From an uncultured Eubacteriales bacterium (GTDB taxonomy: Bacteria; Bacillota; Clostridia; Oscillospirales; Oscillospiraceae): a stretch of 64,000 nucleotides of DNA. Location: positions 44,174 through 108,173 of the forward strand of contig ONNS01000012.1 in the NCBI GenBank assembly GCA_900319275.1, read 5' to 3'. Below, piece by piece: positions 1 through 64,000 of this stretch. How positions within the stretch are numbered: the stretch's first letter is position 1; each line of letters begins with the position of its first letter. A program made the position numbers and the translations under genes. Below the pieces are notes generated by a model. The model did not search any database. It was not told the origin of the DNA and saw nothing but the letters and a program-made list of their open reading frames with translations.

Positions 1-71
1 TCGTTCCGTTTCCATGTAATGAAACTCCTTCGTTTACACTGGTCATGAACTGCGGCAATGATTTTAATCAT
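1..71 (-). CDS. Start of a gene cut by the window edge
   Basis: An ATG at 71 on the minus strand is preceded by a good GGAGG ribosome binding site and the frame stays open to the edge, giving about 23 codons (MIKIIAAVHDQ...). A second candidate start lies at 15, behind an AGGAG motif about 9 bases upstream. The gene begins only 27 bases after the TetR stop, so it is probably cotranscribed with and controlled by that repressor. The visible residues are too few to assign a family; TetR partners are often efflux systems, but that is only context. Confidence 0.5.
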   Translation of the reverse strand, partial: MIKIIAAVHDQCKRRSFITWKRN

Positions 72-98
72 ACTATCCTCCTATTTTTTGGATGTTCA

Positions 99-698
99 TC
101 AGTTGCTTGGGATTCCGTATGTTTTTATAAAATGCCTGCTAAAGGCCTCCACTTGCCGGATCGCGTCCCCTGCCTTCTCCGGCTCCCGGTCGCAAAGGTG
201 AATCAGGGCGGAAATCGGCGCGGTATAGGCAAAAGCCAGCATCTTAGGATCATCTTCCCGGAGCAGTCCCCTTTCCATCATGCCGGTGAATACATGGGTG
301 AACATGTCGGTAAGGCCGGTCAGGAAGTGCCTGGTTGCCAACTCCCGCGCCCGCGCGTCCCGAAATTGCTCCAGCGTCAACACCTTGCGTGTCATGATGA
401 TCCGTTCGTCACGGACAGTGAAGTTCACCATCTGCATCGTCATGTCCACCAGCCCGTCCAGGGAATCCGGCACTGGCGGAAGGTGCTCTGCTGAGCCGAA
501 ATGCTCTCCGTAATAGGCGATCATCTCATCCAGCAGCGCATCCCAGATCGCTTCCTTGCTCGTGTAGTGCTTATAGACCCCCGACTTCACAAGCCCGAGC
601 GAGGCGCTCAGTTCACGGATGTTGGTGCCTGCATAGCCGTTTTGCGAAAACATCTCCAGCGCGGCAGCCAGTATTCTCTCTTTTGTATCATTCGCCAT
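99..698 (-). CDS. TetR/AcrR family transcriptional repressor
   Basis: A 199-residue protein with the typical TetR layout: an N-terminal helix-turn-helix at about residues 26-45 (TNIRELSASLGLVKSGVYKHY) followed by a helical ligand-binding half. I placed the start at the ATG at 698, because it has a GGAGG motif five bases upstream and starts like the family (MANDTKERIL); the open frame runs further upstream but into the promoter. The gene lies at the head of a two-gene unit with the cut-off gene at the window edge. Its own promoter is covered by a long inverted repeat, so negative autoregulation is very likely. The ligand cannot be told from sequence. Confidence 0.9.
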   Translation of the reverse strand: MANDTKERILAAALEMFSQNGYAGTNIRELSASLGLVKSGVYKHYTSKEAIWDALLDEMIAYYGEHFGSAEHLPPVPDSLDGLVDMTMQMVNFTVRDERIIMTRKVLTLEQFRDARARELATRHFLTGLTDMFTHVFTGMMERGLLREDDPKMLAFAYTAPISALIHLCDREPEKAGDAIRQVEAFSRHFIKTYGIPSN

Positions 699-719
699 AA
701 TATCCTCCGCATAATGCAA

Positions 720-767
720 AGTGACCTCTCGTTCACTAATTATAGTGAGCGAAAGGTCACTTGTCAA
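720..767 (-). promoter_or_regulatory. tetR promoter overlapped by a palindromic operator
   Basis: On the minus strand TTGACA (767-762) and TATAAT (744-739) are both perfect consensus with a 17-base spacer. An inverted repeat covers 720-761: 19-base arms (720-738 and 743-761) matching at 17 of 19 positions around a 4-base centre ATTA. The palindrome spans the whole spacer and the -10 box, which is the expected design for repression by the downstream TetR protein. Confidence 0.85.
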
Positions 768-788
768 GATTGCGTTTTATCAGAGTTC

Positions 789-821
789 AATATAAAACAG
801 CCGCCCCTTGCGGGGCGGCTG
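789..821 (-). terminator. Rho-independent terminator of the fucO-like gene
   Basis: A perfect 10-bp GC-rich stem (798-807 with 812-821, loop TTGC) is followed on the minus strand by TTTTATATT. It lies 19 bases past the stop of the alcohol dehydrogenase and upstream of the tetR promoter, so it separates the two units. Confidence 0.9.
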
Positions 822-839
822 CAAAGATTGAAGCATAGA

Positions 840-1985
840 TTACATCAGCTTGCGGAAGAGGTTGGTCAGATCCTCCATCGTGCTGTCCTTGGGGTTGCCG
901 GGACGGCAGGCATCGTCAAAGGCGCTCTTGGCCAGGAAGGGCAGATCCTCTTCCTTCAGCGCTTCGAGCTTCTCAGGAATGCCGACATCGCGGCTGAGCT
1001 GCTTGACCGCGTCAACAGCGGCCTTGCGGTACTCTTCCTGCGTCATGCTGTCGACACCCTCGACGCCCATGGCGCGGGCGATCTCGCGGTACTTCTCACC
1101 GGTGGCATCGGCGTTGAACTCCATGACGATCGGGAGCATCATCGCGCAGGCGACACCGTGGGGCGTGTCGTACACAGCACCGAGCGTATGAGCCATGGAG
1201 TGGGCAATGCCCAGACCAACGTTGCTGAAGCCCATACCGGCGACATACTGGCCGAGAGCCATGCCCTTGCGGCCTTCGGGATCGTTCTTCAGCGCAGCGC
1301 GCAGATTCTTGGAGATCAGACGGATGGCTTCCAGATGGAACATATCGGTCATCTCCCAGGCGGCGGCGGTGGTATAGCCTTCGATCGCGTGGGTCAGAGC
1401 GTCCATACCGGTGGAGGCAGTCAGCCCGCTGGGCATGGAGAGCATCATATCGGGGTCGACAACAGCGACCTCGGGGATGTCGTTGACGTCAACGCAGACA
1501 AACTTGCGGCGGCGCTCAACGTCGGTGATGACGTAGTTGATGGTGACCTCAGCGGCCGTACCGGCAGTGGTGGGCACAGCGATCGTGAAGACAGCGTGAT
1601 TCTTGGTGGGAGCAACGCCCTCGAGAGAGCGGACATCGGCGAACTCGGGGTTCGTGATGATGACGCCGACAGCCTTGGCCGTATCCATGATGGAGCCGCC
1701 GCCGATGGCCAGGATGGAGTCGCCGCCGAACTCCTGGAAGGCCTTAACACCGTTCTGGACATTCTCGATGCTGGGGTTGGACTTAATATCGTTAAAAATG
1801 GCATACTCGATGCCGGCGCCCTTGAGCAGATCGAGGATCTTGTCAATCTCGCCGGACTTGACAATGTGGCGACCGCAGCAGATCAGCGTGCGCTTGCAGC
1901 CGCGGGCAGTCAGCTCGTTGGGGATCTCTTTAATTGCGCCGGAGCCATGATACGAGGTCGGATTGAGGATAATTCTGTTAGCCAT
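840..1985 (-). CDS. fucO: Iron-containing alcohol dehydrogenase, lactaldehyde reductase type
   Basis: This 381-residue group III alcohol dehydrogenase is close to E. coli FucO in length and in long conserved blocks (NPEFADVRSLEG, PTTAGTAAEVTINYVITD, GQYVAGMGFSNVGLG). The NAD-binding GGGS motif is at 95-98 and the four iron ligands are visible as D195, H199, H262 and H276. The family reduces L-lactaldehyde to 1,2-propanediol with NADH during fucose or rhamnose fermentation, in the cytoplasm. No other fucose or propanediol genes are nearby, so the physiological substrate is inferred from similarity alone; another short-chain aldehyde is possible. It has its own promoter and terminator and a good AAGGAG site. 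Confidence 0.9.
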   Translation of the reverse strand: MANRIILNPTSYHGSGAIKEIPNELTARGCKRTLICCGRHIVKSGEIDKILDLLKGAGIEYAIFNDIKSNPSIENVQNGVKAFQEFGGDSILAIGGGSIMDTAKAVGVIITNPEFADVRSLEGVAPTKNHAVFTIAVPTTAGTAAEVTINYVITDVERRRKFVCVDVNDIPEVAVVDPDMMLSMPSGLTASTGMDALTHAIEGYTTAAAWEMTDMFHLEAIRLISKNLRAALKNDPEGRKGMALGQYVAGMGFSNVGLGIAHSMAHTLGAVYDTPHGVACAMMLPIVMEFNADATGEKYREIARAMGVEGVDSMTQEEYRKAAVDAVKQLSRDVGIPEKLEALKEEDLPFLAKSAFDDACRPGNPKDSTMEDLTNLFRKLM

Positions 1986-2048
1986 ACATATTCTCCTTTG
2001 TAATAATCATTCATCACACAGGCAATCCTTGTCTGTATAACTGGTATA

Positions 2049-2077
2049 ATTTTAAAATAGAGCAACGATGAAATCAA
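2049..2077 (-). promoter_or_regulatory. Possible promoter of the fucO-like gene
   Basis: On the minus strand TTGATT (2077-2072) and TAAAAT (2054-2049) are separated by 17 bases, about 65 bases upstream of the ATG. The -35 and -10 boxes each have mismatches, so the call is moderate. Confidence 0.5.
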
Positions 2078-2106
2078 GTATAAATCGTAAATTATCTGGC
2101 GATCGC

Positions 2107-2748
2107 TTACGTTTGATCAGGAAGGATACGCTTTTCTGCCCCTGCACAGATTCGATCCGCTTTTTCCCGCTGCTGAGTGAGCGTCAGCTCATTTTCCCGG
2201 CGCGTGACAAAGCGGAAGGTCTCGTCCTCACTGCGGGCAGCCTGCCCCAGCAGATAGTACCGGCAGCTCTCGGTGACAGACAGCGCCATGCGGGCCGCCG
2301 CACTTACATAGACGGCTGATTGCGCATCACAGAGCGGGTCAAGCTCTTCCAGCAGATCCAGAAGACTACCCGCCATGCACACGAGCTCGTTGGCGATCGC
2401 GCAGGATGCCTCCAGGGCGGGCTGGAAGCGCTGGGTGTCATTGTCCCGCAAAGCGCGACGAAGCGGTGCGCGGCAGCGATTGTCCTCGTCGATCAGCTGC
2501 AGCATATACTGCCGCAGATTTTCGAGATTGCGTGTCACATAGTCAAGCCGCTCACTGCTACCAAGCCGCGCTTCGCTCAGCCGCGCCGCGCGCAGGGCGA
2601 GCGCAAAGGCGTTTGCCGCGCTCGCCGCCGCTGCCGTCCCGACGTCGGTATGGCTCTCCGGATCGGCGACGATCTGGCTGAGTTCCGCGGTACTCTTGGT
2701 TTTAAAAACCTCAATGACGATTTTTTTCTTTTCCTGGTTTTCAGCCAT
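2107..2748 (-). CDS. Degenerate cyclodeaminase/cyclohydrolase family protein (FTCD_C-like)
   Basis: A 213-residue, all-helical, alanine-rich protein. Length, helix pattern and the run of small residues after an N-terminal acidic segment (residues about 30-60) resemble the formiminotetrahydrofolate cyclodeaminase/methenyl-THF cyclohydrolase fold. The usual PTPGGGS-type substrate loop near the N terminus is replaced by SHTDVGT, so catalysis of the classical reaction is doubtful. It starts 10 bases after the prfC stop and is clearly in that operon. No folate genes are adjacent. Family membership is moderate confidence; function is unknown. Confidence 0.55.
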   Translation of the reverse strand: MAENQEKKKIVIEVFKTKSTAELSQIVADPESHTDVGTAAAASAANAFALALRAARLSEARLGSSERLDYVTRNLENLRQYMLQLIDEDNRCRAPLRRALRDNDTQRFQPALEASCAIANELVCMAGSLLDLLEELDPLCDAQSAVYVSAAARMALSVTESCRYYLLGQAARSEDETFRFVTRRENELTLTQQREKADRICAGAEKRILPDQT

Positions 2749-2758
2749 GTCAGCACCT

Positions 2759-4351
2759 TTAATCCTGATTGAATTCCTTCAGCTCCAGTCCTGGATTCTT
2801 CTGCAGTGCCCAGTTGATACACCATTCCGAGGTGAACAGCAGCAGATTGTTGCCCTTGAAATCCTGTACCCACTTGGTATCGCTGGTCAGATTCAGGCTG
2901 GAAATGTCAATATTCTCATTCTCGACCCAGCGGACAAGTTCAAAGGGCAGGTTGCGGCGATGGACTTCAACGCCGTACTCGGTGCGAAGCCTGTACTCGA
3001 GCACCTCAAACTGCAGTACACCGACGACGCCGACGATGACCTCCTCAACACCGGTATACGGCTCGTGGAAGATCTGGATCGCGCCCTCCTGAGCGATCTG
3101 CATGATACCCTTTTCAAACTGCTTGCGCTTCATCGTGTCGATACGCTCGACGCCGGCGAAGTGCTCGGGGGCGAAGGTCGGGATGCCTTCAAAGCAGACC
3201 TCCATCCCCTTCTCGCAGATCGTATCGCCGATCGAGAAGATGCCGGGGTCAAAGACGCCGATGATGTCGCCCGCATAGGCCGTGTCGATGACCGCGCGGT
3301 CCTGAGCCATCAGCTGCTGCGGCTGGGCCAGGCGCAGCGCCTTGCCGCCCTGTACATGGAAATATTCCCGCTCGCGCTCAAACTTGCCCGAGCAGATACG
3401 CATAAACGCGATCCTGTCGCGGTGAGCCTTATTCATATTGGCCTGGATCTTGAACACAAAAGCCGAAAAGCGCTCGTCAAAGGGATCGATGATCTCCTCG
3501 CCCGACACGCGCGAGAGCGGCGGCATCGTCAGCTTCAGGAAGCTCTCAAGAAAGGGCTCAACGCCGAAGTTATTGAGCGCCGAGCCGAAAAACACCGGAC
3601 TCAGCCGACCGGCGCGAACCTCCTGGATATCAAAGTCAAAGCCGGCGCCGTCCAGCAGCTCGATATCGTCCGAGAGCGTCTGCCGAAGCCGCGGCCCGAT
3701 CAGCTCATCGAGCTTTTCGGTCTCGTCCAGATGGCATTCGATCGCACGGATTTTACTCTGGCCGCGGTGGAATTCGTTAAAGGCCAGAATCTCCCGCCGT
3801 TCACGGTCATAGACGCCCTTGAAGTCCTGGCCGCAGCCGATCGGCCAGTTCATCGGATAGGTACCGATACCGAACTCGTTCTCCAGCTGCTCCATCAGCT
3901 CGTAGGGGCTGCGGGCCTCGCGGTCGAGCTTATTGATGAAGGTAAAGATCGGGATGTGACGCATCGCGCAGATCTTGAAGAGCTTGCGCGTCTGCGGCTC
4001 GATGCCTTTGGCGGCGTCGATGACCATGACGGCGCTGTCGGCGGCCATCAGGGTACGGTAGGTATCCTCGGAAAAATCCTGGTGTCCCGGCGTATCAAGG
4101 ATGTTGATGCAGTAGCCCTCATATTCAAACTGCATGACGGAGGACGTGATGGAAATACCGCGCTGCTTTTCAAGCTCCATCCAGTCAGACACCGCGTGAC
4201 GGGCCGTTGCCTTTCCCTTGACCGAGCCCGCCTGCTGAATGGCTCCGCCGTAGAGCAGCAGCTTTTCCGTTAATGTAGTCTTACCGGCGTCCGGGTGCGA
4301 GATAATGGCAAAGGTTCGGCGCCGTTCGATTTCTTTTTGCAGATCAGTCAT
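2759..4351 (-). CDS. prfC: Peptide chain release factor 3
   Basis: A 530-residue translational GTPase of full RF3 length. The G1 loop HPDAGKTT is at about 19-26, the G3 motif DTPGH at 86-90 and the G4 motif NKLD at 140-143, followed by the RF3-type insertion and C-terminal beta-barrel domains. RF3 removes RF1 or RF2 from the ribosome after peptide release, in the cytoplasm. The AAAGGA site lies about 12 bases from the ATG, which is long but the start matches the family. The gene follows a three-hairpin repeat and is the first gene of a unit with the cyclodeaminase-like gene. Confidence 0.97.
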   Translation of the reverse strand: MTDLQKEIERRRTFAIISHPDAGKTTLTEKLLLYGGAIQQAGSVKGKATARHAVSDWMELEKQRGISITSSVMQFEYEGYCINILDTPGHQDFSEDTYRTLMAADSAVMVIDAAKGIEPQTRKLFKICAMRHIPIFTFINKLDREARSPYELMEQLENEFGIGTYPMNWPIGCGQDFKGVYDRERREILAFNEFHRGQSKIRAIECHLDETEKLDELIGPRLRQTLSDDIELLDGAGFDFDIQEVRAGRLSPVFFGSALNNFGVEPFLESFLKLTMPPLSRVSGEEIIDPFDERFSAFVFKIQANMNKAHRDRIAFMRICSGKFEREREYFHVQGGKALRLAQPQQLMAQDRAVIDTAYAGDIIGVFDPGIFSIGDTICEKGMEVCFEGIPTFAPEHFAGVERIDTMKRKQFEKGIMQIAQEGAIQIFHEPYTGVEEVIVGVVGVLQFEVLEYRLRTEYGVEVHRRNLPFELVRWVENENIDISSLNLTSDTKWVQDFKGNNLLLFTSEWCINWALQKNPGLELKEFNQD

Positions 4352-4513
4352 ATATGCTTCAATCCTTTTGTTTCATTCATTGGATGCAAGTCCGATTTTC
4401 ATATTTCCCGCAATCATTCATTTCGATTAAGGCGGAGAACAATTCGATATTGTATTTTTATGCCAATCAGTCATAGATACAGTTCGATCCTTCTGTCAGC
4501 TTCAGTGATTTCC

Positions 4514-4632
4514 GCGAAGTATACCATAAGGCCTCTGCCTTATGGTATACTTCGCCATGTTTTTCGGTTGCCGCGCAAGCGGCGAGAAAAACGGCATAAA
4601 TCAAATATAGTAAGCGCGTTTGCGCTTACTAT
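4514..4632. repeat. Three-hairpin dispersed repeat, copy 1 (prfC leader)
   Basis: Three stem-loops lie in a row: a perfect 19-bp stem (4514-4532 with 4537-4555), a middle hairpin (4559-4592, stems GTTTTTC/GAAAAAC and GCCGC/GCGGC) and a perfect 11-bp stem (4607-4617 with 4622-4632). The middle block and its flanks are almost identical to the copy at 58658-58773 in inverted orientation, and partly to 39120-39218. Most of the 302-base gap between the nucleotidase and prfC is this element; between it and prfC (4352-4513) I see nothing else recognisable. Confidence 0.85.
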
Positions 4633-4657
4633 ACCATAACCCGGAGGTGGTTTTCAA
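4628..4657 (-). promoter_or_regulatory. Possible prfC promoter inside the repeat
   Basis: On the minus strand TTGAAA (4657-4652) and TATAGT (4633-4628) are 18 bases apart. The -10 box sits at the outer edge of the third hairpin of the repeat, exactly where the copy at 58658 has TATAAT. The leader to prfC would be about 270 bases and contain all three hairpins. Confidence 0.45.
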
Positions 4658-6165
4658 TATAATACCGTCAAATATCTGGATTTATCCACCGTAATATCAC
4701 GGTGCCGGTCGATATAGTCGATAATCATTTCGACGATCTCGTTCGGCTGTTCGCGCAGAATCGGACAGCCGGTATAGACCTCGTAGCCGCCGGTCCCGGT
4801 GGCGCGGTAATTGTTCATGCTAAGGCTCAGTTTTGTCTCTCCGTCCAGCTCGCGCCCCCGGTAGCGGATCGAGACGACACGCTCTCCCACCGCGCGGCGC
4901 AGATCATAGGTCACCTCGATGCCGGAGAAGAAATCGTAGTTATAGTGCTCCACCTTGGGCTTTAAAAAACAGTCGCTGACACGCAGCTCGCCGTTCTCCA
5001 CCGCAAAATACGCGGCACAGCGCTCCAGGGCGGTTTTGAGCACAGCGCGGTCCACCTCGAGCGTTATGAGAGTGTTCGGATAGATATAGGTCGCGACCAC
5101 ATCCCGGATCGTGACATCCCGGTCAAAACCCCGCACCTCGTTGCCGAGCGCCGTGCAGGAAATATCCGCGCCGCTCGCCTCCAGCTGGACCTGGTTAAAG
5201 AAATTCGCAATCAGCGAGCCCTCGGCCGCCATCCGGATCGGCGTGTCCGGCAGCAGCGGCACATCGAGATGACCTACCGGCCGGTCGAGCCATTCCCCCG
5301 TGGCGCTCTCGACTTCCGCAAGCGCAGCGGCCGCGGCCGGCAGCGGCTTATCCCCGGCCGGAACCAGAGTCGATCGGACACGGACGTTCTCTTCTCCGGC
5401 CGTGATATCCATGCGGATGAAGCTGCGGGCTTTATCCGGAGTCTGGCAGGTATAGGTGCCATTGAGCCACAGCCCTTCCACGGCCATGTGCTGGTGTCCT
5501 GTCAGCAGGATATCGAAATCAAGCTCGCGGCAGAGTCGACAGGCCTGATTCTCGCTGGTTGTCGAGAGAGTCACCCCGCTGTGCAGATCGTTCTCATAGC
5601 CGCCGTGGTAAATACATACGCTAAGGTCGACCTGCTGCGCCTTCAGCTCGCGCAGCGCCCCGGCGGCAGCCGGCAGCGGCTCAGAAATCGTGATGCCGCT
5701 CAGATTCTCCGGCTTCTCCCATACATTGATATACTGGGTCGTAACGCCGGTCAGCCCGACGCGCAGCCCGTTTTCCAGTGTGACAACAGCGGTTTTCCGT
5801 ACCTGCGGCAAGCCGGAGACGTTTGCGCAGAGACAGACGGCATCCAACTCATCAAGGTACTGCTCCAGCACCGCACGTCCGTAGTTGAAGTCGTGATTTC
5901 CAAGCGTTACGAAGGAATATCCGCCCAGATTCATCAGCTTGGCCGGAAGAGAGTGCTCCTGCATGCCAAGCGTATGCAGATAATAGGTCAGAGGGCTGCC
6001 CTGAATGGTATCGCCGCCGTCGATGATCAGCGTATTGCCGTCGCGCGTAAAGCGATTCATACAGTTTGCAAGGCCTGCCGCCTCCGTCTCTCCCGTGGCG
6101 TAGTTCACCGGGGAGAAATAGCCGTGCGTATCACTGGTAAAGCAGATCGTACATTCTTTTTTCAT
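4654..6165 (-). CDS. Cytoplasmic 5'-nucleotidase / 2',3'-cyclic phosphodiesterase family metallophosphatase
   Basis: A 503-residue two-domain enzyme: an N-terminal calcineurin-like metallophosphatase (D12 and H14 in SDTHGY, D52 in GGDTIQG, N90-H91-D92 in GNHDFNYG, then YHGG and GHQH) and a C-terminal 5'-nucleotidase substrate domain. The family hydrolyses nucleoside monophosphates and related phosphate esters. Secreted members have a signal peptide; this one has none (MKKECTICFTSDTHG), so it should act in the cytoplasm. It follows phnE by 78 bases on the same strand, which suggests that it works on what the importer brings in. The exact substrate is unknown. Confidence 0.85.
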   Translation of the reverse strand: MKKECTICFTSDTHGYFSPVNYATGETEAAGLANCMNRFTRDGNTLIIDGGDTIQGSPLTYYLHTLGMQEHSLPAKLMNLGGYSFVTLGNHDFNYGRAVLEQYLDELDAVCLCANVSGLPQVRKTAVVTLENGLRVGLTGVTTQYINVWEKPENLSGITISEPLPAAAGALRELKAQQVDLSVCIYHGGYENDLHSGVTLSTTSENQACRLCRELDFDILLTGHQHMAVEGLWLNGTYTCQTPDKARSFIRMDITAGEENVRVRSTLVPAGDKPLPAAAAALAEVESATGEWLDRPVGHLDVPLLPDTPIRMAAEGSLIANFFNQVQLEASGADISCTALGNEVRGFDRDVTIRDVVATYIYPNTLITLEVDRAVLKTALERCAAYFAVENGELRVSDCFLKPKVEHYNYDFFSGIEVTYDLRRAVGERVVSIRYRGRELDGETKLSLSMNNYRATGTGGYEVYTGCPILREQPNEIVEMIIDYIDRHRDITVDKSRYLTVLY

Positions 6166-6192
6166 TTTGCTTCTTCCATTCTATATAGAGCC

Positions 6193-6223
6193 GCAAACGC
6201 AAAGCGTATCGCCTTGCGTTTGC
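6193..6223. other. Intercistronic hairpin between phnE and the nucleotidase gene
   Basis: A 10-bp perfect stem (6193-6202 with 6214-6223) lies in the 78-base gap. No T-run follows on the minus strand, so it is more likely an mRNA stability or partial attenuation element than a full terminator. Confidence 0.5.
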
Positions 6224-6243
6224 CTTTGCATATATATTTTCTG

Positions 6244-7095
6244 TTATTTACCCTGTGCGAGCTTTTTACGCACGCGGGTCGAGAGGAACTCGATGATCAG
6301 AACAAGCACCATCAATCCCCACACGAACGAGCCCACCATGGCCCAGCGCCGGCTGTTCAGGCACTGCACAAGCGAGGCGCCGATGCCGCCAGCGCCGACG
6401 ATACCGAGCGTCGTGGCGTCCTTGAGGTTAATGTCGAAGCGATAGATCGTCGTGGAGATAAAGCTCGCCGTCAATTGCGGGATCACGCCGTAGCGAATCT
6501 TCTGAAACGCTGTGCAGCCCATGGCGTCCAGGCTTTCAAGAATGCGGGTGTCGAGATCCTCGATGGCCGTAATATACATCTTTGAGATCATGCCGATCGA
6601 GCACACCGACTGCGTGATGACGCCGCAGGCGGCGCCGGGCCCGGTGACGCGAATCCACATCAGGGCCCAGACCAGGCTGGGAATCGTGCGGATTAACAGA
6701 ATGAGGACACGAAACAGATAGGCCACAGGCTTTGACATGATGTTTGTAGAGGCAAGGAACGCAAACGGGATGGCGAGGATCGCGCCAAAAATCGTGCCAA
6801 GAACAGCAATGGCCATTGTCTGCAGCAGCAGATAGGGCACGCCAGTATCGCCGGTGCCGAACATCAGCGCAAGGTCGGGGTGGGTTATGCCGCTGATAAT
6901 GCCCTTGGCTACCTCAGAACCGGTGACAGTCATCCCCTCAAACTTCATCGTTGTGGAGGACCAGCCGGCGAGACCCACGACAATCAGGACAATCAGCGTG
7001 TACAGCAGCCAATGGCGCGGCCGCATTGCATAGGCCTCGGCCACTGTCAGCTTTTTATCCACCGCCTGCTCCAATTTTTTGATTTTTTCAGACAT
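6244..7095 (-). CDS. phnE: Phosphonate-type ABC transporter permease, second subunit
   Basis: A 283-residue integral membrane permease with about six hydrophobic segments and the binding-protein-dependent transport signature in the cytoplasmic loop around IYRFDINLKDATTLGIVGAGG, the PhnE form of the EAA loop. It pairs with the adjacent phnE to form the membrane channel for the PhnC ATPase and PhnD binding protein. It lies 12 bases after the first phnE and has a good AAAGGAG site. Which oxyanion or organophosphorus compound is carried is not visible. Confidence 0.92.
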   Translation of the reverse strand: MSEKIKKLEQAVDKKLTVAEAYAMRPRHWLLYTLIVLIVVGLAGWSSTTMKFEGMTVTGSEVAKGIISGITHPDLALMFGTGDTGVPYLLLQTMAIAVLGTIFGAILAIPFAFLASTNIMSKPVAYLFRVLILLIRTIPSLVWALMWIRVTGPGAACGVITQSVCSIGMISKMYITAIEDLDTRILESLDAMGCTAFQKIRYGVIPQLTASFISTTIYRFDINLKDATTLGIVGAGGIGASLVQCLNSRRWAMVGSFVWGLMVLVLIIEFLSTRVRKKLAQGK

Positions 7096-7107
7096 AGCGC
7101 TCTCCTT

Positions 7108-7959
7108 TCAGCTCAGCTTCTTGCGGAGGTATTCGCTGAAGAACTCGATCGCGACGACCACCACAAAGAGCATCAGCAGCACCATGCCGAGTCCGTTATA
7201 ATCGCGCCAGCCGATACGCTCGTTGATCATGATGCCGAGGCCGCCGGCGCCGACATATCCGAGGATGGCCGAAGCGCGGACATTCATTTCAAAGCAGTAC
7301 AGGCTGTGGCTGAGATAGACCGGCAGGATCTGCGGCATGCAGGCCGACCAGAAAGCCTGAAACTTGTCGGCGCCCAGCGCTTCCATAGCCTCAAAGGGGC
7401 CCATGTCGATGACCTCGATGCTCTCGTAGAGCATCTTCGCCACGATGCCAAAGGTAAAAAGTGCAATGGCCAGCGTACCGGCAAAGGTGCCAAGGCCATA
7501 GATCAGTGCGAATACCAGCGCGATCACCAGCGTCGGAATCGTGCGGATCAGAGCAAGGATAAAGCGAAATGCACTGACAACAACGGCATTTTTATTGATA
7601 TTGCTTGATGCGAGAATCGCGACCGGAAGACCGACCAGGCAGCCGATCAGCGTACCGAGTATCGACATCTTGACGGTGTCCACCAGCGGGCCGACGACCT
7701 TGGAGAAATAGCTCCACTTCGGGTGGAAGAGCTTGAAAAACAGATCAAGCAGCTTGTCGAAATTTCGGGCAATGGCGGCAAAATTGAATTCCGTCATGCG
7801 GAAGGACAGAACGATTGCCGCCAATACCAGCGCCAGGATCAGCGGGGTGCGGCTGCGGCGCCGAATGGTTTGATGGCCGTTGGCAAGCGTAATGACCTGG
7901 GGCTTGAAGATTTTATCAAACCAGGTCAGCTTCAGCACGGAAGAAGTGTTTTCGTCCAT
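7108..7959 (-). CDS. phnE: Phosphonate-type ABC transporter permease, first subunit
   Basis: Also 283 residues, with a longer cytoplasmic N terminus (about 45 residues) before the first membrane helix and the permease signature ECFEMNVRASAILGYVGAGG-like segment near residue 235. Two PhnE paralogues in a row, as here, are common for PhnCDEE systems, where they form a heterodimeric channel. The start is three bases past the phnC stop, with GGAGAGTGAGCT as the binding site. Confidence 0.92.
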   Translation of the reverse strand: MDENTSSVLKLTWFDKIFKPQVITLANGHQTIRRRSRTPLILALVLAAIVLSFRMTEFNFAAIARNFDKLLDLFFKLFHPKWSYFSKVVGPLVDTVKMSILGTLIGCLVGLPVAILASSNINKNAVVVSAFRFILALIRTIPTLVIALVFALIYGLGTFAGTLAIALFTFGIVAKMLYESIEVIDMGPFEAMEALGADKFQAFWSACMPQILPVYLSHSLYCFEMNVRASAILGYVGAGGLGIMINERIGWRDYNGLGMVLLMLFVVVVAIEFFSEYLRKKLS

Positions 7960-7962
7960 AGC

Positions 7963-8727
7963 TCACTCTCCATCGCCCATGGTAGGGGCCTTGGTACCGT
8001 TGTAGACGAAATCGATTTGTTCCTGCGTGATGGTCTTGGCCGGGCCGTCGAAGACGATCTCACCGGCGCGCACGCCGATCACACGGTCACAGTATTGTAA
8101 AGCCAGGTCGATATGGTGGATATTCAGCAGAATGGAGATATTGTACTCTTTGTTGATACGAACAAAGTCCTGCATGACCTGGCGGGCCGTAATCGGGTCC
8201 AGCGAAGCCACAGGCTCGTCCGCAAGGATGATTTTAGGATTCTGGTTGAGTGTGCGGGCGAGCGCTACGCGCTGCTGCTGTCCGCCGGACATCTGATCGC
8301 AGCGGGTATAGGCCTTGTCCAGGATGCCGACCTTATCCAGACTCTCCAAGGCGCGCATCTTCTGTTCCTTACTGAAAATGCCGCAGAGCACACGGAAGAA
8401 ATCCATATCGGGCACATCGGCTGTCAGAACATTTTTCAGTGCCGTGCTGCGGGAAACCAGGTTGAAGCTCTGGAAAATCATGCCGACGTTGCGGCGATAG
8501 CGTCGCAGCTCCTTGCCCTTGAGCGTATTGACATCGACACCGTCAACCGTCAGTGTGCCGCGGGTCACATCGTGCATACGGTTGATGCAGCGCAGAATGG
8601 TCGATTTGCCGGCGCCGGAGAGGCCGATAATAGCGACAAATTCGCCCTGCTCGATGTTCAGATTGATATCCTTCAGCGCGGTAAAGCCGTTGGGATAGGT
8701 CTTGTAGACATGTTCAAATGAAATCAT
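7963..8727 (-). CDS. phnC: Phosphonate-type ABC transporter ATP-binding protein
   Basis: A 254-residue ABC ATPase with Walker A GLSGAGKS at 35-42, Q-loop near F85-Q86, signature MSGGQ at 146-150 and Walker B IILADEP at 166-172. The sequence YRRNVGMIFQSFNLV is typical of PhnC. It energises import through the two PhnE subunits at the inner face of the membrane. It is separated from phnD by 137 bases containing two strong hairpins, so its expression is probably lower than that of the binding protein. Confidence 0.95.
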   Translation of the reverse strand: MISFEHVYKTYPNGFTALKDINLNIEQGEFVAIIGLSGAGKSTILRCINRMHDVTRGTLTVDGVDVNTLKGKELRRYRRNVGMIFQSFNLVSRSTALKNVLTADVPDMDFFRVLCGIFSKEQKMRALESLDKVGILDKAYTRCDQMSGGQQQRVALARTLNQNPKIILADEPVASLDPITARQVMQDFVRINKEYNISILLNIHHIDLALQYCDRVIGVRAGEIVFDGPAKTITQEQIDFVYNGTKAPTMGDGE

Positions 8728-8768
8728 ATGACAGCTCGTTCCCTTTCATCTGTAGGTAATATAAGATG

Positions 8769-8840
8769 CTTTCCATAAGCGGCGTTTTGTAACGCCGCTT
8801 ATGGAAAGACAGCCCCCTGTATTCAATTACAGGGGGCTGT
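8769..8840 (-). terminator. Two tandem perfect hairpins after phnD
   Basis: A 13-bp perfect stem (8809-8821 with 8828-8840) and an 18-bp perfect stem (8769-8786 with 8791-8808) follow one another on the minus strand after the phnD stop. T-runs are short (TCTTTCC, then CATCTTATATT), so partial termination or 3' end protection of the phnD message, with read-through into phnC, is the likely role. Confidence 0.7.
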
Positions 8841-8864
8841 CGGTCATTCAGGTTCGATTGTAGA

Positions 8865-9932
8865 TCAGTCAGAGACCGCAACCATGGCCATGCGGGCGCC
8901 GTCATAGTCGGAATCGACCGCTTTGGCATAGCCGGTGTGGCTGTACACATCGAAGATGGCCTTGCCTTCCTCGGTGTTGATGATATTGATGAAGCAGTCC
9001 TGAAGAGCAGCCTTCAGCTCATCGGTGTAGAACGGGCTTGCCTTGGAGACAGCTACGGTATCGTTATAGATGCCCTCGGTCACGCCGATAACATTCAGTT
9101 CGTTCCAGATGCTATCCTTGCGGCCCATGCCCTGCTTGCCGGTTGCATCCTTCTGGTCGGTGGGCAGCGTCCAGGAAGCCTCGTAGTCGTTGCGGCCGTC
9201 GGCATAGCAGACAATGATGTCGACAGACTCAGCGGCGGCATAGGAGAAGGAGGTGCCGTAGCCGGAGTCGATGGGGATCACGTTGGAGAGGTCGGAAATC
9301 TTCTTGCCGTCATAGTTTTCCATCAGCCACATGGTGGGATAGACATAACCGGCGGAGGAAGAGGTCTTCTGCACAGCCCACTTGGCGCCGTCGAGATCTT
9401 CCCAGGTGAGCTTTTCGCCGTTGTTGACCTTCTCGGCCAGCTTCTTGCCGTAGGCAGAGGGAGTGGCGTAAATCAGTGCACGGTAATAGGTGACCTGAGG
9501 ACCATCCTTGCGGGTGGCGTTCTCTTCGCCGTTCCAGTCGGCGGGGTTGGTGCTGTCGTTGGAGAGGCCGTTGCGGGTAGCGGTCAGAATGACCTCGGTA
9601 TCGTCGGAATAGAGAGCATAAGTGCCACCGGGCAGCCAGCCGACGTCGATCGTGCCGGCGGACATGGCCTCGCCAGTCGCATCGTAGTTGGTGCCGACAG
9701 AAATCTTGACCTCGTCGATATCATAGCCCATCTTCGCCATCTCAGCCTGGACGAGATCATCGAGATTCTCGGTGCCGGCGATAATGACGTCCGCATCTTT
9801 GGAGGGGACGAACTCCAGCGTCAGCTTGTCGAAGTGCTGCTTCTCACCGTCGGCAAAGGCGACAACGGAGAGAGACAGGACGCAGGCAAGTGTCAGAACA
9901 AGTGCCAGGGTGCGCGAAAGCATCTTTTTCAT
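8865..9932 (-). CDS. phnD: PhnD-type periplasmic/extracellular binding protein
   Basis: A 355-residue substrate-binding protein with an N-terminal signal peptide (about 28 residues, hydrophobic core ALVLTLACVLSLSVVAF, likely cut after AFA). The mature part has the PhnD-like features: VDVGWLPGGTYAL-type ligand loop, TSSSAGYVYPTMWL and an aromatic-rich pocket. It would deliver a phosphonate, phosphate ester or phosphite to PhnCE. Binding proteins of Gram-positive bacteria are normally lipoproteins; here the only cysteine (LTLAC) is a poor lipobox inside the hydrophobic core, so anchoring is uncertain. First gene of the operon, with AAGGAGA upstream. Confidence 0.9.
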   Translation of the reverse strand: MKKMLSRTLALVLTLACVLSLSVVAFADGEKQHFDKLTLEFVPSKDADVIIAGTENLDDLVQAEMAKMGYDIDEVKISVGTNYDATGEAMSAGTIDVGWLPGGTYALYSDDTEVILTATRNGLSNDSTNPADWNGEENATRKDGPQVTYYRALIYATPSAYGKKLAEKVNNGEKLTWEDLDGAKWAVQKTSSSAGYVYPTMWLMENYDGKKISDLSNVIPIDSGYGTSFSYAAAESVDIIVCYADGRNDYEASWTLPTDQKDATGKQGMGRKDSIWNELNVIGVTEGIYNDTVAVSKASPFYTDELKAALQDCFINIINTEEGKAIFDVYSHTGYAKAVDSDYDGARMAMVAVSD

Positions 9933-9982
9933 CTTATGTTCTCCTTTATTTCTGTGTTAAGCGTCTCTGCGCTTACGGGTAA

Positions 9983-10011
9983 AGTATAAAGAAAAGCCCG
10001 TGCAAAGTCAA
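9983..10011 (-). promoter_or_regulatory. phnD promoter embedded in the surE terminator
   Basis: On the minus strand TTGACT (10011-10006) and TATACT (9988-9983) have an exact 17-base spacer. The -35 box lies in the loop of the hairpin 9992-10022 and the spacer covers its second arm. No Pho-box-like direct repeat was recognised. Confidence 0.7.
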
Positions 10012-10022
10012 CACGGGCTTTT
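9992..10022 (-). terminator. Terminator between surE and phnD
   Basis: Perfect 11-bp stem (9992-10002 with 10012-10022) with a 9-base loop; on the minus strand the stem ends in TTTTC and TTT follows. It lies about 85 bases after the surE stop and overlaps the phnD promoter. The remaining gap up to surE holds a 13-base palindrome near 10047-10062 (CAACATTTTGTTG) of unknown meaning. Confidence 0.75.
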
Positions 10023-10106
10023 GACAGATTTTTTTATTGCCTCCACAACATTTTGTTGCAACCTGACAAAAAATGCTGTATCCGGCAGAAAATATAGTTT
10101 TACTAT

Positions 10107-10832
10107 TTAAAGCACCCGGCAGCGCAGACGTCCGACGGAGACCCAGCCGTTGAGCAGTGCCCAGATATCGCTGCCTTCGGGAGCCGCATCCAGACACGGT
10201 GTGCTGACATTCTTCAGGCAGAAGCTCTCGCTCCCGCCCTGCACATCATACAGATCGGGAAAAACTTGCAGCGGTGCAAGCGTCGTATCGCGCAGGATAC
10301 CGCGGCAGTCGTTCAGCGAACAGGCGGGAAAATTCACATTCCACATTTCGTCCTTCGGCAGCGGTGAATCCAGAAGCTCCCCCAGCAGTGCGGGCAGCAG
10401 CGCGTCGGACAGTGAATAGTCATCCCCGAAATTCTGGGAAACCGCGATAGCCGGTACGCCCTTCATCAGCCCCTCCATAGCCGCACCAACGGTGCCGGAA
10501 TAGATTGTGTCGTATCCGGCATTGTAGCCGCTGTTGATGCCGGAGAGGACAACATCGGGCTTTTCCGGCAGCAGTATATTCACCGCCGCCTTCACGCAGT
10601 CGGCCGGCGTGCCGCCGATGCGCCAGGCCCCGCTCACCGGGAGGTCATAGGGCACACGCTGCACGGGGATCGGGTCAAAAATGGTGATCTTCTGACTCAT
10701 ACCGCTGCACTGTTCGGCCGGTGCCGCAATGGTAACCTCTCCAAAAGCGAGCGCCGTCTTTGCCAGGTGGCGCAGTCCTTCGGCCGCGATACCGTCATCA
10801 TTGACGATCAGAATCTTTAAGTTTTTTTTCAT
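10107..10832 (-). CDS. surE: 5'/3'-nucleotidase SurE
   Basis: A 241-residue protein of typical SurE length. The metal-binding start ILIVNDDG (N11, D12, D13) and the motifs SGINSGYN and YSGTVGAAMEG are all present. SurE dephosphorylates nucleoside 5'- and 3'-monophosphates and short polyphosphates in the cytoplasm. It begins four bases after the pcrA stop, so it is in the pcrA transcript rather than in the phn operon, but it directly precedes phnD. Confidence 0.93.
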   Translation of the reverse strand: MKKNLKILIVNDDGIAAEGLRHLAKTALAFGEVTIAAPAEQCSGMSQKITIFDPIPVQRVPYDLPVSGAWRIGGTPADCVKAAVNILLPEKPDVVLSGINSGYNAGYDTIYSGTVGAAMEGLMKGVPAIAVSQNFGDDYSLSDALLPALLGELLDSPLPKDEMWNVNFPACSLNDCRGILRDTTLAPLQVFPDLYDVQGGSESFCLKNVSTPCLDAAPEGSDIWALLNGWVSVGRLRCRVL

Positions 10833-10836
10833 AGGC

Positions 10837-13230
10837 TCAATCCAGTTTTTTCATATTCTGTGCTGCGATGCGCAGCATCAGCTTCTTGATACCGACACGC
10901 TCAAACTGCACCTCGATCAGAAAATCGCCGCCCATCGGCGTCATTTTTGTCAGGCTCCCCACACCGAAGGCCTTATGCTCGACCCTGTCCCCCACGGCAA
11001 AGCTGGCTTTGGGCGTCTCATCGCGCGGCGCGGCGATCGGTGCGGTTTTTCGGGTCGTTGTCCGATAGTTGTCGGCGGAGCGCCGGTAGGAATAACTGCT
11101 GTCGTAGCTGTCCGAATAGCTGTTGTCGTGATAGCCATAGCCACGCTTCTCGTTTTTCTTATCAAGTGTCTCCTCCGGCAGCTCATCGACAAAGCGCGAG
11201 GGCTTATAGGCGTTTGTACGGCCGAAGATCATGCGCTGTCTCGCACAGACGAGGTGCAGATGCTCTCTTGCGCGGGTAATGGCCACATAGCAGAGCCGCC
11301 GCTCCTCTTCCATCTCCTCCGGTTCGCCGATGGCGCGCTGGCCGGGGAAGATGCCCTCCTCCATGCCGACGATGAAAACCGTCGGGAATTCGAGCCCCTT
11401 GGCCGCGTGCATCGTCATCATCACCACGCTGTCGGATTCGCGGTCATAGTTGTCGAGATCGGTATAGAGAGCGACATCCGCCAGAAAGCCGGAGAGCGTA
11501 TTGTCACCGGATTCCTTCTGGTAGCCGAGGATCGTGGATTTGAGCTCGCGCACGTTTTCGGCGCGCGTCGTGTCCTCAACGGTGTTTTTTTCTTCCAACA
11601 TGCGGAGATAACCGGTGCGCGCAAGTACCTCGTCAAGCAGGAAATCCGGTTCAGACTCCGCAGAGAGCCGGTGCAGCTCGTCGATCATGCCGGCAAGCTC
11701 ACGCATGCGGATCGCGGCGCGGCTCAGCTGCGGAAATTCGTCGGCGCGGCGCAATATCGCATACAGGCTGCACCCCTGATCGAGCGCGAGCTCCTGGGCA
11801 GTCTCGACGCTTTTAGCACCGATGCCGCGCGGCGGGTTATTGATGATACGCACAAGCCGCAAATCGTCGCTCGGCGTGTTGATGACACATAGATAGGCCA
11901 GCACATCCTTCACCTCTGCGCGGTCAAAGAAGCGCGTGCCGCCAATGATGCGATACGGTATGCCGCTGCGCTTGAAGGCGTACTCGAGCTGGTTGGACTG
12001 GGCGTTCATGCGGTAAAGCACGGCATTGTCACGCCAATGGCCGCCCTTACTGTAGGCGGCGAGGATCTCGGAGGCGACATACTCCGCCTCTTCATGCTCG
12101 TTGCCGGCGAAGTAAAGCTGCAGCTTTTCCCCTCGCTTTTTATCCGTCCAGAGCGTTTTCCCCTTCCGCATCCGGTTGCAGCTGATGACGGCGTTGGCCG
12201 CCTCCAGGATATTGCCGGTGCTGCGGTAATTCTGCTCGAGTCGGATCGTCCGGCAGGACTTGTACTCACTTTCAAACGAGAGGATGTTTTCGATCGTAGC
12301 ACCGCGGAATTTATAGATGCTCTGGTCGTCGTCACCGACAACGCAGATATTCTCCCAGCCGCCGGCCAGAGTTTTGGCCAGCAGATACTGCAGGTGGTTC
12401 GTGTCCTGGTACTCATCGACCAGCACATACTGAAAACGCCGCTGCCAGTAGGCGCAGGTCTCTTCATTTTCCTGCAGCAGCTTGACGGTAAAGAAGATCA
12501 GATCGTCAAAGTCCATGGCGCCGGCCGTGAACATGCGGCGCATATACTCACTGTAGATCTCACCGATATGGATCTTGCGCGCGTCGCCGCTGCGCCGGGC
12601 TTCGTTCAGATAGGCCGCCGCGCCGAGCTGGGCATCCTTTGCCGCGCTGATCGCCGCAAGGACCGCGCGAGGGGCAAAGGTCTTTTCGTCGAGATCCATG
12701 TCACGGACGATATGTTTTATGAGACTCTGGCTGTCGGATGTATCATAGATCGTGAAGTCCGAGGGGAAGCCGAGTTTCTCGGCGTCGCGTCGCAGGATCC
12801 GCACGCAGGCCGAGTGGAAGGTGCAGGCCCAGATATCGTTGGCTTCCGGGCCGATCCGGCGCTCGAGTCTCTCCTTGAGCTCGCCGGCGGCCTTATTCGT
12901 AAAGGTGATTGCCAGAATGCGCCAGGGGGCAACGGGATCGAGCGCGGCGGCACGGCGGCCGTCTTCGCTGCCCGCTTCGATCGCGGCGAGCATCTCCTCG
13001 TCGGCATAGGGCGGCAGCTCACGGCTGTCGCTGGCCCTGCCATATCTCAGCAGGTTGGCAATGCGGTCAATTAGAACCGTGGTCTTGCCGCTTCCGGCAC
13101 CGGCCAGGATCAGCAATGGCCCCTCCGTGGCCAGTACCGCCTCCAGCTGCATAGGGTTCAAGTCGGGAAAGTCGGAGCGAATCAGCTTTTTGCGCGCTTC
13201 GACAAATCGGGTTTCAAAATCAGTCATCAT
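10837..13230 (-). CDS. pcrA: ATP-dependent DNA helicase PcrA/UvrD
   Basis: A roughly 797-residue SF1A helicase. Walker A is GAGSGKT near residue 44-50, followed by the further motifs TFTNKAAGELKERL, DEYQDTN, GDDDQSIYKFRGA, QNYRS and VMMTMHAAKGLEFPTVF. After the helicase core there is a Ser/Tyr-rich low-complexity linker (about 695-745) and the PcrA-type C-terminal Tudor-like domain (VGDRVEHKAFGVGSL). It unwinds DNA in repair and removes transcription-replication conflicts. The start is one of two adjacent ATGs (13230, 13227); there is no Shine-Dalgarno, and the promoter position predicts a leaderless message. Confidence 0.95.
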   Translation of the reverse strand: MMTDFETRFVEARKKLIRSDFPDLNPMQLEAVLATEGPLLILAGAGSGKTTVLIDRIANLLRYGRASDSRELPPYADEEMLAAIEAGSEDGRRAAALDPVAPWRILAITFTNKAAGELKERLERRIGPEANDIWACTFHSACVRILRRDAEKLGFPSDFTIYDTSDSQSLIKHIVRDMDLDEKTFAPRAVLAAISAAKDAQLGAAAYLNEARRSGDARKIHIGEIYSEYMRRMFTAGAMDFDDLIFFTVKLLQENEETCAYWQRRFQYVLVDEYQDTNHLQYLLAKTLAGGWENICVVGDDDQSIYKFRGATIENILSFESEYKSCRTIRLEQNYRSTGNILEAANAVISCNRMRKGKTLWTDKKRGEKLQLYFAGNEHEEAEYVASEILAAYSKGGHWRDNAVLYRMNAQSNQLEYAFKRSGIPYRIIGGTRFFDRAEVKDVLAYLCVINTPSDDLRLVRIINNPPRGIGAKSVETAQELALDQGCSLYAILRRADEFPQLSRAAIRMRELAGMIDELHRLSAESEPDFLLDEVLARTGYLRMLEEKNTVEDTTRAENVRELKSTILGYQKESGDNTLSGFLADVALYTDLDNYDRESDSVVMMTMHAAKGLEFPTVFIVGMEEGIFPGQRAIGEPEEMEEERRLCYVAITRAREHLHLVCARQRMIFGRTNAYKPSRFVDELPEETLDKKNEKRGYGYHDNSYSDSYDSSYSYRRSADNYRTTTRKTAPIAAPRDETPKASFAVGDRVEHKAFGVGSLTKMTPMGGDFLIEVQFERVGIKKLMLRIAAQNMKKLD

Positions 13231-13237
13231 GCGTCGT

Positions 13238-13266
13238 ATTCTATCATATCCATTGCGACAAGACAA
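13238..13266 (-). promoter_or_regulatory. pcrA promoter predicting a leaderless transcript
   Basis: On the minus strand TTGTCT (13266-13261) and TAGAAT (13243-13238) are 17 bases apart. The -10 box ends 7 bases before the ATG at 13230, so transcription should begin at or next to the A of the start codon. Confidence 0.6.
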
Positions 13267-13269
13267 GAA

Positions 13270-13301
13270 AAAATCACCGTACTCACAAGTACGGTGATTT
13301 T
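13270..13301 (-). terminator. Terminator of the spoIIA operon
   Basis: Perfect 14-bp stem (13270-13283 with 13288-13301, loop CACA); on the minus strand the stem ends in a T-run (TTTTTTC). The upstream arm overlaps the sigF stop codon and the pcrA -35 box begins directly after the T-run. Confidence 0.92.
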
Positions 13302-14013
13302 AAACATCCTGCAGCACCTGACGCAGCGCCTCGATCGCTCTTCGCTCCAAGCGAGAAACCTGTACCTGGCTGACGTGCAGGACTCTGGCACAGTTCTGCT
13401 GTGTCATGCCGTGGTAAAAGCGCAGACAAATCACCTGCCGCTCCCGCTCCGGCAACTGTTCGATGGCGGCGCGCAGCGCCACCTGCTCGACCATGCGCTC
13501 CTCGGCCTGGTAATCGCCGAGCACCAGTTCGAGCGTGAAGCCCTCCTCGCCTGTCGGCCGCTGCAGGCTCTCGGTCGGGCCGGTGGCGGTCTCGACCAGG
13601 GCGATATCCTCGGGGCTGACGCCGGTCTCGCGGCTGAGTTCGGTGACGGTCGGCTCGTGGCCGAGCTTCTGCTCGAGGGCTGTGCGCGCCGTGCGCAGCT
13701 GGGCCGCCTGTTCCTTGATGCCGCGGCTTACCTTGATCGCCCCGTCATCCCGCAGAAATCGCCGGATCTCACCGGAAATTTTCGGAACAGCATAAGTCGA
13801 AAACTGTGTACCAAATGCAGTATCGAAACCATCGACCGCCTTCAGAAAGCCGACACAGCCGAGCTGATAGAGATCCTCCGGGTCGACGCCGCGGCCGAAA
13901 AAACGGCGGGCGATGCTCCAGATCAGCCCGGAATTCTCTTCCACGAGCCGTCCGGCCGCCTCGCGGTCCCCGCTCTGTGCCTCGCGGATCGCGGCAAACA
14001 GCGTCTCGCTCAC
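13300..14013 (-). CDS. sigF: Forespore RNA polymerase sigma factor F
   Basis: A 237-residue sigma-70 family factor with region 2 (DLYQLGCVGFLKAVDGFD, FSTYAVPKISGEIRRFLRDD), region 3 and a C-terminal region 4 helix-turn-helix (MTQQNCARVLHVSQVQVSRLERRA). Order and overlaps (SpoIIAA-SpoIIAB-this gene) identify it as SigF rather than SigG or SigB. SigF is the first forespore-specific factor after septation and is held inactive by SpoIIAB. The ATG overlaps the spoIIAB stop by four bases, so translation is coupled. Confidence 0.95.
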   Translation of the reverse strand: MSETLFAAIREAQSGDREAAGRLVEENSGLIWSIARRFFGRGVDPEDLYQLGCVGFLKAVDGFDTAFGTQFSTYAVPKISGEIRRFLRDDGAIKVSRGIKEQAAQLRTARTALEQKLGHEPTVTELSRETGVSPEDIALVETATGPTESLQRPTGEEGFTLELVLGDYQAEERMVEQVALRAAIEQLPERERQVICLRFYHGMTQQNCARVLHVSQVQVSRLERRAIEALRQVLQDV

Positions 14014-14450
14014 TTCCCGCTGATCCGCGCACGGATCGTGCGGCGCATCACGACCGTGGTCCCCTTTCCGCTCGATGAACGCACGCGCAGCGTATCCATG
14101 AAACTCTGCATGATCGTAAAGCCCATGCCGCTGCGCTCCTCGCCGCCTGTGGTATAGAGCGGCTTCATAGCCTCGTCCACATTTTCAATGCCGCGGCCCC
14201 AGTCGCGCACCGTGATTTCAAGGGTGTTCTTCTCAAGGATACGCAGCTTCATGCCGATCTGACCGATCGTATCCGGGTAGGCATGAACAATGGCATTTGT
14301 TACAGCCTCACTGACGGCCGTTTTGATATCGCCGAGCTCCTCCATCGTCGGGTCCAGCTGCAGGGCAAAGGCCGCGGCCGCCGTGCGGGCAAAGGCTTCG
14401 TTGACACTTTTGCTGGGAAATTCCAGCCGAATGATATTGACGGTATTCAC
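14010..14450 (-). CDS. spoIIAB: Anti-sigma F factor / serine kinase
   Basis: A 146-residue GHKL-type kinase with the N box EAVTNAIVHAYP, the G1 box RDWGRGIENVDEA and the G2 region GMGFTIMQSFMD. It binds SigF and phosphorylates SpoIIAA on a serine, so it sets the switch for forespore gene expression. It overlaps both neighbours by four bases, as in Bacillus. Confidence 0.96.
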   Translation of the reverse strand: MNTVNIIRLEFPSKSVNEAFARTAAAAFALQLDPTMEELGDIKTAVSEAVTNAIVHAYPDTIGQIGMKLRILEKNTLEITVRDWGRGIENVDEAMKPLYTTGGEERSGMGFTIMQSFMDTLRVRSSSGKGTTVVMRRTIRARISGK

Positions 14451-14776
14451 CGCACACCTCCTATGTTTCCGCTGGTCACAGGAACCAGCCGTTCAATACC
14501 CGCCGCGTCGAGTACGCGCTGTACCTGCGGCGAAGGACACTCGATCCAGATCCGCCCATTGAGAGACTGCATCCGATACCTCGTCCTCGCAATCACAGCG
14601 ATCCCCGAGGAATCCATAAAGCTCAGTCCAGAAAGCTCCAGCACGCAGTCGCGCGGCAGATACTCGTCGAGCAGCTCCCCGATGCCGTGGATGGCCTCGC
14701 CCGCCGCGTGATGGTCGAGCTCGCCCGACAGATAGACGGTCAATCGTCCCCTGTCATAGGCGCTCGTGATCGTCAT
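14447..14776 (-). CDS. spoIIAA: Anti-anti-sigma F factor
   Basis: A 109-residue STAS-domain protein. The regulatory serine is in the motif LSFMDSSGIAVI, the site that SpoIIAB phosphorylates and SpoIIE dephosphorylates. I chose the ATG at 14776 because it has a GGGAGG site at the right distance and gives the normal family length; the open frame upstream runs into a hairpin. I could not recognise a SigH promoter in the short leader, which holds an 8-bp inverted repeat at 14793-14814. Confidence 0.94.
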   Translation of the reverse strand: MTITSAYDRGRLTVYLSGELDHHAAGEAIHGIGELLDEYLPRDCVLELSGLSFMDSSGIAVIARTRYRMQSLNGRIWIECPSPQVQRVLDAAGIERLVPVTSGNIGGVR

Positions 14777-14813
14777 TGTTTCTCCCTCCCTTCCGGCAGT
14801 ACCGGCACTGCCG

Positions 14814-14852
14814 GTAAAAAAATAGCACTGCATCCGAAAATGCAGTGCTATT
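14814..14852 (-). terminator. valS terminator
   Basis: 13-bp perfect stem (14821-14833 with 14840-14852) followed on the minus strand by seven Ts, 31 bases past the valS stop. It separates valS from the spoIIA operon. Confidence 0.93.
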
Positions 14853-14883
14853 GTATCGCTGTTCGGTTGTAAAAGCTGTCGAA

Positions 14884-17505
14884 TCAGCCAAGGCTTTCAA
14901 GGCTTGCTTTCAGGTTTTCGATCAACGCCTCGAGCTTGGCCTTTTTCTCGCGCTCGGCGTTGACGACGGCCTCGGGCGCGCGGGTGACGAAGTTCTGGTT
15001 GGAGAGCTTGCCGATCTGGCCCTGCAGCTGCTTTTCGGCGTTGGCCAGCTCGCGACGCACGCGCTCGCGCTCTTTTTCCAGGTCGACGAGCTCGGCCATC
15101 GGCATAAACATGCGGGCATTGTCGGTGACGACCGAGACCATGCCGGCCGTATCTGCAGGGGCTTCGGGCATAACCGCTACGCTGCTGGCGTAGGCCAGCT
15201 TGCAGATATAGTCGGTGCCGGCCTCAAAAGCGGCCTTTTTGTCCGTCGCGATAATCAGATGGGCCTTGCGGGAGGGCGGCACGTTCATCTCGCTGCGGCG
15301 GGCACGGACGGCCTTGATCGCGTCCATGACCATCTCGAAGTTGGTCTCGTCCTCGGGGAAGCTCAGAGCCTCATTGTACTGGGGATAGCTCTGCATCATC
15401 AGCGCATCGCCTTCGTGCGGCAGCGCCTGCCAGATTTCCTCGGTAATGAAGGGCATGAACGGGTGGACGAGCTTCAAAATCTCGGTCAGCACGTACAGCA
15501 GCACCTTCTGGGCCGCAAGCTTGCTTTCGGCGTTGTCGCCGTTGAGGCGGGGCTTCGTGAGCTCGATATACCAGTCGCAGTAGGTGTCCCAGATGAAATC
15601 ATAGATCTTACCGGCCGCAACGCCGAGCTCAAAGCTGTCCATATTGTCGCAGACCTCGCGGATGAGGTCGTTGAGCTTGGAGAGCACCCACTTGTCCTCG
15701 ATCGCCAGCGTCTCGGGCAGCTCGTTCTTCTCGATCGTGAGGTTCATCATCACAAAGCGGCTGGCGTTCCACAGCTTGTTGCAGAAGTTGCGCATGGCCT
15801 CGCACTTTTCGACATAGAAGCGCATGTCGTTTCCGGGCGAGTTGCCGGTGATGAGGTTGAAGCGCAGCGCATCGGCGCCGTATTTGTCCACCATCTCGAG
15901 CGGGTCGATGCCGTTGCCGAGCGACTTGGACATCTTGCGGCCCTGGCTGTCGCGCACAAGTCCGTGGATGAACACCGTCTTGAACGGCTCCTTGCCCATC
16001 TGCTCCATGCCGGAGACGACCATGCGGGCCACCCAGAAGAAGATGATGTCATAGCCGGTGGACATGACCGAGGTCGGGTACCAGTAATTGAGCTCGTCGG
16101 TCTCCTTCGGCCATCCCATCGTCGAGAAGGGCCAGAGGCCGGAGGAAAACCAGGTGTCGAGCACATCCTCCTCGCGGTGGATGTGCTTCGAGCGGCAATT
16201 CTCGCACTCGCAGGCGTCTTCGCGCGAGACCGTAATGTGGCCGCAGTCGTCGCAGTACCAGGCCGGGATCTGGTGGCCCCACCAGAGCTGGCGGGAGATG
16301 CACCAGTCGTGCACGTTTTCCATCCAGTTGAGGTAGATCTTCGTGAAGCGCTCGGGCACAAAGCGGATGCGGCCGTCCTTGACGACCTCGATGGCCTTTT
16401 CGGCCAGGGGCTTCATTTTGACGAACCACTGGGGGCTTGTCAGCGGCTCGACGATCGAACCGCAGCGGTAGCAGCAGCCGACGTTGTGGCTGTATGGCTC
16501 GACCTTGACAAGATAGCCCTGCTCCTCGAGATCGGCCACAATGGCCTTGCGGGCCTCGAAGCGGTCCATGCCGTTATACTTGCCGCCGTTGATGATCTTC
16601 GCATCCTCGTCGATGCACTGGATCTGCTCGAGATTGTGGCGCAGGCCGACCTCGTAGTCATTGGGGTCGTGGCAGGGCGTCATCTTCACAGCGCCGGTGC
16701 CGAAACCGAGTTCGACATAGTCATCCGCGACGATCGGCAGGCGGCGGCCCACCAGCGGCAGAATCGCGTACTTGCCGACGAGATGCGTATAGCGCTCGTC
16801 AGCCGGATTGACGGCCACACCTGTGTCGCCCAGCATGGTCTCGGGCCGGGTCGTGGCGACGGTCAGGAACTCGTCGCTGCCCTCGATGGGGTACTTGATG
16901 TGCCAGAAGCTGCCCGGCACGTCCTTATATTCGACCTCGGCGTCGGACAGGGCCGTGCGGCAGTGCGGGCACCAGTTGATGATCCGGCTGCCGCGGTAAA
17001 TGAGTCCCTTTTCATACATGCTGCAAAAGGCCTCGCGCACGGATTTCGCACAGACCTCGTCCATCGTGAAGCGGCTGCGGCTCCAGTCGCAGCTGACACC
17101 GAGACTCTTCTGCTGTTCAACGATACGGTCGCCGTATTTATCCTTCCAGTCCCAGACGCGCTCAAGGAATTTCTCGCGCCCCAGATCGTAGCGGGTCTTG
17201 CCCTCTTCCTTGCGCAGCACCTCTTCCACCTTGATCTGCGTGGCGATGCCGGCGTGGTCGACACCGGGGATCCACTCGGCCGAGAAGCCCTGCATACGCT
17301 TATAGCGGGTCAGAATATCCTGGATCGTCGCGTCCAGCGCGTGGCCCATGTGCAGCTGGCCGGTCACGTTCGGGGGCGGCATGACGATGGAGAAGGGCTT
17401 TTTATTCGGGTCTATCTCGCCCCGGAAATAGCCTCTCTGCATCCACATGTCGTAGATTTTCTTTTCCACGGACTGTGGTTCATAGACTTTCGGAAGTTCT
17501 TTCAT
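14884..17505 (-). CDS. valS: Valyl-tRNA synthetase
   Basis: An 873-residue class I synthetase. The HIGH motif appears as HMGH (52-55) in [13 protein letters not shown] and the KMSKS motif near residue 523 in [10 protein letters not shown]. The editing domain lies between them and a C-terminal coiled coil ([18 protein letters not shown]) closes the protein. Cysteine pairs (CPHC, CCYRCG, CDDCG, CECENC) suggest zinc binding. The gene is alone in its unit, preceded by a T-box, so it should respond to uncharged tRNA-Val. Confidence 0.98.
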
Positions 17506-17527
17506 GTCATTACTCCTTACTGAAAAA

Positions 17528-17757
17528 TGAAAAAGCCCTGAGGAATCCCTCAGGGCGATGCTTTACCGCTGTACCACCTGAATTCCGCAGCAAGGCCGCG
17601 GCACTCACGATCCGATAACGGGGATCACACGCCGACGCTACATCTCTTCACGCCAAATGCTCCCGGCCGACCTTCCGACTGCCCGGGTGAAAGCTTCCAC
17701 CAGCCGCTTTCTCTCTCTGCCCCGGAAACAGGCGTACTCCTGCCGTTCTCTGCGATG
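17528..17757 (-). promoter_or_regulatory. T-box riboswitch controlling valS
   Basis: On the minus strand the leader shows a stem I segment with the apical GGTGGAAGC...CACC element (about 17710-17685), a GTC triplet in GGAAGGTCG (17671-17669) that is the best candidate valine specifier, a T-box sequence GGTGGTACAGCGG (17579-17567) and a 9-10-bp terminator stem (17534-17556) followed by TTTTTC. The antiterminator half can pair with the T-box bulge region. The T-box is slightly off the common GGTGGNACCGCG form. Confidence 0.9.
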
Positions 17758-17762
17758 CGTGT

Positions 17763-17791
17763 ATTATACCCGCCCGGTAAACGCTTGTCAA
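17763..17791 (-). promoter_or_regulatory. valS promoter
   Basis: Perfect TTGACA (17791-17786) and TATAAT (17768-17763) on the minus strand with a 17-base spacer, immediately before the T-box leader. Confidence 0.92.
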
Positions 17792-17793
17792 GC

Positions 17794-17822
17794 TTTACAG
17801 GGCGGGATTTTGGGGATATAAT
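17794..17822 (+). promoter_or_regulatory. Promoter of the glycosyltransferase gene
   Basis: TTTACA (17794-17799) and TATAAT (17817-17822) with a 17-base spacer, back-to-back with the valS promoter. Confidence 0.75.
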
Positions 17823-17846
17823 GACAAAAACAACGGTTGAAAGTCG

Positions 17847-19373
17847 GTGGTAAGCTTGACTGTTTCAAAACCGAATCTGAGCCGCATGGCTCCGTGGCTG
17901 CTATTTCTGCTGGGGCTGCTGGCCAGAGTGTGGCTCTTCGGCGAGGTGCCGGGCGGGTTAAACCAGGACGAGGCCTTTGCCGGCTACGAAGCCTGGAGTC
18001 TGCTGCACGGCGGTATGGACACGGCCGGATATCACTTCCCGGTCTATCTGACAGCCTGGGGCAGCGGCATGAACGCGCTGGAGAGCTATCTGATGATCCC
18101 CTTTATCGCTCTCTTCGGTCTGAAGCCCTGGGTGATCCGGCTGCCGCAGCTTGTTGTGGCACTGCTGAGTCTGTGGTGCGTGTATCTGCTGGGGCGTCGG
18201 CTCTGGGGCGAGCGGGCCGGGCTCATCTGTCTGCTGTTGGCGGCACTGTGCCCTTGGCATGTTCTGCTCAGCCGCTGGGGGCTCGAATCCAACCTTGCAC
18301 CGGGTTTTCTGCTGTTCGCCCTGTATTTCTTCCTGCGGGGGCTGGACGATGCGCGCTGGTATCCCCTATCGGCGCTCTTTTACGGGCTGAGTCTCTACGC
18401 CTATGCGACGATCTGGCCCTTTGTGCCGCTGATTTTGCTGATCGAGAGCACGGCTGCGCTTCTTTGGAAAAAGCTGCGTTTCGACTGGTGGATGCTGTTA
18501 TCGGGTGTGATACTCGCTCTTCTGGCCGCGCCGCTGCTGCTGTTTCTGGCCGTCAACATGGGCTATATGGCGGAGATACACACGCCCTTCTTCTCTGTGC
18601 CGAAGCTGCTGTATTTCCGCTCGGGGGAAATGTCACTGCAAGCGATCCCGGAGAACTTGCAAAACCTGCTGCATATCCTCGTCACACAGTCGGACGGTCT
18701 GCCGTGGAATACAGCAGGAAAATTTGGTCTGCTCTACCCGATCACGCTGCCGTTTTCGCTGCTGGGGCTGGTTATCTGTCTATCGAAGTCCCAAAAAAAG
18801 CCTGAGAACGTGCTGGTTTTTGCGAACCTTCTGGCCGCCTTGCTGTTGGGACTGCTGATCAAAGTAAACGTCAATCGGGTAAACATCCTGTTTTTCCCTC
18901 TGATCCTGCTCGCCGCGCGCGGTCTCGACTGGCTGTGCGGCCGATGGAAGCCGCTGCTCGGCGCGGTGCTGGCGGTATATCTCCTGTTTTTCAGCTTCTT
19001 TGAAGCTTACTATTTTACAGACTACCGCCGCACGATGGACTATAACTTCGGCGAAGGACTGGAGGAAGCGCTCGCGGCTGTTCCGGACGACGGAAGTATT
19101 GTCCATATCAGCGACACCGTGAAATATCCCCGCGTACTGTTTTACACACAGACGCCAACCGAACGTTTTCGCGAGTCGGTCATCTACAAACACTATCCCG
19201 CCGCGTATCTCGATGCAGTGAGCTTCGATCGCTGGCGCTTCGGCATCGAAGCGCAGTATCTCGATTCCTCATCGGTTTATATTTTATCCCCCTGGGACGA
19301 CAGCACGATATTTCGTGAAGCAGGCTTTTCGCTCACGCGCTATGGAATCTATACCGTTGCAGAAATGCCATAA
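17847..19373 (+). CDS. PMT/ArnT-like membrane glycosyltransferase (GT39/GT83 type)
   Basis: A roughly 508-residue polytopic membrane protein with about ten hydrophobic segments in its first 380 residues and a soluble C-terminal part. The first extracytoplasmic loop has NQDEAFAGYEAW, the acidic DE motif typical of polyprenyl-phosphate-dependent GT-C transferases. Such enzymes move a sugar from a lipid carrier to a surface acceptor outside the membrane; donor and acceptor are not evident. The start is uncertain: GTG at 17847 opens the frame with only a weak binding site; TTG at 17853 or ATG at 17886 are alternatives. It is a single gene with its own promoter and terminator. Confidence 0.8.
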   Translation: MVSLTVSKPNLSRMAPWLLFLLGLLARVWLFGEVPGGLNQDEAFAGYEAWSLLHGGMDTAGYHFPVYLTAWGSGMNALESYLMIPFIALFGLKPWVIRLPQLVVALLSLWCVYLLGRRLWGERAGLICLLLAALCPWHVLLSRWGLESNLAPGFLLFALYFFLRGLDDARWYPLSALFYGLSLYAYATIWPFVPLILLIESTAALLWKKLRFDWWMLLSGVILALLAAPLLLFLAVNMGYMAEIHTPFFSVPKLLYFRSGEMSLQAIPENLQNLLHILVTQSDGLPWNTAGKFGLLYPITLPFSLLGLVICLSKSQKKPENVLVFANLLAALLLGLLIKVNVNRVNILFFPLILLAARGLDWLCGRWKPLLGAVLAVYLLFFSFFEAYYFTDYRRTMDYNFGEGLEEALAAVPDDGSIVHISDTVKYPRVLFYTQTPTERFRESVIYKHYPAAYLDAVSFDRWRFGIEAQYLDSSSVYILSPWDDSTIFREAGFSLTRYGIYTVAEMP

Positions 19374-19422
19374 TACCGATCTTCAATAAAACAATTGTAA
19401 TTGAAGAATCGTATAAAAAGCA

Positions 19423-19461
19423 ACAGAGAACATCCTTTTTCCGATGTTCTCTGTATTTTTT
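19423..19461 (+). terminator. Terminator of the glycosyltransferase gene
   Basis: 12-bp perfect stem (19423-19434 with 19443-19454) followed by ATTTTTTT. A smaller 7-bp inverted repeat lies just upstream at 19381-19406. Confidence 0.9.
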
Positions 19462-19528
19462 TCTGCGTTTTACAAGTTGTATTACAATATTACAGTTCGT
19501 AATATTGCGAATATGAAGCAGACTTGCA

Positions 19529-20344
19529 TTATTTCTTTCCAGCCAGATAATCGACGGCGCTGAGCGCGGCGATGTTGCCCTCGCCCGCGGCCTTCGCGAG
19601 CTGATAGGGCTTGCCGGTGCAGTCGCCGGCGGCAAAGACGCCGGGGACCGTGGTGGCCATGTGCCTGTCGACCACAATGCCGCCCTGCTCGTACTCAAGC
19701 CCCGGCACCAGCCGTGTGACCGAAACCGTATCCTTGATGATAAAGATACCGTCGACCTTATAGGACTCGCCCTTGAAGGTGACTGTGTCGGCTTTCAGGC
19801 CGCCGCTGATCTCATACTTGCCGTTTTGCTGCAGACGGATGACCTGGCAGCCGATGCCCTCGAGAAAATCGGCATCCTCTATGGCCTCATGTCCGTTGCC
19901 GATCACAGCTACAGTCTTGCCGCGGTAGAGCATACCGTCGCAGGTTGCGCAGTAGCTGACGCCGCGGCCGATATACTCTCCCTCGCCGGGATAAAGGTTT
20001 TCCCGGGTAATACCGGCGGCGATGATCAGACTGCGGGCCTGATAGAAGTCGTTGCCGACGGCCACACCGAATACATCGTCCATCGGCATCACGTTCAGGG
20101 CGCGGCCCTCGATCACATCGGTGGCATTCTCACGGATCTGCCGATCAAAAAGTTCGCTGAGCTCCTTCCCGCTGATCGGATCCACGCCGGGATAGTTGGT
20201 GATGCACTCGGCCTTATAGAGGCTCGTGGTCTCGACCGGGTTACACACGACAGCCGTGGTTTTGCCGCGGTTTTTGGCCGTCAGCACGGCGGAAGCGGCG
20301 GCCGCTCCCCCGCCGATGATCAGAATATCATAGACATCAAGCAT
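19529..20344 (-). CDS. Thioredoxin-reductase-like flavoprotein without NADPH motif
   Basis: A 271-residue protein with an N-terminal FAD dinucleotide site (DILIIGGGAAAASA), the ITNYPG segment, the redox-active SYCATCDG cysteine pair and the C-terminal GDCTG FAD motif. It is about 40 residues shorter than NADPH thioredoxin reductases; the loss is in the pyridine nucleotide domain. The GNGHEA nucleotide fold remains, but the HRRxxxRA motif that reads the NADPH phosphate is replaced by RLQQNGKYE. It may take electrons from another donor such as ferredoxin, or act on another disulfide. No thioredoxin gene is adjacent. Good AAGGAG site. Confidence 0.8.
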   Translation of the reverse strand: MLDVYDILIIGGGAAAASAVLTAKNRGKTTAVVCNPVETTSLYKAECITNYPGVDPISGKELSELFDRQIRENATDVIEGRALNVMPMDDVFGVAVGNDFYQARSLIIAAGITRENLYPGEGEYIGRGVSYCATCDGMLYRGKTVAVIGNGHEAIEDADFLEGIGCQVIRLQQNGKYEISGGLKADTVTFKGESYKVDGIFIIKDTVSVTRLVPGLEYEQGGIVVDRHMATTVPGVFAAGDCTGKPYQLAKAAGEGNIAALSAVDYLAGKK

Positions 20345-20378
20345 AATGATAACTCCTTTTTTCTTTTAGTTTTATACG

Positions 20379-20407
20379 ATTATAATTGGCACAATCGATT
20401 TTGACAA
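20379..20407 (-). promoter_or_regulatory. Promoter of the thioredoxin-reductase-like gene
   Basis: On the minus strand TTGTCA (20407-20402) and TATAAT (20384-20379), spacer 17 bases, about 35 bases before the ATG. Confidence 0.8.
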
Positions 20408-20427
20408 GAGAAATTTCACGCTTCTTA

Positions 20428-20456
20428 TTGTATTTTACCGTTTCTTCATATATAAT
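20428..20456 (+). promoter_or_regulatory. glnS promoter
   Basis: TTGTAT (20428-20433) and TATAAT (20451-20456) with a 17-base spacer, divergent from the promoter of the flavoprotein gene. The leader is about 60 bases and shows no T-box. Confidence 0.7.
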
Positions 20457-20524
20457 ACGCCTGTTAATACTGCTGTCATATCCAGCTTGTGACAATCATG
20501 ATAGCTGTTCAAGGAGAATATAGC

Positions 20525-22207
20525 ATGGAAGAGACCAGAAATTTTATTGAAGCCTTTGTCAAAGAGGACCTGTCCGAGGGGAACCGCTGCTACGGCATGC
20601 AGATCCATACCCGTTTCCCGCCCGAGCCCAACGGCTATCTGCACATCGGTCACTGCAAGGCGCTGACGATCGACTTCAGCACAGCCGAGCACTTCGGCGG
20701 CATCTGCAATCTGCGTTTTGACGATACAAACCCCGCCAAGGAGGATACCGAGTACGTCAACGCCATTCAGGAGGACATCCACTGGCTGGGCTTCGACTGG
20801 GGCGATCGCCTGTTCTACGGCTCGGACTATTTCGAGAAAACCTATGAATATGCCATCGAGCTCATCAAGAAAGGGCTGGCCTACGTCTGCGAACTGACGC
20901 CGGAGCAGTTCAAAGAGTACCGCGGCGATACGACACACCCCGCGATCTCCCCCTGGCGCGACCGGCCGATCGAAGAAAACCTCGATCTCTTTAAGCGCAT
21001 GCGCGCCGGTGAGTTCCCCGAGGGCAAGTACACGCTGCGCGCCAAGATCGATCTCGAGAGCGGAAACTTCAACATGCGCGACCCGGTGCTCTACCGCATC
21101 CGCTATATCAATCACCACCGTCAGGGCAGCAAGTGGTGCATCTTCCCGATGTACGACTTCGCCCATCCGATCCAGGACGCGCTGGAGGGGATCACGCACT
21201 CCCTCTGCTCGCTGGAGTACGAGGCGCACCGCCCCCTGTACGACTGGGTGGTATCGAACGTTTCGATCCCCGGCATCAAGCCCCGGCAGATCGAGTTTGC
21301 CCGTCTCGGCATCAATTATACCGTCATGTCCAAGCGCAAGCTGCGCCAGCTGGTCGAGGAAGGACGCGTCACCGGTTGGGACGATCCCCGTATGCCGACG
21401 CTCTGCGGCCTGCGCCGCCGCGGCTATACCTCGGCTTCCATCCGCGAGTTCTGCGAGCGCATCGGCGTGAGCAAGGTCGACTCCACGGTCGACTGGGCCC
21501 TGCTTGAAAGCTGCCTGCGTGACGATCTGAACGCCCACGCCAAGCGCGTGATGGCTGTTCTCCACCCCGTCAAGCTGACTGTTACGAACTATCCCGAGGG
21601 GCAGAGCGAACTGCTGGAGATCGAAAACAATCCTCTCGATCCCGAAGCAGGTACGCGCCAGGTCTCCTTCTCCCGCCATCTGTGGATCGAAGAGGACGAC
21701 TTCATGGAGGTCCCCGCGCCGAAATACAAGCGCCTGCATCCCGGCTACGAGGTGCGTCTCAAGGGCGCCTATCTGGTCACCTGCACAGGCTGCGCGAAGG
21801 ACGAGAACGGCCGCGTAACCGAGATCTTCTGCGAGTACGACCCGCAGAGCCGCGGCGGCGATCCCGCCGACGGGCGCAAGGTCAAGGGCGCCACGATCCA
21901 CTGGGTCGACGCGGACAACTGCGCCGACGCCGAGGTCCGGCTGTACGACTATCTCTTCGCCGATCCCGAGCCAGACGGCCCCGACAAGAACTTCCTCGAC
22001 TGCCTGAACCCCAACAGCCTTGAGATCCTCGAGGACTGCAAGGTCGAGCGCAGTCTGGCCGAAGCGCCGATGCCCGAGCGCACCAAGAACGCCGAGGGCT
22101 TCCAGTTCATGCGTCAGGGCTATTTTGTCCTTGATAACCGCGATGCAACGCCGGAGCACCTGGTGTTCAACCGCGCCGTTGCTCTGAAAGACAGCTTCAA
22201 AAAGTAA
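20525..22207 (+). CDS. glnS: Glutaminyl-tRNA synthetase
   Basis: A 560-residue class I synthetase with the HIGH motif at 40-43 ([12 protein letters not shown]) and MSKRKL, the KMSKS equivalent, near residue 268. The bacterial GlnRS signatures ([32 protein letters not shown]) distinguish it from GluRS. It charges tRNA-Gln directly. The start at 20525 has AAGGAGAA at proper spacing; upstream in-frame codons lack one. A cysteine pair in the C-terminal barrel (CTGCAKD) may bind metal. Confidence 0.97.
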
Positions 22208-22218
22208 GAGCCGAACAG

Positions 22219-22257
22219 AAAACCTCCCAGTCTACCCATTGACCGGGAGGTTTTCTT
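22219..22257 (+). terminator. glnS terminator
   Basis: Stem AAAACCTCCC (22219-22228) with GGGAGGTTTT (22245-22254), extended by GTC/GAC inside, then TTTTC. Confidence 0.85.
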
Positions 22258-22297
22258 GACGATAAATCGATTATAGACAGAAAGGTGAGGAACTCCT

Positions 22298-22504
22298 TTG
22301 CAGCCCATCAACCCCGCCGTGCGCCAGGCCATCGAGCGCTATATCAGTTATCACTGGGGCAACGCGATCATTTTAGACCTTGTGCGCTTTCGCTTCAACA
22401 TGAAGCTCAAGAGCAAATGCATCGACAGCATTCGCACAGGAACTCCCTGCACCAAAAAGTGTCGCGAAACCTGTGTACTCAAGGATGACCCTTATCTAAG
22501 CTAA
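22298..22504 (+). CDS. Small Cys-rich protein of unknown function
   Basis: A 68-residue protein starting at TTG behind GGTGAGG (seven bases upstream). It is rich in basic residues and ends with four cysteines (CIDS...CTKKCRETC) that could bind a metal. I do not recognise the family. It lies between the glnS terminator and its own terminator, with no clear promoter in the short gap, so it may be expressed by read-through. The well-placed binding site and the hairpin after the stop argue that it is real. Confidence 0.6.
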   Translation: MQPINPAVRQAIERYISYHWGNAIILDLVRFRFNMKLKSKCIDSIRTGTPCTKKCRETCVLKDDPYLS

Positions 22505-22507
22505 AAA

Positions 22508-22551
22508 AGCGGAGTCGGTTCCCGCCATCGAAACCGGCTCCGTTCTCTTTT
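22508..22551 (+). terminator. Terminator after the small Cys-rich gene
   Basis: Stem GGAGTCGGTT (22511-22520) with AACCGGCTCC (22532-22541), one G-T pair, followed by a T-rich run to 22552. It may also stop the converging pncB transcript. Confidence 0.7.
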
Positions 22552-23996
22552 TACTGATTCTTTGCCAGCAGCTCCATCTTCATCTCGTAATAGCTCGGGC
22601 TCATATCGAGATAGTGGGCATGCGGGTTCTGGAAGCGCTGTTCCTCAACCCATACCTCACGGGAAAGCTGCTGCCGCACACGCGCTGCAATATCGGAAAG
22701 CTTTTCGGGCGCATAGCAGCGCTCACCGTTTTTAACTGCCGGAAACTGCATCTTTTTCGCCGTGCAGTTTTCCAGATACAGCTGCTTCCAGGGGCGGATC
22801 GGGTCGATAAACCGGTAAGGCTTCTCAAGGTCAAGCTCCTCGCCGGCTATTGTGATCAGATCGGCAACCGCCGTCCCTTGATCGTTATAGATGCGATAGA
22901 CATCCTTCAAACCGGGATTCGTGGTCTTTTCCACCGTGTCAGAGATCTTGATACGCGGCTCCCAATGCTCGCCGCGCTGTACCGCGCAGAGCTTGTAGAC
23001 TCCGCCAAAGACAGGCTCGGACCGGGCGGTGATCATCCGCTCACCGACGCCGAAGGCGTCTACCTGCCCGCCCTGGGCCAGGATCGACTGGATCGTGTAC
23101 TCGTCCAGACTGTTGGATATGATGATCTTCGCATCGGTAAATCCAGCCTCGTCCAGCATGATGCGGGCCTTTTTGGTGAGATAGGCAAGATCGCCGCTGT
23201 CGATACGGATACCATAGCTTCTCGACCGGATTCCCTGCTGCTGCATCTCCCGGAAGACCTGGATCGCATGGGGCACACCGGAATTGAGCACGTCGTAAGT
23301 ATCGACCAGCAGGATGCAATTGTGCGGATAGCAGCCCGCGAAGCGGCGAAAAGCCGTCAATTCATCCTCAAACAGCATGACCCAGCTGTGGGCCATGGTG
23401 CCCGAAACCGGGATATCAAAGCGCTGACCGGCCAGCACTGTGGCCGTGCCTTTGACGCCGCCGATGATGCAGGCGCGGGCACCGTAGACCGCGGCATCGT
23501 TGTTATGGGCGCGGCGCGCACCGAAATCCGAGACGGCGCGGCCGTCAGCCGCACGGACAATACGCTGGGCTTTGGTCGCGATCAGGCTCTGGTGGTTGAA
23601 CTGCGCAAGAATTTCGGTTTCTACCAGCTGCGCCTCGGTGATATCGGCGACAACGGTAATGATCGGCTCGTTCGGGTAAATAATGCTGCCCTCGGGAAAG
23701 GCATAGACATCGCCGTGGAAACGGAAGTTTTCGAGATAATGCAGAAAGCGCTCGTCAAACTGGCCAAGGGAACGGAGATATTCCACATCCTCCGCCGAAA
23801 AATTCATATTGACAAGATAATCGACAATCTGTTCCAGGCCCGCAAAGATGGCAAAGCCGCCCTCGTCGGGATTGCGGCGATAGAAAACGTCAAAAGCAAC
23901 TTTTGTTCCCTGGCACTCCGGGTCCAGGAAATAGCCGTTGGCCATGGTAAGCTCGTAGAGATCCATCATCATGGCCGGGTTATTGGTTTCACGCAT
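22551..23996 (-). CDS. pncB: Nicotinate phosphoribosyltransferase
   Basis: A 481-residue enzyme with family motifs: DLYELTMANGY at the N terminus, FGARRAHNNDAA, GTMAHSWV (the segment with the active-site histidine), and GIRIDSGDLAYLTKKAR for phosphoribosyl binding. It makes nicotinate mononucleotide from nicotinate and PRPP with ATP, the committed step of the Preiss-Handler pathway. It starts 12 bases after the pncA stop with GGAGGGG, so the two steps from nicotinamide to NaMN are made together. Confidence 0.95.
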   Translation of the reverse strand: MRETNNPAMMMDLYELTMANGYFLDPECQGTKVAFDVFYRRNPDEGGFAIFAGLEQIVDYLVNMNFSAEDVEYLRSLGQFDERFLHYLENFRFHGDVYAFPEGSIIYPNEPIITVVADITEAQLVETEILAQFNHQSLIATKAQRIVRAADGRAVSDFGARRAHNNDAAVYGARACIIGGVKGTATVLAGQRFDIPVSGTMAHSWVMLFEDELTAFRRFAGCYPHNCILLVDTYDVLNSGVPHAIQVFREMQQQGIRSRSYGIRIDSGDLAYLTKKARIMLDEAGFTDAKIIISNSLDEYTIQSILAQGGQVDAFGVGERMITARSEPVFGGVYKLCAVQRGEHWEPRIKISDTVEKTTNPGLKDVYRIYNDQGTAVADLITIAGEELDLEKPYRFIDPIRPWKQLYLENCTAKKMQFPAVKNGERCYAPEKLSDIAARVRQQLSREVWVEEQRFQNPHAHYLDMSPSYYEMKMELLAKNQ

Positions 23997-24008
23997 GCTC
24001 TCCCCTCC

Positions 24009-24554
24009 TTACCGGACAACGATCTGGCAGCTGCGCATGGTCTCAAGAGCGGCCTCGTGTTTGGCAGGCGTCACACCGGCACAGCAGGCGGAATCGACGA
24101 TCATGTCGGCCTCGTAGTACACGGCCTTAAGAAGCAGCGCGTTGGAGACAACACAGATATCGGTGCACAGGCCGATCAGCTCGATCGTCAGTCCGGCCCC
24201 GGGCGCCTCCACGCCGGTAAGCTTATGAACGGTCTCCGGCAAATCAACGCTGCCAAAGCTCGGTTTAATCAAGCGCGGTGAATCGGACAGCGCATCGGCG
24301 ACCGCGGCATTCAGCTGCCAGCCGTCCGTGCCCTCGAGACAGTGCTCGACCGGAAGGAAGCGGCCCTCGCGTGTCTGCAGATAGTTCGCCCCATGGGTAT
24401 CGAGCGTGGCGAGCACCGGGATGCCGGCGGCTCTGGCCGAACGGATCTTCTCGACGACAGCGGGGACGATGCTGACGGCCTCGCTGCTTCCGAGCGCTCC
24501 GTCAACAAAATCCTTCTGCATATCGACAACGATCAGAATATGCTTGCTGTTCAT
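24009..24554 (-). CDS. pncA: Nicotinamidase
   Basis: A 181-residue isochorismatase-fold hydrolase. The catalytic triad is D11 (VVDMQKDF), K97 (LIKPSF) and C134 (CTDICV); the metal-binding side is DTHGANY (52-58) and H71. It deamidates nicotinamide to nicotinate, feeding PncB. The ATG at 24554 is chosen over a GTG at 24563 because it gives the family-type start and keeps the AAGGAG site upstream. First gene of a two-gene NAD salvage operon. Confidence 0.94.
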   Translation of the reverse strand: MNSKHILIVVDMQKDFVDGALGSSEAVSIVPAVVEKIRSARAAGIPVLATLDTHGANYLQTREGRFLPVEHCLEGTDGWQLNAAVADALSDSPRLIKPSFGSVDLPETVHKLTGVEAPGAGLTIELIGLCTDICVVSNALLLKAVYYEADMIVDSACCAGVTPAKHEAALETMRSCQIVVR

Positions 24555-24607
24555 GACGCACACTCCTTTTCCTCTTACAGCTCGTTATGCTGCCTTCTAT
24601 ATCTTGT

Positions 24608-24636
24608 ATTATACCCTCAGTGAACAAATAACGCAA
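24608..24636 (-). promoter_or_regulatory. pncA-pncB promoter
   Basis: On the minus strand TTGCGT (24636-24631) and TATAAT (24613-24608), spacer 17 bases. Confidence 0.7.
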
Positions 24637-24649
24637 TGTACAGATCGTA

Positions 24650-24685
24650 AAAAACGAGACCGCGAAAAAGCGCGATCTCGTTTTT
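24650..24685 (-). terminator. Terminator of the ispH-rpsA operon
   Basis: Stem AAAAACGAGA + CGCG (24650-24664) with CGCG + TCTCGTTTTT (24671-24685), one internal mismatch; a T-run follows on the minus strand. It closes the long operon that begins at 33728. Confidence 0.9.
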
Positions 24686-24704
24686 GTTGTATAAAGGATA
24701 CAGA

Positions 24705-26741
24705 TTACTCAGCGTCGTCCTCAGGCGCATTGCCGGTGGCAACACCGTCGGCACTGACCTCATAGACAAGGGCATCGTCCTCAGCAGCGGGCTCATCCTC
24801 AACAGGAGCCTCCTCGCGGGCCACAGGGGCCGGCTCGGAGAGCGCACGGATGGACAGGCTGACCTTATGCTTCTCGTCGTCAATGGCCGTGATCTTGGCT
24901 TCGACCACATCACCGACCGTCAGCACGTCACCGGGCTTGCCGATGCGGCGGTTGGCGATCTGAGAGATATGGATCAGGCCGTCCACGCCGGGGACGATCT
25001 CGGCGAAGGCGCCGAAGTCCATCAGCTTGACGATCTTGACCTCGGCCACGTCGCCGACAGCATACTTGCCGGTGAACACAGCCCAGGGATTGCCTTCGGG
25101 ATCCTTGTAGCCAAGGGAGATCTTGCGCTTTTCCTTATCGAAGTTGATGACATAGACGTCGATCTCGTCACCGACAGAGACAACTTCGGAGGGCTGGTGG
25201 ATGCGGCCCCAGCTCAGCTCGGAGACATGGACCATACCGTCGATGCCGCCGATATCAACGAAAGCACCGTAGCTGGTCAGAGACTTGACAACGCCGTGAT
25301 AGCGCTTGCCCACTTCGATCTCGTTCCAGATGCTCTCGACGCGCTCACGGCGCTCAGCCTGCGCAACGCGGCGGATCGAGCCGACAACACGCTTGCGGGC
25401 CTTGTTGACTTCGGTGATCTTCATGCGGACGGTCTTGCGGATCATCTCGTTGAGATCGGCCTCGCGGGGCAGATCGGTCTGAGAAGCGGGGATGAACACG
25501 CGCACGCCGCGCACATTGGCGACAACGCCGCCCTTGTTGGTCTCGGTGATGACACCCTCGACGACAGCGCCGCTCTCGGCAGCCTCTTCCACGTCGCTCC
25601 AGGCCTTGACAGCGTCCAGACGCTTCTTGGAGAGCATAGCCGTGCCCTCGACATCGTTAACGCGCACGACAACAGCCTCGATCGTGTCGCCAACCTTGAC
25701 GGCATCTTCTACCTTAACACCGTCATCGGTGAACTCAGACGTGGGAATGAATCCGGAATACTTGGTGCCCAGATCAACGCTGATTTCCGTGTTGGTGATG
25801 GCTACGACAACGCCGCTCACACGCTCTCCATTATATATTTGTTTGAGGGATTCCTCCAGCATTTCGTCGAAGGACTGTTCCTTCTCAATTTTGTTTTCGT
25901 CCATTTTGTTTCTTACCTCCTTAATTATCCACGCAGGCGTAGATGCTCCTGCTGTGATGCCAACCGTGTCCGCGAACCTAAGCATGTCCAGTTCCAGCTC
26001 CTCAGCCCGTTCAATGAATTGCACGTGGCTGCAATGCTTCCTGCAGATCTCGGCCAAGTGCAGGCTGTTGGCACTGTGTTTTCCGCCGATGACTACCATG
26101 GCATCGCACCGAGAGGCTAACTCTGCGGCTTCCTTTTGACGCGTGGATGTAGCAAAACATATCGTATCATAAATTTTCAGATTTGTACATATTTTTTTTG
26201 CAATTTTACAGCAATCCACGAAATTTTTGTTGGTCTGTGTGGTCTGTACGACCAGAGTAACCGGCTGAGACCATATCTCGGGGTGCATTTCCAGCCAGGA
26301 TGCCAATTCCTCCGGCGTCTCAACGACCTCGTGCGCACCGCACCAGCCACAGATCGCCTCGACCTCGGGATGCTGACGCATGCCGACAATCAGTACAAAT
26401 TCGCCGGCATCGCGCGCCTTGCTGACGATTTTATGAATGTATACGACCTTCGGGCAGGTCGCGTCGTGGATCCGGGCGCCGCGCTGCTCCAGTTCCCGGT
26501 AGACAGACTCAGCCACCCCGTGGGCGCGCAGCATGACGTGCTCCCCCGCCGCAGCCTCACCGGCTGAGGCAATAATTCGCAGGCCGCGTGCGCGGAGCTC
26601 TGAAACGACCTCTTCGTTATGGATGAGCTCACCGAGGCAGCTGACAGCACCGTAGGTATCCAGCAGGGAATCCGCCATCTCCACCGAGCGCTGTACGCCG
26701 AAGCAAAAACCGGCGCTCTCGGCAAGGATGAGCTCCCTCAT
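24705..26741 (-). CDS. ispH: IspH - ribosomal protein S1 fusion
   Basis: A 678-residue two-part protein. Residues 1-285 are 4-hydroxy-3-methylbut-2-enyl diphosphate reductase: iron-sulfur cysteines C13, C96 and C195 and substrate histidines H41, H74 and H124 are present; it makes IPP and DMAPP in the MEP pathway. After a short linker (KMDENKIEKEQSFDE) come four S1 RNA-binding domains (about 305-640; e.g. GVVKSLTSYGAFVDIGGIDGMVHVSE) and an acidic tail. This fusion is known from clostridia; the S1 part stands in for RpsA. No frameshift or internal stop is seen at the junction. It overlaps cmk by four bases. Confidence 0.95.
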   Translation of the reverse strand: MRELILAESAGFCFGVQRSVEMADSLLDTYGAVSCLGELIHNEEVVSELRARGLRIIASAGEAAAGEHVMLRAHGVAESVYRELEQRGARIHDATCPKVVYIHKIVSKARDAGEFVLIVGMRQHPEVEAICGWCGAHEVVETPEELASWLEMHPEIWSQPVTLVVQTTQTNKNFVDCCKIAKKICTNLKIYDTICFATSTRQKEAAELASRCDAMVVIGGKHSANSLHLAEICRKHCSHVQFIERAEELELDMLRFADTVGITAGASTPAWIIKEVRNKMDENKIEKEQSFDEMLEESLKQIYNGERVSGVVVAITNTEISVDLGTKYSGFIPTSEFTDDGVKVEDAVKVGDTIEAVVVRVNDVEGTAMLSKKRLDAVKAWSDVEEAAESGAVVEGVITETNKGGVVANVRGVRVFIPASQTDLPREADLNEMIRKTVRMKITEVNKARKRVVGSIRRVAQAERRERVESIWNEIEVGKRYHGVVKSLTSYGAFVDIGGIDGMVHVSELSWGRIHQPSEVVSVGDEIDVYVINFDKEKRKISLGYKDPEGNPWAVFTGKYAVGDVAEVKIVKLMDFGAFAEIVPGVDGLIHISQIANRRIGKPGDVLTVGDVVEAKITAIDDEKHKVSLSIRALSEPAPVAREEAPVEDEPAAEDDALVYEVSADGVATGNAPEDDAE

Positions 26742-27424
26742 GACTTCTTCTCCAACTGCGCGCCAATGATGCCGCAGAGCCGATCCAGGCTCTCGTCGAA
26801 GCCAATGTCACTGGTATCGAGCAAAACAGCGTCGTCGGCCTGGCGCAGCGGCGCAATAGCACGATTCATATCTTGCTCGTCGCGCTGCAGGATCTCACGC
26901 AGCACGTCGTCGTAAGGCTGGGACATGCCCTTCTGCTCAAGCTCGAGCATGCGGCGCTGCGCACGCGCCTCGGGAGAGGCCGTCAGAAAGATTTTGACCT
27001 CGGCATCGGGCAGAACGACGGTGCCGATATCGCGCCCGTCCATGATGACGTCATTCTCGCGCGCCATTTTCCGCTGCATATCCAGCAGAAAGGCACGAAC
27101 CGGCGGCATGGCCGAGACGTTTGAAGCCGCCATGGAGATTCTGGGCTGACGGATCGCGGCAGAGACATCCTCACCGTTGAGCGTCATGCACTGCTCGCCA
27201 GCTGTGTTATAGCCCATGTCGATACCAAGGGAAGGCAGCAGTGCCTTCACTGCGTCCTCATCATGGGTATCCAATCCGGCGCGGTCGGCCGCCAGGCCGA
27301 CTGTGCGGTATATAGCGCCGGTATCCACATAGATATATCCCAATTTTGCCGCGGCCTTGCGCGCCAGCGAGCTCTTCCCTGCCCCGGAGGGGCCGTCAAT
27401 TGCAACAGCAATATGTCCGTTCAT
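26738..27424 (-). CDS. cmk: Cytidylate kinase
   Basis: A 228-residue kinase with P-loop GPSGAGKSS (11-19), YVDTGAIYR and MDGRDIGTVVLP, all Cmk signatures. It phosphorylates CMP and dCMP. The ATG at 27424 has GGGAG upstream; longer frames do not. Position directly before ispH-rpsA is the usual clostridial and proteobacterial cmk-rpsA order. Confidence 0.96.
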   Translation of the reverse strand: MNGHIAVAIDGPSGAGKSSLARKAAAKLGYIYVDTGAIYRTVGLAADRAGLDTHDEDAVKALLPSLGIDMGYNTAGEQCMTLNGEDVSAAIRQPRISMAASNVSAMPPVRAFLLDMQRKMARENDVIMDGRDIGTVVLPDAEVKIFLTASPEARAQRRMLELEQKGMSQPYDDVLREILQRDEQDMNRAIAPLRQADDAVLLDTSDIGFDESLDRLCGIIGAQLEKKS

Positions 27425-27475
27425 TTGTATAACTCCCTTTATATATAAACAATGATTCAAAACAGCATTTTCATC

Positions 27476-28714
27476 TTATACGTCCGGTATGCTCATGCCC
27501 GCCGTATATCCCGTCGACCAGGCGATCTGCAGATTAAAGCCTCCGGTATAGGCATCCAAATCGAGAACTTCTCCGGCAAAGTACAGCCCCGGCAGCAGCT
27601 TGGATTCCATCGTGCGAGGATTGATTTCTTTGGTGCTGACGCCGCCCGCTGTGACAATGGCCTCGTCGATCGGGCGTTTTTGCGAAACAGCCACCGGGAA
27701 GGCCTTCAGCAGATGCAGCAGGCGCAGCCGCTCCTCGCGGGTGATATCATGTACCGGCTTCTCCGGATCGATCTGAGACAGGCGCACGACCACCGGGATC
27801 ATGCTGTGTCCCAGCAGATCGCCAAGCGCATTGCGAAATGCGCGGTTGGCATATTTTTCGAAATCGCGAAGCAGCCGGGCATCAAGCTTCTTCTCATCCA
27901 GACCCGGCTTCAGGTCGATCGCAAGGCGGTATTTGACAGTGTCAAAGTGCCGCATATGCGCGCTGGCCGATAGCACCAGCGGCCCCGACACGCCAAAGTG
28001 CGTGAAGAGCATCTCGCCGAGCTCCGAATAGATGGGCTTGTTCCCCTCTCCCTCGTATACCGAGAGCGTGACGTTTTTCAAGCTGAAGCCCTGCATCTCG
28101 GCACAGCTCTCATCCGGGCTCTCCAGCGGAACCAGCGAGGCCATCGGCTCGATGACCGTATGGCCGTAGCTCCTCGCCATACGGTAGCCGTCGCCCGTCG
28201 AGCCTGTCAGCGGATACGAGAGGCCACCGGTGCAGACGGCGACAGCACGGCAGGCCAAGTGTCCCTGCTCGGTTACAACGCCGCTGACGGCGCCATCCCT
28301 GCTCTCGATGGCTACGGCGCGCGTGTGCAGCCAATGAACGCCAAGGCGCTCACAGCGGCGCGCGAGCAGGTCCGCCACATCGTTGGCGTTATCCGACACC
28401 GGAAAAACGCGATAACCCCGCTCGGTCTTGAGCGGCAAACCCCAGCTTTCAAACAGGGCCATCGTGTCTGCGGGCGACAGGCGGTTCAAAGCGCTGTAGA
28501 GGAAGCGTCCGTCGCCCGGGATATTGGCCATAAAGGTCTTGATATCACATTGATTGGTCAGATTGCAGCGGCCCTTGCCGGTGATGCGCAGCTTGCGGCC
28601 AAGCTTTTGATTGGCATCGAGCAACACAACAGACAAGCCGCGCTCAGCGGCTGTAACAGCGCACATAAGTCCCGCTGCGCCGCCGCCGATCACAACAAGA
28701 TCGGTTTTTTCCAT
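27476..28714 (-). CDS. BaiN/HI0933-type FAD-dependent oxidoreductase
   Basis: A 412-residue flavoprotein with an FAD-binding DLVVIGGGAAGLMCAVTAAERG start, GRKLRITGKGRCNLTN, and the C-terminal GLYFAGEVLDLDAYTGGFNLQIAWSTG motif that closes on FAD. The family is common in gut clostridia; some members were reported in bile acid dehydroxylation (BaiN), but most are uncharacterised, so the substrate is open. The start may be ATG at 28714 or the GTG at 28723, which overlaps the rluB stop in GTGA and would give tight coupling. Confidence 0.85.
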   Translation of the reverse strand: MEKTDLVVIGGGAAGLMCAVTAAERGLSVVLLDANQKLGRKLRITGKGRCNLTNQCDIKTFMANIPGDGRFLYSALNRLSPADTMALFESWGLPLKTERGYRVFPVSDNANDVADLLARRCERLGVHWLHTRAVAIESRDGAVSGVVTEQGHLACRAVAVCTGGLSYPLTGSTGDGYRMARSYGHTVIEPMASLVPLESPDESCAEMQGFSLKNVTLSVYEGEGNKPIYSELGEMLFTHFGVSGPLVLSASAHMRHFDTVKYRLAIDLKPGLDEKKLDARLLRDFEKYANRAFRNALGDLLGHSMIPVVVRLSQIDPEKPVHDITREERLRLLHLLKAFPVAVSQKRPIDEAIVTAGGVSTKEINPRTMESKLLPGLYFAGEVLDLDAYTGGFNLQIAWSTGYTAGMSIPDV

Positions 28715-28719
28715 CGTAT

Positions 28720-29439
28720 TCACGCTTTCATTGCGCGCTCAAAGGCGGCGAGCTCGTCCCGATTCAGATAGCGCCACTGGCCGCTCGGCAGTTTACCGAG
28801 TGTGAGCGGCCCCTCACTGATCCGGCAGAGACGGTGGACCTGCAGTCCGACGCTCTCGCACATCCGGCGCACCTGGCGGTTGCGTCCCTCGTGGATCGTG
28901 ACATCGAGTACGGCGCGGCCTTCCTCACACTTCAACAGCCGAACCCCCGCCGCGCTGAGCTTGCGGTCGTCCATGACCATCGGCACTGACAGCCGTTCCG
29001 GCACGCTCTCAAGATTGTCGCCGCTGACTGTGACGCGGTAGCATTTTTCCACCTGATGGGAAGGATGCATCAGGTGATTGGCAAAGTCGCCGTCATTTGT
29101 CATAACAAGCAGCCCTTCGCTGTCCATGTCCAGACGGCCGACAGGATACAGCCGTGTGCCGACGTCCCGGACAAGCTCTGTGACGGTTTTCCGCCCCTTT
29201 TCGTCGCTGAGCGTGCAGACATAGCCCCGGGGCTTATTCAGCATCAGATAGACTTTTTCCTTGTCGTTTGGCAATCGCCGGCCGTTGACACGGATGTCAT
29301 CGCGCACGGGGTCGGCCTTATCGCCGAGCGATGCTACTGCGCCGTTGACCGTGACCTGTCCGTCCTCGATCGCCTTCTCAGCTGCACGGCGGGACATCAG
29401 GCCCGCCGCAGATATCAATTTTTGTAAACGATCTTCCAT
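28720..29439 (-). CDS. rluB: RsuA/RluB-family pseudouridine synthase
   Basis: A 239-residue protein with an N-terminal S4 RNA-binding domain (about 3-55) and the pseudouridine synthase motif GRLDMDSEGLLVMTNDG, whose D104 is the catalytic aspartate, followed by IHEGRNRQVRRMCE. In firmicutes this gene next to scpAB and cmk is usually RluB, which modifies 23S rRNA near the peptidyl transferase centre; RsuA cannot be fully excluded. Confidence 0.88.
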   Translation of the reverse strand: MEDRLQKLISAAGLMSRRAAEKAIEDGQVTVNGAVASLGDKADPVRDDIRVNGRRLPNDKEKVYLMLNKPRGYVCTLSDEKGRKTVTELVRDVGTRLYPVGRLDMDSEGLLVMTNDGDFANHLMHPSHQVEKCYRVTVSGDNLESVPERLSVPMVMDDRKLSAAGVRLLKCEEGRAVLDVTIHEGRNRQVRRMCESVGLQVHRLCRISEGPLTLGKLPSGQWRYLNRDELAAFERAMKA

Positions 29440-29462
29440 GTATATCCCTACTATGTAATTCT

Positions 29463-30251
29463 CTAGACAGCTTGCGACCGGGCGAATGCCCAGTCGTATA
29501 ATCTGCAGTGGTCCTCCCAGTCGTTGGGGTCGTTCAGCGTGACGCAGACAAAGCGTCGGCCGTCTCGCTCCGCGCAGCTGACCAGGCAGCGTCCGGCAAG
29601 CTGGGTATAGCCGGTCTTGCCGGAAACACAGCCGGGACAGAGCGTCAACAGCTTGTTGTGGTTTTCATAGCTCTGTTCCTTCACGACGGCGCTCGGCAGG
29701 GCCGACAATTCACGAAAAAGCGGACACTCCATACAGGCGTGCATCAGCGCCGCGAGATCATGCGCCGTGGAATAGTGTCCCTCGGCGTTCAAGCCGTGCG
29801 GATTGACAAAGTGCGAGCCCGTCATACCGAGCGCAGCGGCGCAGCGATTCATCATCGCAGCAAAGGCTTCCACATCTCCGGCCACATGACGGGCCAGTGC
29901 CAGGGCCGCATCGTTGCCGGATGCCAGCAGCAAGCCTGTCAGCAGTTCCCGGACGGTATAGTCCTCCCCCGGGATAAGATACATCGATGAACCCTCTACG
30001 GCGCAGTCGGCACTCTCGATCTGAACGCGCTCGTCCGGATCGCAGCGCAGGATCGTCACAAAGGCTGTCATCAGCTTCGTCGTACTGGCGATCAGATGCG
30101 GCTCATCAGCGTCGCGCGCGTACAGCAGCTCACCCCGACCGTCCATCACAACCGCAGAGGCGGCTGATACGACCGGTTCGTCCACGGCGGCAGCACAGCT
30201 CTGCGGCAATAGAACAGCCGTCAGAACCAACGCATAAAGCAGTTTTCTCAA
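29463..30251 (-). CDS. D-alanyl-D-alanine carboxypeptidase (S11 family, DacF type)
   Basis: A roughly 262-residue penicillin-binding protein with a signal peptide (MRKLLYALVLTAVLLPQSCAAA) and the active-site motifs STTK (S56, K59), SGN and KTG. It trims D-Ala from peptidoglycan pentapeptides outside the membrane and, next to gerW and scpB, may have a sporulation role like DacF. The start is uncertain: TTG at 30251 is about eight bases from an AAGGGTGG site, while GTG at 30263 or 30260 would overlap that site. A hairpin ends exactly before the TTG. Confidence 0.87.
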   Translation of the reverse strand: MRKLLYALVLTAVLLPQSCAAAVDEPVVSAASAVVMDGRGELLYARDADEPHLIASTTKLMTAFVTILRCDPDERVQIESADCAVEGSSMYLIPGEDYTVRELLTGLLLASGNDAALALARHVAGDVEAFAAMMNRCAAALGMTGSHFVNPHGLNAEGHYSTAHDLAALMHACMECPLFRELSALPSAVVKEQSYENHNKLLTLCPGCVSGKTGYTQLAGRCLVSCAERDGRRFVCVTLNDPNDWEDHCRLYDWAFARSQAV

Positions 30252-30289
30252 AATAAGCACCACCCTTGATCACTTGGGTAGTGCTTATT
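30252..30289 (-). terminator. Hairpin covering the dac ribosome binding site
   Basis: Stem AATAAGCAC-ACCC (30252-30265) with GGGTAGTGCTTATT (30276-30289), one mismatch. On the minus strand it lies 19 bases after the gerW stop and its 3' arm contains the AAGGGTGG binding site of the next gene. Only four Ts follow, so it could be a weak terminator, a translational mask or both. Confidence 0.65.
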
Positions 30290-30308
30290 ATGGACGGATT
30301 TAAGGAAA

Positions 30309-30695
30309 TTACTCTTCCTTCGTCTTGTTGATAAACTCGTCGATGCGGTCCATGACCTGCGGAACGAGATCGATCAGACGGTCGACCGTGGTGCTGGCGG
30401 GCGGCATGATATTGACCATGCGGATATTTCCCTCTTTGATGACAAGGAAGCCGATCGGATCGATCTTAACGCCGGTGGCATTGCCGCCGCCGAAGGGCTT
30501 GCTCTCGCCCTCTTTCTTCGGTGTCAGCTCGATACCGCCGCCGCCGAAACCAACACTGATGCGGGAGACCGGCACCAGGGTAATGCCGTCCGGCGTGAAA
30601 ATCGGGTCGCCGACTACAGTATCGACCTTCAGAATGTTCTTGACGCTCTCCATGGTGGTCTGCATGAGTTCACCGATCGGGTTATTGTTCTCCAT
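30309..30695 (-). CDS. gerW: Spore protein GerW/YtfJ
   Basis: A 128-residue protein of the YtfJ family: N-terminal helix (NPIGELMQTTMESVKNIL), a beta-rich middle with glycine repeats (VGFGGGGIEL, PFGGGNATG) and VKIDPIGFLVI, then an amphipathic C terminus. In Bacillus it is needed for spore germination by some nutrients. The ATG at 30695 follows AAAGGATGG. It overlaps the preceding DUF2953 gene by 14 bases, the same pair as ytfI-ytfJ. Confidence 0.92.
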   Translation of the reverse strand: MENNNPIGELMQTTMESVKNILKVDTVVGDPIFTPDGITLVPVSRISVGFGGGGIELTPKKEGESKPFGGGNATGVKIDPIGFLVIKEGNIRMVNIMPPASTTVDRLIDLVPQVMDRIDEFINKTKEE

Positions 30696-31500
30696 TTGGT
30701 TCCATCCTTTCCACATCTATCTTGGTTTCTGTTTTTTCAGGGTCTGGCGCCGACTCAGCGGCGGTCAACACCGCGGTTTCCATATTTTCAGGTTCTGTAA
30801 CCAAATCGCCTTCCGCATCAGACGGCGCAGCGCTCTCTTCCGGATTTGGCTTCTCCGGGCGATTCAGCTTGGCTTCCCGTTTCTGGCGAAGTTTGCTTTT
30901 GATGACGACCTTCACGGCAGCAAAGCCGATGCCGAACACGACGCCCAGGATCTGCCCGATTCGGATGCTCATGCCCAGGCCAAATTCCAGCTGCATTCGA
31001 TTTCCCAGGAAATCCACGCCGGTGCGGACCTCACAGTCCCGGCAGGTAAAGGCCTTTTTGCACAGCGGCGCGAGCATCGACAGCACTTCATTGACAGTGC
31101 CGTAAGTCAAAGCCGTATAGTAGGGATCCGGCTCTGAGGCCACAAAGATCAGGCGGAAACGGTCTACCTTCATCTTATGGCCGAAACGCCCCAGACCGCG
31201 CAGCACAGCTTTGACGATCTCAAGCAGCTCCTGTATGCTCAATCCCAGCGGAAGGCCCTTCTTCTGCTCTTTGGGTTTCTCTTCTTTTTTCTCTTGCGGA
31301 GGCTTTTCCTCTTTCGGTTTTTCCTCCTTGGGCTTTTTCTCTTCTCCCTTTTCGCGTGGGAACAGCTGCAGCTGTATGCCCATGACCTTGGCCGACATAT
31401 GAAGCGCGTCGTGCTCAAAGCCGGCGTCAAAGCCCACCGGGATCAGACACAAGCCGACGATCAGGGCGATGAAAACGCCCAGTATGATCCATCCGACCAA
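30682..31500 (-). CDS. ytfI: DUF2953 membrane protein, YtfI-like
   Basis: About 272 residues: an N-terminal membrane helix (VGWIILGVFIALIVGLCLIPV), a highly charged Glu/Lys/Pro stretch of some 35 residues (low complexity), then the DUF2953 core with KVDRFRLIFVASEPDPYYTALTYG and a cysteine pair (TCRDCE), a second hydrophobic segment and an acidic tail. Start taken as TTG at 31500, seven bases after GGGGAG; the open frame further upstream would overlap scpB by 53 bases. The neighbour of gerW in many spore formers, function unknown. Confidence 0.8.
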   Translation of the reverse strand: MVGWIILGVFIALIVGLCLIPVGFDAGFEHDALHMSAKVMGIQLQLFPREKGEEKKPKEEKPKEEKPPQEKKEEKPKEQKKGLPLGLSIQELLEIVKAVLRGLGRFGHKMKVDRFRLIFVASEPDPYYTALTYGTVNEVLSMLAPLCKKAFTCRDCEVRTGVDFLGNRMQLEFGLGMSIRIGQILGVVFGIGFAAVKVVIKSKLRQKREAKLNRPEKPNPEESAAPSDAEGDLVTEPENMETAVLTAAESAPDPEKTETKIDVERMEPNGEQ

Positions 31501-31504
31501 ACGA

Positions 31505-32176
31505 TCACTCCCCGTTTGTATCCTCTGCGCTCTCTGCCTGTAACGGAGATTGCGCATAGCTCTCTGTCAACGGTTCAACTTCCTCTTCTTCTATTGTCAG
31601 CTGCTCGCCGCTCTCGGCTCGCTGCAGCTCGGCAATCTGTTTTTGCAGCTGCTCCACACCCTCGCTGCTGGTCATATCCGGCAGCTCCGGCAGCTCGGAG
31701 AGCTCGCGGATGCCCATCGTGCGCAAAAAAGCGTCTGTTGTGCGCAGCAGCACAGGGCGGCCAGGCACCTCCAGGCGCCCACAGGGCTCGATCAGTCCGC
31801 GATCCAGCAGGACCGAAACCGTGTAAGAACTGTCCACGCCGCGCACCTGGTCGATATACGCTCTGGTGACAGGCTGAAAATAGGCGACCACAGCCAGCGT
31901 CTCGAGGGCGGGCTGGGAGAGCATCGGCGGCTTGCGGTGTTCGAGCACCTTGGTGATGACCTGTGCGTACTCAGGGGCTGAACACATCTGCAGCTTGTCC
32001 CCCAGGCGCAGCACACGCATGCCGCGCTCCTCGGCGGCATAGCGCTCGGCCAGCTCGGCACCGCGCAGAGAGATCTCTTTTTCATCAACGCCGAGGATCA
32101 GCGAGAGGCGCGCGATCGGCACAGCCTCGCCCGCTGCAAAGAGTACCGCCTCGATGGCGGCAGATAAATCCATCAT
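31505..32176 (-). CDS. scpB: Segregation and condensation protein B
   Basis: A 223-residue winged-helix protein (IEAVLFAAGEAVPIARL, LSQPALETLAVVAYFQPVTRAYIDQVRG, GLIEPCGRLEVPGRPVLLRTT are hallmark segments). ScpB binds ScpA as part of the SMC-ScpAB condensin that organises the chromosome. The acidic C-terminal tail is longer than in Bacillus. The 55-base gap from scpA has no terminator. Confidence 0.95.
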   Translation of the reverse strand: MMDLSAAIEAVLFAAGEAVPIARLSLILGVDEKEISLRGAELAERYAAEERGMRVLRLGDKLQMCSAPEYAQVITKVLEHRKPPMLSQPALETLAVVAYFQPVTRAYIDQVRGVDSSYTVSVLLDRGLIEPCGRLEVPGRPVLLRTTDAFLRTMGIRELSELPELPDMTSSEGVEQLQKQIAELQRAESGEQLTIEEEEVEPLTESYAQSPLQAESAEDTNGE

Positions 32177-32231
32177 AACTCTAAACTCAATTCAGTTTTA
32201 TCTTTTAGTCCCGTCAGGGATTGAAAAGATA

Positions 32232-33020
32232 TTATTCTATGATCTGCTCGAGGATCTCATCCACATCGCCGCCGACAAAGGTGACCGAATAGTCGCCGTT
32301 CTCCTCGCCGGTCAGGCGGATACTGCCCATGCTGCACAGCTCCAGGATCGAGATAAAGGTCGCTATGACCTCGCTGCGGCTGGAGCAGGCATTGTACAGC
32401 GCGCGCAGGCCGGTGCCGCCGCTGCGCAGCTTTTCCAGCACCTCACGGCTTTTATCGCGCACACTGTAGATCACCCGATGCGGCACTGCCAGCATCAGCG
32501 CCTCGTTCTCCGGTGTTTTCACGCCGCGGGAGTAGATGGCGGCCAGCGCCTTGAGCAAATCGACGCTCTTATGGCGGTATTCGTATACTTTTCCTTGTTT
32601 CGGCAGAGGCTCGGGATTCTTTTCGTAGTACAGAAGCCCGAGCTCGGAGGCGGCCTTCAGCTGCGGCGTCACCTTTTTCAGCCGCTCAAAGGTGTCCTTC
32701 CCCTTGAGCTGTTCGAGCGAAGCGATCAGCACCTCGAGCTCCGAAACCTCTTCCTCGTCAGAGCTGAGCAGCGTACGGGTTTTGATATACAGCAGATGCG
32801 AGGCCATCTGCACAAATTCGCTTGCGATCTCCAGATCCATGCTCTGCATCTTTTGCAGGTATTCCAGATATTGGTCGAGAATATCGGCGATTTTGATATC
32901 GCGGATTTCGATTTTATTTTTGGCGAGGAGCATCAGGATCAGGCTGAGCGGCCCTTCAAAGTCGCTGAGCTCATCCCTGTCGTGAATCACGCCCTCGAGA
33001 TGATAGCTTGGATTGTCCAT
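32232..33020 (-). CDS. scpA: Segregation and condensation protein A
   Basis: A 262-residue kleisin with the N-terminal FEGPLSLILMLLAKNKIEIRDI motif that contacts the SMC neck and the IKTRTLLSSDEEE segment; the C-terminal winged helix (ATFISILELCSMGSIRL) would bind the SMC head. It begins seven bases after the M50 protease stop with GAGGAACC before the ATG. Confidence 0.95.
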   Translation of the reverse strand: MDNPSYHLEGVIHDRDELSDFEGPLSLILMLLAKNKIEIRDIKIADILDQYLEYLQKMQSMDLEIASEFVQMASHLLYIKTRTLLSSDEEEVSELEVLIASLEQLKGKDTFERLKKVTPQLKAASELGLLYYEKNPEPLPKQGKVYEYRHKSVDLLKALAAIYSRGVKTPENEALMLAVPHRVIYSVRDKSREVLEKLRSGGTGLRALYNACSSRSEVIATFISILELCSMGSIRLTGEENGDYSVTFVGGDVDEILEQIIE

Positions 33021-33026
33021 GGTTCC

Positions 33027-33728
33027 TCACATGACGATCATTTTGCCGAGATACGCGCCGAGCTGCGCGACCGGCATCAGAGCATTCAGCGCCTGATTGA
33101 GCAAGCGGGAGACAATGCTCCCGGTGACGCCGGAGAACGCCAGCAGATAGAGCAGAATAAAGCCGTAGCGCTCGTAGCGCATCAGCGTCAGATATGCCGT
33201 ATCCGGCAGCAGCGAGAACAGCACCTTCGAGCCGTCGAGCGGCGGGATCGGCAGAAGATTAAACAGACACAGGCCCAGGCTCAGGTGCGCCGTTGTAAAG
33301 CACAGCTGAAGCACGATCCGCCAGGCAGTCGAGCTGGAGGCCGATGAGACCGGCACCACAAGGCCATACAGGAACAAAAACACAACCGCGATCAGCAGAT
33401 TCATACCGGGGCCGGCCAGCGCCGTGAGCGCCATCCCCTGCCGCGGATTTTTAAAATTGCGCATATTGACCGGGACAGGCTTGGCCCAGCCGATATGGGC
33501 CACAACCAGCATGAAAAAGCCCATCATATCGAGGTGTTTCAGTGGGTTGAGCGTCAGACGCCCGGCACGCTTGGCCGTATTGTCGCCGAGAAGCCACGCC
33601 ACATAGCCGTGTCCGAGCTCGTGCAGTGTGATACACAGCAGCGCCGGAACCGCGCTCATCAGCAGGCTGATCATGCGTTCCGTATCGAATCCATTCAGGA
33701 TCTCTTGCCAGGCACTGATAGTAAACAC
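33027..33728 (-). CDS. Site-2-type membrane metalloprotease (M50, Rip family)
   Basis: A 233-residue polytopic membrane protein with the zinc motif HELGHGYVAWLLGD, NPLKHLD and the third ligand motif LLPIPPLDGS. Family members cut membrane-embedded substrates such as anti-sigma factors, though this housekeeping clade beside scpA has no assigned substrate. A GTG at 33728 opens the frame; ATG at 33674 is an alternative start. First gene of the long operon running to 24705. Confidence 0.9.
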   Translation of the reverse strand: MFTISAWQEILNGFDTERMISLLMSAVPALLCITLHELGHGYVAWLLGDNTAKRAGRLTLNPLKHLDMMGFFMLVVAHIGWAKPVPVNMRNFKNPRQGMALTALAGPGMNLLIAVVFLFLYGLVVPVSSASSSTAWRIVLQLCFTTAHLSLGLCLFNLLPIPPLDGSKVLFSLLPDTAYLTLMRYERYGFILLYLLAFSGVTGSIVSRLLNQALNALMPVAQLGAYLGKMIVM

Positions 33729-33743
33729 CCCCAGATAAAAGTT

Positions 33744-33772
33744 ATTTTACCAAAAAGCAGTGGGAAATACAA
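33744..33772 (-). promoter_or_regulatory. Promoter of the M50-scpAB-...-ispH/rpsA operon
   Basis: On the minus strand TTGTAT (33772-33767) and TAAAAT (33749-33744), spacer 17 bases. The leader to the GTG would be only about ten bases. Confidence 0.65.
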
Positions 33773-33819
33773 GGGATATGATAAAAATATTCAGGCATAA
33801 GCGTTTTCCTCGAAGCAGA

Positions 33820-33861
33820 AAAAAAGCGCCGCAGAAACCGGATGTTCTGCGGCTGCTTTTT
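33820..33861 (-). terminator. Terminator of the tig-clp-lon-engB cluster
   Basis: Long stem AAAAAGCGCCGCAGAA (33821-33836) with TTCTGCGGCTGCTTTTT (33845-33861), one mismatch, T-run on the minus strand, eight bases after the engB stop. Confidence 0.92.
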
Positions 33862-33868
33862 CATACGT

Positions 33869-34459
33869 TTACAACTCCTTGAGGATTTCGGCAAACAGCT
33901 GTTCCCTGCCCTGCCCTTTTTCCGCGGAGAACGGGATCAGCGTGACCGTCTCCGGGAGAGACAGCGTCTCGCGGATCAGGGCGAGATTCGGCTCGATCTC
34001 GCTCTTTTTCAGCTTGTCGAGCTTGTTGGCCACGACGACAAGACGGCAGTCGGCACTATTGAACCATTTGGCCATCGTGATGTCATCGGCCGTCGGTTTA
34101 TGGCGGGCATCGACGATCATCACACCGAGCGTGATCAGGCCCTTGGCGGCAAAGAAATCCTCCATCAGCCGCCCCCAGCGATCCCGCTCGGATTGCGAGA
34201 CCTTAGCATAACCATAGCCGGGCAGGTCGACAAAATAGCATTTCCCGTCGATCCGGAAATAGTTGACATGTACGGTCTTGCCGGGCTGGGCGCCGACACG
34301 GGCAAAGTTTTTGCGGTTCAGCAGCCGGTTCAGTACCGAGGATTTGCCGACGTTCGATTTGCCGGCAAATACGATGGAAGGCAGGCTCGACTGGATAAAC
34401 TGGCCGGGACTGGCCGCCGATTTAATGAACTCGGCGTTATTGACATTCAGCGTATTCAT
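33869..34459 (-). CDS. engB: Ribosome biogenesis GTPase EngB/YsxC
   Basis: A 196-residue Era-like GTPase with G1 GKSNVGKSS, G3 DLPGYG and G4 NKLD motifs; it assists 50S subunit assembly. The start is the ATG at 34459: it gives family length, while the upstream open frame is a shadow of lon. Seven bases separate it from the lon stop. In Bacillus lonA-ysxC are neighbours too. Confidence 0.95.
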   Translation of the reverse strand: MNTLNVNNAEFIKSAASPGQFIQSSLPSIVFAGKSNVGKSSVLNRLLNRKNFARVGAQPGKTVHVNYFRIDGKCYFVDLPGYGYAKVSQSERDRWGRLMEDFFAAKGLITLGVMIVDARHKPTADDITMAKWFNSADCRLVVVANKLDKLKKSEIEPNLALIRETLSLPETVTLIPFSAEKGQGREQLFAEILKEL

Positions 34460-34466
34460 GGCATTC

Positions 34467-36803
34467 TCACTGGCTGATCGCCGCAGCCTCACGCACCGGG
34501 GCGGCTGACGGATGATATTCCGGGAAAAACGGCTGCGCCGCATCGCGGAGCAGCGCCACGTCCAGCGCCTCGTCTGCATGGCTGACCGGCACGAAGCGCA
34601 GCGCCGCGCGCACGGTCGGGTCGATATCGGCGAGGTCGGCCTCGTTCTCACGTGGGATGATAACCGTGGTCTCTCCCGCACGGAAGGCCGCCATGGTCTT
34701 CTCGCGCAGGCCGCCGATCGGCAGCACACGGCCGCGCAGCGTGATCTCACCGGTCATGGCAACCTCGTGGCGCACCGGGGTGCCCGTCAGCGCCGAGATG
34801 ACGGCGATCGTCACGGTAATACCGGCAGAAGGACCGTCCTTCGGCACCGCCCCCTCCGGGAAATGGATATGGATATCTTTATTCTTATAAAACTCGGGAT
34901 CAATACCGAGCAGCTCCGCGCGGCTGCGGATATAGCTGATGGCCGCCCGGGCCGACTCCTTCATCACGTCGCCGAGATTGCCGGTGAGCTCGAGTTTTCC
35001 GCTGCCGGGCAGCACGGCGACCTCCACATCCAGCACTTCCCCGCCGACCGAGGTCCAGGCGAGGCCGCGCACCAGGCCGATCTCGTCGCGCAGCCGGAAC
35101 TCATCACTCTTGAACTTGGCCGGGCCAAGCAGTCGTTCAAGACTGTCCGGCCGAACGGTAACGGATTTTCTCCCGTTTGCCACGATCTCGCCGGCAGTCT
35201 TACGGCAAATAGCGGCAATTTCCCGCTCGAGCGTGCGCACGCCGGATTCCCGGGTGTAAGAGCGGATCACGGCACGGATGGCCTCGTCGCCGAGCTTCAG
35301 CTGTGCGGCCTTCAGACCGTGCTTTTTGCGCTGCTTGGGCAGCAGATGCTGCTTGGCGATCTGCAGCTTTTCCTCGTCAGTATAGCTGGAGAGCTCGATA
35401 ACCTCCATACGGTCGAGCAGGGCGCGCGGGATCGTATCGGTCGTGTTGGCGGTCGTGATAAAGAAGACCTCGCTGAGATCGAATGGCACTTCCAGGAAGT
35501 GATCCCGGAAGCTGCTGTTCTGTTCGGGGTCCAGCGCCTCAAGCAGCGCAGCCGAGGGGTCGCCGCGGTAGTCGCTGCCGAGCTTGTCGATCTCATCGAG
35601 CACCAGCAAGGGATTGCAGGTGCCAGCCTGCATGATGCCGTTGATGATACGCCCCGGCATTGAGCCGATATAGGTGCGGCGGTGGCCGCGGATTTCAGCC
35701 TCGTCATGTACGCCGCCTAGGCCGGTCCCCGGAGGGCCGACCAGGCAGATCAGTCCGCCCTTGATATCGCTTGAGAGCTGCTTGACGGCCAGATACTCCA
35801 GAATGCGCTCCTTGACCTTTTCGAGTCCAAAATGGTCGTCGTCCAGCACGCGTCTCGCCTTTTCGATGTCCACTGTCTCCTGGCTTTTCTTTCCCCAGGG
35901 GATTTCAAGCACCGTGTCAAGATAGCTGCGGATCACCGCGGCCTCGGACGAGCCGAAGGGCTGCTTTTTCAGGTGAGAGAGCTCCTTGCGAAGTTTTTTG
36001 TGGATTTCCTCGCTGACGGGCAGCGCATCGAGCCGTGCACGGTAGTCGTCGTCATCCTCAGCGCTGTCTTCACCGAGCTCGGCCTGGATAAGCTTGAGTT
36101 CCTCGCGCAGATAGTATTCGCGGTTATTGCGGTTCATCTGTTCCGCCGTGGCCGCGTTGAGCTCCTGCTCGATGCTCATGATCTCGATCTCGTTGGAGAG
36201 CAGGCGGTTAAGGAGCATCAAGCGGCGAGAGAGCATGCACTCCTCTAATATGGCCTGCTTGTCCTCAAAGCTCAGACGCACGTGCTGGGCTATGTAATAC
36301 CCGACAAAACTGAGATTCGGGTTGGAGAGCACATTGAGTATCTGCTCGTGGGGCATGGCATCGTCCAGATGCAGATATTCGCTGAAATTCTCCAGGCAGC
36401 TGCGCATCAGCGCCTCGAGACGCTTGCTGTTGCTGCGCTCCGGCCGGTCAGGCAGCTCGCGCACGACGCCGGAATAGCCCTTTGCATCCATGTCCGCACT
36501 CTGCAGTTCGGCACGGTACAGCCCTTCGACCATGACGCGAACGCCGCCCTGCTGCTGCCGCAGCTGCTGGCGAATGCGGCACACCACGCCAACGGAATAC
36601 AGATCCTCTGCCTGCGGCAGATCGACGCTGATATCCCGCTGTGCGACTAAAAATACCAGGTGCGCACCGCGATTGGCCTCCATCAGCGCCGTCGTGGAAC
36701 CGGCGCGCTCAACATCGAAGGTCAGTGACATACCGGGATACACATTGATCCCGCGCATAGGCAGCAACGGCAGCTGCATCCACTTGTTTTGATTCTCGTC
36801 CAT
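34467..36803 (-). CDS. lon: Lon protease with a deleted Walker A region
   Basis: A 778-residue protein colinear with LonA: substrate-binding N domain (1-300), AAA+ module, and serine protease with S659 (DGPSAG) and K702 (GGLREK). In the AAA+ module GPPGTG (356-361) is followed directly by L362 of LGGVHDEAEIRGHRR. Normal Lon has about 20 residues between these points (GKT[S] and the following helix). Catalytic dyad positions are exactly 20 lower than in E. coli. Walker B (LLVLDEIDK), the sensor region (TTANTTDTIP) and DRMEVI are intact and the frame is open. ATP binding should be lost; peptidase activity could remain. Start at 36803 with GGAGG. Either a real lineage mutation or an assembly error. 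Confidence 0.93.
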   Translation of the reverse strand: MDENQNKWMQLPLLPMRGINVYPGMSLTFDVERAGSTTALMEANRGAHLVFLVAQRDISVDLPQAEDLYSVGVVCRIRQQLRQQQGGVRVMVEGLYRAELQSADMDAKGYSGVVRELPDRPERSNSKRLEALMRSCLENFSEYLHLDDAMPHEQILNVLSNPNLSFVGYYIAQHVRLSFEDKQAILEECMLSRRLMLLNRLLSNEIEIMSIEQELNAATAEQMNRNNREYYLREELKLIQAELGEDSAEDDDDYRARLDALPVSEEIHKKLRKELSHLKKQPFGSSEAAVIRSYLDTVLEIPWGKKSQETVDIEKARRVLDDDHFGLEKVKERILEYLAVKQLSSDIKGGLICLVGPPGTGLGGVHDEAEIRGHRRTYIGSMPGRIINGIMQAGTCNPLLVLDEIDKLGSDYRGDPSAALLEALDPEQNSSFRDHFLEVPFDLSEVFFITTANTTDTIPRALLDRMEVIELSSYTDEEKLQIAKQHLLPKQRKKHGLKAAQLKLGDEAIRAVIRSYTRESGVRTLEREIAAICRKTAGEIVANGRKSVTVRPDSLERLLGPAKFKSDEFRLRDEIGLVRGLAWTSVGGEVLDVEVAVLPGSGKLELTGNLGDVMKESARAAISYIRSRAELLGIDPEFYKNKDIHIHFPEGAVPKDGPSAGITVTIAVISALTGTPVRHEVAMTGEITLRGRVLPIGGLREKTMAAFRAGETTVIIPRENEADLADIDPTVRAALRFVPVSHADEALDVALLRDAAQPFFPEYHPSAAPVREAAAISQ

Positions 36804-36890
36804 GGGTGTCCTCCTATGGATTATCAGATACGTGTAGATTGTCAATGGGCGCACCGTCTCCGGTATCCCGGCGGCAGAGCGCCCAAACTG

Positions 36891-38234
36891 TTATTCTGAT
36901 ACCTGCTTCTCTTTGTCGTCCGAAGGCTGCCTGGCGGCAGACTCGGGCAGCCGCCTGGTTTTCTTCTCCGGAAGCGGTTTGTTGATATGCTCGATCAGCG
37001 GGAGCGTTCCTTCTCTGACAGACTCGGCGGTTACAAGCACACGGCTGACGGTCGGATCGGAGGGGACGGTATACATGACCTCGCCCATGACGCTCTCCAT
37101 GACACTGCGCAGGCCGCGCGCGCCGATCTTCCGCTCGATAGCTTTATCGGCCACGGCTTCGAGCGCTTCCGGCTCAAACTCGAGCTTGACGCCGTCATAA
37201 CGCATCAGTACCTGATACTGCTTGGTCATCGCGTTTTTCGGCTCGGTCAGGATACGCACCAGATCACTGCGATCGAGCGTGTCAAGCGTCGCCACAACCG
37301 GCAGACGACCGATCAGCTCGGGGATAATGCCAAATTTTAGCAGATCGTGCTGTTGGACTTCAGAGAGGATCTTGCCCACGTCTCGCTCGGCCTTGCTTGT
37401 AATGTCGGCACCAAAGCCCATGCTCTTCTTGTCGGTGCGCCGCTCGATGATTTTATCCAGCCCGTCGAATGCGCCGCCGCAGATAAAGAGGATATTCGAC
37501 GTATCGACCTGAATGAACTCCTGATGCGGATGCTTGCGCCCACCCTGCGGCGGGACGTTTGCGACGGTACCCTCGAGCAGCTTCAACAGCGCCTGCTGCA
37601 CGCCCTCGCCGCTGACGTCACGGGTGATGGACGTGTTTTCGCTCTTGCGGGCGATCTTGTCGATCTCGTCGATATAGATAATGCCGCGCTGGGCGCGCTC
37701 GACGTCGAAATCGGCGGCCTGCAGCAGCTTTAAAATCACGTTCTCCACATCCTCGCCGACATAGCCGGCCTCGGTCAGTGTGGTCGCATCGGCAATGGCA
37801 AAGGGTACGTCCAGCATTTTCGCCATAGTCTGAGCAAACAGCGTCTTACCGCTGCCGGTGGGGCCGATCAGCAGGATATTGCTCTTTTGAAGCTCCACAT
37901 CGTTCTCTCTGGCGTGCAGGATGCGCTTATAGTGGTTGTAGACAGCCACGCTCAGCACCTGCTTGGCCCGCTCCTGACCGATTACATAATCGTCAAGCTT
38001 CGCCTTGATCTGCATAGGCTTGGGCAGCTTGTCAAACACCAGGGGCTTACCGCCATAATTGTCAGCGAACTGAGAATCATAGTCCTCTTCTCCGTCTGAG
38101 ACGAGACTGAGACACATGCGCAGACACTCATCACAGATATAGGCGCCGTTACCGGCCACCAAGCGGTTCACCATGCCCTGGGGCTTGCCGCAGAACGAGC
38201 AGCGGATGCTTTTTCTGTCTTCATTCCTTGCCAT
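36891..38234 (-). CDS. clpX: ATP-dependent Clp protease ATP-binding subunit ClpX
   Basis: A 447-residue unfoldase. The N-terminal zinc-binding domain has C12, C15, C34 and C37; Walker A GPTGSGKT is at 124-131, Walker [10 protein letters not shown] near 185-194, and the ClpP-docking region (KSMGFGADI) follows. The C-terminal extension after residue 415 is basic and poorly conserved. It feeds unfolded substrates to ClpP. A GC-rich cluster of hairpins separates it from clpP; an inverted repeat GGGCGC/GCGCCC (36846-36880) lies in the gap to lon, where TTGACA-16-TAATCC could be a weak separate lon promoter. Confidence 0.97.
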
Positions 38235-38239
38235 ACTCT

Positions 38240-38515
38240 ACCTTCTCCAATCCCGGAAAAATCGACCGCAGGGCGCGTGGCGGAAAACCTCCCCGCGCTC
38301 GGCAAATTGCCTGCAACGCAGGCAATTGCTGGCGGTTATTGAAACACGAGGCGGGCCTTGATCCGCCCCCCTTTTGTCCGCTCCGCGGACATTTCCCCCG
38401 CCGGGGGAATCTTCCCCTCGAGCTCCCCTGCTACTCAATCGATTTTCTTTTCTGTTCCTTGGTTCTTCTACAGTCTCAGGCGCGCGGCGGAAATCCGCCC
38501 CGCGCCTGTAAGTGT
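38240..38515. repeat. GC-rich hairpin cluster between clpP and clpX
   Basis: The 284-base gap has no gene. It contains at least four strong inverted repeats: 38305-38327 (AATTGCCTGC/GCAGGCAATT), 38375-38391 (TGTCCGC/GCGGACA), 38393-38409 (TTCCCCC/GGGGGAA) and 38477-38508 (CAGGCGCG + GGCGGA arms). None has a T-run on the minus strand. Blocks of the type GGCGGA...TCCGCC recur inside the cluster, suggesting a composite intergenic repeat rather than a terminator. Confidence 0.6.
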
Positions 38516-38518
38516 TAC

Positions 38519-39100
38519 TCAACGTTTATAAATTACCTGGTCGATCAGGCCGTAGGTCTTGGCGTCCTCAGCCGTCAGCCAATTGTCGCGGTCGGTATCC
38601 CGCGCGATCGTCTCGATATCCTTGCCGGTATTGGCCGCAAGGATGCGATTCAGGCGGTCCTTCGTGCGCTGGATGTGCTCGGCCTGGATCTGGATATCCG
38701 TGCACTGACCCTGGCTGCCGCCGGAGGGCTGGTGGATCATGATCTCGGCATTAGGAAGCGCGATGCGCTTGCCCTTGGCACCGGACGAGAGCAGAAACGC
38801 GCCCATCGAAGCCGCCATACCCACGCAGATCGTGGACACATCGGGCTTGATGTACTGCATCGTGTCGTAGATCGCGAGACCCGCGCTGACAGAGCCGCCG
38901 GGGCTGTTGATGTAAAACTGGATATCCTTGTCGGGGTCCTGCGCCTCGAGATACAGCAGCTGGGCCACGACCAGACTGGCCGTCACATCGTTTACCTCTT
39001 CGCTGAGCATCACGATACGATCGTTCAGCAGACGCGAGAAAATATCATAAGACCGCTCACCGCGACTGGTTTGCTCGACCACATAGGGAACTAAACTCAT
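38519..39100 (-). CDS. clpP: ATP-dependent Clp protease proteolytic subunit
   Basis: A 193-residue serine protease with S98 (GMAASMG), H123 (MIHQPSGG) and D172 (DTDRDN), the same numbering as Bacillus ClpP. It forms the tetradecameric chamber used by ClpX. The start at 39100 ([19 protein letters not shown]) follows AAGGAG; the upstream frame is the end of a repeat element. No CtsR-type heptad repeat was seen. Confidence 0.97.
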
Positions 39101-39119
39101 TGTATGAAACTCTCCTTCC

Positions 39120-39218
39120 ATTATACCATACGCAAGGTATAATCTGTCATGTCCTTCTGGCCCCCTCAGAGGCGAGAAAAACGACTTTCAATCGATATAA
39201 CAGCGGTATGCGCTATTA
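39120..39218. repeat. Three-hairpin dispersed repeat, degenerate copy (clpP leader)
   Basis: Same order of parts as the copies at 4514 and 58658: an 8-bp perfect hairpin with ATTATACC/GGTATAAT arms (39120-39127 with 39136-39143), a middle block that keeps the GGCGAGAAAAACG core (39171-39183) but has lost the pairing partner, and an 8-bp hairpin with one mismatch (39198-39205 with 39211-39218). Orientation relative to clpP equals that of the other copies to their genes. On the minus strand ATGACA-19-TATAAT could act as a clpP promoter. Confidence 0.6.
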
Positions 39219-39257
39219 CTCCACAATCCCAGAGAGCCTACCCTATTTTAAGGATTC

Positions 39258-40574
39258 TTAGTCCTCTTTCTTCTCTTCGGCGACAGGGGCTTCGTCAACG
39301 GGAATTGCGGAGTCGACGATCAGCTTTCTGGCCTGCTCCTTCTTCTGCTCGGCTTCGACGAAGTCCTTGCCGAAGTACTTCATCACGTCCTCGGCCTTGG
39401 CGCCGATGCTGTCGGCGATCTTCTGGGCATAGGCGTTCAGATCATCCTCGCTGGTCTCGAAGTTCTCAGCCTTCGCAACAGCCTCGAGCAGCAGATCGGT
39501 GCGGACCTGCAGCTGCGCGCCGGGAAGGATGGTCTGGTTCATCGAGGCGGCGTCGAGACCCATGGTCTGCATCAGCTGTTCATAGCTCATGTTGCGCGCA
39601 TCAAGGCCAAAGTTGGCGGCATAGTTGCGCAGCATATCCTCGGCCTTTTCCTGGATCATCACGTCGGGGACATCGACGTCCAGATTGTCGCTGGCCTGCT
39701 TGAGAGCCAGGGACTCAAACGCGCTCTGGGCCTGCTCGGCGCGCTGGGATTCGAGATTCTTGCGCACGTCGGCCTTGTACTCCTCGAGCGTATCGAACTC
39801 GGAGACGTCCTTGGCAAACTCGTCGTCGAGCTCGGGCAGCTCGTCAACGGTCAGGCTGTTGAGCTTCACCTTGAACACGACGGCCTTGCCGGCGAGCTCG
39901 GGGGTGTAATTCTCAGGGAAGGTGATGTCGATATCCTTCTCCTCGCCGATCTGCATGCCGACGACCTGCTCCTCGAAGCCGGGAACGAAGCTGCCGGAGC
40001 CGAGCGTCAGACCGTAATTCTCGGCCTTGCCGCCGTCAAAGCGCTCGCCGTTGAGATAGCCGTCAAAGTCGATGTTGGCCGTGTCGCCCATCTCGGCGGC
40101 GCGCTCGACATTGATCTTGCGGGCATTGCGCTTGCGAACGCTCTCGAGCTCGCTCGCAACATCCTCGTCGTCGACGTCGACAACTTCCTTGACGACCTTC
40201 AGGCCCTTGTACTCACCGAGCTTGACCTCGGGATACAGCGTCACGGAGAACTCATAGAGCGCGGTGCGCTCGTCGGTGACCTGGACGTTCTTAATGCTCG
40301 GGCTGCCGACAACGCGCAGCTCGTTTTCCTTCACACCCAGCAGATAGGCCGATTCAGCCAGCTCATCGAGGGCATCCTGGTAAAAGACTTCCTTTCCGAA
40401 CATCCCCTCGATGATGGTGCGGGGGGCCTTACCCTTGCGGAAGCCGGGAATATTGATGGAACCCTTGTTCTTCTGATAAGCGGTGTTGACAGCCTTTTCA
40501 AACTCGGCTGCGTCAGACTCCACCGTGAAGACAGCGGTATTCTTTTCCTGTTTCTCTAAATTCTTGACGATCAT
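39258..40574 (-). CDS. tig: Trigger factor
   Basis: A 438-residue ribosome-bound chaperone: N domain with the ribosome signature GFRKGKAPR (about 45-53), a central FKBP-type peptidyl-prolyl isomerase domain (GDTANIDFDGYLNG... to about 240) and a long helical C domain; the tail is acidic. It receives nascent chains. The start at 40574 follows GAGGAGGAG; upstream in-frame codons lie in the leader. First gene of the tig-clpP-clpX-lon-engB run. Confidence 0.96.
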   Translation of the reverse strand: MIVKNLEKQEKNTAVFTVESDAAEFEKAVNTAYQKNKGSINIPGFRKGKAPRTIIEGMFGKEVFYQDALDELAESAYLLGVKENELRVVGSPSIKNVQVTDERTALYEFSVTLYPEVKLGEYKGLKVVKEVVDVDDEDVASELESVRKRNARKINVERAAEMGDTANIDFDGYLNGERFDGGKAENYGLTLGSGSFVPGFEEQVVGMQIGEEKDIDITFPENYTPELAGKAVVFKVKLNSLTVDELPELDDEFAKDVSEFDTLEEYKADVRKNLESQRAEQAQSAFESLALKQASDNLDVDVPDVMIQEKAEDMLRNYAANFGLDARNMSYEQLMQTMGLDAASMNQTILPGAQLQVRTDLLLEAVAKAENFETSEDDLNAYAQKIADSIGAKAEDVMKYFGKDFVEAEQKKEQARKLIVDSAIPVDEAPVAEEKKED

Positions 40575-40625
40575 GACGATCTCCTCCTCTATATATGCGT
40601 TGCAAATCACAAAACATGCTTTGCT

Positions 40626-40654
40626 ATGATAACAGATATTGCCGGTAAAATCAA
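40626..40654 (-). promoter_or_regulatory. tig promoter
   Basis: On the minus strand TTGATT (40654-40649) and TATCAT (40631-40626), spacer 17 bases, about 50 bases before the ATG. Confidence 0.65.
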
Positions 40655-40685
40655 TGATAAATTCGCAAATAAACGAAAAATCCGC

Positions 40686-41375
40686 TCATTCAAGTACAAG
40701 CTGCGGTCTGAAATCCACCGCGTCGGCTGAAATCAGTCGATAGGCCGTACCCTCGAGTGTTCCGTTGAAGGCCCAGGCGATGCTTTTGCCGTGCAGATGT
40801 CCGTAATAACAGCGACGAACGCCATAGGCGCGAAAAAGCTCCAGAATTTCCGGGCAGCGATAGCTCTGGTAAATCGGCGGATAGTGCAGGAAGACGATTT
40901 TCTCACGCTCCCCCGCCATTTTCAGCGAGGTCTCGAGGCGACCGATCTCACGCAGCATGATTTTTTTATCATGCTCGCCGCCGCGCTCCTCCTCATAAAA
41001 CCAGCCGCGGGTGCCGCAAATAGCCGTGTCACCATAAAAGAAACAATTGTTGTGCAGGATTTCGATGCTGTCGATCCCGCGCGCGGCAAAAAACTTATTT
41101 GCCTTGCTGGCCGTCGTCCACCAGTAATCGTGGTTGCCCTTCAGAATGATCTTTCTGCCGGGCAGCGCATGGATGAAATCGAAATCCGCCCCGGACTCCT
41201 CGAGACCCATCCCCCAGCTCAGATCGCCGGCCAGCACTGTCACGTCCTGCGCTGAAAGCGCAGAAAAGCCCTGGCGCAGCCGTTCGACATAGTTTGTCCA
41301 GCGCTCGCCGAACACGTCCATGGGTTTGTCGGCCGTCAGGGAGAGATGCAGATCACCGATCGTATAAAGAGCCAT
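40686..41375 (-). CDS. Calcineurin-like metallophosphoesterase
   Basis: A 229-residue phosphoesterase with GDLHLS, AGDLSWG, KGNHDYWW, a FLHYPP segment and the C-terminal GHLHG: all five metal-ligand motifs are present. It is a stand-alone cytoplasmic enzyme of the YkuE/DUF-type clade that acts on an unknown phosphoester. The ATG at 41375 (MALYTIGDLH) matches family starts; binding site is weak. It is divergent from the DUF1540 gene. Confidence 0.85.
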   Translation of the reverse strand: MALYTIGDLHLSLTADKPMDVFGERWTNYVERLRQGFSALSAQDVTVLAGDLSWGMGLEESGADFDFIHALPGRKIILKGNHDYWWTTASKANKFFAARGIDSIEILHNNCFFYGDTAICGTRGWFYEEERGGEHDKKIMLREIGRLETSLKMAGEREKIVFLHYPPIYQSYRCPEILELFRAYGVRRCYYGHLHGKSIAWAFNGTLEGTAYRLISADAVDFRPQLVLE

Positions 41376-41452
41376 ACTGTTGTTCCGTTTCTGAATATTG
41401 AACACGCAAAAAGCACATACTGCCAATGTTCTTAATGAAGGAGGGACAAACC

Positions 41453-41629
41453 GTGAGCGATAAAAAACACAGCGATATTCTGCCCGGCGTGGGCTGCGAT
41501 GTCACAAACTGCAAGTACAACACCGTTGACTGCCGCTGCAGCGCGCAGCGCATCAATGTGCAGAATGAGAAGGCCAGCTCGAAGGGCGAGACCTACTGTG
41601 CAACCTTCTGTGCAAGAGGGACAAACTGA
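41453..41629 (+). CDS. DUF1540 domain protein
   Basis: A 58-residue Cys-rich protein starting at GTG (41453), eight bases after GGAGG. It has the DUF1540 pattern CDVTNCKYNTVDCRCSAQRI and a second pair CATFC, six cysteines in all, which probably bind a metal. Such proteins are common in spore formers and of unknown function. Short gene ending before a hairpin shared with the converging rnhB unit. Confidence 0.85.
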   Translation: MSDKKHSDILPGVGCDVTNCKYNTVDCRCSAQRINVQNEKASSKGETYCATFCARGTN

Positions 41630-41648
41630 CCGATATGCGGGTATGAGC

Positions 41649-41675
41649 TGCGGGAGGGATTTGAATCCTCCCGCA
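41649..41675 (+). terminator. Hairpin between DUF1540 gene and yraN
   Basis: 9-bp perfect stem (41649-41657 with 41667-41675). The T-run is poor on the plus strand (TTATACTT); it sits directly at the yraN stop, so it may serve both directions. Confidence 0.65.
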
Positions 41676-42047
41676 TTATACTTCAAACGCAGCGGGAATG
41701 TGGTTGATTTTCGGGTGCAGCGTATCCATTCCCTGCGGGGCATATACCTCGATGACGTCAAAACGAGGCTGAAGCTCAGTCTCGTGTGCGGAGAGAAAGA
41801 ACGCCGCAGCCGCCGCGATGCGGCGCTGCTTTTGTGCGGTTACGAACTCCTTGGCCTCGCCGTGGCTATCGTCCCGGCGGAGCTTGACTTCGACAAAGGC
41901 CAGAACGCCAAAGCGGCTGGCGATGATGTCGATCTCGCCCAGGCGGCAGGAGAAGTTGCGCTCCCGGATATGCCAGCCACGCCAGCGGAGATACTCGGCA
42001 GCCTTCTCTTCTCCCCAGTCTCCCAGTTCCCGTTTTGGTGCAGCCAT
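41676..42047 (-). CDS. yraN: YraN/UPF0102 family nuclease-fold protein
   Basis: A 123-residue protein with the motifs GDWGEEKAAEYLRWRGW, EIDIIAS and FVEVKLR, the D-ExK arrangement of restriction-endonuclease-like folds. Function is not settled; it often follows rnhB, as here. Its ATG (42047) overlaps the rnhB stop in TGATG, so translation is coupled. Confidence 0.9.
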   Translation of the reverse strand: MAAPKRELGDWGEEKAAEYLRWRGWHIRERNFSCRLGEIDIIASRFGVLAFVEVKLRRDDSHGEAKEFVTAQKQRRIAAAAAFFLSAHETELQPRFDVIEVYAPQGMDTLHPKINHIPAAFEV

Positions 42048-42646
42048 CAATGCATCCTCTTGAGAAAGCTCAAGCGGTGGATCGGGCAGGGGCCATTTTC
42101 GCGTATCGCCGCGTAATGGGCCTTTGTGCCGTAACCCTTGTGTCTGTCAAAGCCGTAGGCGGGGTACTGCTTTGCCATGGAGTCCATATAGCGGTCTCTT
42201 GTCACCTTGGCCAGGATCGAAGCCGCGGCGATGTCCGCACAGCAGCCGTCACCCCCGACGATACAGCGGCTGGGCAACTCGATGCCGGTATTGCGGTTGC
42301 CGTCGATCAGGGCGAGCTCCGGAACCGGTTTCAGCCTGGCGAGCGCGCGGTTCATCGCAAGGAAGGTCGCATTCAGAATATTGTACTCTTCGATCTCTTC
42401 CACTGAAGCAAACGCGATCCCATAGGAAACCGCCTTATCAATAATAAGGTCATAAAGCGCCTCGCGCTTTTTTTCCGAGAGCTTCTTGGAATCGTTCAGC
42501 CCTTCGATCTGTGTACCGCGCGGCAGTATCACGGCCGCAGCACACACCGGCCCGGCCAGGGGGCCGCGTCCGGCCTCGTCCACACCGCAGAGCAGGCGGA
42601 TGCCGGAATCATAGATCTCATTTTCCAGTGTCCACAGCTCAGGCAT
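42047..42646 (-). CDS. rnhB: Ribonuclease HII
   Basis: A 199-residue nuclease with [15 protein letters not shown] (D23 and E24 of the DEDD site), [13 protein letters not shown] and the C-terminal [11 protein letters not shown]. It removes RNA from RNA-DNA hybrids and misincorporated ribonucleotides. GGAGG lies six bases before the ATG, which overlaps the end of rbgA by eight bases. Confidence 0.96.
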
Positions 42647-43505
42647 TGGGAACCTCCAGGCTAAGTCGGCCGAGCTTCCCCTCGTGGTACTCGGAGAGCA
42701 GGGTGTTGGCCATACGCTCGATGTCCACCTCGCCGCCCGAGATCAGGAAGCCGCGCTTGCGCCCGGCCGCCTCCAGAAGCTCGAAGCCGTTTGCCTCTCC
42801 GTCGGGGATAATCTTATAGCGCTCCGTCAGAGCAGCGGGATACATGGCGCGCAGGCGCAGCATAAAGTTTGCGCCAAGGGTCTCCTTGTCGAGCACTTCG
42901 GCCTTAATGGCATTGGTGATGGCCAGCATTTCGCCGACCTCCTGACTGTCAAATTTGGGCCAGAGGATGCCGGGCGTATCCAGCAGCTCCAAACCGCTGT
43001 CAATGTGGATCCACTGCTTGCCGCGTGTGACGCCGGGCTTGTCCCCGGCGATCGCCGCCTTGCGGCCTGCAACCTTATTGATAAAGGTCGACTTCCCGAC
43101 GTTCGGGATACCGAGCACCATCACACGCAGTGTGCGCCCCACCTGACCCTTGGCCTCGTAATCGCGAAGCTTATCCGCGAGCAGCGCGCGCACAGCCGGT
43201 GCAAAATCGCGAACCCCCCTGCCGGAGCGCGCGTCGCATTCGAGTACGCGCAGGCCGAGCGACTCAAAATAGCTGTGCCACTGGGCCGTCACCGAGGGAT
43301 CGGCCAGATCGATGCGGTTTAATATCACAAGGCGCGGCTTGCCGGCGGCCAATGTGTCAATATCCGGGTTGCGGCTGGACCGCGGGATACGCGCGTCCAG
43401 GATCTCACACACGGCGTCCACCTGGCGGAGCGTCTCTTCGATCATCCGCTGTGCCTTCGTCATGTGGCCAGGAAACCACTGGATGTTCATTTTCTCGTAG
43501 TCCAT
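42639..43505 (-). CDS. rbgA: Ribosome biogenesis GTPase RbgA/YlqF
   Basis: A 288-residue circularly permuted GTPase: N-terminal [10 protein letters not shown], then G4 NRIDLAD before G1 GIPNVGKS and G3 DTPGI, and a C-terminal RNA-binding ANTAR-like helix region. It matures the 50S subunit. The order rbgA-rnhB-yraN is widespread in firmicutes. Start at 43505 follows GAGAGG. Confidence 0.96.
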
Positions 43506-43522
43506 GTGTCCTCTCAATCGTT

Positions 43523-44110
43523 TCAGTCGATGATCCGCAATTCGCTGAGCGGGTAAATCACCATCATGGCTTTGCCGACAATATAGCGCGTGTCCACCAT
43601 GCCGATCCGGGAATCACGGCTGTCTGTCGAAGCGTTGCGGTTATCCCCCATGACAAAGACACAGCCCTCGGGAACGGTCTTCGGCCCGATAAAGTCTTCC
43701 TTTGTCTTGGTGAGCTCAGCAATATAATCCTCTTCTACAGGCTGCCCGTCGATGTAGACGATGCCCTGATCAAAGTCGATATTGATCACCTGACCCTCGG
43801 TCGCAATGACACGCTTGACCAGCGCCTTTTCCGTGCTGTACGAGGGCTTTTTAAAGATCACAACGTCGCCGGCCTTCGGCTTGTAAAACAGGCCAGACAC
43901 CAGCATTTTATCTCCGTTCCACAGATTTGGATTCATTGAGGAGCCGCTGACGTCGATGACGCGCACGACAAACAAAAAGATGAATACAATCACCATCAAG
44001 GCCGTGATCAGGCTCTGGATCCACTCGTAGGTTTCTTTCTGCGCATTCAGTTCCGACTTGGCCGGCGGATCGGACGGACGCCGAAAGCTCGTTTTTTTCT
44101 CTGTTTCCAT
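43523..44110 (-). CDS. lepB: Type I signal peptidase
   Basis: A 195-residue enzyme with one N-terminal membrane helix (about 33-53), the catalytic serine S58 in SGSSMNP, the lysine K99 in LVKRVIA and box E GDNRNASTDSR. It releases exported proteins such as the GH3 fusion and carboxypeptidases of this window. The ATG at 44110 follows AAGGTGG; the longer frame runs through the rplS terminator and is not real. Confidence 0.95.
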   Translation of the reverse strand: METEKKTSFRRPSDPPAKSELNAQKETYEWIQSLITALMVIVFIFLFVVRVIDVSGSSMNPNLWNGDKMLVSGLFYKPKAGDVVIFKKPSYSTEKALVKRVIATEGQVINIDFDQGIVYIDGQPVEEDYIAELTKTKEDFIGPKTVPEGCVFVMGDNRNASTDSRDSRIGMVDTRYIVGKAMMVIYPLSELRIID

Positions 44111-44225
44111 AGCTACCACCTTACAGGACTTGATCTGATCCCTATACGGAATCAATGTATTATACACCAGTTCACCGACAATTGGCAACCTAAAATTATT
44201 GCCGGACGCCGCTCCATATGCCAAC

Positions 44226-44257
44226 AAAAAAAGAGACCGAATTGTCTCGGTCTCTTT
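44226..44257 (-). terminator. rplS terminator
   Basis: 11-bp perfect stem (44230-44240 with 44247-44257) with a seven-T run on the minus strand, about 20 bases after the rplS stop. Confidence 0.92.
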
Positions 44258-44277
44258 CTTTGTCAGCAAGAATAGGA

Positions 44278-44619
44278 TTACAGCTTCTCCTTGATCTTGG
44301 CCGCCCTGCCCACGCGGTCGCGCAGGTAGTACAGCTTGGCTCTGCGGACCTTGCCCTTGCGGACGGTGGTCACAGAAACAATCGAGGGAGAATGCACCGG
44401 GAAGACCTTCTCGCAGCCGACGCCGTAGGAAATGCGGCGGACGGTGATGGTCTCGTTGATGCCGCCATGCTTCTTGGCAATGATGGTGCCTTCGAAAGCC
44501 TGGGTGCGCTCGCGGTTGCCTTCCTTGACGCGGACGAGGACACGTACGGTGTCGCCGACGTTCATCTCGGGCAGTTCCTTCTTGGTGTACTTTTCGCTGA
44601 GAATTTTAACCAGATCCAT
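44278..44619 (-). CDS. rplS: 50S ribosomal protein L19
   Basis: A 113-residue protein with the L19 hallmarks [39 protein letters not shown] and [20 protein letters not shown]. It sits at the 30S-50S interface. The ATG at 44619 with AAGGATGG gives the exact family length; it is monocistronic here, separated from lepB by a terminator. Confidence 0.98.
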
Positions 44620-44696
44620 AGTGATCCATCCTTCGTAAAGACGTTCGTATCGGAGGGCTTCACTTTCAAGCCGCGACAGCGGACCGCCTGATATTC

Positions 44697-44715
44697 TGTG
44701 TGAGCTGTTCACACA
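44697..44715 (-). promoter_or_regulatory. Hairpin in the rplS leader
   Basis: A perfect 7-bp stem TGTGTGA/TCACACA lies in the roughly 100-base leader near the predicted transcription start. It could be part of an L19 autoregulatory leader, known from firmicutes, but I could not confirm the rest of that structure. Confidence 0.35.
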
Positions 44716-44724
44716 AGCTTAGGT

Positions 44725-44753
44725 ATTTTAACATAGCTTATCGGCAAATGCAA
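44725..44753 (-). promoter_or_regulatory. rplS promoter
   Basis: On the minus strand TTGCAT (44753-44748) and TAAAAT (44730-44725), spacer 17 bases. Confidence 0.65.
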
Positions 44754-44791
44754 GAGTTTTTTGCTCTTTTTGATCGGCTTTTATGCAGTCC

Positions 44792-45451
44792 TTACCGAAA
44801 CACACGCATCTCACTGTCAAAGGTCTCGATTCTTGTGAATTTGGCAAAATCCGGCGCGATCTCCGGCCGCAGCTGCCGCAGCGCTTCATTGAGAAGCTCG
44901 GGGTTGAGTGTTGGCTCCTGGGCCGAGATCACCGCCGAAACACAGACTCCCTCCTCCGCCGCTGTAAACGCAATGCTTCGGATAGCCGGACGGATATCCG
45001 TCTCCCCCATGCCGCGCTTGGTTTTTTTCGTAATAATAATAGAATCCTGGGCGTAAAAATCCGTCAGTGCCTGGGCCATAGCGGCATACGGCCGCTCGTC
45101 GTATTCAAACAGTCCCTCGATCTGCAGCCACTTGATATTGGCGCACTTCACTTCAGCCTCATAGGCCGCTGTCACCTCGATGCCTTCAGGCAGTGCGGCC
45201 GTCAGCCGCTGGGGCAGAGCGGCGAGATCGACGTCCTCCTTCAGCCGAAAATCCATCAGCTCGCACACGCTTGCCGCGCCCACCGAGAGCGGCAGCGCAA
45301 TCGAGATCTGCGGGTGCGGATTGAAGCCCTCAGAATACTTCAGCGCATAGCCCGCGCGCGCAAAGCCGCGCTGCATGGTCTGCATCAGGTCGAGATGGGA
45401 TATGTAAACGGCCCGTCCGGTCTTGGAAAAGCGCAGTCTCAGTTTGTCCAT
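44792..45451 (-). CDS. DUF2344 (TIGR03936) radical SAM-associated protein
   Basis: A 219-residue protein beginning MDKLRLRFSKTGRAVYISHLDLMQTMQRGFARAG and containing SEGFNPHPQISIALPLSVG, both diagnostic of this family. It nearly always follows the TIGR03960 radical SAM gene and is thought to act with it, possibly on RNA or ribosomal components, but the reaction is unknown. Start at 45451 follows AAGGAGG; it overlaps the upstream gene by about a dozen bases less, with the stop of the radical SAM gene just after. Confidence 0.9.
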   Translation of the reverse strand: MDKLRLRFSKTGRAVYISHLDLMQTMQRGFARAGYALKYSEGFNPHPQISIALPLSVGAASVCELMDFRLKEDVDLAALPQRLTAALPEGIEVTAAYEAEVKCANIKWLQIEGLFEYDERPYAAMAQALTDFYAQDSIIITKKTKRGMGETDIRPAIRSIAFTAAEEGVCVSAVISAQEPTLNPELLNEALRQLRPEIAPDFAKFTRIETFDSEMRVFR

Positions 45452-45464
45452 AGCTTCCCCCTCC

Positions 45465-47300
45465 TTATTCGTCACAGGGCCGGCCGTGCAGCAGCTTCGC
45501 CGCCCCGCAGGCCGCGCACTGATGGCGGCAGTCCGGGCTCAATGCAGACGCATAGGCGCGCTCCCGCTCGCGGATCAGATGCTGCTTGCGCACACCGACG
45601 TCGATCATATCCCAGGGCAGGACCTCGTCTGTCGCCCGCTCGCGGTGGGCATAGAAGTCGGGATCGATGCCGGTGTCGGCAAAGGCCTTCATCCATCTGT
45701 CGTAGACGAAGTAATCTGTCCATGCGTCAAGCCGTCCGCCGTCGCGCCAGACCGCCTCGATGGCGTCGGCCACCCGTCTGTCGCCGCGCGAGAGCACCGC
45801 CTCGATCAGGCTGGTCTCGGCGTCGTGCCAGTTATAGGTGACGTTGCGCGCCGTGATGCTGCTGCGCAGCAGGTTGACGCGCCTCAGATATTCGTCCTTG
45901 GTGATCTGTGCCTCCCACTGGAAGGGGCTGTGGGGCTTTGGGACAAACCACGAGGTGGAGACCGTGATCTTTACGCCGCGGTTTTTATTCTTCGCGTGTT
46001 CGCGCCAGCAGTGCAGCACCTGGTTGGCCATTTCGGCTATCCCGACGATATCCTCGTCCGTCTCGGTCGGCAGTCCGAGCATATAATAGAGCTTCACCGT
46101 GTTCCAGCCCCCGGCAAAGGCGAGCTCGCAGGTACGCAGCACGTCCTCCTCGGTGACGTTTTTGTTGATGGCGTCGCGCAGCCGCTGACTGCCGCCCTCG
46201 ACGGCAAAGGTCAGGCCGCTTTTGCGCACCTTCTGCAGCCGCTGCATGATCTCCATCGAGAAGTTGTCCGCGCGCAGGGACGGCAGGCTCAGTCCGATAC
46301 TGCGCGGCTCGCAATAGTCAAGCATCCCGTCGCAGAGTGCGGGCAGCGCGCGATAGTCGCTGGTCGAAAGGCTCAGGAGCGTCACGTCCTGATAGCCGGT
46401 GTTCTTCAGCGTCTCGATCCCCTGCCGCACCAGCGTCTCCGGCTTTTTCGAGCGGATCGGGCGGTACACGTAGCCAGCCTGGCAAAAACGGCACCCGCGC
46501 ACACAGCCGCGGAACAGCTCCAGACTGACGCGATCGTGCACCACCTCGGTCGAGGGGACGATCGGCGCTGTCGGGTAGGGAACGGCGTCCAGGTCCTCGA
46601 TAATGCGTTTCGTGACTTTTTCCGGTGCCCCATCCTTCGGCGTGATAGCGGCCACGGTGCCGTCGTCATGGTATGTAATGTCGTAGAGGCTCGGCACATA
46701 GACGCCGCCGATCTGCGCGGCACGGACGAGGAACTCGTGCTTCGACCAGCCGCCGCTCTTGGCCTCGCGCAGCAGGGTGAGGAGTTCGTTATTCATCTCC
46801 TCGCCCTCGCCAACGACGAAGAGGTCGATGAACGGGGCCATCGGCTCGGCATTCACCGCCGCGGTGCCTCCGGCAAAAACGAGCGGCAGCAGATCACCGC
46901 GGTCGGCCGTGCGCAGCGGCAGTCCGGCCATGTCCAGCATATCCAGTACCGTGGTATACGCCATCTCATAGCCAATAGAGAAGGCGAGAGCGTCAAACTC
47001 ACACAGCGGATCGCCGCTTTCCAGCGCGTAGAGCGGCACCTCGGCGCGTTTCATCTCGTCGTACATGTCGCCCCAGGGGGCAAACACGCGCTCGCACCAC
47101 ACAAAGTCAAGGCTGTTCATCGTGTGGTAGAGAATACTCATGCCGAGGTTCGACATGCCGATCTCATAGGTATCGGGAAAACAAAAAGCCAGACGGAGAT
47201 CGACCTTGTGCTTATCCTTCAGGATCTGATTGTATTCGCCGCCGGTATAACGCGCGGGCTTCTGCACGCGCGGCAGAATACGTTCCAGACGTTTATCCAT
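45465..47300 (-). CDS. TIGR03960 family B12-binding-like radical SAM protein
   Basis: A 611-residue protein with an N-terminal cobalamin-binding-like domain (about 30-200) and a radical SAM core whose cluster motif is CVRGCRFCQ, followed by the TIM-barrel and a C-terminal Cys pair region (CRHQCAACG). The substrate is unknown; the partner DUF2344 gene starts 13 bases later. In many clostridia this pair lies between the spoIVF genes and rng-rplU; here spoIVF-like genes are upstream but rng-rplU do not follow. Confidence 0.92.
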   Translation of the reverse strand: MDKRLERILPRVQKPARYTGGEYNQILKDKHKVDLRLAFCFPDTYEIGMSNLGMSILYHTMNSLDFVWCERVFAPWGDMYDEMKRAEVPLYALESGDPLCEFDALAFSIGYEMAYTTVLDMLDMAGLPLRTADRGDLLPLVFAGGTAAVNAEPMAPFIDLFVVGEGEEMNNELLTLLREAKSGGWSKHEFLVRAAQIGGVYVPSLYDITYHDDGTVAAITPKDGAPEKVTKRIIEDLDAVPYPTAPIVPSTEVVHDRVSLELFRGCVRGCRFCQAGYVYRPIRSKKPETLVRQGIETLKNTGYQDVTLLSLSTSDYRALPALCDGMLDYCEPRSIGLSLPSLRADNFSMEIMQRLQKVRKSGLTFAVEGGSQRLRDAINKNVTEEDVLRTCELAFAGGWNTVKLYYMLGLPTETDEDIVGIAEMANQVLHCWREHAKNKNRGVKITVSTSWFVPKPHSPFQWEAQITKDEYLRRVNLLRSSITARNVTYNWHDAETSLIEAVLSRGDRRVADAIEAVWRDGGRLDAWTDYFVYDRWMKAFADTGIDPDFYAHRERATDEVLPWDMIDVGVRKQHLIRERERAYASALSPDCRHQCAACGAAKLLHGRPCDE

Positions 47301-47338
47301 GATGAATCTCCCTGTCGTTCAGATTGAATTGTATCATT

Positions 47339-47367
47339 ATTGTATCCGATCCAATCCGGTTTTTCAA
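47339..47367 (-). promoter_or_regulatory. Promoter of the radical SAM pair
   Basis: On the minus strand TTGAAA (47367-47362) and TACAAT (47344-47339), spacer 17 bases, giving the pair its own start after the SpoIVFB-like gene. Confidence 0.65.
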
Positions 47368-47411
47368 TCCCCAAATACGAAGAGTCCCGCAGAAGTTCAG
47401 ATTTCGACTGT

Positions 47412-47978
47412 TTATACTTGTAATATCTCATTGTTTCTCGTATAATTACTGGATAATAACAGATATAGTCCGACCATACAGAGCGCGAAGCCTTTCCCCT
47501 GACGGGCGTACACGAAACCGAGACACAGCAATGACAGTGCTGCGAACAATCCCAATGCACGCAATATGCGCTCGCCCCACCGGCCCGTACACAGCGATGC
47601 CGCCATACGCCAGCCGTCCAGCGGCTGGATCGGCAGCAGGTTGAAGAGACTCAGCAGCATGCTCAGTCCCGCTGCCAGCTCCCAGTGTGCGGCGGAGGCT
47701 AGCTGCGCATAGATCAGCCCGAGGGCAGGTCCTGCGGCAGCTGTCAGAAACTGCCCCCAGCGGCTTGTTTCACCGCTGTATTCGATGCATAGCCCAGTCA
47801 GCTCCAGCCGCAGCCCGCAGAACTTCAGCCCCAACAATTCCACGGCCGCAAGATGCCCAAGTTCGTGAACAAGCACTGCCGACAGCAGCGCCGCAAGCTC
47901 CCTGTTGTCAAGAGAGGAATAGAGCAGCGCCAGCAGCAGCACAGCGGGCGGGTCAGCATGAAAGCGGACGGCTCTCAC
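47412..47978 (-). CDS. spoIVFB: SpoIVFB-like M50 membrane protease
   Basis: A 188-residue polytopic protein with the zinc motif HELGHL near residue 39 and the third ligand in LLPIQPLDGWRM. Short length, M50B type and position between a SpoIVFA-like gene and the TIGR03960 radical SAM gene match clostridial SpoIVFB, which cuts pro-sigma K in the mother cell. It lacks the C-terminal CBS domain of Bacillus SpoIVFB. ATGA overlap with the upstream gene. It could instead be another small S2P. Confidence 0.72.
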   Translation of the reverse strand: MRAVRFHADPPAVLLLALLYSSLDNRELAALLSAVLVHELGHLAAVELLGLKFCGLRLELTGLCIEYSGETSRWGQFLTAAAGPALGLIYAQLASAAHWELAAGLSMLLSLFNLLPIQPLDGWRMAASLCTGRWGERILRALGLFAALSLLCLGFVYARQGKGFALCMVGLYLLLSSNYTRNNEILQV

Positions 47979-48241
47979 AGCGGCGGGTAACTCGGCAGCA
48001 CTACCGTCTGGTCTTCGATCACATCGGCGGCCGGATAAAAGACTTCGATCTCCTTCCCTGCTCTGTCCTCTGTGCGCAGACTTCGCCCCAGGGCTTCCGC
48101 AAAGCCCAGGGTATCCGCCGTGTCTGACATCAGCTGCCGCAGTTCGCTTTGCCAGGCATTGGCCGCCTCAGGGAAGAACAGTCTGCCCGCCGTCAGCAGG
48201 GCGAGCAGTCCGGCAGCTGCCATCCATTTTCTGCGGCTCAT
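47975..48241 (-). CDS. Short membrane-anchored protein, possible minimal SpoIVFA
   Basis: An 88-residue protein: basic start MSRRKW, one hydrophobic helix (MAAAGLLALLTAGRLFF), a short helical stretch and a C-terminal beta-like tail. The ATG at 48241 follows GAGGAAAG. It overlaps the SpoIVFB-like gene by four bases, so the pair is coupled as spoIVFA-spoIVFB are. It lacks the LytM/M23-like domain of full SpoIVFA. Assignment rests on position and topology; sequence similarity is not evident to me. Confidence 0.6.
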   Translation of the reverse strand: MSRRKWMAAAGLLALLTAGRLFFPEAANAWQSELRQLMSDTADTLGFAEALGRSLRTEDRAGKEIEVFYPAADVIEDQTVVLPSYPPL

Positions 48242-48316
48242 CTTTCCTCGCCTCCGCCATAGTTCTCTGTGCAGTATATTCCGCGCCCTACCCATTCCAT
48301 GACGAAAGGATCTCTT

Positions 48317-48850
48317 ATGCTCCGATTTATCAAGCGAAACGCGCTCCCCATCGCGCTGCTTCTGGTGCTGCTTTGGGCCGCGGTGATTTTTGCCTTTTCC
48401 GCCGCCGACGCCACAGACTCCTCGAAAACGAGCACCGGCGTCACACGCTTTCTCTGCTCGCTGCTGGTTCCTGACTTTAACGACATGTCTGCCGCCATGC
48501 AGCGCGCCGTCGTTCGGCGCTACGGGCTTTACGTGCGTAAAGCTGCCCATTTTACCGAGTATACGGTTTTCGGTGTGCTGCTGTACGCGGCTGTGTATAT
48601 CATTGAAAAGCGGCGTTCCCTGCGTTACGCGCCGGCTCTGGCCTGGCTTGTCGGAACCGTATACGCTGTCAGCGATGAATGTCACCAGTATTTTGTTCCC
48701 GGCCGCTCGATGCAGCTGCGCGATATGCTGATTGACAGCTTCGGTACACTGATCGGTATTGCGCTTGGTATGCTGATATTTGCCGCGTATGCCGCGCACC
48801 GGGCAACGCGTCTCGGATCGTCCCCCAAATCACGCCATAAGGCAATATAA
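48317..48850 (+). CDS. VanZ family membrane protein
   Basis: A 177-residue protein with four to five hydrophobic segments and VanZ signatures: FAFSAADATDSS, RKAAHFTEYTVFGVLLY, AVSDECHQYFVPGRSMQLRDMLIDSFGTLIG. VanZ proteins raise teicoplanin resistance in some hosts, but most chromosomal members are of unknown function. Start at 48317 follows AAAGGA. It is divergent from the SpoIVF-like pair; no glycopeptide resistance genes are nearby. Confidence 0.88.
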   Translation: MLRFIKRNALPIALLLVLLWAAVIFAFSAADATDSSKTSTGVTRFLCSLLVPDFNDMSAAMQRAVVRRYGLYVRKAAHFTEYTVFGVLLYAAVYIIEKRRSLRYAPALAWLVGTVYAVSDECHQYFVPGRSMQLRDMLIDSFGTLIGIALGMLIFAAYAAHRATRLGSSPKSRHKAI

Positions 48851-48879
48851 AGATCACCCTGAAGATTTCTAAATTTTTC

Positions 48880-48908
48880 TTGACATTCGAGAAGAGAGTC
48901 ATTATAAT
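48880..48908 (+). promoter_or_regulatory. tRNA-Pro promoter
   Basis: Perfect TTGACA (48880-48885) and TATAAT (48903-48908) with a 17-base spacer, 12 bases before the tRNA. Confidence 0.93.
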
Positions 48909-48920
48909 GTAAAAGCTGTC

Positions 48921-48996
48921 CGGGGTGTAGCGCAGCTGGTAGCGCGCATGGTTCGGGACCATGAGGCCGCGAGTTCAAGTCTCGCCACTCCGACCA
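48921..48996 (+). tRNA. tRNA-Pro (CGG anticodon)
   Basis: Cloverleaf folds by eye: acceptor CGGGGTG with CACTCCG (one G-T pair), D arm GCGC...GCGC, anticodon stem CATGG/CCATG with loop TTCGGGA giving anticodon CGG, T arm GCGAG TTCAAGT CTCGC, discriminator A and encoded CCA (48994-48996). It reads the proline codon CCG. Own promoter and terminator. Confidence 0.96.
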
Positions 48997-48998
48997 CG

Positions 48999-49036
48999 AA
49001 ACCGCTGATTTCTTACGAAATCAGCGGTTTTTTATT
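48999..49036 (+). terminator. tRNA-Pro terminator
   Basis: 14-bp perfect stem (48999-49012 with 49017-49030) followed by a T-run, two bases after the CCA end. Confidence 0.95.
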
Positions 49037-49057
49037 TTGAAATACTCGTATCATCAC

Positions 49058-49086
49058 TTGATGAAAATCATTGTTAGGCTTATAAT
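49058..49086 (+). promoter_or_regulatory. Promoter of the GH3-S66 fusion gene
   Basis: TTGATG (49058-49063) and TATAAT (49081-49086) with a 17-base spacer, about 36 bases before the ATG. Confidence 0.75.
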
Positions 49087-49122
49087 TGAGTATATATCAA
49101 ATCGCAGGAAGGAGCATGATAT

Positions 49123-52092
49123 ATGAAAACAAAAAGAGTTTTGTCCCTTCTGCTCTGTGCCGCGCTTTTGTTCGGCAGCCTGACTGCAGCGGCCTTCGCC
49201 GAAAAGACTGCGTCGGCAGCAAGTCCCGAGGAGTTGCTTGCAGGAATGAGCACCGAGGAAAAAATAGCGCAGATGCTTATGCCGGCCTTCCGCAATTACG
49301 TGGACGAACAGGGAGCGAAACGCAGCGTGACCGAGATCCGTCCGGAAATCGAAGAGCTGCTGCAAAAGCACGGCTTCGCCGGTGTGATTTTTTTCGGTGA
49401 AAACCTTTCTGAAACGGAAAAGGCTGTGCGTCTTGTGGACGCCATGCAGTGTGCCAATGCCGCCGTTCCCGGCCGTCCGCAGCTTTTGACAGCCGTTGAC
49501 CAGGAGGGCGGCAGCGTGGCGCGTCTTGGACACGGCGTTCAAATGCCGGGCAATATGGCGCTCGGCGCCATTGGAGACCCGAAGGCCGCCGAGACAGCCG
49601 GACGACTCCTCGGCGAGGAGATTTCGGCTGTCGGCCTGAACTATGATGCGGCTCCGGTGGTGGATATCAACAGCAATCCGAACAATCCCGTCATTGGCCT
49701 GCGCTCCTTCTCGGATCATCCGCAGACCGTCGCCGAAATGGGTGTTGCCCTGATGCACGGCCTGCAGTCCACCGGGGTGATCTCCACGCTCAAACACTTC
49801 CCCGGACATGGCGACACTGCGACAGACAGCCATACCGGCCTTCCGATGGTCGAGAAAAGTCTGGCCGAACTGAGGTCCTTTGAACTAATCCCCTTCCAGG
49901 CGTGCATAGATGCCGGAGCCGAGGCTATTATGACCGCGCATATCCAGTATCCGCTGATCGAGAAGACGACGGCGGTATCTGTATCGACCGGTGAGGAGAT
50001 CTCTTTGCCAGCGACTCTCTCGAAGACGATCCTTACCGACCTGCTGCGCGGGGAAATGGGCTTTGACGGCGTGATCATCAGCGATGCCATGAACATGGAC
50101 GCCATCGCCGATCATTTTGAGCCGCTCACGGTCGCGCAGATGGCAATCAACGCGGGCGTCAATATCCTGCTGATGCCCACAGCCACTGAGACAAGCGAGG
50201 ATCTCGCCGTGCTCGAGCAATACATCCATGACGTCGCCGCGCTGGCGGATGAGGGCACGATCTCGATGCAGCAGGTGGACGACTCTGTGCTGCGTATTCT
50301 GCGCCTTAAGGAAAAACACGGTCTTCTGGAAGCCTACGACGGCAGTGATCTTGAAGCACGTGTGGCGTCCGCTCTCGCAAGCGTAGGCAGCGAGGAACAC
50401 CACCTCATCGAAGCGGATCTCGCCGCGCGCGCGCTCACACTGGTAAAGAATGAGCACGCCGTGCTGCCGCTGCGTATTATCGATGAAAAGACACTGATTC
50501 TTGTTCCCTATGACAGCGAGGTGCGCAGCGCCATCTACGCCGTAGAGACCTTGAAGGCCGAAGGGAAGCTCCCGGAGACGGCAGAGGTTCAGGTTGCCGC
50601 TTATTCCACTTTTCAAAAAGCAGATCTGCAGGATGTAAAGCATCTGATTGCCGTGTCTGCAATCTACAGTATCGGCGAAGCAGACCCGTGGACGAAGGCC
50701 GGCGCCTATTCGCTGCTGCTTGACAAGGTGATCGATGAAGTACACGCGCAGGGCGGCGATGTGACGCTCGTAAGCGCGCAGCTCCCCTATGACGCCGACC
50801 GATATGACGCTGCCGATGCGGTCGTAATCGCCTGGTATGCCAAGGGGATGCCGCAGGATCCCCGGGAGGCAGACGGCGCGGCAACGAGCTATGGCCCCAA
50901 CCTGCCCGCAGCTTTTATGCAGATCCTGGATGCGGACGGCAGCTTCCCCGGCACGCTTCCGATCGGCGTACCACAGCTTGATGCGGATGGACAGTTCACC
51001 GGCGCTCTCGCCTACCAGGCGGAGACCGGGGCAGCCTCCACAGCCTCTACTCCTCCTGCCGATGAAACGCCGCATGCCTCCGACGCCAGCGACGAGCAGT
51101 ATATCGATGAGGGTACCGATACCCCCATTCAGATCCTGGGCTATACAGCCTACAGCGCTGCAGCCGATTCCTATTTCCTATCGCGAGGAGATAAGGTTGC
51201 CGTCATCTCCCCCGCCTCGCTGCCCGGCAAGGACCAGGCCGAGTCCGTGGTCGCCGGCTTGCGCCGATGGGGCTTTGTCCCGGTGATGGGAAGGCATGTT
51301 TACGGCGAGCAAAGGACCGTTGAAACCTGCCTGCAGGATCTTCAATGGGCGCTTACCGATCCCGAGATCCGTGCGATCTTTTGCGTCCGCGGCGGCTATG
51401 GCTCGACCGAAGTCATGGACGTCCTCCCGACGGAGCTGATTGCCGCGGCTAAGAAGCCGATCATTGGCTATAGTGATATCACAGTTTACCACGCGGCGTG
51501 GAACGCGGCGCTGCTCCCCTCGATCCATGCCGGCATGAGCGCTGTGTTCGGGGACTTCCCCGAGGACTGCGCAGAGGCTGAACTGCACATGATGAACGGA
51601 GCGCTTCCCGTCTATCAGTGCCAGGCCGACGCATACTGTCGGGAAGGCACGGCGGAGGGGATTCTGATCGGCGGCAATCTCTCTACCTTCACCGCCACGC
51701 TCGACACCGCCTATGACAGCACGGTTCCGGACCAGCCTTATATCCTCTTTTTCGAGGAAACCGGCGAGAATATGCAGCACATCCACCGCTATCTCACCAT
51801 TTTGAAACACAAGGGGATCCTGGATAACGCCGCGGGCATCATCTTTGGTGAGTGGGTCGGTCTCCCGGCCAACGGTGCGGGCAACTACGGCATAGACAGA
51901 GGCGGCCCGTTTGCCTCCGTGGCGGATATGATCTCCCGGCAATTTCTCAATGACCTGAACGTGCCGGTTGCCTTCGGCTTTCCGGCCGGACACGCTGATG
52001 TCAACTATCCGCTTCTGCTGGGGGCTACCGCCAGACTTGAAGTGGGCGGAGGCAGCTATACGGTTTACTGGCCGGAAGCATCGGAAGAGTAA
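49123..52092 (+). CDS. Secreted beta-N-acetylhexosaminidase (NagZ type) - LD-carboxypeptidase (S66) fusion
   Basis: A 989-residue exported protein. Signal peptide 1-26 (cut near AFA-E). Residues about 35-400 are a GH3 hexosaminidase with the KHFPGHGDTATDSH motif (224-237; H237 the acid/base histidine) and nucleophile D321 in IISDAMNMD. A GH3 C-terminal domain follows (about 430-640), then a low-complexity linker rich in Ala, Thr, Ser, Pro and Asp (about 642-670). Residues about 686-985 are an S66 LD-carboxypeptidase: GDKVAVISPAS, nucleophile S784 in GYSDIT, the FFEETGE segment (E878/E879) and H957 in FPAGHAD. The two halves cut the sugar and the terminal D-Ala of cell-wall fragments. Single gene, AAGGAG site. 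Confidence 0.93.
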   Translation: MKTKRVLSLLLCAALLFGSLTAAAFAEKTASAASPEELLAGMSTEEKIAQMLMPAFRNYVDEQGAKRSVTEIRPEIEELLQKHGFAGVIFFGENLSETEKAVRLVDAMQCANAAVPGRPQLLTAVDQEGGSVARLGHGVQMPGNMALGAIGDPKAAETAGRLLGEEISAVGLNYDAAPVVDINSNPNNPVIGLRSFSDHPQTVAEMGVALMHGLQSTGVISTLKHFPGHGDTATDSHTGLPMVEKSLAELRSFELIPFQACIDAGAEAIMTAHIQYPLIEKTTAVSVSTGEEISLPATLSKTILTDLLRGEMGFDGVIISDAMNMDAIADHFEPLTVAQMAINAGVNILLMPTATETSEDLAVLEQYIHDVAALADEGTISMQQVDDSVLRILRLKEKHGLLEAYDGSDLEARVASALASVGSEEHHLIEADLAARALTLVKNEHAVLPLRIIDEKTLILVPYDSEVRSAIYAVETLKAEGKLPETAEVQVAAYSTFQKADLQDVKHLIAVSAIYSIGEADPWTKAGAYSLLLDKVIDEVHAQGGDVTLVSAQLPYDADRYDAADAVVIAWYAKGMPQDPREADGAATSYGPNLPAAFMQILDADGSFPGTLPIGVPQLDADGQFTGALAYQAETGAASTASTPPADETPHASDASDEQYIDEGTDTPIQILGYTAYSAAADSYFLSRGDKVAVISPASLPGKDQAESVVAGLRRWGFVPVMGRHVYGEQRTVETCLQDLQWALTDPEIRAIFCVRGGYGSTEVMDVLPTELIAAAKKPIIGYSDITVYHAAWNAALLPSIHAGMSAVFGDFPEDCAEAELHMMNGALPVYQCQADAYCREGTAEGILIGGNLSTFTATLDTAYDSTVPDQPYILFFEETGENMQHIHRYLTILKHKGILDNAAGIIFGEWVGLPANGAGNYGIDRGGPFASVADMISRQFLNDLNVPVAFGFPAGHADVNYPLLLGATARLEVGGGSYTVYWPEASEE

Positions 52093-52448
52093 TGCTGTCC
52101 TATTTTCGAGGCAGCAAAGCATACTGCCGAGATTTGCGGCAGCGGCTGTATAGAAAAGACTGAAAACGATGTTACAGCCTGGAAGCAGCAATACGATGTG
52201 TATTCACTGAAAAAAGCCTTTCCGCTTGAAGAAAACAAGGACACAGCCCGCCCTTCGACGATTTATGGAAGTAAAGCTTTTTCTCATTGACATTGTTTCA
52301 CCCCGCTTGTATAATACTCTCCGGCCTGTTTTTTAGCTTTTTTATACATCATTCCGCGCAAAAATCAGCCCTCTCTTCTTTTTTCAGCTGGAATACCTGA
52401 GCGGATGAAAAGCATATATTCCAAATGGAAAGGATCGGTTTTGATACT
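52093..52448. other. Intergenic region between the fusion gene and uppP
   Basis: A small hairpin CTGCCG/CGGCAG (52125-52143) without T-run lies after the fusion gene; no strong terminator is seen. The stretch 52145-52286 shows nothing recognisable. After the uppP promoter the leader is about 130 bases, pyrimidine-rich, with an inverted repeat TGGAATA/TATTCCA (about 52389-52423) just before the start. Confidence 0.5.
52287..52315 (+). promoter_or_regulatory. uppP promoter
   Basis: Perfect TTGACA (52287-52292) and TATAAT (52310-52315), spacer 17 bases. Confidence 0.92.
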
Positions 52449-53270
52449 ATGGATATACTGATTGCAATTCTCTATGGCATTGTCGAAGGCATCACCGAAT
52501 GGCTGCCCGTGTCCTCCACCGGACACATGATCCTCCTGAACTCCGTGCTGGACTTTAAAAATGTCAGCCCCGATTTCTTCAGCATGTTCGAGGTCGTCAT
52601 CCAGCTTGGCGCGATCCTCGCCGTGGTCGTCACCTTCTTTCAGAAGCTGTGGCCCTTCCGCAAATACAAGGGTGAGATCGTTCCCCGCCCCGACGTATGG
52701 CATCTCTGGGGTCTGATTATTGTAGCCTGTCTGCCGGCTGCCGTGATCGGCGTTCTGTTTGACGATGCGATCGACGCACTCTTTTATCATCCCATCCCGG
52801 TCGCTCTGGCTCTGATCCTTGTCGGCGTCGCCTTTATCTATGTGGAAGATCGCCAAAGGGGTACGGAGAGCGTCATCACCTCGACACAGCAGTTCACCTG
52901 GAAAACCGCTTTGATTATCGGTCTCTTTCAGGTCATTGCCGCCGTCTTCCCGGGCACGAGCCGCAGCGGTGCCACGATCATCGGCGCGCTGCTGATCGGC
53001 GTATCCCGCCCCTGCGCTGCCGAGTTTACCTTCTTCCTCGCCGTGCCGGTTATGCTCGGCGCCTCGGCGCTGAAGCTGTTGAAATTCGGTCTGGCCTTCT
53101 CTCTCAACGAGTTTGTCGTACTGATCGTCGGCTGTGTCGTCGCCTATTTTGTGTCGATGGCAGCCATCAAGTTCCTGATGGACTACGTACGCAAGCACGA
53201 TTTCAAGGTCTTCGGCTACTACCGCATCGCGCTCGGCGTCCTGGTGCTGATTTTCGCACGGAATCTGTAA
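52449..53270 (+). CDS. uppP: Undecaprenyl-diphosphatase (bacitracin resistance type)
   Basis: A 273-residue integral membrane enzyme with the two signature loops GIVEGITEWLPVSSTGH (N-terminal) and FPGTSRSGATI (about residue 175), and seven to eight membrane helices. It dephosphorylates undecaprenyl pyrophosphate for reuse in cell-wall synthesis and can give bacitracin tolerance. The ATG at 52449 matches the family start, but its AAAGGA motif is 14 bases away; an in-frame ATG at 52425 has none. Own promoter and terminator. Confidence 0.95.
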   Translation: MDILIAILYGIVEGITEWLPVSSTGHMILLNSVLDFKNVSPDFFSMFEVVIQLGAILAVVVTFFQKLWPFRKYKGEIVPRPDVWHLWGLIIVACLPAAVIGVLFDDAIDALFYHPIPVALALILVGVAFIYVEDRQRGTESVITSTQQFTWKTALIIGLFQVIAAVFPGTSRSGATIIGALLIGVSRPCAAEFTFFLAVPVMLGASALKLLKFGLAFSLNEFVVLIVGCVVAYFVSMAAIKFLMDYVRKHDFKVFGYYRIALGVLVLIFARNL

Positions 53271-53283
53271 TATGAGTAATGCT

Positions 53284-53321
53284 TGACCCGTGAAGCTGTT
53301 TTTGCTTCACGGGTCATTTTT
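53284..53321 (+). terminator. uppP terminator
   Basis: 13-bp perfect stem (53284-53296 with 53304-53316) followed by TTTTT; converging with the stop of the activase-like gene at 53326. Confidence 0.93.
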
Positions 53322-53325
53322 GTTC

Positions 53326-56300
53326 TCACGAAATCGGTACAGCATCGCCTTCCTCGGCGAGATTCTTACGGGCGATCGTCAGCATAAGCTTGATGCGGTT
53401 GAGCTGGTTGACCTCGCTGGCGCCGGGGTCGTAGTCGACGGCGGCGATATTGGCCTGCGGATATTTCTCCTTGAGCACCTTGATAACGCCCTTTCCGACG
53501 ACATGGTTCGGCAGGCAGGCAAAGGGCTGGATGCAGACGATATTCGGCGTGCCGTGCGTCAGCAGCTCGACCATCTCACCGGCGAGAAACCAGCCCTCGC
53601 CGTACTGGTTGCCCAGCGACAGCACGGGCTTTGTCATCTCGGCCACCTCCCGGATCGGGACCGGCGCACCGAAGCGGCGGCTCGATTGCAGCGCCTTCAC
53701 CGCCGGTCGGCGCTGATCGCGCACCAGGCCAATGGCGGTTTTCGAAATCACATCGGACATCTTTCCGGCGCCGAGGAACTGATGCTTGTACTGTCCGCCG
53801 TAAAAGCTGTAGTTGAAGAAATCGAGCAGATCGGGGACGACGACCTCGGCCCCCTCGCGCTCTAAAAGCTCGACAAGGTGGTTGTTGGCGAGCGGCATAT
53901 ACTTCACCAAAATCTCGCCCACAATGCCGACACGCGGCTTTTTCACATCCTCACGGATCGGCAGCGCATCGAAATCGGCCACAATAGCGTGGCAGTTTGC
54001 GGCGTAAGTCGCCACGGGGTGGTGCCCTGTCAGCGATCGAATGCAGATATCGCGCCACTTGCGGTGCATCGCGTCGGCACTGCCGGGCAAAAGCTCATAG
54101 GGGCGGACGCGGTAGAGACAGCGCATCAGCAGATCGCCGTAGATCAGCGCGTAGACCACGTCGCGCAGCAGCGGCAGCGACCACTGGAAGCCGCTGTTTT
54201 TCTCCATGCCGTTGGTATTGAGTGAAATGACCGGGATGTGAGGCAGCCCGGCCTTCTCGAGCGCGCGGCGGATAAAGGCCACGTAATTGCTTGCGCGGCA
54301 GCAGCCGCCGGTCTGTGTCATCATGATGGCAAGGCGGTCGGTGTCGTACTTGCCGGAGAGCACCGCCTCCATGATCTGCCCGACCGTGGCGATAGACGGA
54401 AAACAGGCGTCGTTGTTGACAAAGCGCAGGCCTGTGTCGATGGCTGAGCGGTTGTCGTTATCCAGCACTACAACATGATAGCCGTGCTTGCGCACGACAG
54501 GCTCGACCAGATCAAAGTGGATCGGGCTCATACGCGGGGCCAGGATCGTATAGCCCTCGAGGCGCATCGCCCTGGTGAACTCGCTGCGCTGGTAATGTAC
54601 GCTGTGGGGCTCGGGTCTCAGGCCCTGGCGGTCGCGCATGCGAATGGCCGAGATCAGACTGCGGATGCGGATGCGCACCGCGCCGAGATTATTGACCTCG
54701 TCGATCTTCAGCAGCGTGTACAGCTTTTTCGAGCAGAACAGGATCTCGCTGACCTGGTCCGAGGTCACGGCGTCGAGTCCGCAGCCAAAGCTTGTCAGCT
54801 GGATCAGATCGAGGTCGGAGCGCTTTGAAATCAGCTCGGCCGCGCTGTAGAGCCGCGCATGGTATACCCACTGATCCACGACACGGAGCTTGCGGTCCGT
54901 GTCCGTGTCTACCGGAAGGCTGTCCTCGCTGAACACATAGAAGCCGTAGGAGGCGATCAGCTCGGGAATGCCGTGGTTGATCTCGGGGTCGATGTGGTAG
55001 GGGCGTCCGGCCAGCACGATGCCGTGGGCGCAATTATCCTCCATCTCGCGCAGCAGGCGCGTGCCCTCGGCGCGGATATCGGCCTTGGCCCTGCCCTGCT
55101 CCTCCCAGGCCGCGTGTACAGCGGCTTTCACCTCGGCGGCGGGAATGTCCCAATTCTCCCGACAGACCTGCTCAAGCCGCCGAAAGGCCGTCTCTTCGCT
55201 CGTAAAGGCAATGAAGGGGCGCAGATAGCGGACGTCCTTTTCACGCAGATCCTCCACATTGTTTTTCAGGTTTTCGGCGTAGGAGACCACGATCGGACAG
55301 TTATAGTGGTTATCCGCGCTCGATACCTCCTGCCGCTCATAGAAGACGCAGGGGTGAAAAATAGTCCTGACGCCGTGCTCGATCAGCCACTGGACGTGCC
55401 CGTGCGCGAGCTTGGCCGGATAACATTCGCTCTCCGAGGGGATCGTCTCCATGCCGAGCTCGTAGAGCCTGCGGCTGGAGAACGGCGAGAGCAGCACACG
55501 AAAGCCGAGCTCCCGGAAAAAGGTGGCCCAGAAGGGATAGTTCTCGTACATGTTCAGCACGCGCGGGATGCCGATGGTGCCGCGCGGTGCTTCCTCGGCC
55601 TTCAGCGGTTTGTAGGAGAACAGGCGGCGGCGCTTATACTCATAGAGGTTCGGCGCCTGGCGGCTGACATGCTCCTCCCCCAGGCCCCGCTCGCAGCGGT
55701 TGCCGGTGATGTACACGGCGCCGGTGGAAAAGCGGTTCTCGGTCAGCATGCAGTTGTTGGCGCAGCGGCCGCAGCGGCGCGTTGAGGTGGTGTATTCGAG
55801 CTTTGTGATCTCTTCGAGCGGCATCATGCTGCTCTTCTGTCCGCTGTAATTCTGACGGGCGACCAGAGCCGCGCCGAAGGCGCCCATAATGCCGGAGATG
55901 TCCGGGCAGATCACGCCGCAGCCGGCGATCCTCTCGAAGGCGCGCAGCACGGCCTCGTTATAAAAGGTGCCGCCCTGCACGACAATATGCTGCCCCATCT
56001 CGCTCGCGTCCGAGAGCTTGATGACCTTATAGAGCGCGTTTTTAATGACAGAGTAGGCAAGCCCGGCCGAGATGTCGGCAACCGAGGCCCCCTCCTTGAG
56101 CGCCTGCTTGACGTTGGAATTCATGAATACCGTGCAGCGCGTGCCGAGATCGACGGGGTTCGTGGCCGTGAGCGCCGCGCGGCCGAATTCCGCGGCCGTC
56201 AGCCCGAGGGAATTGGCAAAGTTTTCGAGGAACGAGCCACAGCCCGAGGAGCAGGCCTCGTTGAGCATGATGCTTTCGACCGCGCCGTCGCGCAGGCGGA

Positions 56301-57579
56301 TGTATTTCATATCCTGCCCGCCGATATCCAGTACGCAGTCGACCTTCGGATCGAAAAAGGCAGCGGCGGTGGTGTGGGCGATCGTCTCGACCTCGCCCTC
56401 GTCGAGGGAGAAGGCGGCCTTCAGCAGCGCTTCGCCATAGCCGGTAGAGCAGCTGCGCACGATGTGCGCGCTCTCCGGCAGGCGCTCGCGCAGCTCGCGC
56501 ATGGCGGTCCTGGCCGTCTCGATAGGATTGCCGCGGTTGTTGGCGTAAAACGAGTAGAGCAGCTGCCCCTCACTACCGATCAGCGCGGCCTTGGTGGTTG
56601 TGGAACCGGCGTCGATGCCGAGGAAGCAGTCGCCCTGATAGCTCTCAAGCGCGGCCTTTTGCACAACGGCGCGGCGGTGGCGGTCACGAAAGCGCGCCAA
56701 CTCGTTTTCATCGACGAACAGGGCCGGCAGGCGCGGCATTTCAAACGTGATTTTCACCCCGCCTTCGATCTCGGCGATCAGCTCTGAGAGCCGCCTGTGG
56801 CTGCCGCCGGGGTCCAGGGCGGCGCCCATGGCGGCAAAGAGGTGGGAATCGGCTGGGTCAACGATCGTCTCATCCGTCAGCTTAAGCGTGCGGATAAACG
56901 CGTTTTTGAGCTCCGTCAGAAAATGCAGCGGGCCGCCGAGGAAGGCCACGCAGCCGCGGATCGGCTTTCCGCAGGCGAGCCCGGATATGGTCTGGTTGAC
57001 GACTGCCTGGAAGATCGACGCGGCCAAATCGGCCACGGTCGCCCCCTCGTTGATCAAGGGCTGAATGTCGGTCTTGGCAAAGACGCCGCAGCGCGCGGCG
57101 ATCGGATAGATCTGACGGTAATGGGCCGCTGCCTCGTTCAGGCCGGCGGCGTCGGTCTGCATCAGGGCGGCCATCTGGTCGATAAAAGCCCCGGTACCGC
57201 CGGCGCAGACGCCGTTCATGCGCTCCTCGAGTCCCCCGCGGAAATAGATGATCTTGGCATCCTCGCCGCCGAGCTCGATGGCCACATCGGTCTGCGGCGC
57301 GGTCTTTTCAAGTGCCGACGCGACCGCCGATACCTCCTGTACAAAGGGGATACGCATGGCCTTGCCGATGTTGATAGAGCCCGAGCCCGTGATGCTGATA
57401 GAGACCTCACAGTCCCCAAGCTGATCTCGCGCAGCCTTCAGCAGCTCGCCGAGTGTCTCCTGCGTGCGGGCCTGGTGGCGGCGGTATTCGCCGAAAACGA
57501 TCTGGTCGTTTTCATCCAGCAGTACCAGCTTGACAGTGGTGGAGCCGATATCCGCACCGGCCCGGTAAAGTTGATTCAT
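53326..57579 (-). CDS. Giant 2-hydroxyacyl-CoA dehydratase activase-like protein (BcrAD/BadFG + DUF2229)
   Basis: A 1417-residue protein made of two ASKHA ATPase domains of the HgdC type (about 5-270 and 320-580; ADIGSTTVK and GIDAGSTTTK phosphate loops, with cluster-type motifs VCAGGTGAFID and ACSSGCGSF), a Cys-rich segment CGRCANNC...NRCERG (about 610-645), DUF2229 (about 650-880) and HgdB-like dehydratase-fold segments to the C terminus. HgdC-type ATPases inject low-potential electrons into a partner; here activator and partner-like domains are on one chain. The substrate is unknown; no CoA-transferase or dehydratase genes are adjacent. Start at 57579 gives the family-type MNQLYRAGADIGST. 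Confidence 0.85.
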   Translation of the reverse strand: MNQLYRAGADIGSTTVKLVLLDENDQIVFGEYRRHQARTQETLGELLKAARDQLGDCEVSISITGSGSINIGKAMRIPFVQEVSAVASALEKTAPQTDVAIELGGEDAKIIYFRGGLEERMNGVCAGGTGAFIDQMAALMQTDAAGLNEAAAHYRQIYPIAARCGVFAKTDIQPLINEGATVADLAASIFQAVVNQTISGLACGKPIRGCVAFLGGPLHFLTELKNAFIRTLKLTDETIVDPADSHLFAAMGAALDPGGSHRRLSELIAEIEGGVKITFEMPRLPALFVDENELARFRDRHRRAVVQKAALESYQGDCFLGIDAGSTTTKAALIGSEGQLLYSFYANNRGNPIETARTAMRELRERLPESAHIVRSCSTGYGEALLKAAFSLDEGEVETIAHTTAAAFFDPKVDCVLDIGGQDMKYIRLRDGAVESIMLNEACSSGCGSFLENFANSLGLTAAEFGRAALTATNPVDLGTRCTVFMNSNVKQALKEGASVADISAGLAYSVIKNALYKVIKLSDASEMGQHIVVQGGTFYNEAVLRAFERIAGCGVICPDISGIMGAFGAALVARQNYSGQKSSMMPLEEITKLEYTTSTRRCGRCANNCMLTENRFSTGAVYITGNRCERGLGEEHVSRQAPNLYEYKRRRLFSYKPLKAEEAPRGTIGIPRVLNMYENYPFWATFFRELGFRVLLSPFSSRRLYELGMETIPSESECYPAKLAHGHVQWLIEHGVRTIFHPCVFYERQEVSSADNHYNCPIVVSYAENLKNNVEDLREKDVRYLRPFIAFTSEETAFRRLEQVCRENWDIPAAEVKAAVHAAWEEQGRAKADIRAEGTRLLREMEDNCAHGIVLAGRPYHIDPEINHGIPELIASYGFYVFSEDSLPVDTDTDRKLRVVDQWVYHARLYSAAELISKRSDLDLIQLTSFGCGLDAVTSDQVSEILFCSKKLYTLLKIDEVNNLGAVRIRIRSLISAIRMRDRQGLRPEPHSVHYQRSEFTRAMRLEGYTILAPRMSPIHFDLVEPVVRKHGYHVVVLDNDNRSAIDTGLRFVNNDACFPSIATVGQIMEAVLSGKYDTDRLAIMMTQTGGCCRASNYVAFIRRALEKAGLPHIPVISLNTNGMEKNSGFQWSLPLLRDVVYALIYGDLLMRCLYRVRPYELLPGSADAMHRKWRDICIRSLTGHHPVATYAANCHAIVADFDALPIREDVKKPRVGIVGEILVKYMPLANNHLVELLEREGAEVVVPDLLDFFNYSFYGGQYKHQFLGAGKMSDVISKTAIGLVRDQRRPAVKALQSSRRFGAPVPIREVAEMTKPVLSLGNQYGEGWFLAGEMVELLTHGTPNIVCIQPFACLPNHVVGKGVIKVLKEKYPQANIAAVDYDPGASEVNQLNRIKLMLTIARKNLAEEGDAVPIS

Positions 57580-57786
57580 GATTGACGGAACACCTTCGTT
57601 ATCTTCCGACACGGTCACATGCGTTCAACCTGTCGAATATCTCAAATTTTGTATATATTACTACCGTTCAACTATGAATTTCAAGTGATTGGTGTGAACT
57701 TTGTCGAAATAAAGAGAATAGCGGATTCCATTTGTATAATTTTGTGATATAATCAATAAAAACGGTCGAAAGTGAGGACCCCTCCA

Positions 57787-58614
57787 TTGCCGAATATCAT
57801 AGAGATCACAGACTTTGCCGCGCCGGAGCTCGACGTCTATGCGCGGCTGACCGAAAACCAGCTCGTAAACCGTGCCGATCCCGAAAACGGCCTTTTCATT
57901 GCGGAGAGCCCCAATGTGATCGACCGCGCCCTGGATGCGGGTTATGTCCCGGTGTCGATGCTGCTTGAACGCAAGCACATCGAGGGGCAGGCCGCCGGCG
58001 TCATTGAGCGCTGCGGGGACATTCCGATCTATACCGCTCCCCTGCCGGTGCTCACCCAGCTGACCGGCTTTCCGCTGACGCGCGGCGTGCTGTGTGCCAT
58101 GCGGCGGCGCGCGCTGCCGACGGTAGAACAGATCTGTGACGGTGCGCGGCGGATCGCGGTGCTGGAGAATATCATGAATCCGACAAATCTCGGCGCCATT
58201 TTCCGCTCGGCCGCGGCGCTGAATATGGACGCGGTACTGCTGACGCCTGCCTGCTGTGACGCACTCTATCGCCGCGCGGTGCGCGTCAGCATGGGGACGG
58301 TCTTTCAGGTGCCCTGGACCTATCTCTCGGGCGACTACGCCCCCTGGCCCGAACCGGGGATCACAGCGCTTCGTCGTCTGGGCTTTTGCTGCTGTGCGAT
58401 GGCGCTGCGTGACGACTCGCTGAGCATCTCCGACGCGCGCCTGCACAGCCGGGACAGGCTCGCCATCGTCCTCGGCACCGAGGGCGACGGACTGTCCGAT
58501 ACCACGATCGCGCAGTGCGATTACACAGTCAGAATCCCGATGTCCCACGGCGTCGATTCTCTGAACGTCGCCGCGGCCTCCGCGGTGGCCTTCTGGGAGC
58601 TGGGCAAATCCTGA
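57787..58614 (+). CDS. TrmH/SpoU family RNA methyltransferase
   Basis: About 275 residues: an N-terminal substrate-binding region and a SPOUT methyltransferase domain with NIMNPTNLGAIFRSAAALN (motif 1), IVLGTEGDGLS (motif 2) and VRIPMSHGVDSLNVAAASAVAFWE (motif 3). It methylates a ribose 2'-OH in rRNA or tRNA; the target is not predictable. I favour the TTG at 57787, nine bases from GTGAGG, over the GTG at 57772 inside that site. A TATAAT at 57748 lies upstream without a good -35. Confidence 0.88.
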   Translation: MPNIIEITDFAAPELDVYARLTENQLVNRADPENGLFIAESPNVIDRALDAGYVPVSMLLERKHIEGQAAGVIERCGDIPIYTAPLPVLTQLTGFPLTRGVLCAMRRRALPTVEQICDGARRIAVLENIMNPTNLGAIFRSAAALNMDAVLLTPACCDALYRRAVRVSMGTVFQVPWTYLSGDYAPWPEPGITALRRLGFCCCAMALRDDSLSISDARLHSRDRLAIVLGTEGDGLSDTTIAQCDYTVRIPMSHGVDSLNVAAASAVAFWELGKS

Positions 58615-58634
58615 GGAAACGATGCACAATGCCA

Positions 58635-58663
58635 TCGACAGGTTTCAGGGAATGTGGTATAAT
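58635..58663 (+). promoter_or_regulatory. Promoter at the edge of the repeat, copy 2
   Basis: TCGACA (58635-58640) and TATAAT (58658-58663) with a 17-base spacer. The -10 box is the first arm of the repeat's hairpin, so the whole three-hairpin element would be in the leader of the Nudix gene. Confidence 0.65.
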
Positions 58664-58773
58664 AAGCGCAAAGCGCTTATTATATTTGATATTACGCCGT
58701 TTTTCTCGCCGCTCGCGCGGCAACCGAAAAACATGGCGAATTATACCATAAGTCCTTCGGCCTTATGGTATAC
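58658..58773. repeat. Three-hairpin dispersed repeat, copy 2 (Nudix gene leader)
   Basis: Inverted copy of the element at 4514-4632: 11-bp hairpin (58659-58669 with 58673-58683), middle hairpin with GTTTTTC/GAAAAAC ends (58699-58732) and third hairpin TATACCATAAG/CTTATGGTATA (58742-58752 with 58762-58772). Between copies the middle block and its flanks are nearly identical, while the outer stems differ by paired changes that keep the fold. Confidence 0.85.
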
Positions 58774-58796
58774 TGATCGACGGAGATGATCAATTG

Positions 58797-59297
58797 ATGG
58801 AAATGAACTATTGCATGGAATGCGGCGGAAAGCTGCATCTGAAATACCACGAAACCGAAGAACGTGAGATCCCCTATTGTGATAACTGCGGCGATTTTCG
58901 CTACCCGATGTTCAATACGGCCATCAGCGCCATTATTTTAAACGAGGCAAAGGACCGCGTCTATCTGATCAAACAGTACGGCAAGCCTACCTATGTGCTC
59001 GTGGCCGGCTACGTTAACCAGGGTGAAGACGCCGAGGACGCGGTGCGGCGCGAGATTCAGGAGGAAATGGGCTTAACCGTAACTGCGATGCGCTTCAACC
59101 GCAGCCACTATTACGCGCGCAGCAATACGCTGATGCTGAATTTCACAGTCACCGTGGCCGAAGATATGCCGCACCCGAATTGGGAAATCGATTCCTGGAG
59201 CTGCTTCACGATCGAGGAAGCCAAAAACAACATCCGCCCGCACAGCTTGGCCCAGATCTTTTTGAACGGCTATTTTGACGGAGAATACCCGTTCTGA
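58797..59297 (+). CDS. Nudix hydrolase with zinc ribbon
   Basis: A roughly 166-residue protein: N-terminal zinc ribbon (CMECGG...CDNCGD) and a Nudix domain with the box GYVNQGEDAEDAVRREIQEEMGL (G-x5-E-x7-REUxEExGU complete). The combination resembles NudC-type NADH pyrophosphatases, but the NudC-specific SQPWPFPxS motif is absent, so the substrate is open. Start: TTG 58794, ATG 58797 or ATG 58803; GGAG is 8, 11 and 17 bases away respectively. Confidence 0.88.
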   Translation: MEMNYCMECGGKLHLKYHETEEREIPYCDNCGDFRYPMFNTAISAIILNEAKDRVYLIKQYGKPTYVLVAGYVNQGEDAEDAVRREIQEEMGLTVTAMRFNRSHYYARSNTLMLNFTVTVAEDMPHPNWEIDSWSCFTIEEAKNNIRPHSLAQIFLNGYFDGEYPF

Positions 59298-59325
59298 TTC
59301 ATTTTTCACTTATTATTTGCAAAAG

Positions 59326-59363
59326 AAAAGACAGCCGACCGTATTTCGGATCGGCTGTCTTTT
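59326..59363. terminator. Bidirectional terminator
   Basis: 13-bp perfect stem (59326-59338 with 59351-59363) with A- and T-rich flanks, between the converging Nudix gene and the small helical gene. Confidence 0.88.
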
Positions 59364-59369
59364 CTTGCC

Positions 59370-59564
59370 TCAAAGAGCGGAATAGGCGGCGACTCTGGCG
59401 TCCAGATTGGCCTCCAGGGTCTCCAGGCTGCGGGTATAATCCGCTTTGGTGATTGCATTTCGAGCAAGGAATGCATCCAGCGTGGCCTTTTGCTTCTCAA
59501 AAAGCTTGAGGTCTTTCTGCATTGCCGTCAGGTTGCTCCAATCTTCCAGAATACCAACATCCAT
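59370..59564 (-). CDS. Small helical protein of unknown function
   Basis: A 64-residue, charged, probably all-helical protein (MDVGILEDWSNLTAMQKDL...). The ATG at 59564 follows AGAGGG by eight bases; the longer frame has no such site. No cysteine, no membrane segment. Heptad-like spacing of hydrophobic residues suggests a helical hairpin. No family recognised and no clear promoter found. Confidence 0.6.
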   Translation of the reverse strand: MDVGILEDWSNLTAMQKDLKLFEKQKATLDAFLARNAITKADYTRSLETLEANLDARVAAYSAL

Positions 59565-59916
59565 GAAAAATCCCTCTTCTCTGCATTTTTCACTTTCCAG
59601 GGCCGTCGGCGGTTCCGACGACCGAAGACACACAACGCGAGAGATCGTAGCACAGAGAATAAGAAAAAAACAGTCTTGACTTTTCCCGGGAAATGTGATA
59701 CGGGCATTTCACCAAACCGGCAGTCACGCCGAATTGCATCCTTTTTTAAGTAAAATGGTGCCGTTCACCATATAACATCTGCATAAACCATATTCTGCCG
59801 CAGTTGCAAATCTGTCGAAAATAGTCTATACTGTATCTGTTGTTCGAAAACTGGAAACAATCGAGCAGCGTATCGAAGATATGGATTCATCGATCGAAAT
59901 GAAGGAGCGATGCCCC
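59565..59916. other. Intergenic region before the carboxypeptidase gene
   Basis: Apart from the promoter at 59804 and ribosome binding sites at both ends I see only a small inverted repeat (AAATG...CATTT, about 59690-59710). No open frame here looks real. Confidence 0.5.
59804..59832 (+). promoter_or_regulatory. Promoter of the carboxypeptidase-HAD unit
   Basis: TTGCAA (59804-59809) and TATACT (59827-59832), spacer 17 bases, about 80 bases before the ATG. Confidence 0.7.
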
Positions 59917-61242
59917 ATGAAATGGAAGAAAACGCTGGCCCTGCTGGTTCTCTGCCCGCTGATGCTGCTCTCGCCGTCAATCCCGGCCGTGGCCGACGGC
60001 CCCCGCCCCTATCTGCTCACTGTGGAGCTACCCAGCGGCAGCACGGCCTCCGTTCGCGCGTATCAGGACAGCTACGCCGACAATCTCTATCTGTCCCTGG
60101 CCGATCTCAGCCGTGTCCTCAACGGCACGCCCAAGCAGTTTTCCATCCGGCGGGAAAACGACACCTACTACGTCCAGAGCGGTGAGAATCCGCGTTTGAC
60201 GACCAATGCCGCCACCAACAATATGCCCTCCATTGCCTATCTGAACACCTACCGCAACAAGCTGGTCGTGGACGATCATGAAAAACGCATATACACCTAT
60301 GACACCGGCAGCGATCTGTACATGAGCCTGACCGACATCATGCTGCTCTTTGATTTCACCATTGTCCAGGACAGTCGCGAGCGCGTCCGGCTGCAGCTTG
60401 ACGCCCCTTTCGACCCGAGTCTTGAAGCCATGAAGGCCGCCGGTTATTTCGACGCGTTCAGCGCCGTTCTGCTGGGCGACGCCTACAACGGCAAGGTGCT
60501 CTTTGCGGCAAACGCCGAAAGCCCCGTCCCCATTGCCAGCATCAGCAAGTTGATGACCTATGTTCTCATGCGCGAGGCAATGGACGCCGGCACGCTGCAC
60601 AGCGACGATGCGATCGTGATTTCGGCCGATGCGTCGGCTCTATCCTATAGTGCGGACGGTACGATCGGCATGTCCACCGGCTATGTCGTACCGCTGCAGG
60701 AGCTGACCGAAGCCATGCTTGTCGCCTCGAGCAATGAGAGCTGTCTGGCCATTGCCGAGCACATGGCCGGCAGTGAACAGGCTTTCGTCAACCGGATGAA
60801 CGCCCGTGCCGCCGAAATGGGACTCTATTCTGCGACGTTCTACACGCCGCACGGTCTGCCCAAGTACAGCCGCGACCCGCTCCCTGCCAAATGTCAGAAC
60901 ACCATGAGCGCGAAAGACCTCTTCGATCTCTCGGCCTATATTCTGCAAACTTACCCCGATATCACCGACATTACAGCCCGGCAGTATGTGCACATGGCCA
61001 CGATGGACTATACGACAGCCAACTCCAATCCCCTGCTGTTCAACATGGAGGGGATCTCCGGGCTGAAAACCGGCTCGACCAACAAGGCCGGCTCCTGCGT
61101 GGTCGTGTCGATGCCGATGGACTGCGGCGGCACGACGCACAATATCATTGCCGTCGTCCTCGGTGCCGAGACGGCCGACGTTCGCGGCCAGTGCGCGCAG
61201 ATATTGTTGGAATATGCCCGGAATCACTATACGGGAAATTGA
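59917..61242 (+). CDS. D-alanyl-D-alanine carboxypeptidase (S11) with extra N-terminal domain
   Basis: A 441-residue secreted penicillin-binding protein. Signal peptide about 1-27 (LALLVLCPLMLLSPSIPAVADG). Residues about 30-170 form a beta-rich domain like the copper amine oxidase N-terminal (stalk) repeat (LYLSLADLSRVLNG, LYMSLTDIMLLFDF). The S11 catalytic domain has SISK, SSN and KTG(S). It trims cell-wall pentapeptides outside the cell. It lacks the usual C-terminal amphipathic anchor. Start at 59917 follows GAAGGAG. Confidence 0.9.
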   Translation: MKWKKTLALLVLCPLMLLSPSIPAVADGPRPYLLTVELPSGSTASVRAYQDSYADNLYLSLADLSRVLNGTPKQFSIRRENDTYYVQSGENPRLTTNAATNNMPSIAYLNTYRNKLVVDDHEKRIYTYDTGSDLYMSLTDIMLLFDFTIVQDSRERVRLQLDAPFDPSLEAMKAAGYFDAFSAVLLGDAYNGKVLFAANAESPVPIASISKLMTYVLMREAMDAGTLHSDDAIVISADASALSYSADGTIGMSTGYVVPLQELTEAMLVASSNESCLAIAEHMAGSEQAFVNRMNARAAEMGLYSATFYTPHGLPKYSRDPLPAKCQNTMSAKDLFDLSAYILQTYPDITDITARQYVHMATMDYTTANSNPLLFNMEGISGLKTGSTNKAGSCVVVSMPMDCGGTTHNIIAVVLGAETADVRGQCAQILLEYARNHYTGN

Positions 61243-61260
61243 TTGAAACGGAGATCTCCC

Positions 61261-61914
61261 ATGCGCTACGACGCCATTTTATTTGATATGGACGGCACCG
61301 TTCTGAATACCCTCGACGATCTGCATGACAGTGTCAACACGGCGCTGCGCCAATTTCATCTGCCCGAGCGCAGCGTTGACGAGGTACGCGCCGCACTTGG
61401 CAACGGCTCGCGCTATCTGATTGAGCACAGTGTCCCCGACGGCACGCCGTCCGCACTAATCGAGCAGATCCTGTCTTTCTACGGTCCTTGGTACACCGCG
61501 CACAGCCGCATCAAAACCCGCCCCTACCCGGGCATTGTGGAGCTGATGCATCGGCTGAAGGGCAACGGGCTGCGCCTCGCGATTATCTCCAATAAGCCGG
61601 ACTCCGCCGTTCCGGCCCTGGCGGAAGAAAACTTCCCCGGCCTGCTGGAGCTCGCTGTAGGCGAGCGCGAGGGCATACGTAGAAAGCCCTCGCCGGACAT
61701 GATCTTCAAGGCCGTCGAGGGCTTGCAGCTTCCGCTGTCACGCTGTTTGTATGTGGGCGATTCGGAAGTGGATCTCGCCACGGCACGCGCGGCCGGGATC
61801 GACTGTGTATCTGTCACCTGGGGTTTTCGCACAAGTGCACAACTGCGCGAGGCGGGTGCCGCCGTACTGGTTGATACCGCCGAGGCGCTTGGCAATTGGA
61901 TCCTGAGCCGCTGA
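61261..61914 (+). CDS. HAD-superfamily phosphatase, phosphoglycolate phosphatase-like
   Basis: A 217-residue HAD hydrolase: motif I DMDGT (D9, D11), motif II in AIISNKP, the lysine in RRKPSPDM and motif IV GDSEVDLATARAAG. A four-helix cap lies between motifs I and II, as in Gph/PpaX. The substrate is uncertain (phosphoglycolate, pyrophosphate or another small phosphate). CGGAG precedes the ATG; the gene follows the carboxypeptidase by 18 bases. Confidence 0.88.
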   Translation: MRYDAILFDMDGTVLNTLDDLHDSVNTALRQFHLPERSVDEVRAALGNGSRYLIEHSVPDGTPSALIEQILSFYGPWYTAHSRIKTRPYPGIVELMHRLKGNGLRLAIISNKPDSAVPALAEENFPGLLELAVGEREGIRRKPSPDMIFKAVEGLQLPLSRCLYVGDSEVDLATARAAGIDCVSVTWGFRTSAQLREAGAAVLVDTAEALGNWILSR

Positions 61915-61921
61915 GCGGCTT

Positions 61922-63121
61922 TCACTGTGGGAACGCAAGCTGCAGTACATTGGCAAGGTCGGTAAACCAGCTGCGAAATGTGTGCCCGCCGTCACACACA
62001 TGGTGGAAGGCGTTTCGCCCGTCGATCAGGCTCGGATCTGCCTGCAGCATGTGGATATAGGCCTGCAGTACCTGCGTGCGGTTGAAGTCTGTCTTTCCGG
62101 TCCCCATGTACAGCAGGCGGATCGGGTATTGTTTCGCCCATTCGCTTGACTGCATGGCCAGGATGTCCTCGCCGATGTCAAGCCCTGAGAGCGGGGCGTA
62201 CACGCCGAACAGGTCCCGATTATCGCGCAGCCCGGACTCCACGGTATATAAAGCCCCGTCCGATGCCCCGATCATGGCAAAGTGTTCGCGTGCCGCGGCA
62301 ATGCCCACGGCCGTGCTGTCCTTTGCAAAGGTCGAATAGTTCGAACATACCGTTGGCAGTACGCCGGTCCGGATTTCCTTGCTCACACGGGACACCAGCA
62401 GATCATAGGAAGCGCTGCCGGACAGCCCCGGGGTTTCCATACTGACGATCAGCACCGGCGGGATCCGGTTCTCCTCGATCAGCCGGTCGACCACATCGAT
62501 GCCGCGCACTCTGATCGTACCGAAGGAAAACGACTGCTCCATCCAGGTCTCCATCCTGCCGCCGAGCCCGTGGATCAGCAGCGCAACCGGATACTGCTTT
62601 TGCGGATCGTAGCCGTAGGGAAGGTAAACGCTCAAGGTCTTGCGTACGGTCACGCCGGATTCATTTTCATAGGTGTACGGCAGCTTTTCCAATTTACCGT
62701 GCTGCGTCGCACCGCCGGCCAGCCCAGCGTCTATAATATCGTCGATCAATCCCGCGTCGCTGCCGCAGCGCGTACACTGCCCGCCGACGTAGTTATGCAG
62801 CACTGTTTCACCGCATACAGCACATACGCGGCTTTCCGCATCGTGCCTCAGATGCGGGCAGCGCTCCTGGCAGCGCGTGCATACACCATCTTCCCAGCTA
62901 TGCTCGCACGGCTCAGCCGGGTGCGTCGGCTGCGGGTTAACCGTCATTTGGGGCACCGGCGTCTCGTCTGAAATGATGATCACACCGGGCTCGGTTTCCA
63001 CTGCCGGCTCTCTGCCTTCCCTGACGATCAGTACGGTACAGACCGCAACAACCGCCAGCATGGCCAGCACAACACCGAGCAGGATTTTTTGCAGCAGCTC
63101 GCCGGGTGTTTTTTCTTCCAC
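61922..63121 (-). CDS. Membrane-anchored esterase with zinc-ribbon repeats
   Basis: A 399-residue protein: short cytoplasmic start, one membrane helix (about 12-33), a spacer, then three cysteine pairs of zinc-ribbon type (CTRCQ, CAVCG, CTRCG; about 73-120) and a putative esterase domain (EstD/S9-like alpha/beta hydrolase, about 150-399) with KTLSVYLPYGYDPQKQYPVALLIHGLGG, a nucleophile elbow-like MIGASDGA and a late GGHTFRSW histidine. The elbow deviates from the usual G-x-S-x-G-G. The domain should face outside. Substrate unknown. Its stop is seven bases from the converging HAD gene. Confidence 0.82.
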   Translation of the reverse strand: MEEKTPGELLQKILLGVVLAMLAVVAVCTVLIVREGREPAVETEPGVIIISDETPVPQMTVNPQPTHPAEPCEHSWEDGVCTRCQERCPHLRHDAESRVCAVCGETVLHNYVGGQCTRCGSDAGLIDDIIDAGLAGGATQHGKLEKLPYTYENESGVTVRKTLSVYLPYGYDPQKQYPVALLIHGLGGRMETWMEQSFSFGTIRVRGIDVVDRLIEENRIPPVLIVSMETPGLSGSASYDLLVSRVSKEIRTGVLPTVCSNYSTFAKDSTAVGIAAAREHFAMIGASDGALYTVESGLRDNRDLFGVYAPLSGLDIGEDILAMQSSEWAKQYPIRLLYMGTGKTDFNRTQVLQAYIHMLQADPSLIDGRNAFHHVCDGGHTFRSWFTDLANVLQLAFPQ

Positions 63122-63151
63122 GTTCCTATCCTCTGTTTCTTTGTTTTTTCC

Positions 63152-63180
63152 AGTATACTATCAAAGCGGTTGCCGGTCAA
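63152..63180 (-). promoter_or_regulatory. Promoter of the esterase gene
   Basis: On the minus strand TTGACC (63180-63175) and TATACT (63157-63152), spacer 17 bases, about 30 bases before the ATG. Confidence 0.75.
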
Positions 63181-63326
63181 TGGAAGAACATGCGATTTTT
63201 CTCCGGAGCGGCTTTATTCCTTCTTCGGGGCAGACGAATCATACTCGCCAGTATCCCGCGCTTATTCCGGTTTTCACTGATACGCCCGGCATGACAGACG
63301 ACGGGCGCTTGGAGGTAAAAGGATGA
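63180..63326 (+). CDS. Possible 48-residue coupled upstream ORF
   Basis: An open frame from ATG 63180 ends in TGA overlapping the next gene's ATG (ATGA at 63323-63326). There is no clear binding site and the peptide (MEEHAIFLRSGFIP...) matches nothing I know. It may be a leader ORF or chance. Confidence 0.2.
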   Translation: MEEHAIFLRSGFIPSSGQTNHTRQYPALIPVFTDTPGMTDDGRLEVKG

Positions 63327-63904
63327 AAAAACATCTGTTTCTGACCGGCCCCTCGGGCATCGGTAAGACGACGCTGCTGCGTGAAGAACTGGGCTGGATG
63401 CTGCAGACTGCGGGCGGTCTTGCAACCGTGCGCGAGTGTGACAGCAGCGGCCGTGTGCTCGGCTACGATCTGCTGCCCGCCGCCGCACTTGGCGGTGTCG
63501 AGGGCTATACACCGCTGCGGTTTTTAGACTACAGCGTCGACCCGCCCGTGCGTGACAACGAGGTTTTCCGCAGCGAGGGCGTCCGACTGTTGAACGAAGC
63601 GCCGTACTACAGCTTTGCCCTGCTCGATGAGATCGGCGGCTATGAACTGCTGATACCCGAATTTCGACATGCGCTTGAGGAGCTTTTGAACAGCGAGACG
63701 CCGATCATCGGTGTGCTCAAAGGCCGTGAAAATGCCGCCGCGCTTCAGCGCCGCTTCGCTCTCGGCAACAAGTTTCAACTGCAGCTCGAACAGCTTTACT
63801 CGGCGCTCAGCCGGGACGAAGACACTGTGATCCTGACCATGACAAAGCTGGGAGATCCGATCTGCCGCAACGTCGTGGCCCAATGGGTGCGCGAATACAC
63901 ATAG
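63323..63904 (+). CDS. THEP1-like nucleoside-triphosphatase
   Basis: A 193-residue P-loop NTPase of the NTPase_1 (THEP1) family: Walker A LTGPSGIGKTTLL (7-19) and Walker B FALLDEIGGYEL. Family members hydrolyse NTPs in vitro; the biological role is unknown. GGAGG lies seven bases before the ATG. No gene is recognisable downstream before the window ends. Confidence 0.85.
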   Translation: MKKHLFLTGPSGIGKTTLLREELGWMLQTAGGLATVRECDSSGRVLGYDLLPAAALGGVEGYTPLRFLDYSVDPPVRDNEVFRSEGVRLLNEAPYYSFALLDEIGGYELLIPEFRHALEELLNSETPIIGVLKGRENAAALQRRFALGNKFQLQLEQLYSALSRDEDTVILTMTKLGDPICRNVVAQWVREYT

Positions 63905-64000
63905 GGTGAGGGGACTTGAACACCTGCCGCCTGTGAGCACCCCTTTTCGGCGCTTTTTGTCCCGCCTCACTTGCTGGGCGCCAGCCCAGCGGCGTTCGTT
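63905..64000. other. Window end without recognisable gene
   Basis: The last 96 bases hold only short open frames. A GTG at about 63934 opens a frame to the edge, but its nearest GTGAGGGG is about 20 bases away, so no start is called. Confidence 0.4.

Follow-up and report, generated by a model that had tools for sequence, protein, structure and literature searches.

Introduction

Lon proteases are sorted into the types LonA, LonB and LonC and, according to the available part of PMC9569914, 60 residues lie between the Walker A lysine and the Walker B aspartate in LonA; the architectures found in Lon proteins are surveyed in PMC2605481, likewise available in part. The LonC proteases (MtaLonC, TTC1975) are described in the accessible text of PMC3391209 as having no ATPase activity and no LonA N-domain, and in that of PMC8368198 Walker mutants of LONP1/Lon still multimerise, with both ATPase and protease activity lost.

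Here we describe a lonA gene without its P-loop on a 64-kb stretch of DNA, referred to below as the window, whose source is an uncultured, gut-type member of the Oscillospiraceae/Ruminococcaceae, a placement made through its nearest relative RUG11160 (Lon identity 88% by tblastn and 91% by alignment). The encoded protein shares with LonA (TIGR00763; solved chains such as 6u5z, 7p6u and 3m6a) the domain order, the Walker B motif, the lid and the Ser-Lys dyad, and differs from it in the absence of the Walker A Lys-Thr, the P-loop helix and the following strand. Its likeness to LonC, as far as the excerpt of PMC3391209 describes that type, lies in an AAA+ module without a working Walker A motif; LonC, however, forms a separate clade with two insertions of its own in the protease domain and lacks the LonA N-domain, whereas the window Lon carries this domain and its nearest relatives have complete LonA motifs. 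The protease part showed no insertion relative to one LonA relative, in an alignment made to LonA only. With the Walker A point mutant K529A of LONP1 (PMC8368198, in the part available) the window Lon may have in common the expected loss of ATP hydrolysis and possibly a dominant-negative effect, but in K529A a single residue is changed in a complete fold, whereas 20 residues are absent here. A literature search of open-licence papers (titles and abstract starts) gave, among the matches listed, no natural LonA with a deleted P-loop. On balance we read the window gene as a very recent loss-of-function allele, that is, a 60-base in-frame deletion in an otherwise ordinary and constrained lonA, and consider this reading moderately probable.

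Results

The lonA Gene Lacks 60 Bases Between GPPGTG and LGG

The gene lies on the minus strand in a single uninterrupted open frame (34467..36854) of 795 aa from a GTG start. The product likely starts at the MDENQ encoded from 36803, which gives 778 residues (34470..36803, minus strand, excluding the stop codon at 34467-34469). The TIGR00763 model (lon, endopeptidase La) scored 829.9 bits on the protein, above its cut-off of 608.05, and the narrower model NF008053 gave 753.8, under its cut-off of 891. By Pfam, the domain order is LON N-terminal domain (PF02190, residues 28-220 of the 795-aa frame, 125.7 bits), AAA+ domain with the deletion, lid (PF22667, 79 bits) and Lon_C protease domain (PF05362, 290.4 bits); the AAA match begins only behind the P-loop. 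Walker B is LLVLDEIDK at residues 399-407, stretches that we take to be sensor-1 and the arginine finger are present, and the presumed catalytic dyad runs from the Ser659 codon (34827-34829) to the Lys702 codon (34698-34700), both on the minus strand. The gene is flanked upstream by what we take to be clpX (36891..38234, minus strand), whose P-loop GPTGSGKT is intact, and downstream by a presumed engB/ysxC-type GTPase gene (33869..34459, minus strand) with the motif GKSNVGKSS and a likely start inside the frame 33869-34750.

The GPPGTG motif occupies residues 356-361 (numbered from MDENQ) and is followed at once by LGGVHDEAEIRGHRR, so that 60 bases, or 20 residues, are absent between GPPGTG and LGG with the reading frame kept. 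The junction, within the minus-strand DNA at 35682-35738, covers 35715..35723 and consists of Gly codon 361 (the last of GPPGTG), Leu codon CTA 362 and Gly codon 363 (the first of LGG). The complete Walker A motif, GxxGxGK[T/S], is thus absent, the Lys-Thr being gone together with 18 further residues. In the RUG11160 Lon the same segment is 20 residues longer (361-380 in its own numbering), and the gap is also 20 residues relative to the congeners G023 and G034. Otherwise the window and RUG11160 genes differ in length by a gap of one residue within an acidic stretch and by 19 additional residues at the 5′ end, the latter belonging to the stop-to-stop frame of the window. The original prediction, made from the letters of the window, had described a precise in-frame P-loop deletion at this place in an open frame, with Walker B intact and the Ser-Lys dyad intact at S659 and K702, and this description proved exact.

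The Deletion Is a Singleton Among the Genomes Examined

In order to place the deletion among relatives, a protein search was run over 36 same-genus genomes (congeners) and 23 other members of the order, and the P-loop region was then read; 57 named loci, for the most part MAGs of Clostridia from rumen and gut to judge by their titles, were read as well. The P-loop was intact in 32 of the 36 congeners, the remaining four being left out for contigs ending inside lon (G021, G025) or for having only other lon matches (G007, G014), and in 22 of the 23 other order members, G056 giving only a weak match. A full frame and an intact P-loop were likewise found in 55 of the 57 named loci, with L087 (cut by a contig end) and L090 (only a Lon C-terminal piece) excluded. 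The sets overlap, and the readable total was 109 loci, 108 of them distinct, since L005 and L036 are the same contig. The P-loop was present in all 109, and the deletion is therefore a singleton in this sample; because the change hits so strongly conserved a motif, chance is not an issue.

A degenerate pattern of the junction, which covers only deletions with these same end points, had no match in genome_contigs (84,980 species genomes in contigs of 3,000 bases or more, from which the genome of the window may have been left out), and the exact 30-base junction had none in the viral_contigs scan. As controls, the pattern without inserted bases does find the window and, with 60 free bases inserted, it recognises 81 of 86 relative loci, missing L029, L030, L083, L087 and L090; L083 has an intact P-loop. 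A fixed subfamily of ATP-blind Lon was therefore rejected, as no other member occurred in the relatives read or, for the same end points, in the genome collection. The relatives thus speak against the special ATP-blind form that the original prediction had put forward as one of two options beside an assembly artefact; both options were fair ones to raise, and the first has gained no positive support.

The Missing Residues Form a Helix and a Core Strand in the Model of a Relative

We modelled the window Lon without its first two residues (52 alignment rows) in AlphaFold2, with the intact RUG11160 Lon as a control (51 rows). The alignments consist of intact Lon sequences, and AlphaFold2 does not measure stability, so that lower confidence is suggestive only. 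In the control model the lost segment forms a helix (361-372) and a strand (376-380) with block pLDDT of 90 and 89; what the window Lon lacks corresponds in this model to the helix of the P-loop and the core strand that follows it. In the window model, residues 360-377 (362-379 from MDENQ) have pLDDT below 50, with no such helix or strand assigned. The five blocks of residues 301-350 scored 72, 80, 73, 77 and 71 in the window model and 83, 89, 85, 87 and 69 in the control, four being lower and one slightly higher; mean pLDDT was 79.7 vs. 83.3 and pTM 0.48 vs. 0.54.

AAA+ proteins that lose the Walker A Lys-Thr can no longer use nucleotides, and the fold should suffer when a helix and a core strand are taken away. 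The deletion would take out all of these elements, and the window Lon should, judging from the models, be ATPase-dead with a damaged AAA+ core: the product would be unable to bind or hydrolyse ATP, its AAA+ domain would fold poorly, and the allele would be one of loss of function or at most a poisoning one. Since the helix and core strand are lost beyond the lysine, a well-formed hexamer appears less likely than in a point mutant, and the earlier suggestion that the protein could still form hexamers is weakened to that extent; should any rings form, no more might be expected of them than a weak cleavage of peptides independent of ATP.

These considerations bear on the possibility that the protein is an adaptive ATP-blind Lon that folds, oligomerises and serves as an ATP-independent peptidase, a DNA binder or a dominant-negative partner, which we consider very improbable. 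The open frame and the intact N-domain, Walker B and Ser-Lys dyad are in keeping with such a role; LonC shows that ATP-independent Lon-like proteases exist (PMC3391209, in its available part), and in human cells the K529A mutant of LONP1 acts as a dominant negative (PMC8368198, excerpt). The accessible part of the latter, however, also states that Walker A and B mutants of LONP1/Lon lose ATPase and protease activity and that the overexpressed LONP1 ones are insoluble, and in the window Lon more than one residue is missing, the models pointing to a helix and a core strand. Moreover, the form did not recur in the relatives that were read or in the scan of the genome collection, and no set of compensating changes is visible, with one window-only change at conserved columns. 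As it stands, a repurposed ATP-blind Lon is without positive support.

An Intact Second LonA-Type Gene Lies in the Same Genome

The original prediction had proposed looking for a second lon elsewhere in the genome, and one was found: contig C155 (L034, G000) carries a LonA-type gene at 2196-4574, with a 793-residue frame and an intact P-loop. It is 26% identical to the first lon in the N-terminal half and 55% in the C-terminal half, and a second lon is common to several congeners (L101-L105). The C155 gene shares 88.5% identity with its counterpart in the genome of RUG11160 (G035) and 61-77% with the second lon genes in four further congeners (G002, G007, G027, G034). Its identity to the second lon of this near relative marks it as a resident paralogue, and a contaminant origin was rejected on the same ground, the level being that found for the first lon.

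A resident second lon would make loss of the first plausible for a living cell, and under the recent-loss reading the intact LonA-type gene and ClpX may cover for the lost Lon. It would also suit a bolder proposal, in which the ATP-driven work passed to the paralogue and a LonA shed its ATP-binding unit in one step, to persist as an ATP-independent peptidase or as a modulator of Lon assembly; we judge this even less probable than the adaptive form discussed above. If real and fixed, the deletion would be a natural test of LonA function once the motor is gone, and of whether cells can spare the first Lon where they have the second, which occurs in part of the genus; at present it is the allele of one draft genome.

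lonA Bears No Trace of Relaxed Constraint

Compared with RUG11160, at a synonymous distance of 0.73, dN/dS was 0.072 for lon (0.098, 0.056 and 0.047 for the N, AAA and protease parts) and 0.053 for 200 codons of engB. At 361 columns with at least 90% agreement among 22 congeners, one difference was found in the window Lon only, six in that of RUG11160 only and 13 in both; at 552 columns with 60% agreement the counts were six, 13 and 50. lonA contains no stops or frameshifts, and its conserved sites show no excess of change. Gradual pseudogene decay was thus rejected, given the open frame, the low dN/dS and the single window-only change at the 361 conserved columns. The remark in the original prediction that the gene is unlike a decaying pseudogene holds for the sequence, but by these signs neither a very recent null allele nor an assembly error would differ from an undecayed gene, and a clean open frame proves neither a working gene nor a real junction. 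The missing trace of relaxed constraint indicates that the deletion is either very young or absent from the organism.

The second possibility, an assembly or library artefact, is a close rival that we regard as quite possible, if somewhat short of probable: the 60 bases would exist in the organism and have been skipped in the draft, and the recent-loss reading has against it that the junction may exist in no cell. The genome is a 161-contig draft, probably a metagenome assembly, with 97.7% completeness and 2.55% contamination, and both the constancy of the P-loop in relatives and the invisibility of relaxed constraint would be expected of a false junction. Furthermore, the contig of congener G025 (C55, L109) ends in lon at 10925, about seven codons past the same spot, and in the MAG RUG447 (L090, 4192-5594) a Lon C-terminal piece stands directly behind, and overlapping, a frame that we take to be folD-like, a join that looks like a misassembly or misjoin or a large deletion. 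This break and this join suggest that lon may be a spot where such assemblies break or misjoin.

Other observations speak against an artefact. The window contains no N, inspection by eye showed no repeat at the junction, the bin yielded no second copy of this lon, and the length of the deletion is a multiple of three. Keeping the frame, which has a chance of 1 in 3, is mildly better expected if the product still matters, and to that extent tells against the recent-loss reading as well. In the part syntenic with G023 and G034 there was no other window-side gap of more than 10 residues, the next largest measuring 10 residues in a weak match to G034, 9 in a match to G023 of 36% identity and 7 in a gene with 75% identity. 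Matches to G023 span about 19.5-48 kb of the window and those to G034 mainly 34-44 kb, with one best aligned piece per frame and antisense frames kept in. A repeat-mediated deletion was also set aside for lack of a repeat visible by eye, though microhomology may have been involved.

The Junction Carries a Rare CTAG

The Leu codon at the junction lies within a CTAG (35717-35720), one of only three in the window (29463, 35717 and 47699), against 37.9 expected from a Markov model (0.08-fold, about 13-fold depleted) and 238 expected from base composition. CTAG is the most depleted of the 16 four-base palindromes in the window, and the other two sites lie outside ATG-started frames of at least 150 aa. 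That one of three sites should coincide with a given junction has a chance probability of about 1.4e-4, for a clue noticed post hoc. At the corresponding place the 108 distinct relative segments have CTC (41), CTG (37), CTT (12), TTG (11) and TTA (7) and never CTA, and no CTAG was found near this Leu in the 109 relative loci; a narrower count of 58 gave the same picture. The junction word is therefore probably new sequence, made by the event itself. As no relative has CTA there, the junction is no plain join of any relative's flanks, and an extra change or an error is needed. A word nearly absent from the long frames of the genome, as if it had never been under the pressure of the cell, would be in line with an artefact; the CTAG nevertheless fits both an assembly error and a young deletion in which a base was added or changed, and does not discriminate between the two.

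The scarcity of CTAG was also seen outside the window, with 2 vs. 26.7 expected in 40 kb of the same contig and, in 80 kb each, 1 vs. 30.5 expected in G023 and 8 vs. 48.0 expected in G034. CTAG was not clearly depleted in L044, L057 and L087, nor in L064, L065 and L091, the latter three with Tissierellales and Peptostreptococcaceae titles; it was depleted in the congener stretches and in many of the named loci (noted for L093-L100 and L107-L108).
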